From Bacteroidales bacterium (GTDB lineage Bacteria > Bacteroidota > Bacteroidia > Bacteroidales > Paludibacteraceae): DNA of 47,084 nucleotides. The stretch spans positions 1 to 47,084 of the forward strand of contig JAAYQF010000047.1 in assembly GCA_012519425.1 (NCBI GenBank). The letters run 5' to 3'. Position numbers and translations under genes: made by a program. Shown in pieces: positions 1 to 47,084 of the stretch. Below the pieces are notes generated by a model. It was given only the letters and a program-made list of their open reading frames with translations. It did no database searches and was not told the origin of the DNA. Every line of letters begins with the position of its first letter. Within the stretch, counting starts at the first letter, position 1.

Positions 1-3000
1 ATCAATTTCAGTCAGAACGTGCAAAGCCTGATTGATGGTTTTTACAAAACTTACTACCACTGAACGGCGGTTATTCTGTTCCCGCAATTGACACTGTCGT
101 GGATGCACAGTTATAAAGTTGAGTATTTTTCCAAACTTATCCGATTGATAATAAGGAGAATTATTATTGGATACTAAGAAAGCTGTCATTTTTTCATTTT
201 TCAGGACTAACTTTTCTATTCCATACTGCATGGCAAGGCGGCGTATGCGTACCACCTGAAACAAATCTTTACTCTCCTGCGGTATTTCTCCAAATCTATC
301 CTCCATCCTCTTTTCAAAAGCTTGTAAATCAACTTCATTATCGATGGTATCCAATTCTCTGTAAAGCGACATGCGTTCTGATACATTTTCAATATAATCG
401 GAAGGAAAAAGCAGTTCCAAATCCGTATCGATCTGGCAATCCGTAACATAATGACGGGATGAATTATCCCGTTCAATTTCTTCAGCATATAGATCTGCAA
501 ATTCTTCGTCCTTCAGTTCATGTACGGCTTCATTCAGGATACGGTGATAGGTTTCATAGCCCAAATCGGCAATAAACCCGCTCTGTTCAGCGCCCAACAA
601 ATTACCGGCACCGCGAATATCCAGGTCTTGCATCGCAATATTAAAGCCGCTTCCCAACTCAGAAAAGGTTTCGATGGCTGATAAACGCCTGCGGGCATCG
701 GATGTCAGCAAACTGATCTCAGGAGTGAGCAGATAACAATAAGCTTTGCGATTACTGCGTCCTACCCTCCCCCTTAGTTGATGCAAATCACTCAAACCAA
801 ATCTGTGTGCTGAGTTGATGATGATGGTATTGACATTCGGAATATCTATGCCGGACTCGATGATGGTGGTGGCAATCAATACATCATACTCATATTCAAT
901 GAAATCCAGGATAACCTCTTCTAATTTTTTAGGCAACATTTGTCCGTGTCCAACAGCCACTCTCACCCCGGGCACTAACCTTTTAACCAGGGTTTCAATC
1001 TGATAAATATTTTGAATACGATTGTTTACGAAGAACACTTGTCCATTTCTGTTCATTTCAAACTGAATGGCTTCCCGAATCACATCTTCATCAAACTCAT
1101 GTAATTCTGTCTGAACCGGATAACGATTGGGAGGAGGTGTATTGATGATGGATAGATCACGTGCTCCCATCAAAGAAAATTGTAATGTGCGGGGAATAGG
1201 CGTGGCAGTCATGGTGATGGTGTCAACATTCACTTTTAATTCTTTCAATCTTTCCTTTGCCGAAACGCCAAAACGCTGTTCTTCATCAATGATCAACAAG
1301 CCTAAATCTTTAAACTTCACCGACTTACCAATCAACTTATGAGTTCCGATGATGATATCAATTTCCCCGTTTTCCAAACGTTCCAATACATCTTTGGTCT
1401 GATTTGCCGTTCTGGCTCGACTCAAATACTCAATTGTTACCGGAAAATTTTCCAATCTCTCGGAAAAAGTTTTAAAATGTTGCAATGCCAGGATGGTTGT
1501 GGGCACAAGTACTGCTGTTTGCTTACCATCCGTAGCCGCTTTAAATGCTGCCCGGACCGCCACCTCCGTTTTCCCAAAACCCACATCTCCGCAAACCAGG
1601 CGATCCATAGGCACATTCGACTCCATGTCATTTTTGATATCAGCCGTTGCCTTCACCTGATCGGGCGTATCTTCATAAATGAACGAAGCCTCTAATTCAT
1701 GTTGCAAATAACTATCGGGGGTAAATTGAAAACCTTGCTCGGATTTACGTTTTGCGTATAATATTATCAACTCGCGGGCTATATCTTTGACCTTGGATTT
1801 GGTCCGTTCCTTCAATCTTTCCCAGGCTCCCGAACCCAACTTGTTGATTTTCGGGGCTTCTCCTTCCTTCCCTTTATATTTGGAAATGCGATGTAAGGCA
1901 TGAATACTCACAAAGATAATATCATCATCGCGGTAAAATAATTTTACCATTTCCTGCATTTTACCATTTACGTCAGTTTTGACCAATCCACCAAAAGTAC
2001 CTATTCCATGGTCCACATGCACCACATAATCACCTATCTGAAACTGATTCAGCTCTTTCAAGGTCATCACCACTTTTCCTTGCCGCGTTTTGTCGGTCCG
2101 TAAACGGTATTTATGAAAACGTTCAAAAATCTGGTGGTCAGTATAGCAATAAAACTTCATGTCGTGGTCGACAAATCCCAGATGCAAAGTATATTGCACG
2201 GGTTGAAACTCAATATTATCGCCCCTGTCCTTAAAAATTGAAGCTATCCTGTCAGTTTGCTTCACGCTGTCGCTCATGATGAACAAGCGATAGTTATCAG
2301 CCATTCCTTTTTGAAGGTTATCAGCAATCAAATCGAAATTTTTATGAAAAACAGGCTGGGGAGAAGTGCTAAAGCCAATCCTTGTTTCGGGCTTAAAGTA
2401 AGTTCTTTCTCCAATTTCTATGGTTCGGAACTGTTGAATTTGTTCAATGAATGTATCTCCCGTAATACGGAAAGCATGCAAATTGGGAATACTAACGTCC
2501 CCTTCATTGGCTTTTGTCAAATTTTCATCATACAATTGATTGATTTTATCTTTGATATAAATGGCATCAAAAAGGACGACGAGGGTTGTCGGTTTTATAA
2601 ATTCAAAAAAGGAAATTTGAGGAGTAGAAGTATCTTTATTTAAGTCGGGAATAATTTCCACCTGTTCAATTATTTCCTTAGAAAGCTGTGTTTCAATATC
2701 AAAAATACGTATCGAGTCGATAGTGTCACCAAAAAAGTCAAAGCGATAAGGCAATTCATAAGCAAAAGAAAAAATATCCACTATGCCGCCTCTGATAGAA
2801 AACTGTCCGGGTTCATACACAAAATCAACCTGTTGAAAGCCGTACTCAAACAACATTTCAGATAAAAAATCTATACTGACCGATTCTCCTTTGACTAATT
2901 TCAGCATACGAGTTTTCATCCCATGCACGGAAATCACTTTTTGAAACAAAGCTTCGGGATATGTAACTATGATAACAGGTAGCGTGTGATTGGCTAATTT

Positions 3001-3333
3001 ATTGAGGATCTCAGTGCGTAAAATCTCATTAGAAGCATCTAATCTTGAAAGTTTTAAAGATCTCTTATAAGAAGAAGGAAAGAAATAAACTTCTTGCTCG
3101 CTGAGACAATTTTTGATGTCATTATACAGATAGGCAGCCTCATCCGCATCCTCAGCAATCAGTAAAAAAGGCAAAGCATTTGAATTTTTATAAAGGGCAG
3201 CCAGACACAGGGACAAAGCAGAGCCGTTCAAACCGGAAACCTGCAGGTTTTGTTTGTCCGACTTCGTCCAATCTACCCAGGCACCAATTTGCGGGTGTTG
3301 ACTGTATACATCTAAAAAATCTCGGAGAATCAA
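1..3333 (-). CDS. mfd: Transcription-repair coupling factor Mfd (3' end cut by window edge)
   Basis: Mfd is a DNA translocase that removes RNA polymerase stalled at lesions and recruits UvrA. The open frame runs about 1,111 codons and leaves the window, so only a short C-terminal piece is missing for a family of about 1,100-1,150 residues. Visible parts in order are an N-terminal UvrB-like region, the polymerase-interaction domain (YVVHVDHGIG), Walker A GDVGFGKTEVA near residue 581, the DEEQ box near 683, helicase motifs TATPIPRTL and HQLRGRVGRS, and the start of the C-terminal domain. No ATG is available at the 5' end. The chosen start is TTG at 3333, whose last two bases are the first two of the oxyR TGA stop, which suggests translational coupling. 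Function is near certain. The start is less so. Confidence 0.95.
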   Translation of the reverse strand, partial: MILRDFLDVYSQHPQIGAWVDWTKSDKQNLQVSGLNGSALSLCLAALYKNSNALPFLLIAEDADEAAYLYNDIKNCLSEQEVYFFPSSYKRSLKLSRLDASNEILRTEILNKLANHTLPVIIVTYPEALFQKVISVHGMKTRMLKLVKGESVSIDFLSEMLFEYGFQQVDFVYEPGQFSIRGGIVDIFSFAYELPYRFDFFGDTIDSIRIFDIETQLSKEIIEQVEIIPDLNKDTSTPQISFFEFIKPTTLVVLFDAIYIKDKINQLYDENLTKANEGDVSIPNLHAFRITGDTFIEQIQQFRTIEIGERTYFKPETRIGFSTSPQPVFHKNFDLIADNLQKGMADNYRLFIMSDSVKQTDRIASIFKDRGDNIEFQPVQYTLHLGFVDHDMKFYCYTDHQIFERFHKYRLRTDKTRQGKVVMTLKELNQFQIGDYVVHVDHGIGTFGGLVKTDVNGKMQEMVKLFYRDDDIIFVSIHALHRISKYKGKEGEAPKINKLGSGAWERLKERTKSKVKDIARELIILYAKRKSEQGFQFTPDSYLQHELEASFIYEDTPDQVKATADIKNDMESNVPMDRLVCGDVGFGKTEVAVRAAFKAATDGKQTAVLVPTTILALQHFKTFSERLENFPVTIEYLSRARTANQTKDVLERLENGEIDIIIGTHKLIGKSVKFKDLGLLIIDEEQRFGVSAKERLKELKVNVDTITMTATPIPRTLQFSLMGARDLSIINTPPPNRYPVQTELHEFDEDVIREAIQFEMNRNGQVFFVNNRIQNIYQIETLVKRLVPGVRVAVGHGQMLPKKLEEVILDFIEYEYDVLIATTIIESGIDIPNVNTIIINSAHRFGLSDLHQLRGRVGRSNRKAYCYLLTPEISLLTSDARRRLSAIETFSELGSGFNIAMQDLDIRGAGNLLGAEQSGFIADLGYETYHRILNEAVHELKDEEFADLYAEEIERDNSSRHYVTDCQIDTDLELLFPSDYIENVSERMSLYRELDTIDNEVDLQAFEKRMEDRFGEIPQESKDLFQVVRIRRLAMQYGIEKLVLKNEKMTAFLVSNNNSPYYQSDKFGKILNFITVHPRQCQLREQNNRRSVVVSFVKTINQALHVLTEID

Positions 3334-4256
3334 AGTTTTATGGCGAATTTTTTTAACCTGGCATCTAACATATGCTCCGGAATAACTTTCTTAACACTTT
3401 CTGCAACTGCATTCATCATACCTTCCCGCACATAATCATGCCTTACAACCAGGGATATTTCACGAATAGCTTCCGGCTCAACCAAATCTCTCAAGTTTGC
3501 TTTCTGCTTCTCTGACAGCAAATCAACATGCAATTCGGGAATAATGGTATATCCACCATTTACATCCACAATTTTCACTAAAGTATCAATACTTCCGGCT
3601 TCATATACAGAGGATTGATGCACCTGATGATTACAGAAATTAAAAACCTGGTTGCGTAAACAATGTCCTTCTTCCAAAACCCAAAGATTTTCCAGGGGCA
3701 TCTCCTGACTGGGAATTACACTTTCTTGATACACAGGCTCATCGGGCGAAACATAAGCCACAAACTTTTCATAATAAAGCGGTACTTCCAGGATGTCCGG
3801 ATTATTCAGGGGTGTTGAAAGGATTGCCATATCAATTTCAGCCTGATGAAATTTATGAATAATTTCGTCTGTATGTAATTCAGTCACTTTAAGCAAAATA
3901 TCAGGATAATCAACTTTGATGGCAGCCAACAGTTTGGGTAATAAATACGGCGCCACCGTAGGTATAATCGCCATATTCAAATTACCGGTATAAGCACTTT
4001 TCAGTGATTTGACGTTTTCTTTCAATTGATTAGCGTGATAAAGCACAACTTGCGCTTGTTTTATGATTTGCACACCAGCCTTGGTGGGCACCAAGGGTTG
4101 CACGGAGCGATCAAAAATTCTGCAATCCAACTCTTCTTCTAACTTTTGTATCATAGCGCTCAAGGTGGGTTGTGTTATTCCACACATTTCAGCGGCGCGA
4201 ACGAAATGGCGCGTTTTATCCAAAGCAATGATATATTCAAGCTGTTGTAAAGTCAT
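3330..4256 (-). CDS. oxyR: Hydrogen peroxide-sensing LysR-type regulator OxyR
   Basis: This is a 308-residue LysR-family activator with an N-terminal winged helix-turn-helix (about residues 1-60) and a C-terminal LysR sensor domain. The motif GHCLRNQVFNFC places cysteines at residues 199 and 208, the same positions as the peroxide-sensing disulfide pair of Escherichia coli OxyR, so the assignment is firm. In this family oxidation forms the disulfide and switches on catalase, Dps and thioredoxin-type genes. Its stop overlaps the TTG start of mfd, so repair and peroxide response genes are probably on one transcript. msrB lies upstream on the same strand, separated by about 200 bp in which I see no clear OxyR site. 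Confidence 0.95.
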   Translation of the reverse strand: MTLQQLEYIIALDKTRHFVRAAEMCGITQPTLSAMIQKLEEELDCRIFDRSVQPLVPTKAGVQIIKQAQVVLYHANQLKENVKSLKSAYTGNLNMAIIPTVAPYLLPKLLAAIKVDYPDILLKVTELHTDEIIHKFHQAEIDMAILSTPLNNPDILEVPLYYEKFVAYVSPDEPVYQESVIPSQEMPLENLWVLEEGHCLRNQVFNFCNHQVHQSSVYEAGSIDTLVKIVDVNGGYTIIPELHVDLLSEKQKANLRDLVEPEAIREISLVVRHDYVREGMMNAVAESVKKVIPEHMLDARLKKFAIKL

Positions 4257-4460
4257 TTTGAAAAATTTTTATATAAATGTGGCTATCAGAAATTTCTCTT
4301 TTCCAATATATTGACGATGCCCCTCCCTCCTACCATCAAAAGGTCCCGTTGACTATGAATGCTTAGAAGTGAGCTTAAATTACTTTTCTTTGTCATTATG
4401 ATTTATTTCCATCATATTTTCATAAAAAAAACAGTGGCAAGACGCTTCATCACCTGCAAC

Positions 4461-4820
4461 TTATTGCTTCAAAAAATCGATGGAAATAGAATTTACGCAG
4501 TGTCTGGTATTCTTTTCCGTATAACCTTCTCCAAGAAACACATGACCAAGGTGTCCGCCACAACGGGCACAAACAATTTCTGTTCTTCTCCCGTCAGCAT
4601 CCGGCTGGCGCTTAACAGCACCGGGTATTTCATCATCGAAAGAGGGCCAGCCGCAATGGGATTCGAACTTATCTTCAGATCGATAAAGCAGTGCATTACA
4701 TTGGCGACAAGTATAAACTCCGTCTTCATGGTGGTTCAGAAATTTACCCGTAAATGGTTTTTCAGTCCCTTTATGAATAATGACAGCTTCTTCTTCCGGT
4801 GTTAATGGATTATATTTCAT
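4461..4820 (-). CDS. msrB: Peptide-methionine (R)-S-oxide reductase MsrB
   Basis: MsrB reduces the R isomer of methionine sulfoxide in oxidised proteins, using thioredoxin as the usual reductant. The protein is 119 residues, a single MsrB domain with no MsrA fusion. It shows two zinc-binding CxxC pairs (C38/C41 and C84/C87), the conserved HCGWPSF segment with C56 as the probable resolving cysteine, and the catalytic cysteine C108 in TRHCVNS. The lack of a signal peptide suggests a cytoplasmic enzyme. It sits upstream of oxyR on the same strand, which fits an oxidative-stress neighbourhood. The upstream region contains a 12-bp inverted repeat described separately. Confidence 0.95.
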
Positions 4821-4861
4821 ACGTTTAAATATTATTTTTTAGTTGTCGTATGGAACTCTCG

Positions 4862-4919
4862 ATGAACTAATTTAATCATTTAAAAAAATTAGTTGTTTTA
4901 ATTGATAAAATTAGTTCAT
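4862..4919. promoter_or_regulatory. Inverted and direct AACTAATT repeats upstream of msrB
   Basis: ATGAACTAATTT at 4862-4873 is repeated in perfect inverted form at 4908-4919. A further direct copy of the half-motif AAAATTAGTT lies between them at 4884-4893. The cluster is 42 bp upstream of msrB and could be a regulator-binding site. No TAnnTTTG box is visible on the minus strand here, so the promoter may be activator dependent. This is inference from the symmetry alone. Confidence 0.35.
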
Positions 4920-4984
4920 GTTCGTTTCATAATGAAATAGTATGTAATAGTAAACAGTAAAAATCGATGATAAATCAAACCAAA

Positions 4985-5452
4985 CTATCTCAATCTATTC
5001 AAGGATCGGATCAAAGCTTCATCTCTGCCAATAGCCCTGATGGCCAGAATATTTAAGATGATGCAAACCAAGGGGAAAGCTGAAGGCATCTCCACGAAAA
5101 ACTTAGCAGACAATGATTTTCCATATTGCCACAAATAGATGAATAACATACCGTAGTAACCTGCCATCAAAACAATATTGAAAGCTATCAAACGTATTTG
5201 CAAAAATCTTTTCTTAAACAGAAAAATAGTTATCAATGCAAGTAAGGGTATCATAACCATGAGTGCCGTAAGCATCCAAACATTGGCCACAAGGGTATTT
5301 CCCGATGCGCTCAATTCAAACAATCCTTTGTAGTTCATTTCGTAAATTATTCCATCTTGTACGTTTTGCAAGCCTGCAATTGGAAAAAAGAACATCAAAG
5401 AGATCAATATAACAGTCAACAATAAATATATGGTTTGTATTCTTTGTAACAT
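4985..5452 (-). CDS. DUF4293 family four-helix membrane protein
   Basis: The 155-residue protein begins MLQRIQTIYLLLTVIL and has four hydrophobic segments (about residues 7-28, 58-80, 88-112 and 122-142) with a short basic C-terminus. This architecture and the start match the Bacteroidota-specific DUF4293 family, whose function is unknown. It follows the nucleotide-sugar dehydrogenase by 21 bp on the same strand and may be the last gene of the nusB-yajC-ybbR transcript. Nothing in it points to catalysis. Family placement is from recognition of the N-terminal motif and topology. Confidence 0.8.
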   Translation of the reverse strand: MLQRIQTIYLLLTVILISLMFFFPIAGLQNVQDGIIYEMNYKGLFELSASGNTLVANVWMLTALMVMIPLLALITIFLFKKRFLQIRLIAFNIVLMAGYYGMLFIYLWQYGKSLSAKFFVEMPSAFPLVCIILNILAIRAIGRDEALIRSLNRLR

Positions 5453-5473
5453 CCTATTCAGATTAAAAAATAA

Positions 5474-6511
5474 TTACTTATCAGAATGGTGCTTTTTCCA
5501 TTCCCGATCTCTTACCTCGTAAATACGCTCAATAATATCGACTACTTTCAATCCTTCCAAAAGATTGGTGTTGATATCGCCCTTACCCAAAAGTTTTTCA
5601 ACTACGTTTTCTATTACATAGTGATGATTTTGTGCAGAACCCTTATACTTACCATAATCATTGGGTGGATTGGATGGCGCCAACACTGGCATCTCGTAAT
5701 CTTTAATATGACAATACACTACATCATTCATATATTGTCCGGCAACCTTCACAGTGCCATTTTCTCCAATAATAGTAATGGCACTTTCGAAATTTTTATC
5801 CCATACTGATGTAGAATAATTCAGGCATCCGATACCTTTTCCGTTAACAAAATTGAACGTAACAATGCCACTGTCTTCAAAGTCAGTTAAATGACTGTGA
5901 TTGAAATCGGCAAAAGTTCCGGATATATTGGTGATATCACCAAACAGCCAATACAAGATATCGATAAAGTGAGAAAACTGGGTAAACAATGTACCACCAT
6001 CCAGTTCAGCTGTACCATGCCAACTTCCCTTTTTATAGTAATGCTCATCACGGTTCCAGTAGCAATCTAATTTTACCATATAGATATTGCCTAAAACCTT
6101 ATTATCAACAATTTCTTTCAACCACAAAGAAGGTGGAGAATATCTGTTTTGCATGACACTGAACACATGTCGCGACATTTTTAATGATTTAAATAAAATC
6201 CTTTCGGCATCACTCCTGGTGAGGGCAATGGGTTTCTCAAGCACCACATGCTTCTTGGCTTCCAAGACTTTAATGGCATAATCTGCGTGAAATCCATTGG
6301 GCGTACAAATATTAATCACATCAATGTCTAAATTCGCTCCTAACAATTCATCGAAAGATGAAAAAAACTGTTCTTTAATATCTTCCAGGCCCAATTCTTC
6401 CCGGGACAACACATCACACACGGCAACAAGTTCGGTTTTAGGATTTCTCCTGATCATTTCTGCGTGACGCTTACCTATATGTCCTTGACCTATAACTGCA
6501 AATTTTATCAT
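5474..6511 (-). CDS. Gfo/Idh/MocA-family NAD-dependent oxidoreductase, probable UDP-sugar 3-dehydrogenase
   Basis: The 345-residue protein has an N-terminal Rossmann fold (VIGQGHIGKRHAE at residues 5-17) and the family signature EKP near residue 95, followed by the Gfo/Idh C-terminal alpha/beta domain. Downstream of a WbpE-type aminotransferase and a WbpD-type acetyltransferase, it is best read as the 3-dehydrogenase acting on UDP-N-acetylglucosaminuronic acid. That step creates the 3-keto sugar that the aminotransferase uses on the route to 2,3-diacetamido sugars for lipopolysaccharide. The sequence is not especially close to Pseudomonas WbpB as I recall it, so substrate assignment rests mainly on context. 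Confidence 0.75.
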   Translation of the reverse strand: MIKFAVIGQGHIGKRHAEMIRRNPKTELVAVCDVLSREELGLEDIKEQFFSSFDELLGANLDIDVINICTPNGFHADYAIKVLEAKKHVVLEKPIALTRSDAERILFKSLKMSRHVFSVMQNRYSPPSLWLKEIVDNKVLGNIYMVKLDCYWNRDEHYYKKGSWHGTAELDGGTLFTQFSHFIDILYWLFGDITNISGTFADFNHSHLTDFEDSGIVTFNFVNGKGIGCLNYSTSVWDKNFESAITIIGENGTVKVAGQYMNDVVYCHIKDYEMPVLAPSNPPNDYGKYKGSAQNHHYVIENVVEKLLGKGDINTNLLEGLKVVDIIERIYEVRDREWKKHHSDK

Positions 6512-6548
6512 TTTGTACTTGATGATTGATTATGTGTAACATATTATT

Positions 6549-7121
6549 TTAAATTTTCCTGACTGCTTCGTTTTCGAGCACGTATTGTTGTCTTGTTTCG
6601 GGACAAACAGCCAAACCTTGCTTATCAAATTGCAAACGATGTCCATTTTCACTAACCCATCCGATTTGTCGTGCAGGATTTCCTGCTACAAGTGCAAAGT
6701 CTTTAACCGGCTTGGTAACAACTGCCCCCGCTCCTATCATGGCATATCTTCCAATTTCATTTCCACAAACAATGGTAGCATTCGCACCTATGCTCGCACC
6801 TTTTCGGACAAAAGTAGACTGATAGGCATCCCGCCTATTTACATGACTACGTGGATTGATGACATTGGTAAACACCATGGACGGTCCTAAAAAAACATCA
6901 TCCTCACAGATCACACCGGTATATACCGAAACATTATTTTGAATTTTTACGTTTTTCCCCAATTGAACCTTGGGTGAAATAACCACATTCTGACCAATAT
7001 TGCAGTGCTCACCAATCACACAATCAGGCATTATGTGTGAAAAATGCCAAATCTTAGTACCCGAACCTATGGTACATCCGGGATCAATTACAGCGGTTTC
7101 ATGAGCAAAATAATCCATCAT
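6549..7121 (-). CDS. wbpD: WbpD/WlbB-type UDP-3-amino-sugar N-acetyltransferase (left-handed beta-helix)
   Basis: This 190-residue hexapeptide-repeat protein belongs to the trimeric left-handed beta-helix acyltransferases. Segments IWHFSHI, KIQNNVSVYTGV, GPSMVFTNVINPRS and GNPARQIGWVSE are characteristic of WbpD/WlbB, which acetylates the 3-amino group of UDP-GlcNAc(3NH2)A using acetyl-CoA. Its ATG overlaps the stop of the aminotransferase gene in an ATGA arrangement, so the two are translationally coupled. The 6-dehydrogenase and the C2 epimerase that would complete a Man(2NAc3NAc)A pathway are not in the window. Confidence 0.85.
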   Translation of the reverse strand: MMDYFAHETAVIDPGCTIGSGTKIWHFSHIMPDCVIGEHCNIGQNVVISPKVQLGKNVKIQNNVSVYTGVICEDDVFLGPSMVFTNVINPRSHVNRRDAYQSTFVRKGASIGANATIVCGNEIGRYAMIGAGAVVTKPVKDFALVAGNPARQIGWVSENGHRLQFDKQGLAVCPETRQQYVLENEAVRKI

Positions 7122-8245
7122 AAAAATTCAACGACGCTATTAATAATATATTGGGTTTGCTCCTCCGTTAGCTCGGTATGCATGGGCAACGACAGCACAG
7201 AAGCAGATAATCGTTCAGCAACAGGAAAAGCACCCTCGTGATACCGCTCACTGCGATAAGCTTTTTGCATGTGCAAAGGTACCGGATAATACACCATGGA
7301 AGGAACACCTTTCTTTTTCAGATGCGCTTGTAAGGCGTTCCGGTCAACTCCATTCAACTTTAATGTGTATTGGTGATAAGCATGCGTGGACTGTGGATTT
7401 TTTCCGGGAACAATCAATGATCCACATTTTGAAAAAGCAGTATTATAAGCATTTGCCACTTTTTGCCGGGCACGAATATATTCATCCAGATACTTTAATT
7501 TCACGTCCAACACGGCAGCCTGAATACTATCTAAACGTGAATTAACTCCCACAAAATCATGATAATACCTTACCACCATCCCATGGTTTGCAATGGCCCG
7601 GATCTTAGCAGCCAATTCATCATTATTGGTAAAAATGGCTCCTCCATCACCGTAACAGCCCAGCGTTTTAGAGGGAAAAAAGGAAGTACAACCAACATCT
7701 CCCATGCAACCGGAATGTATTTTTCTGCCGCCGGCGAAGGTATATACCGAACCAATCGACTGACAAGCGTCCTCTACAACAAATAAATCATGTGCATGCG
7801 CTATTTCCATAATTTGATCCATAGCTGCATTTTGACCGAAAAGATGCACAGGAATAATAGCTTTTGTCTTTGACGTAATGGATCGCTTCAGCGACTCAAT
7901 GGAAATGTTGAATGTGTCATAATCAACATCCACTAAAACAGGGGTAAGACCCAATAAAGCCACCACCTCGGCTGTAGCAATAAAGGTAAAAGTAGGCGTA
8001 ATAACCTCATCACCCGGTTTTAAACCAAGTGCCATCAACGAGATCTGCAAAGCATCAGTGCCATTTCCAACAGGAATTACGTGTTTTACACCTAAATAAT
8101 TTTCCAGGTTTTTTTGGAACTCATCAACCTTACCACCTTTGATAAAGACGGTTGAATCAATTACCTCCTGAATACCGGAATCAATTTGGGTTTTTATTTT
8201 CAGGTACTGATTTTTTAAATCAACCATTTGTATTTCCTGCATCAT
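7118..8245 (-). CDS. wbpE: WbpE/WlbC-type PLP aminotransferase (DegT/DnrJ/EryC1 family)
   Basis: The enzyme is a 375-residue fold-type I sugar aminotransferase. The signatures GNGTDALQISLMALG, VVEDACQS and the PLP lysine in TSFFPSKTLGCYGDGG, together with VGVNSRLDSIQAA, closely follow WbpE of Pseudomonas, which transaminates the 3-keto UDP-sugar to the 3-amino form. It overlaps ybbR upstream and the acetyltransferase downstream by four bases each. Two ATG codons occur in a row at the overlap and a third at residue 7 (MVDLKNQY) would match the family N-terminus, so the exact start is open. Product is envelope glycan precursor, by inference. Confidence 0.85.
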   Translation of the reverse strand: MMQEIQMVDLKNQYLKIKTQIDSGIQEVIDSTVFIKGGKVDEFQKNLENYLGVKHVIPVGNGTDALQISLMALGLKPGDEVITPTFTFIATAEVVALLGLTPVLVDVDYDTFNISIESLKRSITSKTKAIIPVHLFGQNAAMDQIMEIAHAHDLFVVEDACQSIGSVYTFAGGRKIHSGCMGDVGCTSFFPSKTLGCYGDGGAIFTNNDELAAKIRAIANHGMVVRYYHDFVGVNSRLDSIQAAVLDVKLKYLDEYIRARQKVANAYNTAFSKCGSLIVPGKNPQSTHAYHQYTLKLNGVDRNALQAHLKKKGVPSMVYYPVPLHMQKAYRSERYHEGAFPVAERLSASVLSLPMHTELTEEQTQYIINSVVEFL

Positions 8246-9225
8246 TTTTCTATAAGTAATATTTCAACATCTTCAGGCTGAATTCTGATGTTTGATATAT
8301 AAGGTTTATTATTAATAATTTTCAATTTACTTCTTTTGCTGTTGATTTGATTGAGGTCATTATAATCCATAACAACCTGAATATCACCAGGGTAAAATTC
8401 ATTAAAGTGTTTTATACTGATATTAAAAACCGCTTTAACCGTTGTAGGAAACGAGATGAGGGATATGTGCTCCGGATTATTGATAAGCTGAACAGGCAAA
8501 GTTGCAGTCTTCTCCGTAAACATGTCTATCAATGCACTCACCACAACTTGATCCACGGAAAACCGGACATCGGGAATAGGCTTTAAACTTACCACCTCGT
8601 TTAATGTATCTTGACGGTTCTTTATAACAAAATTTTCGGTAAAAAGTCCGGTTATGGTATCTAAAATCGCCGGAATTCCATAAACTTCAACAGAATCAGG
8701 CGTAATTTGGATATCACTGCATAACATATATTGTCCTTCCAGTTCAAGTTTTCCATCGGCATAAACCGGTATTTTTTTCGCATGCATGTTCTGGTAAGCA
8801 ACTTGGATCATCTCCGGATAAACCGCCAGGACCTTTGTGGAAGACATCAACCTGTGAGATACCACTGACAGCAACTGTAAGCCGGAAAGATTGAAGTTGC
8901 CATCTCTGAGATATTCTGGTTGAAAAGTGATCTTAACCGGGATAGATTTCTTTCGTGCATACGTCCAGTAACGCATTCCCAATTCTCTCACTTTTATGCT
9001 GAGCTCTGAAGGTAACTCTTCCTCAAAAAATATATTTTTAGGTAAATCGGTGTATTCAAGAGGCACGGTTATGAAAAATTCCCTTTCTTTATTCAGTGCG
9101 TTGATAAACCAAAAGGCAGCTGACAACAATAAGAAAAGACTGAAAGTCAGCACGTTTTTAGAAGTAAAAAACGATCTGACTTTCAGAAGGATCTTAATTA
9201 GTTTTCGGTTATAATCACCATCCAT
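8242..9225 (-). CDS. YbbR-like domain protein (CdaR-type, membrane anchored)
   Basis: The 327-residue protein has a short basic N-terminus, one membrane helix (about residues 25-43, with FSLFLLLSAAFWFINAL) and a long extracytoplasmic part made of YbbR-type beta repeats, such as VPLEYTDLPKN and VPVQLIN-like strands. In Firmicutes the YbbR protein CdaR regulates the cyclic-di-AMP synthase CdaA. In Bacteroidota the gene commonly sits with yajC and nusB, as here, but a link to c-di-AMP is not shown by this sequence. The stop overlaps the start of the sugar aminotransferase, an unexpected partner since I would expect coaE here. Confidence 0.85.
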   Translation of the reverse strand: MDGDYNRKLIKILLKVRSFFTSKNVLTFSLFLLLSAAFWFINALNKEREFFITVPLEYTDLPKNIFFEEELPSELSIKVRELGMRYWTYARKKSIPVKITFQPEYLRDGNFNLSGLQLLSVVSHRLMSSTKVLAVYPEMIQVAYQNMHAKKIPVYADGKLELEGQYMLCSDIQITPDSVEVYGIPAILDTITGLFTENFVIKNRQDTLNEVVSLKPIPDVRFSVDQVVVSALIDMFTEKTATLPVQLINNPEHISLISFPTTVKAVFNISIKHFNEFYPGDIQVVMDYNDLNQINSKRSKLKIINNKPYISNIRIQPEDVEILLIEK

Positions 9226-9248
9226 TACCTAGTACCAACCTGATTGGT

Positions 9249-9587
9249 TTATTTTTGCTGCTGCTGTACATCCTGCATAGAAAGGAATACAGAAGACTTA
9301 TCTACCTTGATGCGTACATTTTCAGCAATTTCAATGGTCACTGTTCCATCATCTTTGATGTCACGGATTTTACCATAAATTCCACCGGAAGTAACTACTT
9401 TATCACCGGGTTTCATGCTCTCTCTTTGTTTCCTGATCTCTTTCTGACGTTTTTGCTGTGGACGAATCATAAAGAAATAAAACACAGCAAAGATTAAAAC
9501 CATCATCAAAATCGTTTGCCATCCACCTCCTTTAGGGGGTTCTTGAGCTTGCAATAATACACTTAATACATTCATTACGTTATTCAT
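9249..9587 (-). CDS. yajC: Preprotein translocase accessory subunit YajC
   Basis: YajC is a small single-span membrane protein associated with SecDF-YidC and the SecYEG translocon. The 112-residue product has the membrane helix at about residues 24-42 (MMVLIFAVFYFFMIRPQQKRQKE) directly followed by the family hallmark MIRPQQKRQKE, then the soluble segment KPGDKVVTSGGIYGKI. Two in-frame ATGs lie near the start (residues 1 and 5). It lies between ybbR (23 bp downstream) and nusB, on the same strand, and a candidate promoter is present just after the nusB stop. Confidence 0.95.
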   Translation of the reverse strand: MNNVMNVLSVLLQAQEPPKGGGWQTILMMVLIFAVFYFFMIRPQQKRQKEIRKQRESMKPGDKVVTSGGIYGKIRDIKDDGTVTIEIAENVRIKVDKSSVFLSMQDVQQQQK

Positions 9588-9715
9588 TTATAATTTTTAT
9601 TGTGAATTAATTGTGAAATGTAAAACCTTTGATGATAAAAAGAACCATGCCCGTCCGGGTTTTTGTAATTTAAATCACATCGGTTTCATATTGAAATTAT
9701 TTTAATTTACGGATG

Positions 9716-9723
9716 CAAATATA
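9716..9723 (-). promoter_or_regulatory. Candidate promoter -7 box for yajC-ybbR
   Basis: TATATTTG on the minus strand fits the Bacteroidota -7 consensus TAnnTTTG. It lies just past the nusB stop and about 130 nt upstream of yajC. No clear -33 TTG is found at the expected spacing, so this is a moderate call. Confidence 0.45.
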
Positions 9724-9730
9724 GTCTTTT

Positions 9731-10672
9731 TTATTTTGTAATCACTACTGCTTTGATCAGCTTGTTTTCTTCTTTTAATTTGCGGACAATATTATCCAGC
9801 ACACCATTGATAAACGTACCACTTTTATCGGTGCTATAAGACTTGGCAATCTCAATATACTCGTTCAGCGTAACATTGATGGGTATGGTTGGAAAATCAA
9901 TCAACTCAGAAATAGCGACTTCCATGATGAGGATATCCATAAAAGCGATTCTGTCCAGCTCCCAGTTTTGCGTATTCTGATCAATCAATTCGCGGTAAGC
10001 ACTACCATTTTGGAGCACTCCATGCAATAACTTCTTTGCAAAATTGATATCGTCATCATCTTTAAACATGGGTAAAAGCTCCTGTTTATCACCAGCTTGC
10101 AAATTAAAACGTTTGATTGTCTTGATGATAAAGCTAAGCACGATTTCAACATCATCCACCCAAAAAATATTTTGGTCTTCGATCGAATTGTCAAGATTTT
10201 CATTAAGCAAAATCACCCTTCTAAACACCTTGCGCCACAGGTCTTTATCTGACTGATAATCACAATTTTCAGAATCCATATATTCTTGAAAAAAATCACA
10301 CGCAAGTATTTCTTCATACAACTCTTTGATAATTTCCGGATGATTTGCCCATGACAATTTACGTTGGGTTAAGTATTCCGTGAACTGCTTATTGGTTCTG
10401 AGTTGAGCAACAAATTTATTATCAATGAATCGTGTATTGGGGTTGAGTTCTTCAGGGGTAGGACGAAGTTTGTTTTTTCCGTATTCAATACGAGAATCAG
10501 CATAATCAGTTATCAAAACAGCGAGATTTAACAGGTGATAATAAAGATCATAAGTCTTTTCGATGCTATGAAATAATTCCTTTTCAACCATAAGAGCTGT
10601 CTTTTTTTCGCCCTTATAAAACGCATATAAGATTTGAATAATCTTGATCCGCAATAAAATCCTGTTTATCAT
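9731..10672 (-). CDS. nusB: Transcription antitermination factor NusB (long Bacteroidota form)
   Basis: NusB binds boxA RNA with NusE/S10 during rRNA transcription antitermination. This protein is 313 residues, about twice the usual 140. The N-terminal part (MINRILLRIKIIQILYAFYKGE) and C-terminal block (LNEYIEIAKSYSTDKSGTFINGVLD near residues 265-290) are NusB-like, separated by an inserted helical region. This long form is usual for the phylum. It is the first gene of the nusB-yajC-ybbR series. The start is set by ATG at 10672, about 30 nt after a TATCTTTG promoter element. Confidence 0.92.
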   Translation of the reverse strand: MINRILLRIKIIQILYAFYKGEKKTALMVEKELFHSIEKTYDLYYHLLNLAVLITDYADSRIEYGKNKLRPTPEELNPNTRFIDNKFVAQLRTNKQFTEYLTQRKLSWANHPEIIKELYEEILACDFFQEYMDSENCDYQSDKDLWRKVFRRVILLNENLDNSIEDQNIFWVDDVEIVLSFIIKTIKRFNLQAGDKQELLPMFKDDDDINFAKKLLHGVLQNGSAYRELIDQNTQNWELDRIAFMDILIMEVAISELIDFPTIPINVTLNEYIEIAKSYSTDKSGTFINGVLDNIVRKLKEENKLIKAVVITK

Positions 10673-10702
10673 AAAACAATGTGAACGTTTTCAAATTTCG
10701 GA

Positions 10703-10710
10703 CAAAGATA
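10703..10710 (-). promoter_or_regulatory. Promoter -7 box for nusB
   Basis: TATCTTTG on the minus strand is an exact TAnnTTTG match, 31 bp upstream of the nusB ATG. The predicted start of transcription leaves a leader of about 25 nt. The -33 region is poor. Confidence 0.55.
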
Positions 10711-10843
10711 CTGATTTTTAAATAAAAAGATGGACATTTGCTTGTTAAATCCAAAAAAATATTAGAAATTTGACATCCAAAGGTCAAAAAAATTAACTTT
10801 CAGGTTAATACCTTGATAATAAATTATTTAGAAAGTATTCGTT

Positions 10844-11314
10844 ATGGAAGAAGAGAAAAGAAAAATTGTATTGGAGAAAAGAGACGATGGAATAGTTTAT
10901 TCTAAATCTATTAAAGCCGGAAAAAGAATCTATTATTTAGATGTAAAGAGGAGTAGGAACAACGATTTATTTTTGTCAATAACAGAAAGCAAAAAGAAAG
11001 TTTACGGAACCGACCAGGATATACAAGTTAGATACGAGAAACATAAGATATTTCTTTACAAAGAGGACTTTGATAAATTTCTTGAAGGTTTAAATGATGT
11101 CATCGGATTTATAGAAAACACACAAGAAAACGCGGAACCAGGTTCATCCCCGAAAAAAGAAGAGCCAATAGTTGCAGAAGAATCAAAATCTTCAGAAAAG
11201 GCAGAATCACAACCTTCTGCTGAAAAAGAAGAAACGGAATCTACTGACACAGAAGCCGAAAAAGAAGAAGAGGCTGAAGAGAAAAAAGGCTTTTTCGATA
11301 AATTTAAGTTTTAA
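10844..11314 (+). CDS. DUF3276 / Pur-alpha-like nucleic-acid-binding protein
   Basis: The first 85 residues (IVYSKSIKAGKRIYYLDVK, then LFLSITESKKK and KIFLYKEDFDKFLEGL) form one PUR repeat of the bacterial DUF3276 family, which binds single-stranded DNA or RNA and in Borrelia is known as BpuR. The remaining residues 90-150 are a low-complexity acidic tail rich in Glu, Ser and Ala, ending with the basic-aromatic motif GFFDKFKF. The gene stands alone, transcribed away from nusB. A weak promoter can be drawn with TTTG at 10769 and TAACTTTC at 10794. The role in this organism is unknown. Confidence 0.88.
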   Translation: MEEEKRKIVLEKRDDGIVYSKSIKAGKRIYYLDVKRSRNNDLFLSITESKKKVYGTDQDIQVRYEKHKIFLYKEDFDKFLEGLNDVIGFIENTQENAEPGSSPKKEEPIVAEESKSSEKAESQPSAEKEETESTDTEAEKEEEAEEKKGFFDKFKF

Positions 11315-11324
11315 AGCAGGATTA

Positions 11325-12713
11325 TCAATTTTTTGAAACATAAACTTGTCCAAGTTCGTATTTCACAATTTGGACGGTTGAACCTTTTGCTATAAACACA
11401 CCTCCTTCAGAAACTGCGTCGTAGGACATTCCATCTACCATGATTTTACCTGATGGTCGCAAATCTGTTCCGGCTACAGCTTGTTGCCCCACCAAACTTT
11501 TACTTTCCATGGGAACTCCTATATAACCCTGTTCATTTTCAAGATTCGTATTCAATGCGATGTTGTGCAGAACACCTTTTTTGCCGATCCTGTTGCTTAG
11601 GAAAAGCACCAGTACAAACCCTAAGCTGATACCGCCTATGACGGTGAAAAGTGCTTTACCGAGTGCGCCGGTTTCTACAGGTTCAAAATCAAAGTTGACA
11701 TTGTTCACCAGACTTAAAGTCAAACCTGCAACGATGAAGATGATCCCCAAAATTCCGGTTATACCAAATCCCGGAATGGCAAAAATCTCCACAGCTAATA
11801 AAATCAATCCTATGACAAAAACCAGGATTTCCCAGTTGGCAGCCAGACCTTCTATGTACAAAGGTGCGAAATATAACAATGCGGCCGTAACGGCAACAAT
11901 AGAAGGAAAACCTATTCCCGGAGTTTGTAATTCAAAATAAATCCCTCCGATAATTAACATGATCAAAATGCCCTGAAATATGGAGCTCATTAAAAATCCC
12001 TTGATATTATCCATTGCAGAAGGTCGAAAGCTGATGACTTTATAATCGGTAATTTTCAAATACTCACTGATTACTTCATCAATATCTTTGGCAATACCTT
12101 CACAGTAACCATATTGCTCGGCTTCTATGGCAGTAAACGTCAAAGTTTTACCGGAATCCACCAAATTGGGTATAACCGTTCCCTGATCAACCATAGCCTC
12201 TGCAATCTTTGGGTCGCGCTTCCATTGATAGGTCGTATCCCTGCCGTGCACTATGGTATCCTTGCCATGTGCTTCAGCCGTAGCACGCATCGTGGCACGC
12301 ATGTACGACTGGTATTTATCCGGCATAGCCTCACCCATCTGACTGACAACAGTTGCTGCCCCTATAGTAGAACCGGGACGCATAAAAATTTTATCACAAG
12401 CAATAGCGATCAATGCACCGGCAGAAGCTGCATTGTTATCGATAAACACGTATACCGGTAAATCGGCATTCAATATTTTGGTCCGAATGGAATCTGCATA
12501 CAAAACCTCTCCTCCATAAGTATTCATATGGATTAAAATGGCATCAGCCTGTTTTTCTGCAGCCTCTTCAAAACCCTTTTGAGTATAGATCCAGGTGGTA
12601 CTACCAATATCTTTCTTGATGTCGATCTTGTAAAAAGTGGTCGAACCGGTCAGTGTCCCCAAGGCAGACAGAGCAGCAAAGACAAGACATACAGTCAATA
12701 ATTTTGTGCGCAT
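11325..12713 (-). CDS. Long-form NfeD family membrane serine protease (ClpP-class)
   Basis: The 462-residue protein has a signal peptide (about residues 1-22), a ClpP-like serine protease domain, a membrane domain of several helices (about 235-375) and a C-terminal NfeD OB-fold. The catalytic serine is in NNAASAGALIAIACDKI at residue 97, and K133 is the probable general base of the Ser-Lys dyad, as in the archaeal homologue PH1510 that cleaves stomatin. Members usually pair with a stomatin/SPFH protein, but none is next to it here. It converges with the Pur-alpha-like gene, with 10 bp between stops. Confidence 0.9.
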   Translation of the reverse strand: MRTKLLTVCLVFAALSALGTLTGSTTFYKIDIKKDIGSTTWIYTQKGFEEAAEKQADAILIHMNTYGGEVLYADSIRTKILNADLPVYVFIDNNAASAGALIAIACDKIFMRPGSTIGAATVVSQMGEAMPDKYQSYMRATMRATAEAHGKDTIVHGRDTTYQWKRDPKIAEAMVDQGTVIPNLVDSGKTLTFTAIEAEQYGYCEGIAKDIDEVISEYLKITDYKVISFRPSAMDNIKGFLMSSIFQGILIMLIIGGIYFELQTPGIGFPSIVAVTAALLYFAPLYIEGLAANWEILVFVIGLILLAVEIFAIPGFGITGILGIIFIVAGLTLSLVNNVNFDFEPVETGALGKALFTVIGGISLGFVLVLFLSNRIGKKGVLHNIALNTNLENEQGYIGVPMESKSLVGQQAVAGTDLRPSGKIMVDGMSYDAVSEGGVFIAKGSTVQIVKYELGQVYVSKN

Positions 12714-12731
12714 AGTTTTAAAAAATTTTCT

Positions 12732-12739
12732 TCAAATAT
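12732..12739 (-). promoter_or_regulatory. Candidate promoter -7 box for the NfeD-family gene
   Basis: TATATTTG on the minus strand, 19 bp upstream of the ATG at 12713, matches TAnnTTTG. It would give a very short leader. No clear -33 motif is seen. Confidence 0.4.
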
Positions 12740-12762
12740 ACTACAAATTCAAAAATAATTGT

Positions 12763-12919
12763 TTAAATTTGTGGCTAGGGTATTAAATAATCAGGAAAGA
12801 TTCACTGTTCGTATTTTTTCTTTCCGGCTCGCAAGCACTTTCGGAAACAATTAAAAGATCATCGTTGTTTTGTCAATAATTTGATAACAATGGGAGCCGT
12901 GGAATTGTTCTTCGGCTCC
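12763..12919 (+). promoter_or_regulatory. Candidate promoter and structured leader of the FolK-like gene
   Basis: TAAATTTG at 12763-12770 matches the -7 consensus and would produce a leader of about 155 nt. The leader has three complementary segments: CGGCTC (12825-12830), GGAGCCG (12893-12899) and CGGCTCC (12913-12919). The middle one can pair with either neighbour. The downstream hairpin (7 bp, 13-nt loop) ends 14 nt before the ATG and could hide the start region. Whether this is regulatory is unproven. Confidence 0.35.
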
Positions 12920-12933
12920 TTTAATATAAGCTC

Positions 12934-13326
12934 ATGAATGAAGGAATTATCATACTCGGAAGCAATCAGAATCCTGAAGAGAACCTCGAGAAAGCCATAG
13001 AAAGAATCAATGAGAAATATGAAGTCATTGACAAGAGCAAAGTGTTGATTACCCTCCCCCGAACAAAAAAATACAAAAATCACTTTTTAAATCAGGCAAT
13101 CAAGATTTTATCTGACGAATATTACGAGGATTCTGTAAGATTTTTCAAACAAATAGAATCGGAATTGGGGCGTACCCCGGAGAGCAAGGAACAAGGTTTA
13201 ATGCCCATCGATATAGATTTTGTTTTTTGGAATGGAGAAGCGATGCGTGACGATTATGATAAATGGGATTTTGTCAGGATATGTATTGATCAAATCAAAG
13301 ATAAACCTTCTATCAGTCTGCTTTAG
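12934..13326 (+). CDS. Short FolK-like protein (HPPK family, probably degenerate)
   Basis: The 130-residue protein resembles 6-hydroxymethyl-7,8-dihydropterin pyrophosphokinase: LGSNQNPEENLEKAI at the N-terminus, HFLNQAI mid-protein, KQIESELGR ending at R80, and IDIDF with D93 and D95 in the place of the two metal-binding aspartates. However, the two arginines expected between LGR and the DxD motif (E. coli R84 and R92) are replaced by Pro and Met, and the C-terminal part of the fold is missing compared with about 150-160 residues normally. It may be inactive or have another pterin-related role. It ends directly against gmk, in convergent orientation with no spacer. Confidence 0.65.
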   Translation: MNEGIIILGSNQNPEENLEKAIERINEKYEVIDKSKVLITLPRTKKYKNHFLNQAIKILSDEYYEDSVRFFKQIESELGRTPESKEQGLMPIDIDFVFWNGEAMRDDYDKWDFVRICIDQIKDKPSISLL

Positions 13327-13893
13327 TTATTTATTTTGAAGATACTTTCTCAAAACCAACTCCGCCTCCTTTTTTGCTTTTTCTAAATCATCATTGATAA
13401 TTGTCACATCAAAATGGGGTGCAAATGAAAGCTCGTAAGTAGCCTTTTCGATGCGCAGGTTGATCATTTCAGCTGAATCAGTACCTCTTTTAATCAATCG
13501 GTTACGTAATTCATCTATGCTTGGAGGCGCGATAAATACCAGCAACGCCCGATCACCATACTTCTTTTTGATGTTCAATCCTCCCACCACATCCACATCG
13601 AAAACAATGTGTTTGCCTTTCTTGCTGATGCGTTCAATTTCACTTGTCAAGGTACCGTAATACGTGTCCTTATATACTTCCTCATACTCAACAAATTCAT
13701 CAGCAGCTATCTTTTTTCGAAATTCTTCCGGAGTGAGGAAATAGTATTCTACTCCATCTTTTTCTTGACCGCGTGGGGCACGGCTTGTAGCTGATATTGA
13801 AAACTCGATATCAAGACCGACCTGTAAAAGATGATTGACAATCGTACTTTTACCGGAGCCGGAAGGCGCTGAAAAGATGATGAGTTTAGACAT
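13327..13893 (-). CDS. gmk: Guanylate kinase
   Basis: Gmk phosphorylates GMP to GDP with ATP. The 188-residue protein has the P-loop SAPSGSGKSTIVNHLL at residues 8-23, the GMP-binding segments SATSRAPRGQEKDGVEYYF and EYEEVYKDTYYGT, and the lid RLIKRGTD. Length and motifs are standard. It begins only 15 nt after the 3' end of RNase P RNA on the same strand, with just an oligo-U run between, so its transcript must start inside rnpB or read through from it. Confidence 0.96.
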   Translation of the reverse strand: MSKLIIFSAPSGSGKSTIVNHLLQVGLDIEFSISATSRAPRGQEKDGVEYYFLTPEEFRKKIAADEFVEYEEVYKDTYYGTLTSEIERISKKGKHIVFDVDVVGGLNIKKKYGDRALLVFIAPPSIDELRNRLIKRGTDSAEMINLRIEKATYELSFAPHFDVTIINDDLEKAKKEAELVLRKYLQNK

Positions 13894-13908
13894 ATTTTTA
13901 AAAAAAAA

Positions 13909-14260
13909 TCAGCACTCCTGTAAGCCGGGTTCTGTGCCTTGCAAGCAAGGTGTTTGTCATTTATCTGGGACAGTTGTCACCAACTGCCTCGTGCAATCTA
14001 CCCCCCGACATCGGACGAGCAGCCCTGATTGCGCCGGTGTACATGATCTTGCAACCCATAGGATGTACGGCTACCCATGTTGCCATAAGTACCGGTAAGC
14101 TCTTACCTCACCTTTTCACCCTTACTTCAGCGAGCTGAAGCGGTAATTTTCTGTTACATTACCCTACCCTCGCGGATAGCTTCCCGTTAGGAAGTATGGC
14201 GCTCTGTGTTGCCCGGACTTTCCTCTTCACACAAGGTAAAGCGACAAACCGGAGTACTGA
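13909..14260 (-). ncRNA. rnpB: RNase P RNA (bacterial class A)
   Basis: The catalytic RNA of RNase P, which matures tRNA 5' ends. Read on the minus strand, it has the 5' conserved region GAGGAAAGTCCGGGC, the central GGTGAAAAGGTGAGGTAAGAG region and the 3' region ACAGAACCCGGCTTAC. The ends are set by a 10-bp P1 helix: TCAGTACTCC at the 5' end (14260-14251) pairs with GGAGTGCTGA at the 3' end (13918-13909). A run of eight U follows P1 at 13908-13901 and may act as a terminator. The length is 352 nt. A -7-like element TATCTTCG lies at 14278-14271. Confidence 0.97.
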
Positions 14261-14273
14261 AAATAAAGCGCGA

Positions 14274-14388
14274 AGATACGCTTTTTTATTGAAGATATAA
14301 AGGATTATTTCAATTAAAATTTAATCCCATCAAGCATTTCCATATACTTGTCAACTTGGTAATATCTAATTTTTAAAAAAGCGTATCT
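14274..14388. repeat. 15-bp perfect inverted repeat beside rnpB
   Basis: AGATACGCTTTTTTA at 14274-14288 is repeated perfectly inverted at 14374-14388, with 85 bp between. The left arm overlaps the probable rnpB -7 element (TATCTTCG on the minus strand). The arms might form a long-stem structure in the hppA 3' UTR or be duplicated promoter-type sequence. The interval holds no gene. Confidence 0.6.
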
Positions 14389-14407
14389 ACACCTAAATTT
14401 TAAATAA

Positions 14408-16636
14408 TTAAAACAAACTATAGGCAACAGTCAAGCCGGCCATTACAATGGATACCATGCTCATCAGTTTAATCAGGATATTCAAAGACGGTCCGGAAGT
14501 ATCTTTAAACGGATCACCTACAGTATCACCCACAACGGTAGCTTTGTGGCATTCTGAACCTTTTCCGCCGAAGTTACCTTCTTCTATATACTTTTTGGCA
14601 TTATCCCAGGCACCACCGGAATTAGCCATAAAGATGGCGAGTACAAAGCCTGAGCTTAATCCACCAATTAATAAGCCCATCACACCGGCTACGCCGAATA
14701 TAACACCAATCAAAATCGGAACGATAATAGCTAACAAGGAAGGAAATAACATTTCCCTTTGTGCGCCTTTGGTAGAAATCTCTACACAACGTGCATAATC
14801 GGGTTCAGCTTTACCTTCCATGATGCCTTTGATTTCGCGGAATTGGCGACGTACCTCTTCAACCATGTTTTGGGCAGCGCGACCAACTGCATTCATGGTC
14901 AGGCCACAGAACAAGAACGCCATTACAGCACCGACAAACACGCCAACCAACACAATCGGATTCATTAGATTCACATTATAGAAATCCATAAAGTCACCAA
15001 AAGAAGCAAGTTTAATCGCTTCCGCATCCATCATCTTGCTTCCGACTGCCACCAAACCATCAGAAGCAGCATCAGCAATACGCACCAAAGCAATTTTAAT
15101 TTCTTCAATATAAGATGCCAATAATGCCAGGGCAGTCAAAGCAGCAGAGCCAATGGCGAAACCTTTACCGGTGGCAGCAGTGGTGTTACCCAAAGCATCC
15201 AAAGCATCTGTGCGCTTGCGCACTTCCGGATCCAAGCCACTCATTTCAGCGTTTCCACCCGCATTGTCGGCAATCGGTCCATAAGCGTCCGTAGCCAACG
15301 TAATACCTAAGGTTGAAAGCATACCAACGGCAGCAATACCGATTCCGTATAGACCCAAACCTAAATTCTGAGCTGAGAGAAGATTGGCCATATCAAACTG
15401 GATGGCAGACAGATAAGCTAAAACAATTGCAAAACAAATGGTTACCACGGGAACAGCAGTTGAAATCATACCCAGGCCCAAGCCTGAAATAATCACCGTA
15501 GCCGGACCGGTTTGCGAACTTGCAGCCACTCTTTTGGTAGGTTTATAACTTTGAGAAGTATAGTATTCAGTGGATTGTCCAATGATGATACCGGCAAACA
15601 AACCAACAATTACTGAAAACGATATTCCAATCCAATTGTCAATTTTCAAAAAATACAGGATTACAAAAGTTGCAACAGCAATCAGGAAAGCACTGGTATT
15701 CACACCACGCCCCAACGCTCCCAATAATTGTTTCATTCCTGCACCTTCTTTGGTTCTCACCATAAAAATACCGATGATGGACAAAACAACTCCCGCAGCA
15801 GCAATCAACATGGGAGCTAAAACAGCTTTTAATTGCATGGCAGGAGTCGTCATCATAAACGCAGAAGCACCCAAGGCGGCAGTTGCCAGAATGGAACCTG
15901 CATAAGATTCATATAAGTCGGCACCCATACCTGCCACATCACCTACGTTATCACCCACATTATCGGCAATGGTAGCCGGATTGCGCGGGTCATCTTCGGG
16001 GATACCTGCTTCAACCTTACCCACTAAGTCGGCACCCACATCGGCTGCTTTTGTATAAATACCACCACCCACACGAGCAAACAAAGCCTGCGTAGATGCA
16101 CCCATACCGAAAGTAAGCATGGTAGTAGTGATATAAATCATTTTATGGGTAGCATCTGCATCTTCAACAAAGTGGTCCAAAATCAGATACCAAACTGCAA
16201 TATCTAACAACACCAGACCCACAACGGTCAATCCCATTACTGCTCCCGAACGAAAAGCCACTCTCAAACCACTGTTGAGAGAATTTTTAGCCGCATTGGC
16301 AGTACGTGCAGAGGCATAAGTTGCTGTCTTCATACCAAAGAAACCCGCCAGGCCCGAGAAAAATCCACCGGTTATGAAAGCAAAAGGCACCCAACTGTTT
16401 TGCAAATCGAAAAAAGCCATTACAGCAAAAATCAATGCCAACACAACAAACACAATGGCAACCACCTTGTATTGCTGTTTCAAATAAGCCATGGCTCCTT
16501 TGCGCACGTGCAAAGCGATTTTCTTCATGGTATCCGTTCCTTCACTTTCCTTCATCATTTGTCGGAAGAAATAATACGCAAAGCCCAATGCTACAATGGA
16601 GGCAAGAAGCACTAAATAGATCAAATTTTTTTCCAT
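14408..16636 (-). CDS. hppA: Membrane-integral, K+-dependent type pyrophosphatase (ion-pumping PPase)
   Basis: The enzyme hydrolyses cytosolic pyrophosphate and pumps Na+ and/or H+ across the inner membrane. At 742 residues with about 16 membrane helices it has the family length. The substrate site is seen in [39 protein letters not shown], and the C-terminal [20 protein letters not shown] is typical. In [10 protein letters not shown] the position that is Lys in K+-independent enzymes is Ala, which marks the K+-dependent subfamily; many of those are Na+ pumps. Which ion is moved cannot be settled here. It follows mtnN after 83 bp on the same strand. Confidence 0.96.
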
Positions 16637-16719
16637 GTTTTTTAAAATAAAATTAAATGTAATATGATATAGTTTGAAAAGTTCATTATGTTCTTAAAAC
16701 AAATTCTTATTCCATCAAC

Positions 16720-17505
16720 TCACTCATCTACAAGTCCTTCCTCCGTGAGATCTGATGGGTTATTCAATAACTTAATATATTCCCTCAAAATTGACAAACT
16801 ATACGCTCCTGCATGCTTATTGACAAATCCCATGATGGTATTCCTGCCTTCTTCATCAGCAGTATCTGAAATGACACGCACCACAGTCAGGGGAACACCA
16901 AAATCATCGCAAACCTGTGCCACTGCAGCACCTTCCATTTCAGCACAAACCACTGAAGGTAAATTACGCAAGAGCGCGTTTTTCATCTCTGTCGTAGCAA
17001 TAAACAAATCCCCACTTGCGATATCGCCTACTATCAACTTAGGATTGGCTATATTATTCTCTAATAATTTGTTCCTAAATGCTTTATCTTCTTTCAAAAA
17101 CTTATGCACGGCTTCCGTCATCATCACTTGATCCTGATGATGAATTTCGAAAGATGTTTTGCCGGTCAACGGAATTTCAAATCGACGCATCAGCGGGCGA
17201 GCATCCATATCATGCTGAAACAAGCGTTGTGCAATAACGACATCTCCAACATTTACATCAGGTGCTATACCTCCTGCAACTCCGGTAAACACCATTCTAT
17301 CAACCTGAAATTCGGTTATCAAACTTACGGCAGTCGTTGCTGCAGCTACTTTTCCCCACCGGGAAAACACGGCTACCACCTCCTGGTCATACAGCATACC
17401 TTTGTAAAACACCCTGCTACCATGTTCGATGATTTCTTTATCCTGAATAACGGCAATAAGCAAATCCATTTCTTCCGGCATAGCGCCCATAATTCCCAAT
17501 CTCAT
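16720..17505 (-). CDS. mtnN: 5'-methylthioadenosine / S-adenosylhomocysteine nucleosidase
   Basis: MtnN (Pfs) cleaves adenine from methylthioadenosine and S-adenosylhomocysteine, recycling SAM by-products. The 261-residue protein carries the N-terminal MGAMPEEMDLL with the catalytic acid E12, the TGVAGG loop, AEMEGAAVAQVC with the ribose-binding Glu, and the catalytic Asp in ISDTADEEG. It is about 25-30 residues longer than the E. coli enzyme, partly from a C-terminal tail. Its ATG overlaps the stop of the upstream M48 protease gene by four bases, so both are probably cotranslated. Confidence 0.95.
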   Translation of the reverse strand: MRLGIMGAMPEEMDLLIAVIQDKEIIEHGSRVFYKGMLYDQEVVAVFSRWGKVAAATTAVSLITEFQVDRMVFTGVAGGIAPDVNVGDVVIAQRLFQHDMDARPLMRRFEIPLTGKTSFEIHHQDQVMMTEAVHKFLKEDKAFRNKLLENNIANPKLIVGDIASGDLFIATTEMKNALLRNLPSVVCAEMEGAAVAQVCDDFGVPLTVVRVISDTADEEGRNTIMGFVNKHAGAYSLSILREYIKLLNNPSDLTEEGLVDE

Positions 17506-18734
17506 TTTGTCTGCATTTTTATAATACGCTGATACAACGTAGGATGAGAATAATTAAAAAACACATACAAAGGATGTGGCATCAAATTGCTGAGAGATTG
17601 TGAAGACAATTTCTTCAAGCCACTAATGAGCTGTTCGCCATATCCATATTGCTGAGCAAAAGCATCTGCTTCATACTCATGCTTGCGTGACAAGACATTC
17701 CCAAAAACACCTAACAATAGAGAAATAGGAGTATATAGAGTAAAAAATGCAATGGCATTCAGATGGAAAACTGCTTTTGTACCACCCAATGCCTGCGCCA
17801 ACACATCGCTACCCAACATCCAACCCAACAGAAAAAACAATAATAAAGAAGATGGAATAGAATACAACATTCCCTTGAGCACATGTTTGTGTTTGTAATG
17901 ACCAATTTCGTGTGCCAATACGGCTACTATCTCGTCTGTATCCATCTGCTCAGTCAGGGTGTCATAAAGCACTATCCTTTTCTTCGGACCAAGGCCCGTA
18001 AAATAGGCATTGGCTTTGGTCGACCGCTTAGAGCCGTCAATCATGTAAATATTCTTCAACTGAAATCCGGATTTGTTGGCAAATGCTTCAATAGCTGTGC
18101 GCAACTCACCCTCCTCAAGCGGAGTTTGTTTGTTAAACAATGGTACAATCAGTTCAGAATAAAACATGTTCATAAATAAACTGAAGACTGTTACAACTCC
18201 GAAAGCCAGCAACCAAAAATATTCTGGTGTCAAGTTGTATATCCAAATAATTGCAGTCAAAATCAATCCGCCGAGCACAATGCTCAGGCCCCATGATTTG
18301 AGTTTATCCGCAATGAACAAGGAAGGAGTCTGCTTGTTGAATCCGAATTTTTCTTCAATGACAAAGGTGGCATACCACTGAAAAGGAATGGTGATGATAT
18401 CACTAACTATGAAAAGAACACCGAAAAACAACAAGGATTGAAGAATGCTGTGATCTGTCCAGTTTTGCACAATGCCATCGAACCATCCGAAACCTCCACA
18501 TGCATACATTACAACAATAACAACGAAGCTAAAGGATGCAGTCAACATACCAAAGCGGGTATTCGTCCTGAAATAATCCTGCTGCCGGGCATATTTTTCC
18601 GCATCATAAATATCTGCTAATACGGCCGGTAATTTCGACTTAGAGTGTTTGATGTTGAGATAACTGAGCCAACGCCCCAGACCGAATTCAATCAGTAAAA
18701 TCAATAGAATAATAAGGAGTAGAATGTGTCCCAT
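17502..18734 (-). CDS. Ste24-like CAAX prenyl protease family M48 metallopeptidase
   Basis: This 410-residue integral membrane zinc protease has several membrane helices, the N-terminal M48 region and the active site HEIGH at residues 275-279. The third zinc ligand is in the downstream KHEYEADAFA motif. The order of segments (GSKRSTKANAYFTGLG before HEIGH) is that of Ste24/FACE-1 enzymes. In bacteria, which lack prenylated CAAX proteins, the role is likely membrane-protein quality control, by inference. A TATTTTTG -7 box lies 45 bp upstream. It is the first gene of an M48-mtnN pair. Confidence 0.93.
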   Translation of the reverse strand: MGHILLLIILLILLIEFGLGRWLSYLNIKHSKSKLPAVLADIYDAEKYARQQDYFRTNTRFGMLTASFSFVVIVVMYACGGFGWFDGIVQNWTDHSILQSLLFFGVLFIVSDIITIPFQWYATFVIEEKFGFNKQTPSLFIADKLKSWGLSIVLGGLILTAIIWIYNLTPEYFWLLAFGVVTVFSLFMNMFYSELIVPLFNKQTPLEEGELRTAIEAFANKSGFQLKNIYMIDGSKRSTKANAYFTGLGPKKRIVLYDTLTEQMDTDEIVAVLAHEIGHYKHKHVLKGMLYSIPSSLLLFFLLGWMLGSDVLAQALGGTKAVFHLNAIAFFTLYTPISLLLGVFGNVLSRKHEYEADAFAQQYGYGEQLISGLKKLSSQSLSNLMPHPLYVFFNYSHPTLYQRIIKMQTK

Positions 18735-18778
18735 TCAAAATTATTTGGAGGTATTCCGATTTTAAATTATGCTGTTTG

Positions 18779-18786
18779 CAAAAATA
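18779..18786 (-). promoter_or_regulatory. Promoter -7 box for the M48 protease gene
   Basis: TATTTTTG on the minus strand matches TAnnTTTG and predicts a leader of about 39 nt. It is divergent from the promoter of the ABC importer, and the two are 52 bp apart. Confidence 0.5.
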
Positions 18787-18813
18787 TATAAAATGTGTAA
18801 ATTGATGAAATTA

Positions 18814-18845
18814 TTGGATGATTTATCTTTAAAAAAGTACCTTTG
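18814..18845 (+). promoter_or_regulatory. Promoter of the ABC importer genes
   Basis: TTG at 18814-18816 and TACCTTTG at 18838-18845 are separated by 21 bp, close to the Bacteroidota consensus (TTTG, about 19-20 bp, TAnnTTTG). This shows that an in-frame GTG at 18845 is part of the promoter and that translation starts at ATG 18869. Confidence 0.7.
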
Positions 18846-18868
18846 TGCTATTCATTCGAAATAAATAT

Positions 18869-19846
18869 ATGAATTTTTATACACGCATTCTGAGTTACTT
18901 ATTCGTTCTCTTAACTTTCTTTTCTTGTCAACCTGAGCAAAACAACACGATCAGCATAGGAATATTGGACGGACCCACTGCTGTAAGTTTTATTCAAATG
19001 ATTGAGAACCCTCCCGTTATTCACGGAAAGCAAGTTAGGTTTGTCATCAAAAATGAGCCTTTGCAAATTCAAGCTTTGATGATACAAAATAAGCTCGACT
19101 TTGCTGTGTTACCCACGGTAATGGCTGCTAATTTATACAATAAGGGTATCAATTACAGACTTTTGGCAATTCCGATTTGGGGCAGCTTGTACTTGATTTC
19201 GAACGACCCGAAAATTGATAAGTTGGAGCAAATTTCAGGACAGAAAATTTATATATTCGGACAAGGTGCTACGGCAGATGTGCTGATGCAACACTTTTTG
19301 AAAACACATCTTCTAGAAGATGTGCATCTTGATTATTCTTACAACTCAAACATGGAGTTGGCAAACGCATTATTACAACATAAAATCAATATTGCCGTGA
19401 TTTCAGAGCCTTTGGTTAGCATGTTAAAAAATCAACAATCCGACATACAAATCATCTCAAACCTTGACATCGAACGGATAACCCTGAAAGAGCAAAAACC
19501 CATATTCGCACAAACAAGTTTCCTTGTAAACAACAAGATGACAGAGCATTACACAAACATCATCCGTGAAGTATGTCAGGCTTATGCTTCAAGCTGTGCA
19601 TTTACTTATCAACATCCGGAATCAGCAGGTGAATTGTTGGTAAAGCACGGTTTTTATCCTTCTTCAGACTTGGCCGTTCAATCCATCCCCTTATGTAATA
19701 TTCAATTTGAATATGCCCAAACAATCAAAGAAGAAATCCAACAATATTTAAGTATATTTTATACCTTTGACCCTAAAAGTATAGGCGGGAAAATACCTGA
19801 TGACGATTTCATTTTTGAAGTCTTTGAAGCCACTACGCAACCATAA
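18869..19846 (+). CDS. ABC transporter substrate-binding lipoprotein (NMT1/ThiY-like)
   Basis: The protein is a periplasmic solute-binding lipoprotein. Its signal ends in a lipobox-like TFFSC (Cys about residue 18 from the ATG), followed by a type 2 periplasmic binding fold with SIGILDGPTAVSFIQM and DFAVLPTVMAANLYNKG, features of the NMT1/ThiY/SsuA/TauA group. The start is ATG 18869; an upstream GTG is inside the promoter. It precedes the permease-ATPase gene by 2 bp, so both form one importer. The substrate is unknown; thiamine precursors, sulfonates or similar small molecules are family possibilities and no riboswitch is visible upstream. Confidence 0.85.
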   Translation: MNFYTRILSYLFVLLTFFSCQPEQNNTISIGILDGPTAVSFIQMIENPPVIHGKQVRFVIKNEPLQIQALMIQNKLDFAVLPTVMAANLYNKGINYRLLAIPIWGSLYLISNDPKIDKLEQISGQKIYIFGQGATADVLMQHFLKTHLLEDVHLDYSYNSNMELANALLQHKINIAVISEPLVSMLKNQQSDIQIISNLDIERITLKEQKPIFAQTSFLVNNKMTEHYTNIIREVCQAYASSCAFTYQHPESAGELLVKHGFYPSSDLAVQSIPLCNIQFEYAQTIKEEIQQYLSIFYTFDPKSIGGKIPDDDFIFEVFEATTQP

Positions 19847-19848
19847 AA

Positions 19849-21300
19849 ATGAATCAGAGCAACCCCATAAAAAGATTAAAACCTACAGCTACATTTTACA
19901 GCATAGCCCTGCTCATTATTCTGTGGCAGGGACTGGCCATGTTGGTGAATTATCCTGATTTATTCCCGTCTGTTACCGATTTGTTGGCAACATTGGCGGA
20001 AATGCTTGGTACTAAAGCCTTTTACGTGGCTTTGTGGCATACGTTATACAGGGGGTTGTTTGGATTTCTTATCGCCTTTATATTAGCAATAGGTCTGTCT
20101 GCCATCGCCCTCAACAGCCAATTCATCAAGGTCTTTATACATCCCTGGATAGTTATCATGCGCTCTATCCCCGTGATTGCCATTGTATTGATAGCTCTTC
20201 TATGGTTATCACCTCCGGGACTGCCCATATTCATTTCCTTCTTCACGATGTTTCCTATCTTATATCAAAACTTTTTATCAGGATTGGAACAGACAGACCG
20301 AAAATTGGTGGAAATGGCTAAAGTCATCAAGAAAAACAGCTTACAAAGATTGCTCTATCTTTATATGCCTTCAGCCCATGCTTATGCCTTTTCGGGCATG
20401 GCTACTGCCATGGGCTTCGGTTGGCGTTCGGTCATCATCGGGGAAGTCTTATCCGGTCCCGTACACGGCATCGGAACCGGAATGAAAAAAGCACAAGCTT
20501 TTATCGATATGAAAGAATTATTGGCCTGGACAGTCATAGCTGTGCTGATCAGTTTTATCTTCGATTACGCACTTAAATTAATAGCAGCAAAACCTGTAAA
20601 ATTCAAGCTCAGCGAAGTATCACAAAGCAAAAAGACAAACACAATAAGCACTGATATAAAAGAACTTACACTTATATCATTAAATAAAAAGTTTAACTCC
20701 AAACAGGTCATCCAAAACTTATCCATGCAGCTTTCTAATCAGACCGTCAATCTGATACAAACAGCTTCCGGATCGGGAAAAACGACCTTGATGAATTTGA
20801 TTGCAGGGATACTAAAAGCAGACAGCGGACAGATGATTTTCAATCCTGAACAGCATGTAATTTCTTTTTCTTATCAAGATATTCGATTGGTTCCCTGGTT
20901 CACCATGGAGCAAAATATAGCTTTTGCCCTACCCTCTTTTCCCAAGATCACTCAAGATGATTTACAAAAAATCAACACCTTGATACATCAAATGGAGTTG
21001 GACGAACACAAAGGAAAATTGCCGGACGAGTTGAGTGGTGGTGAACAACAAAGGGTCAATTTAGCCAGGGCGTTACTGCTTCCCTGTCATATCTTATTAT
21101 TGGATGAACCGCTGAACGGCATTGAGGATTCACTAAAAAAACGACTGATAAAATTCATAGAAGATTGGACAGCATCTTATAAACCACTAATTTTGTGGGC
21201 AACTCATCTGGAGGTAGCGACGTATTTGAAGGGGGATGTGAGCAAGGTGCGGGGTCCGAGTTCCGAGGTGCGGGGTAACGGGGTTCGAGTTCCGAGGTAG
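19849..21300 (+). CDS. Fused ABC importer permease and ATPase
   Basis: One 483-residue chain contains a complete BPD-type permease (residues 1-250, about six helices, EAA-type loop near 155-174 with EMAKVIKKNSLQRLLYLYMP) and an ABC ATPase (residues 270-460). The ATPase has Walker A ASGSGKTT (306-313), Q-loop Gln343, signature LSGGEQQR (395-402), Walker B LLLDEP and H-loop His453. In most NitT/TauT-type importers these are two genes. The last 20 or so residues (KVRGPSSEVRGNGVRVPR) are translated from the G-rich repeat that follows, so the natural C-terminus has probably been altered. All catalytic motifs are intact. Confidence 0.9.
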   Translation: MNQSNPIKRLKPTATFYSIALLIILWQGLAMLVNYPDLFPSVTDLLATLAEMLGTKAFYVALWHTLYRGLFGFLIAFILAIGLSAIALNSQFIKVFIHPWIVIMRSIPVIAIVLIALLWLSPPGLPIFISFFTMFPILYQNFLSGLEQTDRKLVEMAKVIKKNSLQRLLYLYMPSAHAYAFSGMATAMGFGWRSVIIGEVLSGPVHGIGTGMKKAQAFIDMKELLAWTVIAVLISFIFDYALKLIAAKPVKFKLSEVSQSKKTNTISTDIKELTLISLNKKFNSKQVIQNLSMQLSNQTVNLIQTASGSGKTTLMNLIAGILKADSGQMIFNPEQHVISFSYQDIRLVPWFTMEQNIAFALPSFPKITQDDLQKINTLIHQMELDEHKGKLPDELSGGEQQRVNLARALLLPCHILLLDEPLNGIEDSLKKRLIKFIEDWTASYKPLILWATHLEVATYLKGDVSKVRGPSSEVRGNGVRVPR

Positions 21301-21412
21301 CGGGTTCCGGGTTTACGGGGTGTGAGTTCACGCGCGGGTTCATTTACTTTCGGTAGCGCGATCGACCTTGACCGATGAGCCGAAAAATAAGTGAGAAAAG
21401 CGTTAAAAATCG
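21238..21412 (+). repeat. Dispersed repeat copy 1: G-rich tract plus 49-nt module
   Basis: A degenerate G-rich tract (21238-21350; GAGTTCCGAGGT at 21258-21269 and again at 21287-21298) is followed by a 49-nt module at 21364-21412, containing GATGAGCCGAAAAATAAG. The module matches 43 of 49 positions at 41581-41629 and has a shorter relative on the minus strand at about 27207-27238. The copy begins inside the end of the ABC fusion gene. Confidence 0.8.
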
Positions 21413-21464
21413 TCCTTGTTTGAGAAACTATCTTAAAATAAATATTCAACTAAAAAAGCAACAA

Positions 21465-21583
21465 GGTGTTTTAGAAGTGTCTAAATGCAAGGCACTGAGA
21501 TTGAGGGCAAAGGAGCATACTGAAGTATGTGACTGAGCCCGAATATCGAAAGTAACACAGCAGTTGGGCATTTATAAAACACC
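21465..21583. repeat. 119-nt imperfect palindromic repeat element before tilS
   Basis: The ends are perfect 9-bp inverted repeats, GGTGTTTTA (21465-21473) and TAAAACACC (21575-21583). Inside are a CATACT/AGTATG hairpin and nested short pairs ACT/AGT, GAT/ATC and GGGC/GCCC separated by G-A rich internal loops, so the whole can fold as one long irregular hairpin. The right 46 nt recur at 27293-27338 with 40 identities. It codes for nothing visible and resembles REP- or MITE-like dispersed elements. Confidence 0.75.
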
Positions 21584-21626
21584 GCCAATGAAGAAGTTTA
21601 AAACAACAATAACATACAATAAAAAA

Positions 21627-22943
21627 ATGTTGTACAAAGTACAAAAATTTATTACAGAAAACAGCTTACTGGATTCGGCAAACGGACCGGTCGTGGTGGG
21701 TGTTAGTGGCGGCAGGGATTCTGTAGTATTGCTGCATGTGTTGATGAAGTTGGGTTATCAATGTATAGCAGCGCATTGCAATTTTCATTTGCGGGGAGAT
21801 GAATCAAACAGAGACCAGGAATTTGTACGTCAACTGTGTAAACAACTTGACATAACCTTTTTAACCGTTGATTTTGATACTTTCCAATATGCAGCCGACA
21901 ACAATATCTCCATTGAAATGGCTGCCCGCGATTTGAGGTATGATTGGTTCGAGACCATCAGAAAAGATTATGGAGCACAAGCGATTGCAACCGGACATCA
22001 CTTGGATGACAATATTGAAACTGTATTGCTGAATTTAACCCGCGGAACGGGATTAAAGGGTTTGACCGGTATTCCTGTGAGAAACGAAAGAATAGTCCGC
22101 CCTCTCTTAAGCTGTACGCATGCAGAAATTGTAGCTTATACTCAAGCCCACAAACTTGAGTATGTAGATGATTCCACCAATCAGACCACAGCTTATATGC
22201 GCAATAAAATCCGCCATATCATGCTGCCGGTACTGGAAGAAATCAATCCTTCTTTCCGTAAGACTGCAGCAGAAACCATCACAAACTTAGGAGAAGCCTA
22301 TAATATCTATCAGCAAGAAATTCAGAAAATTAAAGCTGATATAAGCATTTATTCAGATGCTGCATTACGTATTGATATTCAGAAATTAAACAAATACGAA
22401 AATCAAACTACGATTTTGTTTGAGATATTGAAAGACTACGGTTTTAATTCGGATCAGATCAATCAAATTACCCGTGCTTTAGACGGAGAATCGGGAAAAG
22501 TATTCTATTCCGGCAGTCACTGTTTGTTGAAAGACCGGGACTATTTGCTTGTACAGCCTGTTATTCTTGAAGATGCTGCCATCAAAAGCAAATTAAAACT
22601 CAGTTTTTTTGATAGAACTGATGATTTTATCTTTTCCACAGACAATCAAACGGTACATTTAGATGCGGACAAACTGTCCATGCCGCTGAGTATCAGACCA
22701 TGGAAGCCCGGTGATTCTTTTTATCCCTTAGGGATGAAAGGCAAAAAAAAGTTGAGCGACTTTTTGATTGACCAAAAAATCAATCTCTTTCAAAAAGAAG
22801 ACATTCAAGTCGTTACATCTAAGGGAGAAATTGTTTGGATAGTGGAACTCCGCATAGATGACAGGTTTAAAGTAACGGAAAGGACAAAAAGAATTGCAGA
22901 GTTAAAAGTTGTTCAGCCTGTTGCTCCTCCATTTGAAGAATGA
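21627..22943 (+). CDS. tilS: tRNA(Ile)-lysidine synthase TilS
   Basis: TilS converts cytidine 34 of the minor tRNA-Ile(CAU) to lysidine with ATP and lysine, an essential decoding step. The PP-loop motif GVSGGRDSVVLL is near the N-terminus, GHHLDDNIETVLLNLTRGTGLKGL follows, and the C-terminal TilS domain has IRPWKPGDSFYPLGMKGKKKLSDFLID. ATG 21627 was chosen because it gives the usual short N-terminus. ATG 21588 is possible, and a TTG at 21564 lies inside the palindromic repeat and is unlikely. The protein is about 438 residues. It converges with tyrA. Confidence 0.95.
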   Translation: MLYKVQKFITENSLLDSANGPVVVGVSGGRDSVVLLHVLMKLGYQCIAAHCNFHLRGDESNRDQEFVRQLCKQLDITFLTVDFDTFQYAADNNISIEMAARDLRYDWFETIRKDYGAQAIATGHHLDDNIETVLLNLTRGTGLKGLTGIPVRNERIVRPLLSCTHAEIVAYTQAHKLEYVDDSTNQTTAYMRNKIRHIMLPVLEEINPSFRKTAAETITNLGEAYNIYQQEIQKIKADISIYSDAALRIDIQKLNKYENQTTILFEILKDYGFNSDQINQITRALDGESGKVFYSGSHCLLKDRDYLLVQPVILEDAAIKSKLKLSFFDRTDDFIFSTDNQTVHLDADKLSMPLSIRPWKPGDSFYPLGMKGKKKLSDFLIDQKINLFQKEDIQVVTSKGEIVWIVELRIDDRFKVTERTKRIAELKVVQPVAPPFEE

Positions 22944-22951
22944 AACACTTG

Positions 22952-23725
22952 CTACTCCACATTTTTTCTGACCCTGTTGATGAAATCAATCATACCTTGA
23001 GCATCGCGGCTATTTATTAATGTCATCAAATCCTTTAACTCTTTACGGATTTTCTCTACCTGCCCCACTGTATATGGGTTGAAAAGGATTTCCGTGAGCA
23101 GATAATCATCTTCCGAGAATAATCCCTTGGCAATATCCATATGTTTTTTGAAGGTAGTTCCGGGCGCATCCTGCTTTTTCATGCAAGCAGCAAATACCAA
23201 TGTAGATGAAAATGGGATGGACAGTGAATATGCGATGGTTTCATCATGTCCTTCGAAGGTGTATTGGTGTAAATTGAGCTTTAAAGTACCGTAGAAATCC
23301 TTGAAAAACGCCTTCCCTAAATGATCCGATTCACTGATGATAATGGCATGGTGCTCGCTCAAATTTCTCAAGTTTGCGAAAGTAGGTCCAAACATTGGGT
23401 GGGTAGATACAAAACGGCGACCCGTGCTTTTGTAAAATTCATAAAAACCTGTTTTCACTGATGCAATATCGCTTATAATGCAATTTTCAGGAAGATAAGG
23501 CAATACATCTTTGAAAGTTTGGATGGTATATTTTAAAGTGACACAGTTTATAAGCAGTTCAGGAGCAAACGTTCTAATTTCTTCATAATCTGTCAACCTT
23601 TGAGTATTAAACACATACCTAAGGCGCTCCTTATTAGAGTCAAAGACTGCCACCTCATGCTGAAAACACAAAGCATCGGCAAGCCAGGTGCCCATCTTAC
23701 CCACACCGAGTATGCAAATTTTCAT
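22952..23725 (-). CDS. tyrA: Prephenate dehydrogenase
   Basis: TyrA oxidatively decarboxylates prephenate to 4-hydroxyphenylpyruvate for tyrosine synthesis. The 257-residue protein has an N-terminal Rossmann motif ILGVGKMGTWLADAL, the catalytic region with STHPMFGPTFANL (His of the active site) and a helical dimerisation domain. No ACT or chorismate mutase domain is attached; the mutase is on the upstream DAHP synthase. Its ATG shares one base with the stop of that gene (TAATG), so translation is coupled. It is the last gene of the attenuated aromatic operon. Confidence 0.92.
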   Translation of the reverse strand: MKICILGVGKMGTWLADALCFQHEVAVFDSNKERLRYVFNTQRLTDYEEIRTFAPELLINCVTLKYTIQTFKDVLPYLPENCIISDIASVKTGFYEFYKSTGRRFVSTHPMFGPTFANLRNLSEHHAIIISESDHLGKAFFKDFYGTLKLNLHQYTFEGHDETIAYSLSIPFSSTLVFAACMKKQDAPGTTFKKHMDIAKGLFSEDDYLLTEILFNPYTVGQVEKIRKELKDLMTLINSRDAQGMIDFINRVRKNVE

Positions 23726-24828
23726 TATTTCTCCTCCTTGTCTTTAATTTTTTTATTCATAATGGCACTTTGGCGATTGATAGATTCTTCATGTATCGCC
23801 TCGAAAATTTTAATAACGAAATCAGCGTCCAAGCCTCTATTTAGCGCTCTCTCCCTACGATCTTTCATTATTTCATCATAGCGGCGAGCCTGCAAAATTG
23901 TAATATTGTTTTCAAACTTATACACTCCAATGGCCTCGGAAATTTTCATACGTTCTTTGAGAGTGTCCAATAAATCATTATCCAGCTTATCTATTTCTTT
24001 TCTAAGTTCATCCAAAGTTGCACGCGGCGTATCTCCAATTTTCGGACGACGCAATATCAATCCATCAATGACCTTTTTCAGCTCCTCGGGAGTTATTTGC
24101 TGTTGCGCATCGCTCCATGCTTCATCTGGATTACAATGAGCTTCTATGATCAATCCGTCAAAATTCAAGTCCATCGCCTCCTGACTAATTGTAGCAATTA
24201 GTGAACGATTACCCCCTATATGGCTCGGATCAGTTATCATGGGAAGCTCGGGGAAACGGCGTCGCAACTCAATTGGAATCTGCCATTGCGGATGATTGCG
24301 AAATTCTGTTTTGTCGTAAGTACTAAAGCCTCTGTGAATGGCGGCAATTTGTGTAATACCGGCATTGTTAATTCTCTCAATGGCACCTATCCACAATTCT
24401 AAGTCAGGGTTTATAGGATTTTTCACAAACACCGGAATATTCACGCCCTTAAGTGCATTTGCAACTTCCTGAACGGCAAAAGGATTGGCAGAAGTACGAG
24501 CACCGATCCACATCATATCCACTCCGTGTTTGATAGCCTCATATACATGATAAGCACTGGCAACCTCCACTCCTACATACATTCCGGTTTCTTCCTTAAC
24601 TTTTTTAAGCCAAGGGAAACCTACTGAACCAACACCTTCAAAATCACCTGGATGAGTTCGAGGTTTCCATACCCCTGCTCTAAACAATTTAATACCCATT
24701 TTCGACAAGAGACGTGCTGTTGACAAAGTCTGCTCTTCAGTCTCGATACTACATGGACCGGCTATTATGATGGGTCGCTTCAAATCAAGACCGGGTAAAT
24801 TAATCGGATCAATTTTCAAATGTGACAT
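23725..24828 (-). CDS. Bifunctional DAHP synthase / chorismate mutase
   Basis: The N-terminal 260 residues are a DAHP synthase of the KDO8P synthase-like type (GPCSIETEEQTL, FRAGVWKPRTHPGDFEG, PVFVKNPINPDLELW, MITDPSHIGG), which condenses PEP and erythrose 4-phosphate. Residues 272-360 are an AroQ-type chorismate mutase (LDELRKEIDKLDNDLLDTL, KISEAIGVYK). The fusion joins the first step of the pathway to the branch toward Phe and Tyr. Such C-terminal mutase fusions are common in Bacteroidota. It lies 3 bp from the aminotransferase gene and overlaps tyrA. Confidence 0.93.
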   Translation of the reverse strand: MSHLKIDPINLPGLDLKRPIIIAGPCSIETEEQTLSTARLLSKMGIKLFRAGVWKPRTHPGDFEGVGSVGFPWLKKVKEETGMYVGVEVASAYHVYEAIKHGVDMMWIGARTSANPFAVQEVANALKGVNIPVFVKNPINPDLELWIGAIERINNAGITQIAAIHRGFSTYDKTEFRNHPQWQIPIELRRRFPELPMITDPSHIGGNRSLIATISQEAMDLNFDGLIIEAHCNPDEAWSDAQQQITPEELKKVIDGLILRRPKIGDTPRATLDELRKEIDKLDNDLLDTLKERMKISEAIGVYKFENNITILQARRYDEIMKDRRERALNRGLDADFVIKIFEAIHEESINRQSAIMNKKIKDKEEK

Positions 24829-24831
24829 ATC

Positions 24832-26007
24832 TTAATTACTTATTGTTTTATTAACTATTCTATTAACTCTATTCAGTGATTCCGCAAGTATTTTTTTAGT
24901 GCTGCACAAAGATACACGTATATATTGTTCTCCACTATCACCAAAAATAAAACCGGGGGTTATAAACACATTTGCTTTTTCTAGAAGCAAATCACTTAGT
25001 TCTTGTCCATCCGAATACTCAGATGGTATGCGTCCCCAAACAAACAAACCTACCTGTTTTTTGTTATAGCTACACCCTAATGCATCCATAATTTCAAACA
25101 CCAATTTTCTTCGTTCTGCATATTCTGCATTTAACTCCTTATACCAGTCGGCACCGGCATCAAGCGCTTTAACGGCTGCTTCTTGCAGAGGTCGATACAT
25201 ACCGGAATCCATATTGCTTTTAACCCTAAGAATATAACTTATAAACTTGCTGTTTGATGCAGCCATGCCTATACGCCATCCGGCCATATTATGCGATTTA
25301 CTCAACGAGTTCAACTCAATGGCAATATCCTTAGCTCTTTCGACAGATAAAAGACTGCTTGGTTCAGGATTTAGTACAAAGCTATAGGGGTTGTCGTTGC
25401 ATATTACAATATTGTGTTTCTTACCGAAAGCAATGATTTGCTTCATAACATCCATATCAGCCGCTGCACCGGTCGGCATATGAGGATAGTTTATCCACAT
25501 AAGCTTCACCTTCGAAAGGTCCTCTTTTTCAATAGCTGACAAGTCGGGCTGCCATCCATTTGATTCATTGAGCGTGTAAGTTCTGGCCTTTGCTCCAACC
25601 AGGTTAGTTACTGCCTTATAAGTAGGATAACCCGGATTGGGAATCAACACTTCATCCCCCGGATTTAAAAAAGCCATGGAAATATGCATGATACCTTCCT
25701 TCGAACCCATCAGTGTAATTATCTCGGAAGCAGGATCCAATTCAACACCATAGCTGCGCTGATACCAAGAGGCAAAAGCCTGACGCAACGCAGGTATCCC
25801 CAAATAACTCTGATAACCATGCACATCTTCTTTAGCGGACACACGGCTAAGGGTTTCAATCACCTCGGGTGCAGGCATTCTGTCGGGACTTCCTATACCT
25901 AAGTTAATTACATCCTTCCCTTCCAAACGCATCTGCTCTATCTGCTTTAATTTTACGGAAAAGTAATACTCTTGTACACTATTTACTCTGTCTGCCGGCT
26001 TGATCAT
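24832..26007 (-). CDS. PLP-dependent aromatic/aspartate-type aminotransferase (class I)
   Basis: The 391-residue fold-type I aminotransferase has INLGIGSPDRMPAPEVIE near the N-terminus, NPGYPTYKAV, the Asn-Pro-Tyr loop ICNDNPYSFV and the PLP lysine in LNSLSKSHNMAGWRIG. Its place between pheA and DAHP synthase-chorismate mutase indicates transamination of phenylpyruvate and 4-hydroxyphenylpyruvate to Phe and Tyr, or of prephenate. The sequence alone does not separate it from LL-diaminopimelate or alanine aminotransferases. It starts 21 bp after pheA. Confidence 0.88.
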   Translation of the reverse strand: MIKPADRVNSVQEYYFSVKLKQIEQMRLEGKDVINLGIGSPDRMPAPEVIETLSRVSAKEDVHGYQSYLGIPALRQAFASWYQRSYGVELDPASEIITLMGSKEGIMHISMAFLNPGDEVLIPNPGYPTYKAVTNLVGAKARTYTLNESNGWQPDLSAIEKEDLSKVKLMWINYPHMPTGAAADMDVMKQIIAFGKKHNIVICNDNPYSFVLNPEPSSLLSVERAKDIAIELNSLSKSHNMAGWRIGMAASNSKFISYILRVKSNMDSGMYRPLQEAAVKALDAGADWYKELNAEYAERRKLVFEIMDALGCSYNKKQVGLFVWGRIPSEYSDGQELSDLLLEKANVFITPGFIFGDSGEQYIRVSLCSTKKILAESLNRVNRIVNKTISN

Positions 26008-26028
26008 ATACTAAACGGTTTATAAATT

Positions 26029-26934
26029 TTAAATTTCTGATTGAACTTTTGCTATCGGAGTTCCTCCATTTGTAACGTAAACGGTGTCGGCAGCTTCATA
26101 TTCACCCAGCTCCAACAGATTTCCCGTAAGTGGACGAATAGCATCCAAAGATTGGTGATAGCGTTGATAATTTTTAAATATTACATCTATATAAAACAGG
26201 TATTCCCACTCCCGACCAATTATAGGAAGCGACTGTATTTTAGTCAGATTGATATTATAAAAAGTAAGAATGGTCAAAACTTTGCTTAGACTGCCTTCCT
26301 CGTGCGGAAGTGAGAACATCAGTGAAGATTTGTTTAAGCGAGCTTCCGACAGTAATCTGTCGGCTTCTTCCTTATTTCTCTTTCCTATGACCAAAAAACG
26401 AGTGAAATTATGCGTGTTGGTTTCTATATCCTTTGCCAGCACTTCCAAACCATAGATTTTAGCTGCATGCGAGGAGGCTATTGCCGCTATCCCTTTTGTC
26501 TTATTGTCTGCTATCAGTTTCGCACTTAATGCCGTATCTTCAGATTCTATAAGTTTAATATGAGGATAAGTTCTTAAAAAATCCTCGCACTGTGCCAAAG
26601 CCATAGGATGAGAATGTACTTCTTGAATATCCTCTATTTGCTGTCCGGGAAGTGCCATAAGCTGGTGTCTGATCCTGAGCCTTTGCTCACCCAACACCGA
26701 AAGACCCGAATCTTTTAACAAGGTGTAGTTGGCAAGAATACTACCCACCAAAGTGTTTTCTATGGCTACCATTCCAAACATATCGGGGTTATCAGCTACT
26801 TTTTTAAACAGATCAAAGAAGGTAATGCAAGGTTCCAATTCTACCTCTTTATCACGGAAATACGTACGCGTTGCAATATCGTGGTTGGAACCGGGCCAAC
26901 CCTGGATGGCTACTTTTACATTTTGCTGATTCAT
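26029..26934 (-). CDS. pheA: Prephenate dehydratase with ACT domain
   Basis: This enzyme converts prephenate to phenylpyruvate. The dehydratase domain covers residues 1-185, with IQGWPGSNHDIATRTYF and the catalytic TRF motif at 178-180. An ACT domain follows (about 203-285). The allosteric Phe-binding motifs are altered: GALxxxL reads GSLSKVL and ESRP reads QSLP (234-237), so Phe feedback may be weak or different, although this may be a clade trait. It is the first gene of the operon and sits directly downstream of a leader with attenuator structure. The start is the ATG at 26934. Confidence 0.93.
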   Translation of the reverse strand: MNQQNVKVAIQGWPGSNHDIATRTYFRDKEVELEPCITFFDLFKKVADNPDMFGMVAIENTLVGSILANYTLLKDSGLSVLGEQRLRIRHQLMALPGQQIEDIQEVHSHPMALAQCEDFLRTYPHIKLIESEDTALSAKLIADNKTKGIAAIASSHAAKIYGLEVLAKDIETNTHNFTRFLVIGKRNKEEADRLLSEARLNKSSLMFSLPHEEGSLSKVLTILTFYNINLTKIQSLPIIGREWEYLFYIDVIFKNYQRYHQSLDAIRPLTGNLLELGEYEAADTVYVTNGGTPIAKVQSEI

Positions 26935-26961
26935 ATTTTACTTATTTTGGTTTATAAAATG

Positions 26962-27000
26962 AAAAAATAAAAAATCCCGCCTCTTAATCAGGGGCGGGAT
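26962..27000 (-). terminator. Attenuator terminator of the pheA operon
   Basis: On the minus strand ATCCCGCC (27000-26993) pairs perfectly with GGCGGGAT (26981-26974) across an 11-nt loop, and flanking A and U runs can lengthen the stem. A U-rich tail follows (26973-26962). It lies between the promoter at 27144-27173 and pheA, with no room for a promoter after it, so it acts as an attenuator and not only as the recN terminator. Confidence 0.85.
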
Positions 27001-27026
27001 TTTCTCCATTTTGAATATATTAATAA

Positions 27027-27122
27027 TTACTTCAATATAGGTACAAATATAACCCTACCCCTTTTGGCTGAAAAACCAAAAAAGAAATAAAAGAAGTAAT
27101 TAAAATAAGAATGACTTATCAT
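27027..27122 (-). CDS. Phe/Tyr-rich leader peptide of the aromatic operon (31 residues)
   Basis: The short frame ATG 27122 to TAA 27027 encodes 31 residues with the core SYFNYFFYFFFGF: seven Phe and three Tyr within 12 residues (6-17). This is the hallmark of a ribosome-sensed attenuation peptide, like E. coli PheL. Codons 13-16 overlap RNA segment 1 (27084-27076), which pairs with segment 2 (27067-27058). Stalling on Phe or Tyr codons would free segment 2 to pair with the 5' arm of the terminator. It lies about 15 nt downstream of the predicted transcription start. Confidence 0.85.
   Translation of the reverse strand: MISHSYFNYFFYFFFGFSAKRGRVIFVPILK
27053..27084 (-). promoter_or_regulatory. 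Pause hairpin and antiterminator segment of the pheA leader
   Basis: Segment 1, CTTTTTTGG (27084-27076), pairs with CCAAAAGGG of segment 2 (27067-27059), including two U-G pairs. Segment 2 continues as GGGGTAGGG (27061-27053), which can instead pair with CCCGCCCC, the 5' arm of the terminator (26998-26991). The GGGG at 27061-27058 is shared, so the two pairings exclude each other. Confidence 0.75.
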
Positions 27123-27143
27123 TTTGTTGTTGTTTATTGAGCG

Positions 27144-27173
27144 CAAAGGTAATTATAATTTTTACACGTGCAA
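27144..27173 (-). promoter_or_regulatory. Promoter of the pheA operon
   Basis: On the minus strand TTG (27173-27171), a 19-bp spacer and TACCTTTG (27151-27144) match the Bacteroidota -33/-7 promoter very well. The predicted start near 27138 gives a leader of about 200 nt that holds the leader peptide and attenuator. Confidence 0.8.
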
Positions 27174-27206
27174 CACTTTTTATCAAAAAATTTACATTTT
27201 AGTCCC

Positions 27207-27338
27207 TATTTTTATTTTTCGGTTCATCAGTCAAGGTCAATTTACACCCTGCAACACTTTAACCTCACACCACGGAACACGGAACTCGCGACCCCGAATA
27301 TCGAAAGCAACGCAGCAGTTGGGCGCTTATGAGACACC
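27207..27338 (-). repeat. Dispersed repeat copy 2, abutting and entering the 3' end of recN
   Basis: Read in the direction of recN: a 46-nt relative of the right end of the palindromic element (27338-27293, 40 of 46 identities), then a G-rich tract (27303-27239), then the GACCTTGACTGATGAACCG module followed by AAAAATAA (27238-27207). The recN stop codon TAA at 27329-27327 lies inside the first part. The remaining sequence to the promoter at 27173 is AT-rich with nothing else visible. Confidence 0.75.
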
Positions 27339-29000
27339 ACTCCCCCAGCCCAACAATTCCTTAGCATTTTCAACGGCTGCCACACCGCGTTCTTTACCAC
27401 TAAGCATGGCAGCTATCTCGTCGATACGCTCCGAGTCAGAAAGTTTAGCAATATAGGTTTCTGTCTGTAGCTTGGTATCTTCTTTATACACCCTGAAATG
27501 GGCATCGCCTTTGGCAGCTATTTGTGGCAAATGGGTGATGGTGATGACTTGCATAGAGCGACTCATTTGCAACATGATCTCCCCCATGCGGTGTGCTATT
27601 TCCCCGGAAACGCCGGAATCTATTTCGTCAAAAATGATGGTAGGCAAATCTGATTTATTGGCTATCAGCGACTTGATAGTCAACATCAACCTGGAGATTT
27701 CCCCACCCGATGCAATCTGTGACACGGGCTGCATGGGACGGTTTTTATTGGCCGAAAAGAGAAAATCAACTGCATCTATGCCGTGTTCAGAATATTGAGG
27801 CAATTGCGTTAAACTAACTTCAAATTGGATATTGGGCATGCCCAACTCAGATAATTGTTCAATCATGTGATTTTGAACAAATTCAAGTTGTGATTTACGG
27901 CTATCGGTCAATATTTGAGCTTTTTGTTGTACGTCTTCGTGGGCTTCGGCTAATTTCTTTTCCAAATTGCTGATATCTTCATCAAAAGACTCTATATGAA
28001 GCAATTCTGCAGCATATGCTTCGCGCTTTTCTATCAATTCTTCCACTGTCCGGACTTTAAATTTTTGCATCAAAGCATATAAGTCATTCAAACGCAATGA
28101 TACCTGGTCAAGTCTTTCCGGATTGAACTCAAAGTTTTCCTGCAACTGCTCCAATTCCATTTTTAAATCTTTGATATCCACGTAGGCAGAATGGATTCTT
28201 TCTGACTTTTCTTTACCTTCAGGGATGTATTTGTCAATTTTGGATAAAGTATCTTCTGCCTCTCTCAACTGGGTCAAAGTACCCTGGTCCTCATCAAAAA
28301 TCATGGAGATCCGGCTCAATGCTGTTTTGATGGTTTCAATATTACTCAATGTCTCCAATTCTGTTTCCAAGACCTGTAACTCACCGACTTGCAATTTGGC
28401 TTCTTCCAATTGATTGTACTGAAATCGGATGAAATCTAATTCGGAAGCAGACTTTTCGGCCTCTTTGCGAAGCTTCTCCAACGCTCTTTCATTGGATTTC
28501 CACGTGAAGTAGCTGTCCTTGTACGCCTGAAAAACCTTAGCATTCTGAGCCACCGTATCCAATACTTCCATTTGATAAGACGCATTCGACAACAATAGAT
28601 TTTCATGTTGGGAATGGATGTCGATCAATTGAGAGCTAAGATCACGCAACACGTTCAAAGATACCGGAGTATCGTTGATGAAAGCCCGGGACTTTCCATT
28701 GGAGGTCAATTCGCGACGGATGACGCAATTAGACTGATCATAATCCAACTCATTAGACTCAAAAAAATCGTACAAATGCTTGTAAGTTGAAATGTCAAAA
28801 ACTGCCTCAACTATACATTTTTCCTCCTGCATTCTGATTGATCTATTATCGGCTCGCTGACCTAAGATCAATGACAAAGCACCTAAAATAATTGACTTCC
28901 CTGCACCTGTTTCTCCGGTCATTACAGTCAATCCATTCTGAAAATCAATTTTCAGAGAAGATATCAGCGCATAGTTAGTTATGTCAATTGATTTCAGCAT
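27327..29000 (-). CDS. recN: DNA repair ATPase RecN
   Basis: RecN is an SMC-like ATPase that acts at DNA double-strand breaks. The 557-residue protein has Walker A MTGETGAGKSIILGAL near residue 28, a long coiled-coil middle (about 150-370) with QLIDIHSQHENLLL before it, the ABC signature ASGGEISRLMLTIKSL and Walker B PTIIFDEIDSGVSG. The last few codons and the TAA stop come from a dispersed repeat (27293-27338), so the extreme C-terminus may be altered. It is the last gene of the coaBC-porD-recN series. Confidence 0.95.
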   Translation of the reverse strand: MLKSIDITNYALISSLKIDFQNGLTVMTGETGAGKSIILGALSLILGQRADNRSIRMQEEKCIVEAVFDISTYKHLYDFFESNELDYDQSNCVIRRELTSNGKSRAFINDTPVSLNVLRDLSSQLIDIHSQHENLLLSNASYQMEVLDTVAQNAKVFQAYKDSYFTWKSNERALEKLRKEAEKSASELDFIRFQYNQLEEAKLQVGELQVLETELETLSNIETIKTALSRISMIFDEDQGTLTQLREAEDTLSKIDKYIPEGKEKSERIHSAYVDIKDLKMELEQLQENFEFNPERLDQVSLRLNDLYALMQKFKVRTVEELIEKREAYAAELLHIESFDEDISNLEKKLAEAHEDVQQKAQILTDSRKSQLEFVQNHMIEQLSELGMPNIQFEVSLTQLPQYSEHGIDAVDFLFSANKNRPMQPVSQIASGGEISRLMLTIKSLIANKSDLPTIIFDEIDSGVSGEIAHRMGEIMLQMSRSMQVITITHLPQIAAKGDAHFRVYKEDTKLQTETYIAKLSDSERIDEIAAMLSGKERGVAAVENAKELLGWGSGVS

Positions 29001-29014
29001 AGAAGATGTGAGGC

Positions 29015-29926
29015 TTAGGCCGGTCTCATAATAGTTTCAAATTTTTCGGCCTGGGTAGGATTCAAATCTGACAAGATTTCTACAGCATTTCTTTTTTCTT
29101 CGTCGGTAGCCCTTCTGAAGATGTTAATCATTTCATCCGTTTTCGTTTCCAAAAAGCTGGATATGGCAATGGCCGATGGTCTGGAGCGGTTTGTTTCTCT
29201 TAAAACCGCCAGTCCGGCATTGATCCTGGCACGTGCATTTGCCATATTGATACTCATTTCATCCAATCCAAGCCTATGATATTCATAAATATAATTTCTG
29301 AATTTTTTAAAAGCTTCGTCCGTCAGATTATTAATCAAAGCATAACGATTTTTATTGCTCTCAAAGGCTCTCCATCCGGGTAAGTCCATAGATTGAGCCA
29401 TACTCACAATACGTTCAGCAGCCTGAAAATAAGGTGTTCCACCCAGGCGGGAATAAGAATCCATGTCATAACCGATAATAAGATAGGCATAGTACGAAAG
29501 AATGGCTGTGAGATTGGATGTGATTGTATTCTCATTGAATTCAAGAACTTCAAATTCTGTATAGGTAAAAACAAAATCATTATCCCTGAAATTGAACAAC
29601 ACCGTATTGTATGAGGAATTAAAAACAGGTCGCCTCACCTGCACCTGGATCTCTCCTGTGAAAAGATCATCTTCCACCTTAGAAATGATAATATTCATCG
29701 TACACTCAATTCTTTCCTGGGGAGCATAAGATAAATCCGTCCACCTTCTGTTGTTTACAAATTCAGAAGCCGATCTTTCAAGTGTGTTGAAAACAGATTT
29801 GTTGGAACCCTGGATCATATTCGAGTTGATGGTCAGATTACAATTCAGTTCCTGGGCAATCAGTGAAAAAGTGAAAGCCAAATTTGCAATTAGTAAAAAG
29901 CAATATTTCAAGCCGGTTCTGTACAT
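29015..29926 (-). CDS. porD: PorD / DUF4835 family protein of the type IX secretion cluster
   Basis: From the ATG at 29926 the protein is about 303 residues with a signal peptide (YCFLLIANLAFTFSLIAQ, cleavage after about residue 23). It then has the DUF4835 sequence: QELNCNLTINS, a repeated-strand region with TGEIQVQVRRPVFNSSYNT, and IGYDMDSYSRLGGTPYFQ. PorD was found in Porphyromonas gingivalis among genes linked to gingipain secretion through the type IX system; its mechanism is unclear. A longer frame from 29989 overlaps coaBC and hides the signal peptide, so the shorter start is preferred. It precedes recN by 14 bp. Confidence 0.88.
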   Translation of the reverse strand: MYRTGLKYCFLLIANLAFTFSLIAQELNCNLTINSNMIQGSNKSVFNTLERSASEFVNNRRWTDLSYAPQERIECTMNIIISKVEDDLFTGEIQVQVRRPVFNSSYNTVLFNFRDNDFVFTYTEFEVLEFNENTITSNLTAILSYYAYLIIGYDMDSYSRLGGTPYFQAAERIVSMAQSMDLPGWRAFESNKNRYALINNLTDEAFKKFRNYIYEYHRLGLDEMSINMANARARINAGLAVLRETNRSRPSAIAISSFLETKTDEMINIFRRATDEEKRNAVEILSDLNPTQAEKFETIMRPA

Positions 29927-29957
29927 AAATTTTGGTGACAGGTTATTAAAGGACGTA

Positions 29958-31163
29958 TTAAAACAACAAAGTATTAATTTCCTGCACAATATCGTCTGCT
30001 ACATCCACTTTATCCTTCAGTTCGTATTCCTTTTTCATGCCGGAACGGTGCAAAATGGTAACCTTATTGGTATCTACGACAAAGCCTGAGAAAGGATCTC
30101 TCAAGGAATTCAGCACAATGAAGTCAAAATTTTTCCTTTCCATTTTAGAGATAGCGTTTTCCTCTTCATGATTGGTTTCTAATGCAAAGCCGACAAGGAA
30201 CTGTTCAGGCTTTTTTAACTTTCCTACTTCAGCAGCTATGTCTATGGAGGGTGTCAATTCAAGGAAAATATTTTCTTTCCCGCGTTTCATTTTCTGTTCA
30301 GCTCTCACAACGGGAGTAAAATCAGATACGGCTGCACACATGATGGCTCCGTCCACGTGCTCAAAACGACTCATTACAACTTTGTACATATCGGCTGCTG
30401 TATCCACATTGATTCTCTCAATGTTTTTATAGGGAGTTTTAAGGTGTACGGGACCACACACCAATATTACATCCGCGCCTCTTCTCGCACAGGTTTCTGC
30501 CAATGCAAAACCCATCTTACCTGATGAGTAATTACCAATAAAGCGGACAGGATCAATTTTTTCAAAAGTAGGTCCGGCAGTTATCAGGATTTTCTTACCT
30601 AACATATTCTGTGGGACAAAATAATCCTGTATGAAACGGACTATATTTTCCGGTTCCTCCATCCTACCCCTTCCTTCCAGGCCACTTGCCAATTCTCCTG
30701 CCACCGGGTCAATAATCAGGTTACCCTGTGCTTTAAGTGTCTCGAGATTCTGCCTGGTGGTCGGATGTGCATACATATGTAAGTCCATTGCCGGAGCGAT
30801 AAAAACAGGACATTTGGCAGCAAGATAAGTTGCGATAAGCAAATTATCAGCCGTACCTGTAGCCAATTTTCCCAATGTATTGGCTGTAGCCGGAGCAATG
30901 AGGAAGGCATCAGCCCATAAGCCCAGATCTACATGACTGTTCCATTGCCCATTCGTTGCGTCAAAAAAATCTGTTACAACAGGATTTTTTGAAAGTGTGG
31001 CCAAGGTAAGGGGTGTCACAAATTGATGAGCTGAGGGGGTCATGATGACTTTAACCTCCGCACCGTATTTTACCAACAAACGTACAATTTGTACAGTTTT
31101 ATAAGCAGCTATTCCGCCGGTTATCCCTACAATTATTTTTTTTTCGTTTAAAATAGATGGCAT
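29958..31163 (-). CDS. coaBC: Phosphopantothenoylcysteine decarboxylase / phosphopantothenate-cysteine ligase
   Basis: CoaBC carries out two consecutive steps of coenzyme A synthesis. The 401-residue protein starts with the flavin-dependent decarboxylase (GITGGIAAYKTVQIVRLL, then NSHVDLGLWADAFLIAPATANTLGK and APAMDLHMY). The ligase domain follows from about residue 190 (ILITAGPTFEKIDPVRFIGNYSSGKMG, and PSIDIAAEVGKLK). Both domains are complete. It lies upstream of porD and recN on the same strand and downstream of a hairpin that separates it from rpoZ. A possible -7 box TAATTTTG lies at 31207-31200. Confidence 0.95.
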   Translation of the reverse strand: MPSILNEKKIIVGITGGIAAYKTVQIVRLLVKYGAEVKVIMTPSAHQFVTPLTLATLSKNPVVTDFFDATNGQWNSHVDLGLWADAFLIAPATANTLGKLATGTADNLLIATYLAAKCPVFIAPAMDLHMYAHPTTRQNLETLKAQGNLIIDPVAGELASGLEGRGRMEEPENIVRFIQDYFVPQNMLGKKILITAGPTFEKIDPVRFIGNYSSGKMGFALAETCARRGADVILVCGPVHLKTPYKNIERINVDTAADMYKVVMSRFEHVDGAIMCAAVSDFTPVVRAEQKMKRGKENIFLELTPSIDIAAEVGKLKKPEQFLVGFALETNHEEENAISKMERKNFDFIVLNSLRDPFSGFVVDTNKVTILHRSGMKKEYELKDKVDVADDIVQEINTLLF

Positions 31164-31297
31164 CTCATTAAGAATTTAAAATGATACAAACACGGTCTAC
31201 AAAATTAATGATAATTTTCAATCTTTACACCGATATGTAAAAATTGATTGAGACTTCTCTTTGCACAGCGTTTCCCTTAGCAGATAAAAATAACAAA

Positions 31298-31335
31298 AGT
31301 CACACTGTACTTTCATATAAGTAAACCGTGTGACT
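31298..31335 (-). terminator. Intrinsic terminator after bamD-rpoZ
   Basis: AGTCACAC on the minus strand pairs with GTGTGACT (8-bp outer stem, 31335-31328 with 31305-31298), with a further inner TACTT/AAGTA stem, and is followed by a U-rich stretch TTTTGTTATTTTT. It lies 46 bp after the rpoZ stop and separates that gene from coaBC. Confidence 0.7.
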
Positions 31336-31380
31336 CATGGTCTTTTAACATTAACATTTATCGAGGTAATGTATAATGCT

Positions 31381-31710
31381 TTAACTCAACTTATCTTTCA
31401 AAGGGTTTCTGTAATAGATTTTATCCTCTATAAATTCCTGTGTGGCAAGCAGTGTCGGTTTTGGAAGTTTTTCAAAATAACGTGAAATTTCTATCTGTTC
31501 ACGATTTTCAAAAACCTCCTCAATATTATCAGATGATCCACCAAAATCCTGCAATTTTTTTTCAATTTCTGATTTGATTTCAACATTGATTTGATTAGCT
31601 CTTTTAGCAATAATCGTTACCATTTCATACACATTACCAACCTCCTCGCTCATAGCATTAATGTCGCGTGAGATAGTGTTTGTCGGAGCATTTAATTTTC
31701 TAAAATCCAT
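31381..31710 (-). CDS. rpoZ: RNA polymerase omega subunit, Rpb6-like form
   Basis: The 109-residue protein matches the omega/Rpb6-type subunit of Bacteroidota: GNVYEMVTIIAKRANQINVEIKSEI in the first helix pair, then an acidic linker and a tail with PKPTLLATQEFIEDKIYYRNP. Omega helps fold and hold the beta-prime subunit. It lies 4 bp downstream of bamD and is followed by a terminator. The position between bamD and coaBC is the usual one in this phylum. Confidence 0.88.
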   Translation of the reverse strand: MDFRKLNAPTNTISRDINAMSEEVGNVYEMVTIIAKRANQINVEIKSEIEKKLQDFGGSSDNIEEVFENREQIEISRYFEKLPKPTLLATQEFIEDKIYYRNPLKDKLS

Positions 31711-31714
31711 ATAT

Positions 31715-32515
31715 TTAATCTTTTACTGTTCGTCTTGAATCTGCTAATATTTTATCAGCTTCCTTGCGATATTTCCCCTCAGGAAACTCGTTCGTATAAT
31801 TGTAATATTCATCAATAGTATCTCTGAAACGTTCTATCTTTTTATCTTCAAAGCTTTGTACTGCCTGTTGATATTTAGATTGCAAAATAATATAGGAAAA
31901 TTCTTCTCTGTACTCGTTAGAAGGATAATTTAGCAAAGCGTTTTGTGCTACAATGACAGCTGACAGATAATTATTCCCTAAATAATTCCCCAGATTATAA
32001 TACAATTTGGCAGTGAGCAATTCTTTATACGCTAACTTGTTCATCAACTCATCCAGCAGCTTATTCACCTGCGGCACCCTTTCACTTTCAGGATGAAAAT
32101 CCAAAAACTCCTGAAAAGATCTGATGGCATCATGAGTGGCAGTCTGATCCAATCTCGCATCCGGTGAATCCAAGTAATAACAATAGCCAACCATATACCT
32201 GGCTTCAATTATAAACTTCCCTTTAGGATACGTTTTTACATAAGTTTTATAATATTCGCTGGCAGTAAAATAATCTTTTTGTCCCATGTATGAACGGGCA
32301 AGATAGTTTAAAACCAACTCAGATCGCTCAGTACCTCGATAATACCTTGCTACCTCATCGAATAAGGTAGTGGCACGCATGAAGTCTTCTTTCTCAAAAT
32401 ACTCAACCGCCTTGTTGTATTTCAATTCCGGATCATTGCTTTTCAATATACTTTGATATTCGCTGCAGGAAACCAACAGTGTCACAACCAACAATATGGA
32501 CAAGTATTTCTTCAT
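31715..32515 (-). CDS. bamD: Outer membrane protein assembly factor BamD (lipoprotein)
   Basis: BamD is the essential TPR lipoprotein of the BAM complex that inserts outer membrane barrels. From the ATG at 32515 the protein is about 266 residues, with lipoprotein signal MKKYLSILLVVTLLVSC (lipid-attached Cys17), then TPR helices such as KYNKAVEYFEKEDFMRATTLF, ELVLNYLARSYMGQKDYFTASEYYK and the motif FHPESERVPQVNKLL. A longer frame from 32602 hides the signal sequence and was rejected. A TATTTTTG box lies at 32537-32530. It is the first gene of the bamD-rpoZ unit. Confidence 0.93.
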   Translation of the reverse strand: MKKYLSILLVVTLLVSCSEYQSILKSNDPELKYNKAVEYFEKEDFMRATTLFDEVARYYRGTERSELVLNYLARSYMGQKDYFTASEYYKTYVKTYPKGKFIIEARYMVGYCYYLDSPDARLDQTATHDAIRSFQEFLDFHPESERVPQVNKLLDELMNKLAYKELLTAKLYYNLGNYLGNNYLSAVIVAQNALLNYPSNEYREEFSYIILQSKYQQAVQSFEDKKIERFRDTIDEYYNYTNEFPEGKYRKEADKILADSRRTVKD

Positions 32516-32529
32516 ATAAAAATTGGCTG

Positions 32530-32537
32530 CAAAAATA
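32530..32537 (-). promoter_or_regulatory. Candidate promoter -7 box for bamD
   Basis: TATTTTTG on the minus strand, 14 bp upstream of the chosen ATG, matches TAnnTTTG. The leader would be under 10 nt. No -33 motif is clear. Confidence 0.35.
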
Positions 32538-32594
32538 ACAAATAAAAATGGATTGTAAAAATAGGATATGGAAGAAAAAAAATCAATTATCACC

Positions 32595-34274
32595 TTAGAC
32601 AATCTCCTCCGTCACCCCCTCCCCAATCGTTATGGCTGCCTTCAGAACCCCATTGGAATAATTGCCATCGGAATAAAAGCCGCCCCGATCGGTTCCGGTT
32701 ACCTGACCACCGGTATACAGGTTGAATTTGTGACCGGTCACAAGCAGCGGATCAGAGACAAGAAAGACAGATGCTTCCCGCTTAGCCTTCAACAGGGCAA
32801 CAGATTTACCTGCTTCAGTTTGTAAACTGAATATCTTTCCGGCGGCTTGCTCAGTTCGAAAACTCACATATACTGAGTTTTGTGCAGAACTTGATTGCGG
32901 CTTTTCTATGTTTGAACCCAAAGCATACAGTTTCCCGCCATGGATGAAAAAATTGCTGCCGTCCAAAGAGCGAATAGCGGAATCTGCTTCTTTAGGGGAA
33001 CCCTGAATCACAATAAAACCTCCCTCAATGAACACACTTCCGTTATCTCCATCAATGGCATCTCCCTTTTCTGATTCTAGCAAAACAGTCCCGTCAGTAA
33101 TTTTTACAAAACTGCCGTTAGCAACACTTGATGAATTGGTTTTCAGACAGTCAGCTTCAGTTATGACAGTCAGCTCGCCACCATGGATGGCAATTTGTTG
33201 CGCAGTAACACCTTTGTCAGCTTTCAAAATCCTGATTTGTCCGCCATGAATGGTAATGGTAGAGTCGGCATCCAGGGTTCTTCTGCTCGAACGCAATTCA
33301 AACTCACCACCATGGATAGTTAAGTGATTATCTGCATCAATCGCATTATCAGCACAATCTAAGTTAAAAGTTCCGCCATGGATGATGATATCACCCCCAC
33401 ACTTAATACCCTTGGTAGCTGACTCTTCTTTTAAGAACTCGCTGCCGCCTCCACTTTGAATATTAAAGATACCATCATAAATATTGATATCCGTTTCGGC
33501 AGACATGCCGTCTTGATCAGAGACAATGGTAAACTCACCGCCATTAATGGTAATATAGCCTTCTTTGGGATTGGACGTTTTGTCGGACTTTAAAGCATCT
33601 CCCCCACTTCGTATATCAAACTTTCCTCCGTTGATCACCAAATAATCTCTCCCCTTGATAGCTCCTCCAACCGAATTAACGACAATTTCTCCACTTTCAA
33701 TGATGATTTCATCTCTTGAATAAATACCTCCGTTATAATTCCCTTGTACAGTCAGCTTGCCCGCTCCGGCAATCGCCAAATAATCCTGACTGTAAATGGC
33801 TGCATTTAAGCTGTCCGGAGTGTCAACGTAACTCGTCCCATCTGCAATCAGATTATCAGTCCCGTCCAACAGCATGATAATTGCGCGTTTGGCATTGCGA
33901 AAATAAATCGCTGTATTATTTTCATTGGTAATTCGTACATTATTAAGCAGCAATCGAACCAAAGCTGATGAAGCGTCAACTACAATCTGTCCATTGTTGA
34001 GCTTGCCGCTTAACCGGTAAGTGCCTCCTTTAAGGATGGTGGCAGTAGAACCATCGATGCGTACATTAGAACTCGTACACTCAATCGTGTTTTCCAACAA
34101 TTCTATATGGATCACATCCTTCTCTTTCCAAGTGTAGTCTGCATCCGTGCGGTTGCCGGGTCCTAAAACATTTTCAGGATCACAAGAAGGAAGCATCATC
34201 AGTGTTCCGGCAACAAAGATGAACGCAACTATTTTTATAAATGTTTGCATGCTTGTTTGTTTTCGATTTTTCAA
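32595..34274 (-). CDS. Surface beta-helix lipoprotein, carbohydrate-binding (Cthe_2159/DUF4353-like)
   Basis: The 559-residue protein has a lipoprotein signal (MMLPSC, Cys about residue 30) and then a long right-handed beta-helix made of repeats of the type I-x-I-x-G-G, for example YLVINGGKFDIRSGGDALKSD, YITINGGEFTIVSDQDG and LTIHGGEFELRS. The repeat is also visible in the DNA as recurring GGATGG/ATGGTGG words. The related Clostridium thermocellum protein Cthe_2159 binds calcium and acidic polysaccharide. It is the last gene of the VTC-DUF4956-DUF2490 cassette. A role in holding an anionic polymer at the surface is inference. Confidence 0.8.
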   Translation of the reverse strand: MKNRKQTSMQTFIKIVAFIFVAGTLMMLPSCDPENVLGPGNRTDADYTWKEKDVIHIELLENTIECTSSNVRIDGSTATILKGGTYRLSGKLNNGQIVVDASSALVRLLLNNVRITNENNTAIYFRNAKRAIIMLLDGTDNLIADGTSYVDTPDSLNAAIYSQDYLAIAGAGKLTVQGNYNGGIYSRDEIIIESGEIVVNSVGGAIKGRDYLVINGGKFDIRSGGDALKSDKTSNPKEGYITINGGEFTIVSDQDGMSAETDINIYDGIFNIQSGGGSEFLKEESATKGIKCGGDIIIHGGTFNLDCADNAIDADNHLTIHGGEFELRSSRRTLDADSTITIHGGQIRILKADKGVTAQQIAIHGGELTVITEADCLKTNSSSVANGSFVKITDGTVLLESEKGDAIDGDNGSVFIEGGFIVIQGSPKEADSAIRSLDGSNFFIHGGKLYALGSNIEKPQSSSAQNSVYVSFRTEQAAGKIFSLQTEAGKSVALLKAKREASVFLVSDPLLVTGHKFNLYTGGQVTGTDRGGFYSDGNYSNGVLKAAITIGEGVTEEIV

Positions 34275-34288
34275 CTATTCTGCCAACT

Positions 34289-35002
34289 TTACAAGGAAAA
34301 ACTATACCCGGCACCCAAGATATATTTTCCGTAACCATCGTCATCATCAGGACTTGTATTGATGACTCCAAAAACTTCCACCGCATGCTGTTTTGATATC
34401 TTATATTTAAGAGACAGAATATATCTGAACTTATAGAAGTTATAATCATTCAAAGAAAAAAAGGTTTCAGCAGAAATGGCGGGCTTCCACGGACTTTTCG
34501 GAAGAGAAAAATCTACTTTCAATCTGTTCCGCCACGCCCAATCTGATTTGAATCTTCGATAATCATCTGTAGTAGCATCAGTCATACGATTTTTTCTATC
34601 CTTTAGGGTGTATTGAATCCTTTCACGAAGCGTAAAGGTAAAGTTGCCGATGTCTAAATCATAAGCAGTACCGGCAGTTAGCCTGTTTCTCAACTGATAG
34701 TTATTATACTCAGCATCTAAAGTGTTGTACAACTGATAACCCAGATATGCTTTCCAGTCTTTAGTTATTTTATAATCTGTAGCAACCCCTATGCTGGCAC
34801 GGTTAATCAGTCTTACGTAGCTAATGGTCCGTAGCTCCGCATCAGCTTCCACACTCCATTTTTTGTTGATTTTTTTGTCAACCGCCACATTGGCCCAAAC
34901 ACCAAATGAGTGTGCTTCTTGAGCATTCGACAGGGGAATTGAAATCGAAATAAAAAACAACAGGCTTACCAAAGCCTTTACATTCTTAACGGATGGCATC
35001 AT
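34289..35002 (-). CDS. DUF2490 family outer membrane beta-barrel
   Basis: The 237-residue protein has a signal peptide ending at SNAQ (about residue 28), followed by alternating strands with aromatic girdle residues typical of an outer membrane barrel (EADAELRTISYVRLINRASIGV, WKAYLGYQLYNTL, YRRFKSDWAWRNRLKVDFSL). It ends ILGAGYSFSL, close to the outer membrane signature. It fits DUF2490, whose function is unknown. It sits between DUF4956 (1 bp) and the beta-helix lipoprotein (14 bp). It could be the outer membrane channel or anchor of the cassette, by position only. Confidence 0.78.
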   Translation of the reverse strand: MMPSVKNVKALVSLLFFISISIPLSNAQEAHSFGVWANVAVDKKINKKWSVEADAELRTISYVRLINRASIGVATDYKITKDWKAYLGYQLYNTLDAEYNNYQLRNRLTAGTAYDLDIGNFTFTLRERIQYTLKDRKNRMTDATTDDYRRFKSDWAWRNRLKVDFSLPKSPWKPAISAETFFSLNDYNFYKFRYILSLKYKISKQHAVEVFGVINTSPDDDDGYGKYILGAGYSFSL

Positions 35003-35003
35003 A

Positions 35004-35732
35004 CTATTTCTCGTAATAATAATAAGTAATCATTGCTGTATCTCTCAGATAATCAATCTTCTGAATGGATATTCTATGAACGTTCAAACCGGTTCTTTCG
35101 CTTAAATCAGCAAGCAAAGCCTCTCGCTTTTCCGGTTTAATCATATCAACTTTTTCATACCTCATCTCATTCGAAGATTCTTTCTTCAATATAAGTCCTG
35201 TGTCTAAGATGAGTGTACTGAGAAATACAATACCGATGATTATCCCTAATTCACCAGGCTGTAACCTGATGGCACTTATCAAGCCCATTGCAATAAAAAT
35301 GAATAAATAGGTCATTTCTTTTGTATTGATGCTTGCCGTGCGATAACGAAGCATGGAGAATATGGCGAACAACCCGAAGGCCGCACCCATAGACATTTTT
35401 ACTTCATTTAAAACAAAAGTGAGCAGGAAAATCACTATGTTAAACATCAAAAATGTGAAAATTGTATCCATTTTCTTGTAGTTCGGATAATAAACCAACA
35501 AGATGATCAGAATAACACCTAACAAATTGATTCCCAAATTAATAAAGAAAGTGCTGTCAATTTGAATGGCACTCGAAATAATACCGGTTTCTTCCATTAA
35601 TTCTTCATCTACCAAGTCCTCCGTTTCTGAAACAGCTATCCGGGTAAAGGCGTGTACATTTGAATATCCTGTAAACAAAGATACCGAACCTAATAAAAGC
35701 ATAAACATCAAAGTAACAATTGATTTACGCAT
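35004..35732 (-). CDS. DUF4956 membrane protein of the VTC cassette
   Basis: From the ATG at 35732 the protein has a signal-like helix (IVTLMFMLLLGSVSLFTGY), a charged segment, four membrane helices (about residues 60-190) and a soluble tail. The motif FGLFAIFSMLRYRTASINTKEMTYLF identifies DUF4956, which regularly neighbours VTC-domain polyphosphate polymerases. Its start overlaps the end of the VTC gene, so the products are probably made together. An alternative start at 35756 adds eight residues. In yeast the VTC catalytic domain also works with membrane helices, so DUF4956 may be the membrane part of the bacterial machine; this is inference. Confidence 0.82.
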   Translation of the reverse strand: MRKSIVTLMFMLLLGSVSLFTGYSNVHAFTRIAVSETEDLVDEELMEETGIISSAIQIDSTFFINLGINLLGVILIILLVYYPNYKKMDTIFTFLMFNIVIFLLTFVLNEVKMSMGAAFGLFAIFSMLRYRTASINTKEMTYLFIFIAMGLISAIRLQPGELGIIIGIVFLSTLILDTGLILKKESSNEMRYEKVDMIKPEKREALLADLSERTGLNVHRISIQKIDYLRDTAMITYYYYEK

Positions 35733-36480
35733 GCGAAGAAAGAATTTTATTAACATTTCTAATTTTACTTTTAAAGTTGTTTGTTTTTATATTATCAACT
35801 GTACTGGCTATACCCAGACAATATTTGCTCAACGATGAAGAATGAATTTGCATATCATGCATGATGTGAGTAAAAGAGGAACCGCTTGATCTGTCTTGTT
35901 TAACTTCTGCAATGATCAAAGATGGTAGCTCCACTTTTTTTTCTTTCATTTTATAATTGAGACCAAAGTCAATGGTGATGCGTTCATTCATTTTTTTGCT
36001 TGCCAACGTAATTCTGTTGTAATTTACTTGAAGAGCCGGCTCCAATGAGTCAGCTTTGTATTTGGTTATTTTTTCCAACAGTTGTCCCGTCTCTCCTTCC
36101 AAAGACCACTTGTTATCAGGCAATTTCAATCTGCTCTTAATGGTTCTCCTTTTATTTGATTTGAATTTTATCTCAAAATAATGCAAGTCTGAATCTACAT
36201 ATGACCGAAAGCGAACTTTGTGTCGGTTTAACTTGCCATTGTGATGTAAAATATACATTTCATGATCAGGAGTATCGAAATAAGTTGTACTGTACCGGGA
36301 ATAACGATTTTCTGTAACCTCCAATATATAATAGTATTCCTTCGCCATGGAAAGCACATCCGGCAACTGTGAACTGTGAAACATATACTTACGATCCATT
36401 CTGTCCAACAATTTCACCTTAGCAAGCTCTTCCAGGTTAATAGATTCAAAACCCTTCAACAAATCTAAAACTTCACTCAA
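35725..36480 (-). CDS. VTC-domain polyphosphate polymerase-like protein
   Basis: The 251-residue protein is a stand-alone triphosphate-tunnel metalloenzyme of the VTC family, the domain that makes polyphosphate from ATP in yeast. Tunnel residues appear to be complete: K31 in DRKYMF, R90 and R92 in HKVRFRSY, K105 in FEIKFK, R156 in YNRITL, R167 in ERITID, E192 in AEVKQD and K219 in SKYCLG. It has no SPX domain and no membrane helix. It is the first gene of a four-gene cassette and overlaps DUF4956. Two TACCTTTG promoter boxes lie upstream. Activity is predicted, not shown. Confidence 0.88.
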   Translation of the reverse strand: MSEVLDLLKGFESINLEELAKVKLLDRMDRKYMFHSSQLPDVLSMAKEYYYILEVTENRYSRYSTTYFDTPDHEMYILHHNGKLNRHKVRFRSYVDSDLHYFEIKFKSNKRRTIKSRLKLPDNKWSLEGETGQLLEKITKYKADSLEPALQVNYNRITLASKKMNERITIDFGLNYKMKEKKVELPSLIIAEVKQDRSSGSSFTHIMHDMQIHSSSLSKYCLGIASTVDNIKTNNFKSKIRNVNKILSSHA

Positions 36481-36553
36481 AATAATATGATTTTTATGCT
36501 TTCGGTAAAAAGATTAATACTTCAGTGTTTATTACACGGTATTTTTAAAAACA

Positions 36554-36561
36554 CAAAGGTA
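36554..36561 (-). promoter_or_regulatory. Promoter -7 box for the VTC cassette (proximal)
   Basis: TACCTTTG on the minus strand, 74 bp upstream of the VTC gene, is an exact consensus match. It would give a leader of about 68 nt. Confidence 0.55.
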
Positions 36562-36625
36562 ATGAAAATCATTCTTTATTTACCCTAATAAATAGAATAT
36601 CTTACATCAAAACAACACTAATTAA

Positions 36626-36633
36626 CAAAGGTA
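36626..36633 (-). promoter_or_regulatory. Second promoter -7 box for the VTC cassette (distal)
   Basis: A second TACCTTTG on the minus strand, with TTTG 17 bp upstream (36654-36651). Two consensus boxes 72 bp apart suggest dual promoters for the cassette or one decoy. Confidence 0.45.
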
Positions 36634-36690
36634 TTCTGTTGTATTATAATCAAATTTGGACAATCAACCAAGTATTTTATAAAAATGTGC

Positions 36691-37698
36691 CTACGGATTT
36701 GAAAAATAATCCGAAAAACCATCGGAATAATACACTTCATAATTATTGTCCTTGCCTTCGGCGATCAGATAACAAGCTACATCGGGCAAGCGATTACAGA
36801 TGGCAAGGCTGCTGTCAACACCCAGCACCATAAAAGCCGTTGCATACGCATCAGCACGCATGGAGGAAGAGGAAATAACTGTTGCGCTCAATAAATTATG
36901 ATCAACCGGATAGCCTGTAATGGGATTGATGGTGTGGGCGTATTTTTTTCCATCCCGATAATAGTACTGACGATAATTGCCTGAAGTTGCCATGCCGCAA
37001 TCGGTCAACGATAGAATTGTTTGCAAGGGTCGCTGTTCCTCCAACAAAATTTCGTCGGGACGGTCAATGCCGATTTGCCATTTTTTTCCCTTGGGATTTA
37101 ATCCTCTACAGCTTATTTCACCGCCAATCTCAACCATAAAGTTTTTGCAACCCTCAGCCTCGAGCAACTCCCCAATGACATCAGCGGCTTGTCCTTTGGC
37201 AATGGCGCTGGCATCCAGCATGATACGAGAATCTGTTTTTACAATGCGCTGATTTTGCAAGCTTATTTTCTGAGATCCCACATAAGGAAGGATGGCTGCC
37301 ACATCCGGCGTTTCTTTTCTTTCTTTTTCACCAAAACCAAAGCCCCAGGCATTGACCAGAGGAGCAACAGTAATATCAAACGCACCGTGTGTGTGTTGCG
37401 AAACCCGTACGGCTTCAACATACATTTGCATAAAAAAATCATCCACCACCACATCTTCATTCCTATTAATTTTAGAAATGATGGATTGATCATTAAAAGC
37501 AGAGAGAGAAGCATCAAACTCCTGAAGTTTTGATTCTATCTCAGTCTGTAAATTTTTTCCTTCAGGATGCAAATAAGTGATGTGGTAGTAGGTACCGAAT
37601 GTTCTGCCGCCAATTTTAGTGTATTCGGGTGACTGTGAAGTGTTTGTCAAACAAGACGCTAAGAAAAAAACCGATAGAAAAATACAAATCTTATTCAT
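36691..37698 (-). CDS. apbE: FAD:protein FMN transferase ApbE (lipoprotein)
   Basis: ApbE attaches FMN covalently to threonines of proteins such as the Na+-NQR and Rnf subunits. The 335-residue protein has a lipoprotein signal FFLASC (Cys16), TFGTYYHITY, LDASAIAKGQAADVI, VEIGGEISCRG and the flavin and metal site MATSGNYRQYY followed by HTINPITGYPV and the C-terminal RADAYATAFMVLG. It is probably anchored to the membrane facing the periplasm. It is the last gene after pyrC (11 bp) in a run with the GT2 enzyme and the MBL hydrolase. No flavinylation target is in the window. Confidence 0.94.
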   Translation of the reverse strand: MNKICIFLSVFFLASCLTNTSQSPEYTKIGGRTFGTYYHITYLHPEGKNLQTEIESKLQEFDASLSAFNDQSIISKINRNEDVVVDDFFMQMYVEAVRVSQHTHGAFDITVAPLVNAWGFGFGEKERKETPDVAAILPYVGSQKISLQNQRIVKTDSRIMLDASAIAKGQAADVIGELLEAEGCKNFMVEIGGEISCRGLNPKGKKWQIGIDRPDEILLEEQRPLQTILSLTDCGMATSGNYRQYYYRDGKKYAHTINPITGYPVDHNLLSATVISSSSMRADAYATAFMVLGVDSSLAICNRLPDVACYLIAEGKDNNYEVYYSDGFSDYFSNP

Positions 37699-37709
37699 TA
37701 TTCATACTG

Positions 37710-39047
37710 CTAATCAAACATCAATCTTTTTCCACGAACATGGGTATACACAACACCCTGATCATAAACTAGTTGACCATTCACCCATGTTTTTGCGATG
37801 CTGTGACTGAAAGTTTGGCCTTCAAAAGGTGACCAGCCACATTTTGACAAAATAATATCAGGTGTCACTTTTAAAGATTGCTTAGGATTTACCAGGACTA
37901 AATCAGCATAAAAGCCTTCACGAATATATCCTCTTTGCCTGATTTTAAACAAGTCTGCCGGTGCATGACACATTTTCCTAACAACTTGTTCTTCCGTAAA
38001 ATAACCTTTTTTGGCCAGCTCCAACATGGCCGGCAAAGAAAACTGAACCAAAGGACCGCCCGAAGCTGCCTTTAAACAATTTCCTTCCTTTTCACTTAAC
38101 AAATGCGGCGCATGATCGGTAGCTACCACGTCTAATAAATCCCGATTCACCCCATCTATTAAAGCCAGTCTGTCCCGCCCGGTCTTCACAGCCGGATTCC
38201 ACTTAATGCGATTACCGTAGGCATCATAATCCTGATCCGAAAACCACAGATGATGCACGCATACCTCAGCTGTGATACGTTTTTCTCTCAAAGGCAGTTT
38301 ATTGCTGAACAAGTCAAGCTCGCGGGCTGTAGATATATGCAGCAAGTGTAGGCGCGTATTGTATTTTGAGGCCAGCTCTACTGCAAAAGAAGAAGATCGA
38401 TAACAGGCTTCCGCATCCCGTATGTAAGGATGATAATGTACAGGCAAATCTTCGCCATACCGGGCAATGTATTTGGCTTTGTTTGCTTGAATCACGCTTT
38501 CATCTTCACAATGTGTCGCAATCAACATGGGGATTTCAGCAAAAATTCCGGTCAGGGTCTTGATATCATCCACCAACATATTTCCGGTGGATGAACCCAT
38601 AAACACTTTTATACCACAAACCTCTGCCTGATTTACCTTCCGCAACTCATCCAAATTATCATTGGTGGCACCCATATAAAAAGAGTAGTTGGCTAAAGAT
38701 TTTGCTGCCCCCATTTTATATTTTTCTTCTAAAGCATCTATGGTGGTCGTTTGCGGAACGGTATTGGGCATATCCATAAAAGAGGTAACGCCACCGGCTA
38801 CGGCAGCCTGAGATTCTGTAAAAATATCCGCTTTATGCGTTAATCCGGGTTCCCTGAAATGCACCTGATCATCAATCACTCCCGGCAGCAACCATAATCC
38901 GTCAGCCTCAATCACCTCATTACATTGTAGGTCAATAGGTATATCTTTGCCTCGATAAATCTTGGAAATCTTTTCTCCATCTAACAAAACAGAGCCTAAA
39001 AAACGCTCGTTTTCGTTGAAGATTGTTGCATTTTTTATAAGCATCAT
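37710..39047 (-). CDS. pyrC: Dihydroorotase (class I type)
   Basis: Dihydroorotase closes carbamoyl aspartate to dihydroorotate in pyrimidine synthesis. The 445-residue amidohydrolase has the segments [51 protein letters not shown] and the catalytic Asp in VATDHAPH. The usual metal motif HxH reads QVH here, so Gln61 stands in for the first His, which may be a trait of this branch. Residues around GSSTGNML are also family typical. Two ATG codons begin the gene. It lies 16 bp downstream of the GT2 gene and 11 bp before apbE. Confidence 0.9.
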
Positions 39048-39063
39048 CTGCTAATGATTGTTG

Positions 39064-39819
39064 TTACTTAAGCTCAGGATCTGCTTTGGGAGTTGGATAT
39101 TTACGGAACCAGCTTTCTATTTTAAGTTTGATAACTCCTAAGAAAGCCTCGTTGAATATACCACCGCTCATCTTAGAAACACCGGCCACCCGATTGATGA
39201 AAATGATGGGGACTTCTTTCAGTTTAAAGCCACATTTATAGGCGGTGAATTTCATCTCAACCTGAAAAGCATATCCTTTGAAACGGATTTTATCTAATTC
39301 AATGGTTTCCAACACTTTTCTTTTATAGCATTTGAACCCGGCAGTTGTATCGGCGACTTTCATTCCCAGTATAAAACGCACATATTTAGATGCGAAATAC
39401 GACATCAACACCCTGCCCATGGGCCAATTGACTACATTTACCCCACTGATATAGCGCGATCCGATGGCTAAGTCTGCTCCTTCTTTGGTGCATGCATCAT
39501 GTAATCTCACTAAGTCGGCAGGATTATGAGAAAAATCAGCATCCATTTCAAAGATATAGTCATAGTCACGTTCCAAAGCCCATTTAAAGCCTTTGATATA
39601 AGCTGTTCCGAGTCCTAATTTACCCGGTCTTTCCAACAAGTGCACAGTCTCCGGAAACTCCTGTTGCAGCTTTTTCACGATAGCTGCTGTTCCATCAGGT
39701 GAACCATCATCGATGACAAGTACTTCAAAAGCAATTTTCTGAGAAAATATAGCACGAATGATTTTTTCTATATTTTCCTTTTCGTTGTATGTCGGAATAA
39801 TTACGAGGTTTTTATCCAT
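39064..39819 (-). CDS. Polyprenol-phosphate mannosyltransferase-like GT2 glycosyltransferase
   Basis: The 251-residue enzyme has a GT2 GT-A fold: VIIPTYNEKENIEKI at residues 6-20, the nucleotide-binding LVIDDGSPDGTA near 34-45, GLGTAYIKGFKWAL and the metal-binding DADFSHNP. This matches dolichol/polyprenol monophosphate mannose synthases, which move mannose from GDP-mannose to a lipid carrier. No membrane helix domain is attached, so it would work at the inner face. It is followed by pyrC. Donor and acceptor are not proven, and other lipid-linked sugars are possible. Confidence 0.87.
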   Translation of the reverse strand: MDKNLVIIPTYNEKENIEKIIRAIFSQKIAFEVLVIDDGSPDGTAAIVKKLQQEFPETVHLLERPGKLGLGTAYIKGFKWALERDYDYIFEMDADFSHNPADLVRLHDACTKEGADLAIGSRYISGVNVVNWPMGRVLMSYFASKYVRFILGMKVADTTAGFKCYKRKVLETIELDKIRFKGYAFQVEMKFTAYKCGFKLKEVPIIFINRVAGVSKMSGGIFNEAFLGVIKLKIESWFRKYPTPKADPELK

Positions 39820-39921
39820 GATTTTATAGATTGCAGAATTATCATTAAAAATCTCAAAACAGCTTATTTTTACGAGTCCTTCAACTAAGTTTAAGACATC
39901 GCTTTATGAACTTTTTTATTG

Positions 39922-40728
39922 TTAACCAAACACGATCATCTCTGTCGGCGAATGTCTCTCCAAAGTGATGAGTTGTACATCTTCCCCCACCTTAATATTT
40001 TTACTTTCAAGATATGATTTTACAGTTGTATAAGCTACATCGGGATGATTATTCTCTTTGCTTAAATGACAAAGAAAAATATAATCCAAATGATTTTTGT
40101 AATTGTCGGCTAAAAATTCTCCGGCCTGGGTATTACTAAGATGCCCGGTATGCGACCGAATGCGTCTTTTCAGATCTGCCGGATAATCGCTGACAGACAA
40201 CAAATGCTCATCATAATTAGCTTCAAAGACCATATAATTGGCCGACTTTAAATGCATACGGGCTTCTTCACCAACATAACCCAAATCAGTGGCAATTGTA
40301 AATCTTTTTCCTTGGTATTCAATTGTATAGCCAACACTATCGCTTGCATCGTGTGACACAGGGAAAGCGGTTATTTTAAAAGCTCCGACTTTAACGGTTT
40401 CATTTTTTTCAATATAATGTCTCGAACCATTTAGTTTGGTCGTAACACAGTAAGATTGATTGATGCCTTCATGTGTTTTCCGGGTTGCATACACCGGCAC
40501 GTGGTGAATTTCGCCCAACGAACCAATGGCACGAATGTGGTCGGCGTGGTCATGTGTTACAAACACAGCCATTAATTTACTGACATCCAATCCGATTGCT
40601 TTTAAATTTCTCTTGATGGTTCTCACCCCTATTCCTGCGTCAATCAAAATGCCAGTACGGGCAGTGCCGATGTAATAACAATTTCCGCTACTTCCGCTGG
40701 CAAAGCTTTGAAACCGCAATTTATCCAT
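39922..40728 (-). CDS. Metallo-beta-lactamase fold hydrolase (YycJ/WalJ-like)
   Basis: The protein has the MBL signature VTHDHADHIRAIGSL near residue 60, preceded by SFASGSSGNCYYIG and ILIDAGIG, and the later metal ligands FPVSHDASDSVGY and TDLGYVG. This order fits the YycJ/WalJ group, some of which are 5'-3' exonucleases. The start chosen is ATG 40728 (MDKLRF), which has AAAGGAAA just upstream and gives about 268 residues; ATG 40743 would add five residues but lies very close to the predicted transcript start. It shares an upstream promoter region with tsaB, in divergent orientation. Confidence 0.88.
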   Translation of the reverse strand: MDKLRFQSFASGSSGNCYYIGTARTGILIDAGIGVRTIKRNLKAIGLDVSKLMAVFVTHDHADHIRAIGSLGEIHHVPVYATRKTHEGINQSYCVTTKLNGSRHYIEKNETVKVGAFKITAFPVSHDASDSVGYTIEYQGKRFTIATDLGYVGEEARMHLKSANYMVFEANYDEHLLSVSDYPADLKRRIRSHTGHLSNTQAGEFLADNYKNHLDYIFLCHLSKENNHPDVAYTTVKSYLESKNIKVGEDVQLITLERHSPTEMIVFG

Positions 40729-40761
40729 ATCATTTCCTTTCAAGAATCACTCAAATACATG

Positions 40762-40769
40762 CAAAGGTA
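40762..40769 (-). promoter_or_regulatory. Promoter -7 box for the MBL hydrolase gene
   Basis: TACCTTTG on the minus strand is an exact match. It puts the transcript start near 40756 and favours ATG 40728 as start codon. It is divergent from the tsaB box 22 bp away. Confidence 0.6.
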
Positions 40770-40791
40770 AAATTAATAAACTAATTTATCG

Positions 40792-40799
40792 TAAATTTG
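40792..40799 (+). promoter_or_regulatory. Promoter -7 box for tsaB
   Basis: TAAATTTG matches TAnnTTTG. It implies transcription from about 40804, so the in-frame TTG at 40797 cannot be the start of tsaB and GTG 40830 is preferred. No good -33 motif is seen. Confidence 0.5.
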
Positions 40800-40829
40800 C
40801 ACGACTTTATTAAAAAATATCCGGTAGCT

Positions 40830-41525
40830 GTGAATATTTTACATCTTGAAACTTCGACTCATGTGTGTTCCGTTGCTTTAAGTAAGGATGAAGTTTGTAT
40901 TTTCAGCAAATCAAATGCTGAAGGTATGAATCATGCCTCCATGCTGAGCCCGTTTATTCAAGAGGCATTGCAACATTTAAAGTCTATGGGAGAAACCTTG
41001 GATGCCGTAGCAGTAAGCAGCGGACCGGGTTCCTACACCGGCTTGCGCATCGGAGTTTCAACTGCCAAAGGATTGTGTTACGGTTTGGATATTCCACTCA
41101 TCAGTGTCAGCACATTGGAAATAATGACGATAGGTGCAAAAAAACAATACTCTGATAATCAAGATTGTTTATGGGTACCCATGATTGATGCGAGGCGTAT
41201 GGAAGTTTACGATGCAGTTTACGATCAAGCGGGTACAATTATCAGAGCCGCAGCAGCTACCATAGTGAATGAGAACACTTATCGCAATTTACCGGCAAAT
41301 ACTCCCATCTATTTCTTTGGAAATGGAGCAGCAAAATGTAAATCCGTCATCAATTTACAAAATGCGCACTTCATAGAAGACATCCATCCTTTAGCCGAAA
41401 ACATGATTGAACCGGCCGTTCAGAAATACAAGCAAGGCCTATTTGAAGATGTAGCTTACTTCGAACCCCTCTATCTAAAGGAGTTTCAGACAACCGTACC
41501 GAAAAAGGGGATGAAGCGGGTGTGA
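40830..41525 (+). CDS. tsaB: tRNA threonylcarbamoyladenosine biosynthesis protein TsaB
   Basis: TsaB is the inactive partner of TsaD in the complex that puts the t6A modification on tRNAs reading ANN codons. The protein begins NILHLETSTHVCSVALS and has SSGPGSYTGLRIGVSTAKGLCYGL, both typical. From GTG 40830 it is 231 residues, the usual length; a longer TTG start at 40797 falls inside the promoter. The C-terminus (FQTTVPKKGMKRV) runs to the edge of a G-rich repeat. It is separated from gcvP by that repeat and a promoter. Confidence 0.92.
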   Translation: MNILHLETSTHVCSVALSKDEVCIFSKSNAEGMNHASMLSPFIQEALQHLKSMGETLDAVAVSSGPGSYTGLRIGVSTAKGLCYGLDIPLISVSTLEIMTIGAKKQYSDNQDCLWVPMIDARRMEVYDAVYDQAGTIIRAAAATIVNENTYRNLPANTPIYFFGNGAAKCKSVINLQNAHFIEDIHPLAENMIEPAVQKYKQGLFEDVAYFEPLYLKEFQTTVPKKGMKRV

Positions 41526-41629
41526 CGGGGTTGCGAGGTACGAGGTGCGAGTTCTGGGGTCATGCTGCGGCATGCAAACCGACCTCGTCCGGTGAGCCGA
41601 AAAATAAGTAAGAACAGCGTTAATAATCG
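41518..41629 (+). repeat. Dispersed repeat copy 3 after tsaB
   Basis: A G-rich tract (41518-41580, with GCGAGGTACGAGGTGCGAG) is followed by the 49-nt module at 41581-41629 (GGTGAGCCGAAAAATAAG core), which has 43 of 49 bases in common with copy 1 at 21364-21412. As in the other copies, it starts at the stop codon of the upstream gene and points in the same direction. Confidence 0.8.
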
Positions 41630-41641
41630 AAAATAATAACC

Positions 41642-41649
41642 TAAATTTG
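41642..41649 (+). promoter_or_regulatory. Promoter -7 box for gcvP
   Basis: TAAATTTG, an exact TAnnTTTG match, 29 bp upstream of ATG 41679. Predicted transcription from about 41655 excludes ATG 41652 as start codon. Confidence 0.55.
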
Positions 41650-41678
41650 CAATGCAAAACAGAAAACACCATATCCAT

Positions 41679-44537
41679 ATGAACGAATTATTCCAAACTC
41701 GCCATGTCGGGTTATCGCAGACTGACATCGAAAAAATGCTTAAAGAGCTTCAATTAAACTCTCTAGATGAATTAATATCGCAAACCATTCCGGAAGACAT
41801 ACTTCTAAAAGAAGAATTGGAGCTTCCGAATCCCATGACGGAAAGACAGTTCCTCAATCATATCCATGCATTGAGTGCTAAAAATAAACTTTTCACTTCC
41901 TACATCGGACGCGGCTGGTACGATACGACCATGCCGGCAGTCATTCAACGAAACATTTACGAGAATCCCTCCTGGTACACCTCTTATACGCCCTATCAGG
42001 CAGAAATTTCTCAAGGACGATTGGAAGCCCTGCTGATCTTTCAAACTGCCGTGTGCGAGTTTACAGGCATGGAGATAGCCAATGCTTCTTTGTTGGATGA
42101 GGCGACCGCAGCAGCAGAAGCTGCCACCATGATGTTCAACCTGCGCAGTAGAGAACAAATTAAAAACAATGTCAATCAGCTTTTTGTAGACAGAAACATT
42201 TTTCCGCAAACTTTAGCCGTATTGAGAACTCGCACCAAAGCCCAAGGCATCCATATGATAATCGGTGATTATGAGCATTTTCAACCCACCGACAGCTTTT
42301 TCGGTGCGATCTTACAATATCCCAACGCCAATGGAGCAATATGTGATTATACTGACTTTGCCGAACAGGTTCATCAGAAGGGAATCAAGCTCGCAGTAGC
42401 TGCTGATATTTTAAGCTTGGCATTATTGACTCCTCCCGGAGAATGGGGCGCCGATATCGTTTTCGGTTCCACGCAACGCTGGGGCATTCCCATGAATTAC
42501 GGCGGACCGTCGGCAGGGTATTTTGCTTCTAAAGAAGTTTACAAAAGGGAAATGCCCGGCAGGATCATCGGCATCAGCAAGGACACCAACGGAAAACCTG
42601 CTTTGCGCATGGCTCTGCAAACCCGGGAACAACACATCAAACGGGAAAAGGCGACTTCCAACATCTGTACTGCACAAGCCTTGCTTGCTACTATGGCAGG
42701 CATGTACACCGTTTATCACGGACCGGAAGGCATCAAAAGAACAGCCTTACGCATCCACAGCATCGCCAATTATATCAATGAAATGTTGATGGTTTATGGC
42801 TACGAACAAACCAACCATCAGTTTTTTGATACCCTGAAAATCACTTTGCCTGAAGGAATTACAACAGATGAGTTCCGCAAGATAGCCTTGAAACATCAGG
42901 TGAATTTCTACTATTTTGAAAGCGGCGAAATAGGTTTGAGCATAGATGAAACAACCGATATCGATGCATTGAACACGCTTCTGGATATCTTTGCGGAAGC
43001 CGCCGGCAATCAAGCCGTTTATGTCTCGGAAGATGATATCAAACTGTTTATTGCTTTTGACGAAAGTCTGGAAAGGAAAACAGCTTATCTGACCCGGGAA
43101 ATTTTCAATCTCTACCGCTCTGAAACGGAGATGATGCGCTATATCAAAAAATTGGAAAGAAGGGATATTTCCCTTACACATTCCATGATCTCTTTGGGTT
43201 CATGTACGATGAAGCTGACTGCTGCTGCTGAAATGATGGCACTCAGCAAACCTGAATTCAGCGGCATTCATCCCCTGGCTCCTAAAGATCAAACCGAAGG
43301 ATACAACCAACTGATCACGGAACTCGAATCTTATTTATCAACCATCACTGGCTTGTCAGCTTGCAGTTTACAGCCCAATTCAGGAGCAAATGGCGAATTT
43401 ACCGGACTGATTACCATACGTTCGTATTTTCTTGCCAGGGGAGAAAATCAGCGAAAAACCGTCTTGATCCCTGCTTCTGCACACGGTACCAACCCTGCCA
43501 GTGCCCGCCAGGCCGGTCTGGATATCATTGTAACCAAATGTGATGAAAACGGTAACGTGGATTTGGATGACTGGAAGGAAAAAGCAGAGCAATATCAGAA
43601 TGTATTGTTGGGCTGCATGATCACTTATCCCTCCACCCACGGCATTTTTGAAACCCAAGTCAAAGAATTGTGCGATATCATCCATCAATATGGCGGACAG
43701 GTGTATATGGACGGAGCCAATATGAATGCACAAGTCGGCATGACTAATCCTGGTACCATCGGAGCAGATGTATGTCATTTAAATTTACATAAAACCTTTG
43801 CCATTCCTCATGGCGGCGGTGGTCCGGGCGTGGGTCCGATTTGTGTTGCCGAACATCTCGCCGAATTTCTTCCCGATAAAGCTTTCGGTAAAAATGTGGT
43901 TGCCGCCGCACCCTACGGAAGTGCAGGCGTTCTCCCCATCACTTACGGATACATCCGCATGCTCGGAACAGAAGGACTGAAGTTGGCTACCCAAATTGCC
44001 ATTCTAAACGCCAATTACCTGGCCGCCAAATTAGGCGCTCATTATGATGTTTTGTACAAGGGTGATAAAGGACGTGTCGGTCATGAACTGATCATTGATT
44101 GCAGAAACTTCAAAAGCACATCCGGCATAACAGAAACAGACATCGCTAAAAGACTGATTGATTACGGTTTTCACGCGCCTACCCTCTCTTTTCCGGTGCA
44201 CGGCACCTTGATGATCGAGCCGACTGAAAGCGAATCTTTAACTGAACTAGACAGATTCAGTGAAGCTATGCTCCAAATTTTTAAGGAAATCAAAGAAATC
44301 GAATCCGGGCAAGCAGACCGTGAGGATAATGTATTACTACATGCTCCACATCCGGAATATGTGGTGGTTGCCGACGAATGGGATCATGCCTACTCACGTC
44401 AAAAAGCAGCTTTCCCGGCTCCCTGGCTTCAAGATAATAAATTTTGGATTAACGTTGCCAGGATAGACAATGCATTCGGTGACAGAAACCTAAATTGCGT
44501 TTATCCACCTACCATGGACTTTGAAGTAAATCTGTAA
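41679..44537 (+). CDS. gcvP: Glycine dehydrogenase (decarboxylating), P-protein
   Basis: The P-protein of the glycine cleavage system decarboxylates glycine and passes the aminomethyl group to the H-protein. It is a single-chain form (about 952 residues from ATG 41679), with paired halves as in most bacteria. The PLP lysine is in HLNLHKTFAIPHGGGGPG near residue 704. Other landmarks are TRHVGLSQTDIEKML at the N-terminus, LGSCTMKL and SAHGTNPASA. The start at 41679 gives the typical N-terminus MNELFQTRHVG. gcvT and gcvH are not next to it. Confidence 0.96.
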   Translation: MNELFQTRHVGLSQTDIEKMLKELQLNSLDELISQTIPEDILLKEELELPNPMTERQFLNHIHALSAKNKLFTSYIGRGWYDTTMPAVIQRNIYENPSWYTSYTPYQAEISQGRLEALLIFQTAVCEFTGMEIANASLLDEATAAAEAATMMFNLRSREQIKNNVNQLFVDRNIFPQTLAVLRTRTKAQGIHMIIGDYEHFQPTDSFFGAILQYPNANGAICDYTDFAEQVHQKGIKLAVAADILSLALLTPPGEWGADIVFGSTQRWGIPMNYGGPSAGYFASKEVYKREMPGRIIGISKDTNGKPALRMALQTREQHIKREKATSNICTAQALLATMAGMYTVYHGPEGIKRTALRIHSIANYINEMLMVYGYEQTNHQFFDTLKITLPEGITTDEFRKIALKHQVNFYYFESGEIGLSIDETTDIDALNTLLDIFAEAAGNQAVYVSEDDIKLFIAFDESLERKTAYLTREIFNLYRSETEMMRYIKKLERRDISLTHSMISLGSCTMKLTAAAEMMALSKPEFSGIHPLAPKDQTEGYNQLITELESYLSTITGLSACSLQPNSGANGEFTGLITIRSYFLARGENQRKTVLIPASAHGTNPASARQAGLDIIVTKCDENGNVDLDDWKEKAEQYQNVLLGCMITYPSTHGIFETQVKELCDIIHQYGGQVYMDGANMNAQVGMTNPGTIGADVCHLNLHKTFAIPHGGGGPGVGPICVAEHLAEFLPDKAFGKNVVAAAPYGSAGVLPITYGYIRMLGTEGLKLATQIAILNANYLAAKLGAHYDVLYKGDKGRVGHELIIDCRNFKSTSGITETDIAKRLIDYGFHAPTLSFPVHGTLMIEPTESESLTELDRFSEAMLQIFKEIKEIESGQADREDNVLLHAPHPEYVVVADEWDHAYSRQKAAFPAPWLQDNKFWINVARIDNAFGDRNLNCVYPPTMDFEVNL

Positions 44538-44655
44538 TTTATTCAATTATTTTACCCATGTGAATAACTCAAATAGAGTTCACCGAGAGTCCCATACAGC
44601 ATGTTAAAACAAAAAATAACCGTATTTAATAAAATTGTTAAAATATGTGTCATAT

Positions 44656-44679
44656 CATTCAATTATTTAAAATTGAATG
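44656..44679. promoter_or_regulatory. 9-bp inverted repeat upstream of the small membrane protein gene
   Basis: CATTCAATT (44656-44664) and AATTGAATG (44671-44679) form a perfect inverted repeat around a 6-bp centre, about 30 bp before a -7 box. There is no U tract, so an operator is more likely than a terminator. Evidence is symmetry only. Confidence 0.3.
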
Positions 44680-44710
44680 CACATTTAGCAGTTTTTGCAT
44701 GAATTAAAAT

Positions 44711-44718
44711 TATCTTTG
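44711..44718 (+). promoter_or_regulatory. Promoter -7 box for the 44735 gene and ompH-like gene
   Basis: TATCTTTG matches TAnnTTTG. It lies 17 bp upstream of the ATG and predicts a leader of about 10 nt. Confidence 0.5.
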
Positions 44719-44734
44719 TTCCCCAATTCAAGAA

Positions 44735-44971
44735 ATGATGTTCAAAGCCTTTATAGTTTCAGCAATTCTGCTTTTCATCGGAATTTTACTTCTTGGAATA
44801 CGTGTGTTTTTTGTCAAAAACGGAACTTTTCCAAATTCCCATGTTGGTGGTAACAAAGCATTAAAGGAAAGAGGAATCAACTGTGCAAGATCTCAGGACA
44901 GAGAAGCACGAAGAAAATCAACTAAGCCATCCGCTGTAAAGACGGCAGATGACATATTACAAAATTTTTAA
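44735..44971 (+). CDS. Small conserved membrane protein with Cys, unknown function
   Basis: The 78-residue protein has one N-terminal membrane helix (about residues 4-27) followed by a short, conserved-looking cytoplasmic or periplasmic segment with FPNSHVGGNKALKERGINC and SQDREAR, then a basic, disordered tail. I recognise similar small proteins in other Bacteroidota but know of no function. The single cysteine in GINC is followed at once by the SQDREAR motif, so this patch is the most likely functional part. It lies 8 bp before the OmpH-like gene, which suggests a two-gene operon. Confidence 0.7.
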   Translation: MMFKAFIVSAILLFIGILLLGIRVFFVKNGTFPNSHVGGNKALKERGINCARSQDREARRKSTKPSAVKTADDILQNF

Positions 44972-44979
44972 TTCATTGT

Positions 44980-45585
44980 ATGAAGAACATTTCACTCATT
45001 TTCAATGCGGTATTACTGGTCGCCGTCATCGTTCTTTTTGTATTGGTTTGCAGACTTAACAAAATCCATTCGGTTGATGGAGAAATGTACGGACCTGACT
45101 CTACGCTGAGCGTTCAACTTCCTGTAGCATACGTAAACGTTGATTCTTTGTTATTGAACTATCAGTTTGCAATTGAATCCAACGAAATCCTGATGAAAAA
45201 ACAAGAGGATTCCCGACTGGATTTGAATGTTAAAGCGCGTCAACTCCAAAATGAGATGGCAGAATTTCAACGCAAGCTCGAAAACAACGCTTTTTTGAGT
45301 CGCGAACGCGCCGAGCAGGAGCAGGAAAGATTGATGAGGAAAGAACAGGATTTACAGCAATTGAACAACAAGCTGTCACAGGAACTGATCGACCTACAAC
45401 AAAAGGTAAGTGAACAGTTGCGCGATTCTATCAATTCTTACTTAACTGAATACAACAAAGTCAAAAAGTTTGAATTGATTTTTAGTAATACTTCCAATGA
45501 CAACCTGCTGATTTCAAACCAAAAATACAACATTACCAAAGAAGTAACGGATGCGTTGAACAGCAGATACGGCAAGAAGAAATAG
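44980..45585 (+). CDS. OmpH/Skp-family protein
   Basis: The 201-residue protein has an N-terminal membrane helix (VAVIVLFVLVCRL) and then the Skp/OmpH pattern: VAYVNVDSLLLNYQFAIESNEIL, a long coiled coil (about residues 60-150, rich in Glu, Gln, Arg and Leu) and a C-terminal strand (KFELIFSNTSNDNLLIS). Skp is a periplasmic chaperone that carries outer membrane proteins. The N-terminal helix may remain as an anchor, since no signal peptidase site is clear. A terminator hairpin follows at 45637-45670. Confidence 0.87.
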   Translation: MKNISLIFNAVLLVAVIVLFVLVCRLNKIHSVDGEMYGPDSTLSVQLPVAYVNVDSLLLNYQFAIESNEILMKKQEDSRLDLNVKARQLQNEMAEFQRKLENNAFLSRERAEQEQERLMRKEQDLQQLNNKLSQELIDLQQKVSEQLRDSINSYLTEYNKVKKFELIFSNTSNDNLLISNQKYNITKEVTDALNSRYGKKK

Positions 45586-45636
45586 TACGATAATTATATA
45601 AGTGTATTTATACGTATCAGGCATTTTTCTCTCCTA

Positions 45637-45670
45637 AAACTCCCCATCATGTTATGTGTGGGGAGTTTTT
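45637..45670 (+). terminator. Intrinsic terminator after the OmpH-like gene
   Basis: AAACTCCCCA pairs with TGGGGAGTTT around a 12-nt loop and is followed by a T-rich run. It is about 50 bp after the stop and separates the gene from the phosphorylase promoter. Confidence 0.85.
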
Positions 45671-45717
45671 ATTTTAAAAACATGTTATAAAACATACTTT
45701 TATCTGTAAAAAAGATA

Positions 45718-45725
45718 TATCTTTG
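45718..45725 (+). promoter_or_regulatory. Promoter -7 box for the glucan phosphorylase gene
   Basis: TATCTTTG matches TAnnTTTG. It predicts a leader of about 50 nt before ATG 45781. Confidence 0.5.
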
Positions 45726-45780
45726 CGTTTTCTATTTATAGAACATATTTTTAGCTCAAATTTAACTTTATTATAAACAC

Positions 45781-47084
45781 ATGAACATTAAAATTAATGC
45801 TTACAATGCAGAGAATTGGAAAGAGATTACCGTAAAGTCCTCTCTTCCCGAGAGCATCAAAAAATTAGAAGAATTAGCTCGTAACATCTGGTGGTACTGG
45901 GATGCAGAAGCCAAGGACTTATTTCGAAAAATCGATTATAATGCCTGGGTAGAAGCCCAATCCAACCCTGTGTTATTGTTAAATATACTTTCACATGACC
46001 AGTTGGTTGAACTGGGTGAAAATCAAGAGTTCATTCAAAAACTGAACAGCATCTACGAAAGATTTTCAAAATACATCAACGCTCCCAAAAAAGCTGATAA
46101 ACCTTCCATTGCCTATTTCAGCATGGAATACGGATTAACGGAAATCCTCAAAATCTATTCAGGTGGATTGGGCGTATTGGCAGGTGACTACTTAAAGGAA
46201 GCAAGTGACTATGGTGCAGACATGACTGCAATCGGTTTTCTATACCGCCACGGATATTTCACACAATTGCTTTCCGTTGATGGACAGCAAATTGCCTCTT
46301 ATGAGCCTCAAAACTTTAATACTTTACCCATCACTCAGGTAAAAGATGAGGATGACAATCCCCTGATAGTGGAAGTACCCTTCCCTTATAGAACTGTACA
46401 TGCCTACCTCTGGAGAGTAGATGTAGGGCGCGTTAAGCTCTATCTGTTAGATACTGACAACGACATGAATAACGAGCAAGATCGCTCTATCACGCACCAG
46501 CTTTATGGGGGTGATTGGGAAAACCGTCTGAAACAGGAAATCATGTTAGGTATCGGCGGCATGCTGGCTCTGAAAAAATTAGGTATCAAGAAAGATGTAT
46601 ATCACTGTAATGAGGGCCACGCTGCTTTGATCAACGTACAACGTTTGGTTGACTACGTAGCTGAAGGACTAAGCTTCCAGCAAGCATTAGAGGTAGTCAG
46701 GTCAAGTTCTCTTTACACGGTACACACACCCGTTCCTGCCGGTCACGACAGCTTTAGTGAGGATTTGTTCATCAAATACATGAATGCCTATCCTGCAAAA
46801 CTGGGCATCAGCTGGGATAATCTGATTGATCTGGGTAGAGAAAATCCGGGCAACAAGAATGAAAAATTCTCCATGAGTGTTTTTGCCTGCAATACTTGCC
46901 AGGAAGTGAACGGCGTAAGTAAATTGCACGGCATGGTGTCTCAGGAAATGTTCAATCCCATTTGGAAAGGTTATTTCCCAAAAGAATTGCATGTTGATTA
47001 TGTGACAAATGGCGTTCATTTACCCACCTGGGCTGCCTCCGAATGGAAAACGGTGTATGAAAAGTATTTCGATGCTTCTTTCTA
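45781..47084 (+). CDS. glgP: Alpha-glucan phosphorylase, GT35 (cut by window edge)
   Basis: This is the first 434 codons of an alpha-glucan phosphorylase, which releases glucose 1-phosphate from glycogen or maltodextrin. It starts at ATG 45781 with [16 protein letters not shown]. Landmarks are [49 protein letters not shown] and [12 protein letters not shown]. The short N-terminus, without the long regulatory arm of classical glycogen phosphorylases, places it in the shorter alpha-glucan phosphorylase group found in many anaerobes. The PLP lysine lies in the missing C-terminal half, so completeness cannot be judged. Confidence 0.93.

Follow-up and report, generated by a model that had tools for sequence, protein, structure and literature searches.

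How is a four-gene operon that feeds both the phenylalanine and the tyrosine branch controlled in a member of the Bacteroidales, and can one leader peptide report on both amino acids? The question is raised by the region upstream of pheA in the 47,084-nucleotide stretch of DNA analysed here (contig JAAYQF010000047.1, positions 1 to 47,084; hereafter the window), where a sequence-only reading had proposed a complete Phe/Tyr attenuator. Judging from the sequence and its comparison with relatives, the region very probably holds a classical (Yanofsky) ribosome-mediated transcription attenuator, which would read Phe-tRNA and probably Tyr-tRNA.

The operon, its promoter and the leader frame

The operon lies on the minus strand. 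The prephenate dehydratase gene pheA (26029–26934; Pfam PF00800, E = 4.5e-56) is followed by genes for a class I/II aminotransferase (24832–26007; PF00155), a DAHP synthase fused to chorismate mutase (23725–24828; PF00793 and PF01817) and the prephenate dehydrogenase TyrA (22952–23725; PF02153, E = 8.3e-10); Pfam agrees with the earlier operon assignment for all four genes. An aminotransferase homologue is also found downstream of pheA, on the same strand and within the locus stretch, in 73 of the best 80 of 580 named loci. The gene upstream of the leader encodes a RecF/RecN/SMC-type ATPase according to Pfam and is presumably recN.

The source is a draft genome of 2.4 Mb in 142 contigs, and the PheA of its nearest relative (G005) is 96% identical. 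The window PheA (26029–27122 region) shows 71% identity to the proteins of Geofilum and Natronoflexus, above the 53–62% found with genomes called the same genus other than G005. The window leader also resembles the leaders of Geofilum and Natronoflexus more than those of the genomes called the same genus. Transfer of the operon and an uncertain genus assignment are alternative explanations for this pair of likenesses.

The elements are arranged on the minus strand between 27173 and 26967 in the order TTG, 19 bp, TACCTTTG, an A-rich start region, the leader frame, the terminator and a U tract, followed by pheA. The Bacteroidota-type promoter, read directly at 27144–27173, consists of TTG (27173–27171), a spacer of 19 bp and TACCTTTG (27151–27144), exactly where it had been placed before; we take the TTG/TACCTTTG-type element to be the Bacteroidota sigma-factor motif. 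As for where transcripts start, judged by motif only, TAnnTTTG occurs within 60 nt 5′ of the leader start in 128 of the 148 leaders with enough sequence, most commonly beginning 26–38 nt ahead of it, and in 3 of the 148 in a control window 120–180 nt upstream of the leader start.

The predicted leader peptide gene (27027–27122, minus strand) has the 31 codons described earlier and a TAA stop, and it encodes MISHSYFNYFFYFFFGFSAKRGRVIFVPILK with the core SYFNYFFYFFFGF. Its best 12-residue window contains 10 Phe/Tyr. Dinucleotide shuffles of the 392-base gap gave at most 6 Phe/Tyr per 12 residues, and since none of 1000 shuffles reached the density of the leader, this density is not due to chance. 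No tetramer resembling a Shine–Dalgarno (SD) sequence occurs in the 20 bases before the window leader; such a tetramer precedes 6 of 151 leaders, and the 20 nt ahead of the start are 52% A.

On both strands of the window, one other short frame has at least 7 Phe/Tyr per 12 residues, namely 44 codons from 11341 on the minus strand. It was rejected as a leader because it is antisense to the Lys/Glu-rich end of the ORF at 10844–11314; it also overlaps the end of the ORF at 11325–12713. The window additionally carries a bacterial RNase P RNA of class A (13905–14260, minus strand; Rfam RF00010, 254 bits).

Alternative stems and the proposed switch

The leader RNA folds with −47.9 kcal/mol (z = −5.1), and none of 200 shuffles folded as well. 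Its MFE structure contains the inner 1:2 hairpin (27059–27084), in which arm 1 (27084–27074) carries the Phe codons, as the sequence-only reading had it, and pairs with arm 2 (27069–27059). This hairpin is enclosed by a 10-bp outer helix (27024–27102) formed by UAAUUACUUC (27102–27093) and GAAGUAAUUA (27033–27024), which takes in the Asn8–Tyr9–Phe10 codons and the stop codon and was absent from the earlier description. An outer helix, ACATAC...GTATG, is also seen in folds of relatives, e.g., L031 and L154; its 3′ arm shifts between lineages in the alignment. Strand 2 (27051–27061, GGGGUAGGGUU), the 5′ part of the antiterminator, can pair with strand 3 (26991–27001, AAUCCCGCCCC), and the latter is shared with the 3:4 intrinsic terminator (26967–27000), whose hairpin at 27000–26974 has a 10-bp stem and is followed by the U tract. 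The terminator and the strand common to the two pairings were thus found as proposed. Antiterminator and terminator are mutually exclusive, with one strand used by both and covariation in both.

The 2:3 duplex of the window has an energy of −16.6 kcal/mol, equalled by 4 of 100 shuffles. On its own, this pairing is moderately better than shuffles; the weight comes from the relatives. Across 145 distinct leaders, the duplex averages −14.6 kcal/mol, compared with −7.1 for shuffled regions and −10.0 for pairing with a foreign strand 3, a mean advantage of 7.5 and 4.6 kcal/mol, respectively. It beats all 100 shuffles in 97 of the 145 leaders, and in 132 at most five shuffles do as well. The strand 3 of another leader pairs as well as the own strand in 14% of cases on average over the 145 leaders, which counts against the attenuator. 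Strands 2 and 3 change together, as in GAGCAGGA with TCCTGCTC (L031), AAGCGGGA with TCCCGCTT (L154), GACAGGAT with ATCCTGTC (L164) and GCCGGG with CCCGGC (L194).

Covariation was counted in 48 aligned leaders out of 142 listed leader regions, and the earlier claim of a 2:3 pairing is borne out by it. For 2:3, 52 cells with a double change were found versus 24.1 in shuffles, and the score was 0.283 versus 0.182 (for both, 0 of 500 shuffles were as high); 78.4% of cells can pair, falling to 33–50% after sliding of the partner. For the 10-bp 3:4 stem, the corresponding values were 86 versus 29.6 cells and 0.521 versus 0.241 (again 0 of 500 for both), with pairing in 90.6% of cells and in 38–47% of cells in the slid versions. 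Counted as pairs rather than cells, double changes did not go beyond shuffles, either for 2:3 (7 of 9 pairs; 57 of 500 shuffles as high) or for 3:4 (8 of 10; 94 of 500), nor did the number of further pair types in 2:3 (163 of 500). Covariation scores can be inflated by kinship, yet the slid controls retain this kinship and score far lower.

A course of events in line with this anatomy can be proposed. RNA polymerase would start about 15–20 nt before the leader start codon, judging from the promoter motif, and the ribosome would trail it across the Phe/Tyr codons. If charged Phe-tRNA or Tyr-tRNA were short, the ribosome would stall between about Tyr9 and Phe15, masking arm 1 together with the 5′ strand of the outer helix, so that strand 2 would stay free. 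Free strand 2 would then pair with newly made strand 3, arm 4 would have no partner, and pheA, the aminotransferase gene, the DAHP synthase/chorismate mutase gene and tyrA would be transcribed. With both amino acids plentiful, the ribosome would reach the stop codon, the 1:2 domain would hold strand 2 and the 3:4 hairpin would terminate transcription. We infer the stalling, the termination in vivo and the response to Tyr besides Phe.

Model folds show how the codons are placed for such a switch. With RNA extending through strand 3, the MFE structure has 2:3 when the ribosome edge is set at Tyr9, Phe13 or Phe15, and 1:2 when there is no stall, so the placement of the leader codons would let a stalled ribosome free strand 2; the edge for Phe17 already removes part of this strand. 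Once arm 4 is present, 3:4 is in the MFE structure in every model case, stalled ribosome included, and the switch therefore has to be kinetic, decided during RNA synthesis. In about half of the relatives (69 of 145 leaders), strand 2 starts right at the end of the stop codon, between 3 nt upstream and 4 nt downstream of it, so that a ribosome at this codon would cover it. In another 68 it starts 4–30 nt before the end of the stop codon, and in 8 elsewhere, 6 of them further before the stop (the window included) and 2 well after. In the window, on this anatomical reading, the 1:2 domain would have to sequester strand 2.

Spread of the leader and match of its codons to operon content

The pheA loci were drawn from four sources: 100 relatives, of which 70 genomes had a match; 139 genomes sampled from the class, of which 37 had a match and the best 30 of these 37 were used; the best 80 of 580 named loci, with the class taken from their titles; and 30 best-scoring loci from other classes of the phylum, with no random draw. 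All counts cover genomes with a pheA match. Three loci (L048, L064 and L182) were left out because they had no usable upstream sequence or repeated the window. A leader was scored as a frame of 8–60 codons in which a stretch of 12 residues holds 6 or more Phe/Tyr. By this criterion it is present at 159 of the 177 pheA loci taken to belong to the same class (Bacteroidia) and at none of the 30 best-scoring loci from other classes. Among the 18 misses within the class, 4 have at most 209 bases upstream and 1 starts inside the gene with masked bases; the remaining 13 of the 177 have adequate, unmasked upstream sequence. The leader frame and the alternative 2:3 and 3:4 stems, which the sequence-only reading suggested looking for in relatives, are thus both found there.

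A scan found a terminator at 151 of the 159 leaders; some loci are duplicated between the 100-relative and named-locus sets, so 145 of these 151 leaders are distinct. Individual folds of the other 8 revealed a longer or bulged hairpin before the T run, interrupted in L056 and imperfect in L168. In shuffled upstream stretches of 60 relatives, at least 6 Phe/Tyr were reached in 17 of 300 and at least 8 in 1 of 300, so individual leaders scoring 6 or 7 could be due to chance; among the 151, 12 lie in this range and 139 have scores of 8 to 11. Named carriers include Phocaeicola vulgatus ATCC 8482 (L154) and loci titled Parabacteroides, Prevotella, Hoylesella, Dysgonomonas, Geofilum and Natronoflexus.

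Two Phe/Tyr leader frames stand in tandem before one operon in L018, L142, L144, L158, L174 and L374. Both units have a terminator where this was examined, by fold in L018 and L144 and by scan in L374. Such tandem leaders could give sharper or combined responses.

In order to relate leader codons to operon content, downstream genes were scored by homology at 114 pheA loci, with two placeholder stretches excluded and 5 rows that were too short set aside. An operon was called joined if an aminotransferase, DAHP synthase or dehydrogenase homologue lay within 2.6 kb after pheA. Joined operons had a mixed leader (at least 2 Tyr in the core) in 87 cases, a leader with fewer than 2 Tyr there in 2 cases (L302 and L322) and no leader in 11. 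Lone pheA genes had a Phe-dominated leader (likewise no more than one core Tyr) in 4 cases, MTRFFTHFFFFFTQQ, MITINNSFFFFFFRSDPEKGL, MRRNSFRFFFFFAFFFC... and MYFDFVFGFLFCFPKS, a mixed leader in none and no leader in 5. The difference between lone and joined leader-bearing loci is significant in a two-by-two Fisher test uncorrected for kinship (p = 5e-6), and the four lone-pheA leaders come from four families. Two loci outside the Fisher table do not follow the rule: L118, with a Phe-only leader before pheA–aminotransferase–DAHP synthase, runs counter to it, and L140, where a mixed frame lies 369 bases ahead of a lone pheA, is a misfit.

The other half of split operons was represented by separate DAHP-synthase genes, mostly from genomes with a lone pheA, and 14 of 17 such stretches were scanned. 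Leaders were found in 10 of the 14, 11 leaders in all, e.g., MNNTFGYYAFYYYFFYNN. Of the four stretches without a leader, one is a contig end, two belong to second copies of the synthase gene and one to a distant relative of the synthase. A terminator was detected by scan at 9 of the 11 leaders; L381 and L382 form a hairpin with a poor T run. The mean Tyr share was 0.08 for lone pheA (n = 4), 0.42 for joined operons (n = 89) and 0.56 for the split aminotransferase/dehydrogenase/DAHP-synthase genes (n = 11), and the difference from joined operons had Mann–Whitney p values of 0.001 (lone) and 0.0003 (split), uncorrected for kinship.

Leader codon content thus appears to follow operon content, with the exceptions of L302, L322, L118 and L140 and with kinship uncorrected. 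Split and joined operons form a natural experiment in which leader codons track pathway content, and dual sensing by one peptide is therefore directly testable. The comparison supports dual Phe/Tyr sensing as a predicted property of the leader.

Competing readings, known systems and other attenuators

The most serious competing explanation keeps the attenuator and lets it sense Phe-tRNA alone, the Tyr codons being structural filler, as UAC and UAU fit well into both the U-rich arm 1 and the outer helix. Some Tyr codons do sit in that helix (ACAUAC with GUAUGU in folds), and in Corynebacterium glutamicum the AroR leader is reported to respond to Phe but to be insensitive to Tyr (passages of PMC11802643). 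On such a reading, though, the Tyr share would not be expected to track the genes behind the leader as it does, from lone pheA through joined operons to split genes without pheA; we consider Phe-only sensing unlikely, if by no means negligible. The earlier proposal that the peptide senses both amino acids has comparative support, in that the codons follow operon content; against it stands the tested Phe-Tyr-Phe leader of C. glutamicum, which reportedly ignored Tyr (PMC11802643, in the passages on that leader).

The remaining explanations dispense with a switch by the ribosome. A constitutive terminator with a small functional peptide, the hairpins merely trimming the transcript, would account for leader peptides that are strikingly alike within one genus (MNRFFTYFYFYFYFSR); outside that genus, however, the peptides range from 10 to 40 residues and their Phe/Tyr content is better conserved than their sequence or length, and the covariation of strand 2 with strand 3 is needless for a plain terminator, which makes this reading highly improbable. 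Slightly less probable still is an RNA bound by a protein or metabolite, such as a riboswitch or a TRAP/PyrR-like element, in which the open frame would be incidental. With E values up to 10 allowed, Rfam gives sub-threshold matches on both strands to many families, including PyrR with 30.4 bits against a cut-off of 54, but no family reaches its gathering score in the leader stretch and the aligned leaders have no conserved unpaired core beyond the U-rich frame. U-rich DNA yields Phe codons, and a chance U-rich stretch beside the terminator of the upstream recN-like gene could in principle look like a leader; the 0 of 1000 shuffles, the conservation in 159 of 177 loci and the promoter motif lying between the recN-like gene and the leader leave this explanation with a vanishingly small probability.

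The attenuator reading is close to a known system in Escherichia coli, where the pheL attenuator forms alternative 1:2, 2:3 and 3:4 stems, as in the window leader. The pheL element (Rfam RF01859, Phe_leader) likewise has a Phe-rich leader peptide and the same first gene, whereas the window leader belongs to another phylum, has mixed Phe and Tyr codons, precedes a four-gene operon for both branches and has no SD-like tetramer. Rfam families were rejected as an identity for the leader stretch, where all score below their cut-off, Phe_leader itself reaching 23.7 bits against a gathering cut-off of 55. A survey of predicted attenuators in bacteria was reportedly made by Lopatovskaya et al. in 2010. 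Regulation by pheL is named in passages of PMC11802643, which also describe the AroR leader (Neshat et al. 2014). The latter resembles the window leader in its Phe-Tyr-Phe sequence, its aromatic-pathway operon (DAHP synthase) and ribosome stalling, and differs in phylum, in the fewer Phe/Tyr codons described and in a Phe response without a Tyr response (PMC11802643, same passages).

Within the phylum, Table 7 of PMC1173090 (2005) lists a putative attenuator, from Merino's prediction database, before pheA > hisHb > aroA-aroQ > tyrA of Bacteroides thetaiotaomicron. The operon and the class are the same as for the window, and the element is there a predicted attenuator only; the words 'leader peptide' are absent from the text of PMC1173090. 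Going by that table entry, it is most likely the same element as that of the window. Passages of PMC9723704 (2021) report that pheA and hisG of Flavobacterium psychrophilum are preceded by structured 5′ elements, conserved within Flavobacteriaceae, and their authors see strong clues for leader-peptide attenuation at amino-acid operons. The pheA element there shares with ours a structured 5′ element ahead of pheA and differs in that the main-text passages of PMC9723704 hold no peptide or 2:3 analysis. PMC7366714 mentions B. thetaiotaomicron sORFs in long 5′ UTRs reminiscent of leader peptides, with pheA unmentioned in the main text, and the passages of PMC4833913, PMC8305728 and PMC10272879 contain no amino-acid leaders in this class. 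In searches of open-licence PubMed Central literature, neither a functional test in the phylum nor a description of a Phe/Tyr leader there was found. Within these searches, the earlier statement that no characterised example is known from Bacteroidota holds for functional tests; predictions do exist in passages of PMC1173090 and PMC9723704. What is already known is predictions for the same operon; new are its wide occurrence in the class and the agreement of leader codons with operon content. Together with the covariation of the antiterminator, these are the results that merit following up.

A covariance model of the leaders found a match in 25 of 26 genomes, some of them in the training set; the exception belongs to another class. 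A second match in the own genome (L243, G000:C97:16443-16578; E = 6.7e-6) is a different attenuator, with a Leu/Ile-rich leader, MNSIFIHTLLLNIIILLRKK, and its own terminator directly before a leuA-like gene, taken from its sequence for a putative 2-isopropylmalate synthase gene. The Leu/Ile leader before this gene is kept in three relatives (L244–L246). Upstream of hisG, 6 of 12 loci (L231, L232, L233, L236, L239 and L240) have a frame containing 4 or more His per 12 residues, e.g., MQQFLLHSHHHHNGR and MVRTATHHHHFPNE (P. vulgatus); upstream of the own genome's hisG, no His leader was found at this threshold.

It is an even call whether Bacteroidia possess a modular, codon-programmable attenuator cassette, in which one architecture is kept and its leader codons are adapted to each fusion or splitting of an operon: Phe for lone pheA, Phe and Tyr for joined operons, richer in Tyr for the split half, Leu/Ile for leuA and His for hisG. 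If so, leaders nearly devoid of SD sequences would imply tight transcription–translation coupling across the class, for which no test was found in the searchable literature. If the Phe/Tyr attenuator works as proposed, aromatic amino acid synthesis would be under ribosome-mediated attenuation as one of its basic controls in a major gut and environmental class, where the searchable literature on such attenuation consists of predictions only. The leader offers a handle on transcription–translation coupling in bacteria with almost no SD sequences at their leaders.

A Trp leader is not applicable in the own genome because no chorismate-binding enzyme (PF00425: trpE/pabB/menF type) was found there; none was found in the nearest relative G005 either, and the other 6 genomes of the same search have two or three each. 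Both organisms may have retained the synthesis of Phe and Tyr while being auxotrophic for Trp, provided that the region is not simply missing from the draft assemblies. In Geofilum rhodophaeum, a frame with three consecutive Trp, MQTIIRNNNWWWHTSVLIHGR (L391), lies 792 bases before a chorismate-binding (trpE-type) match.
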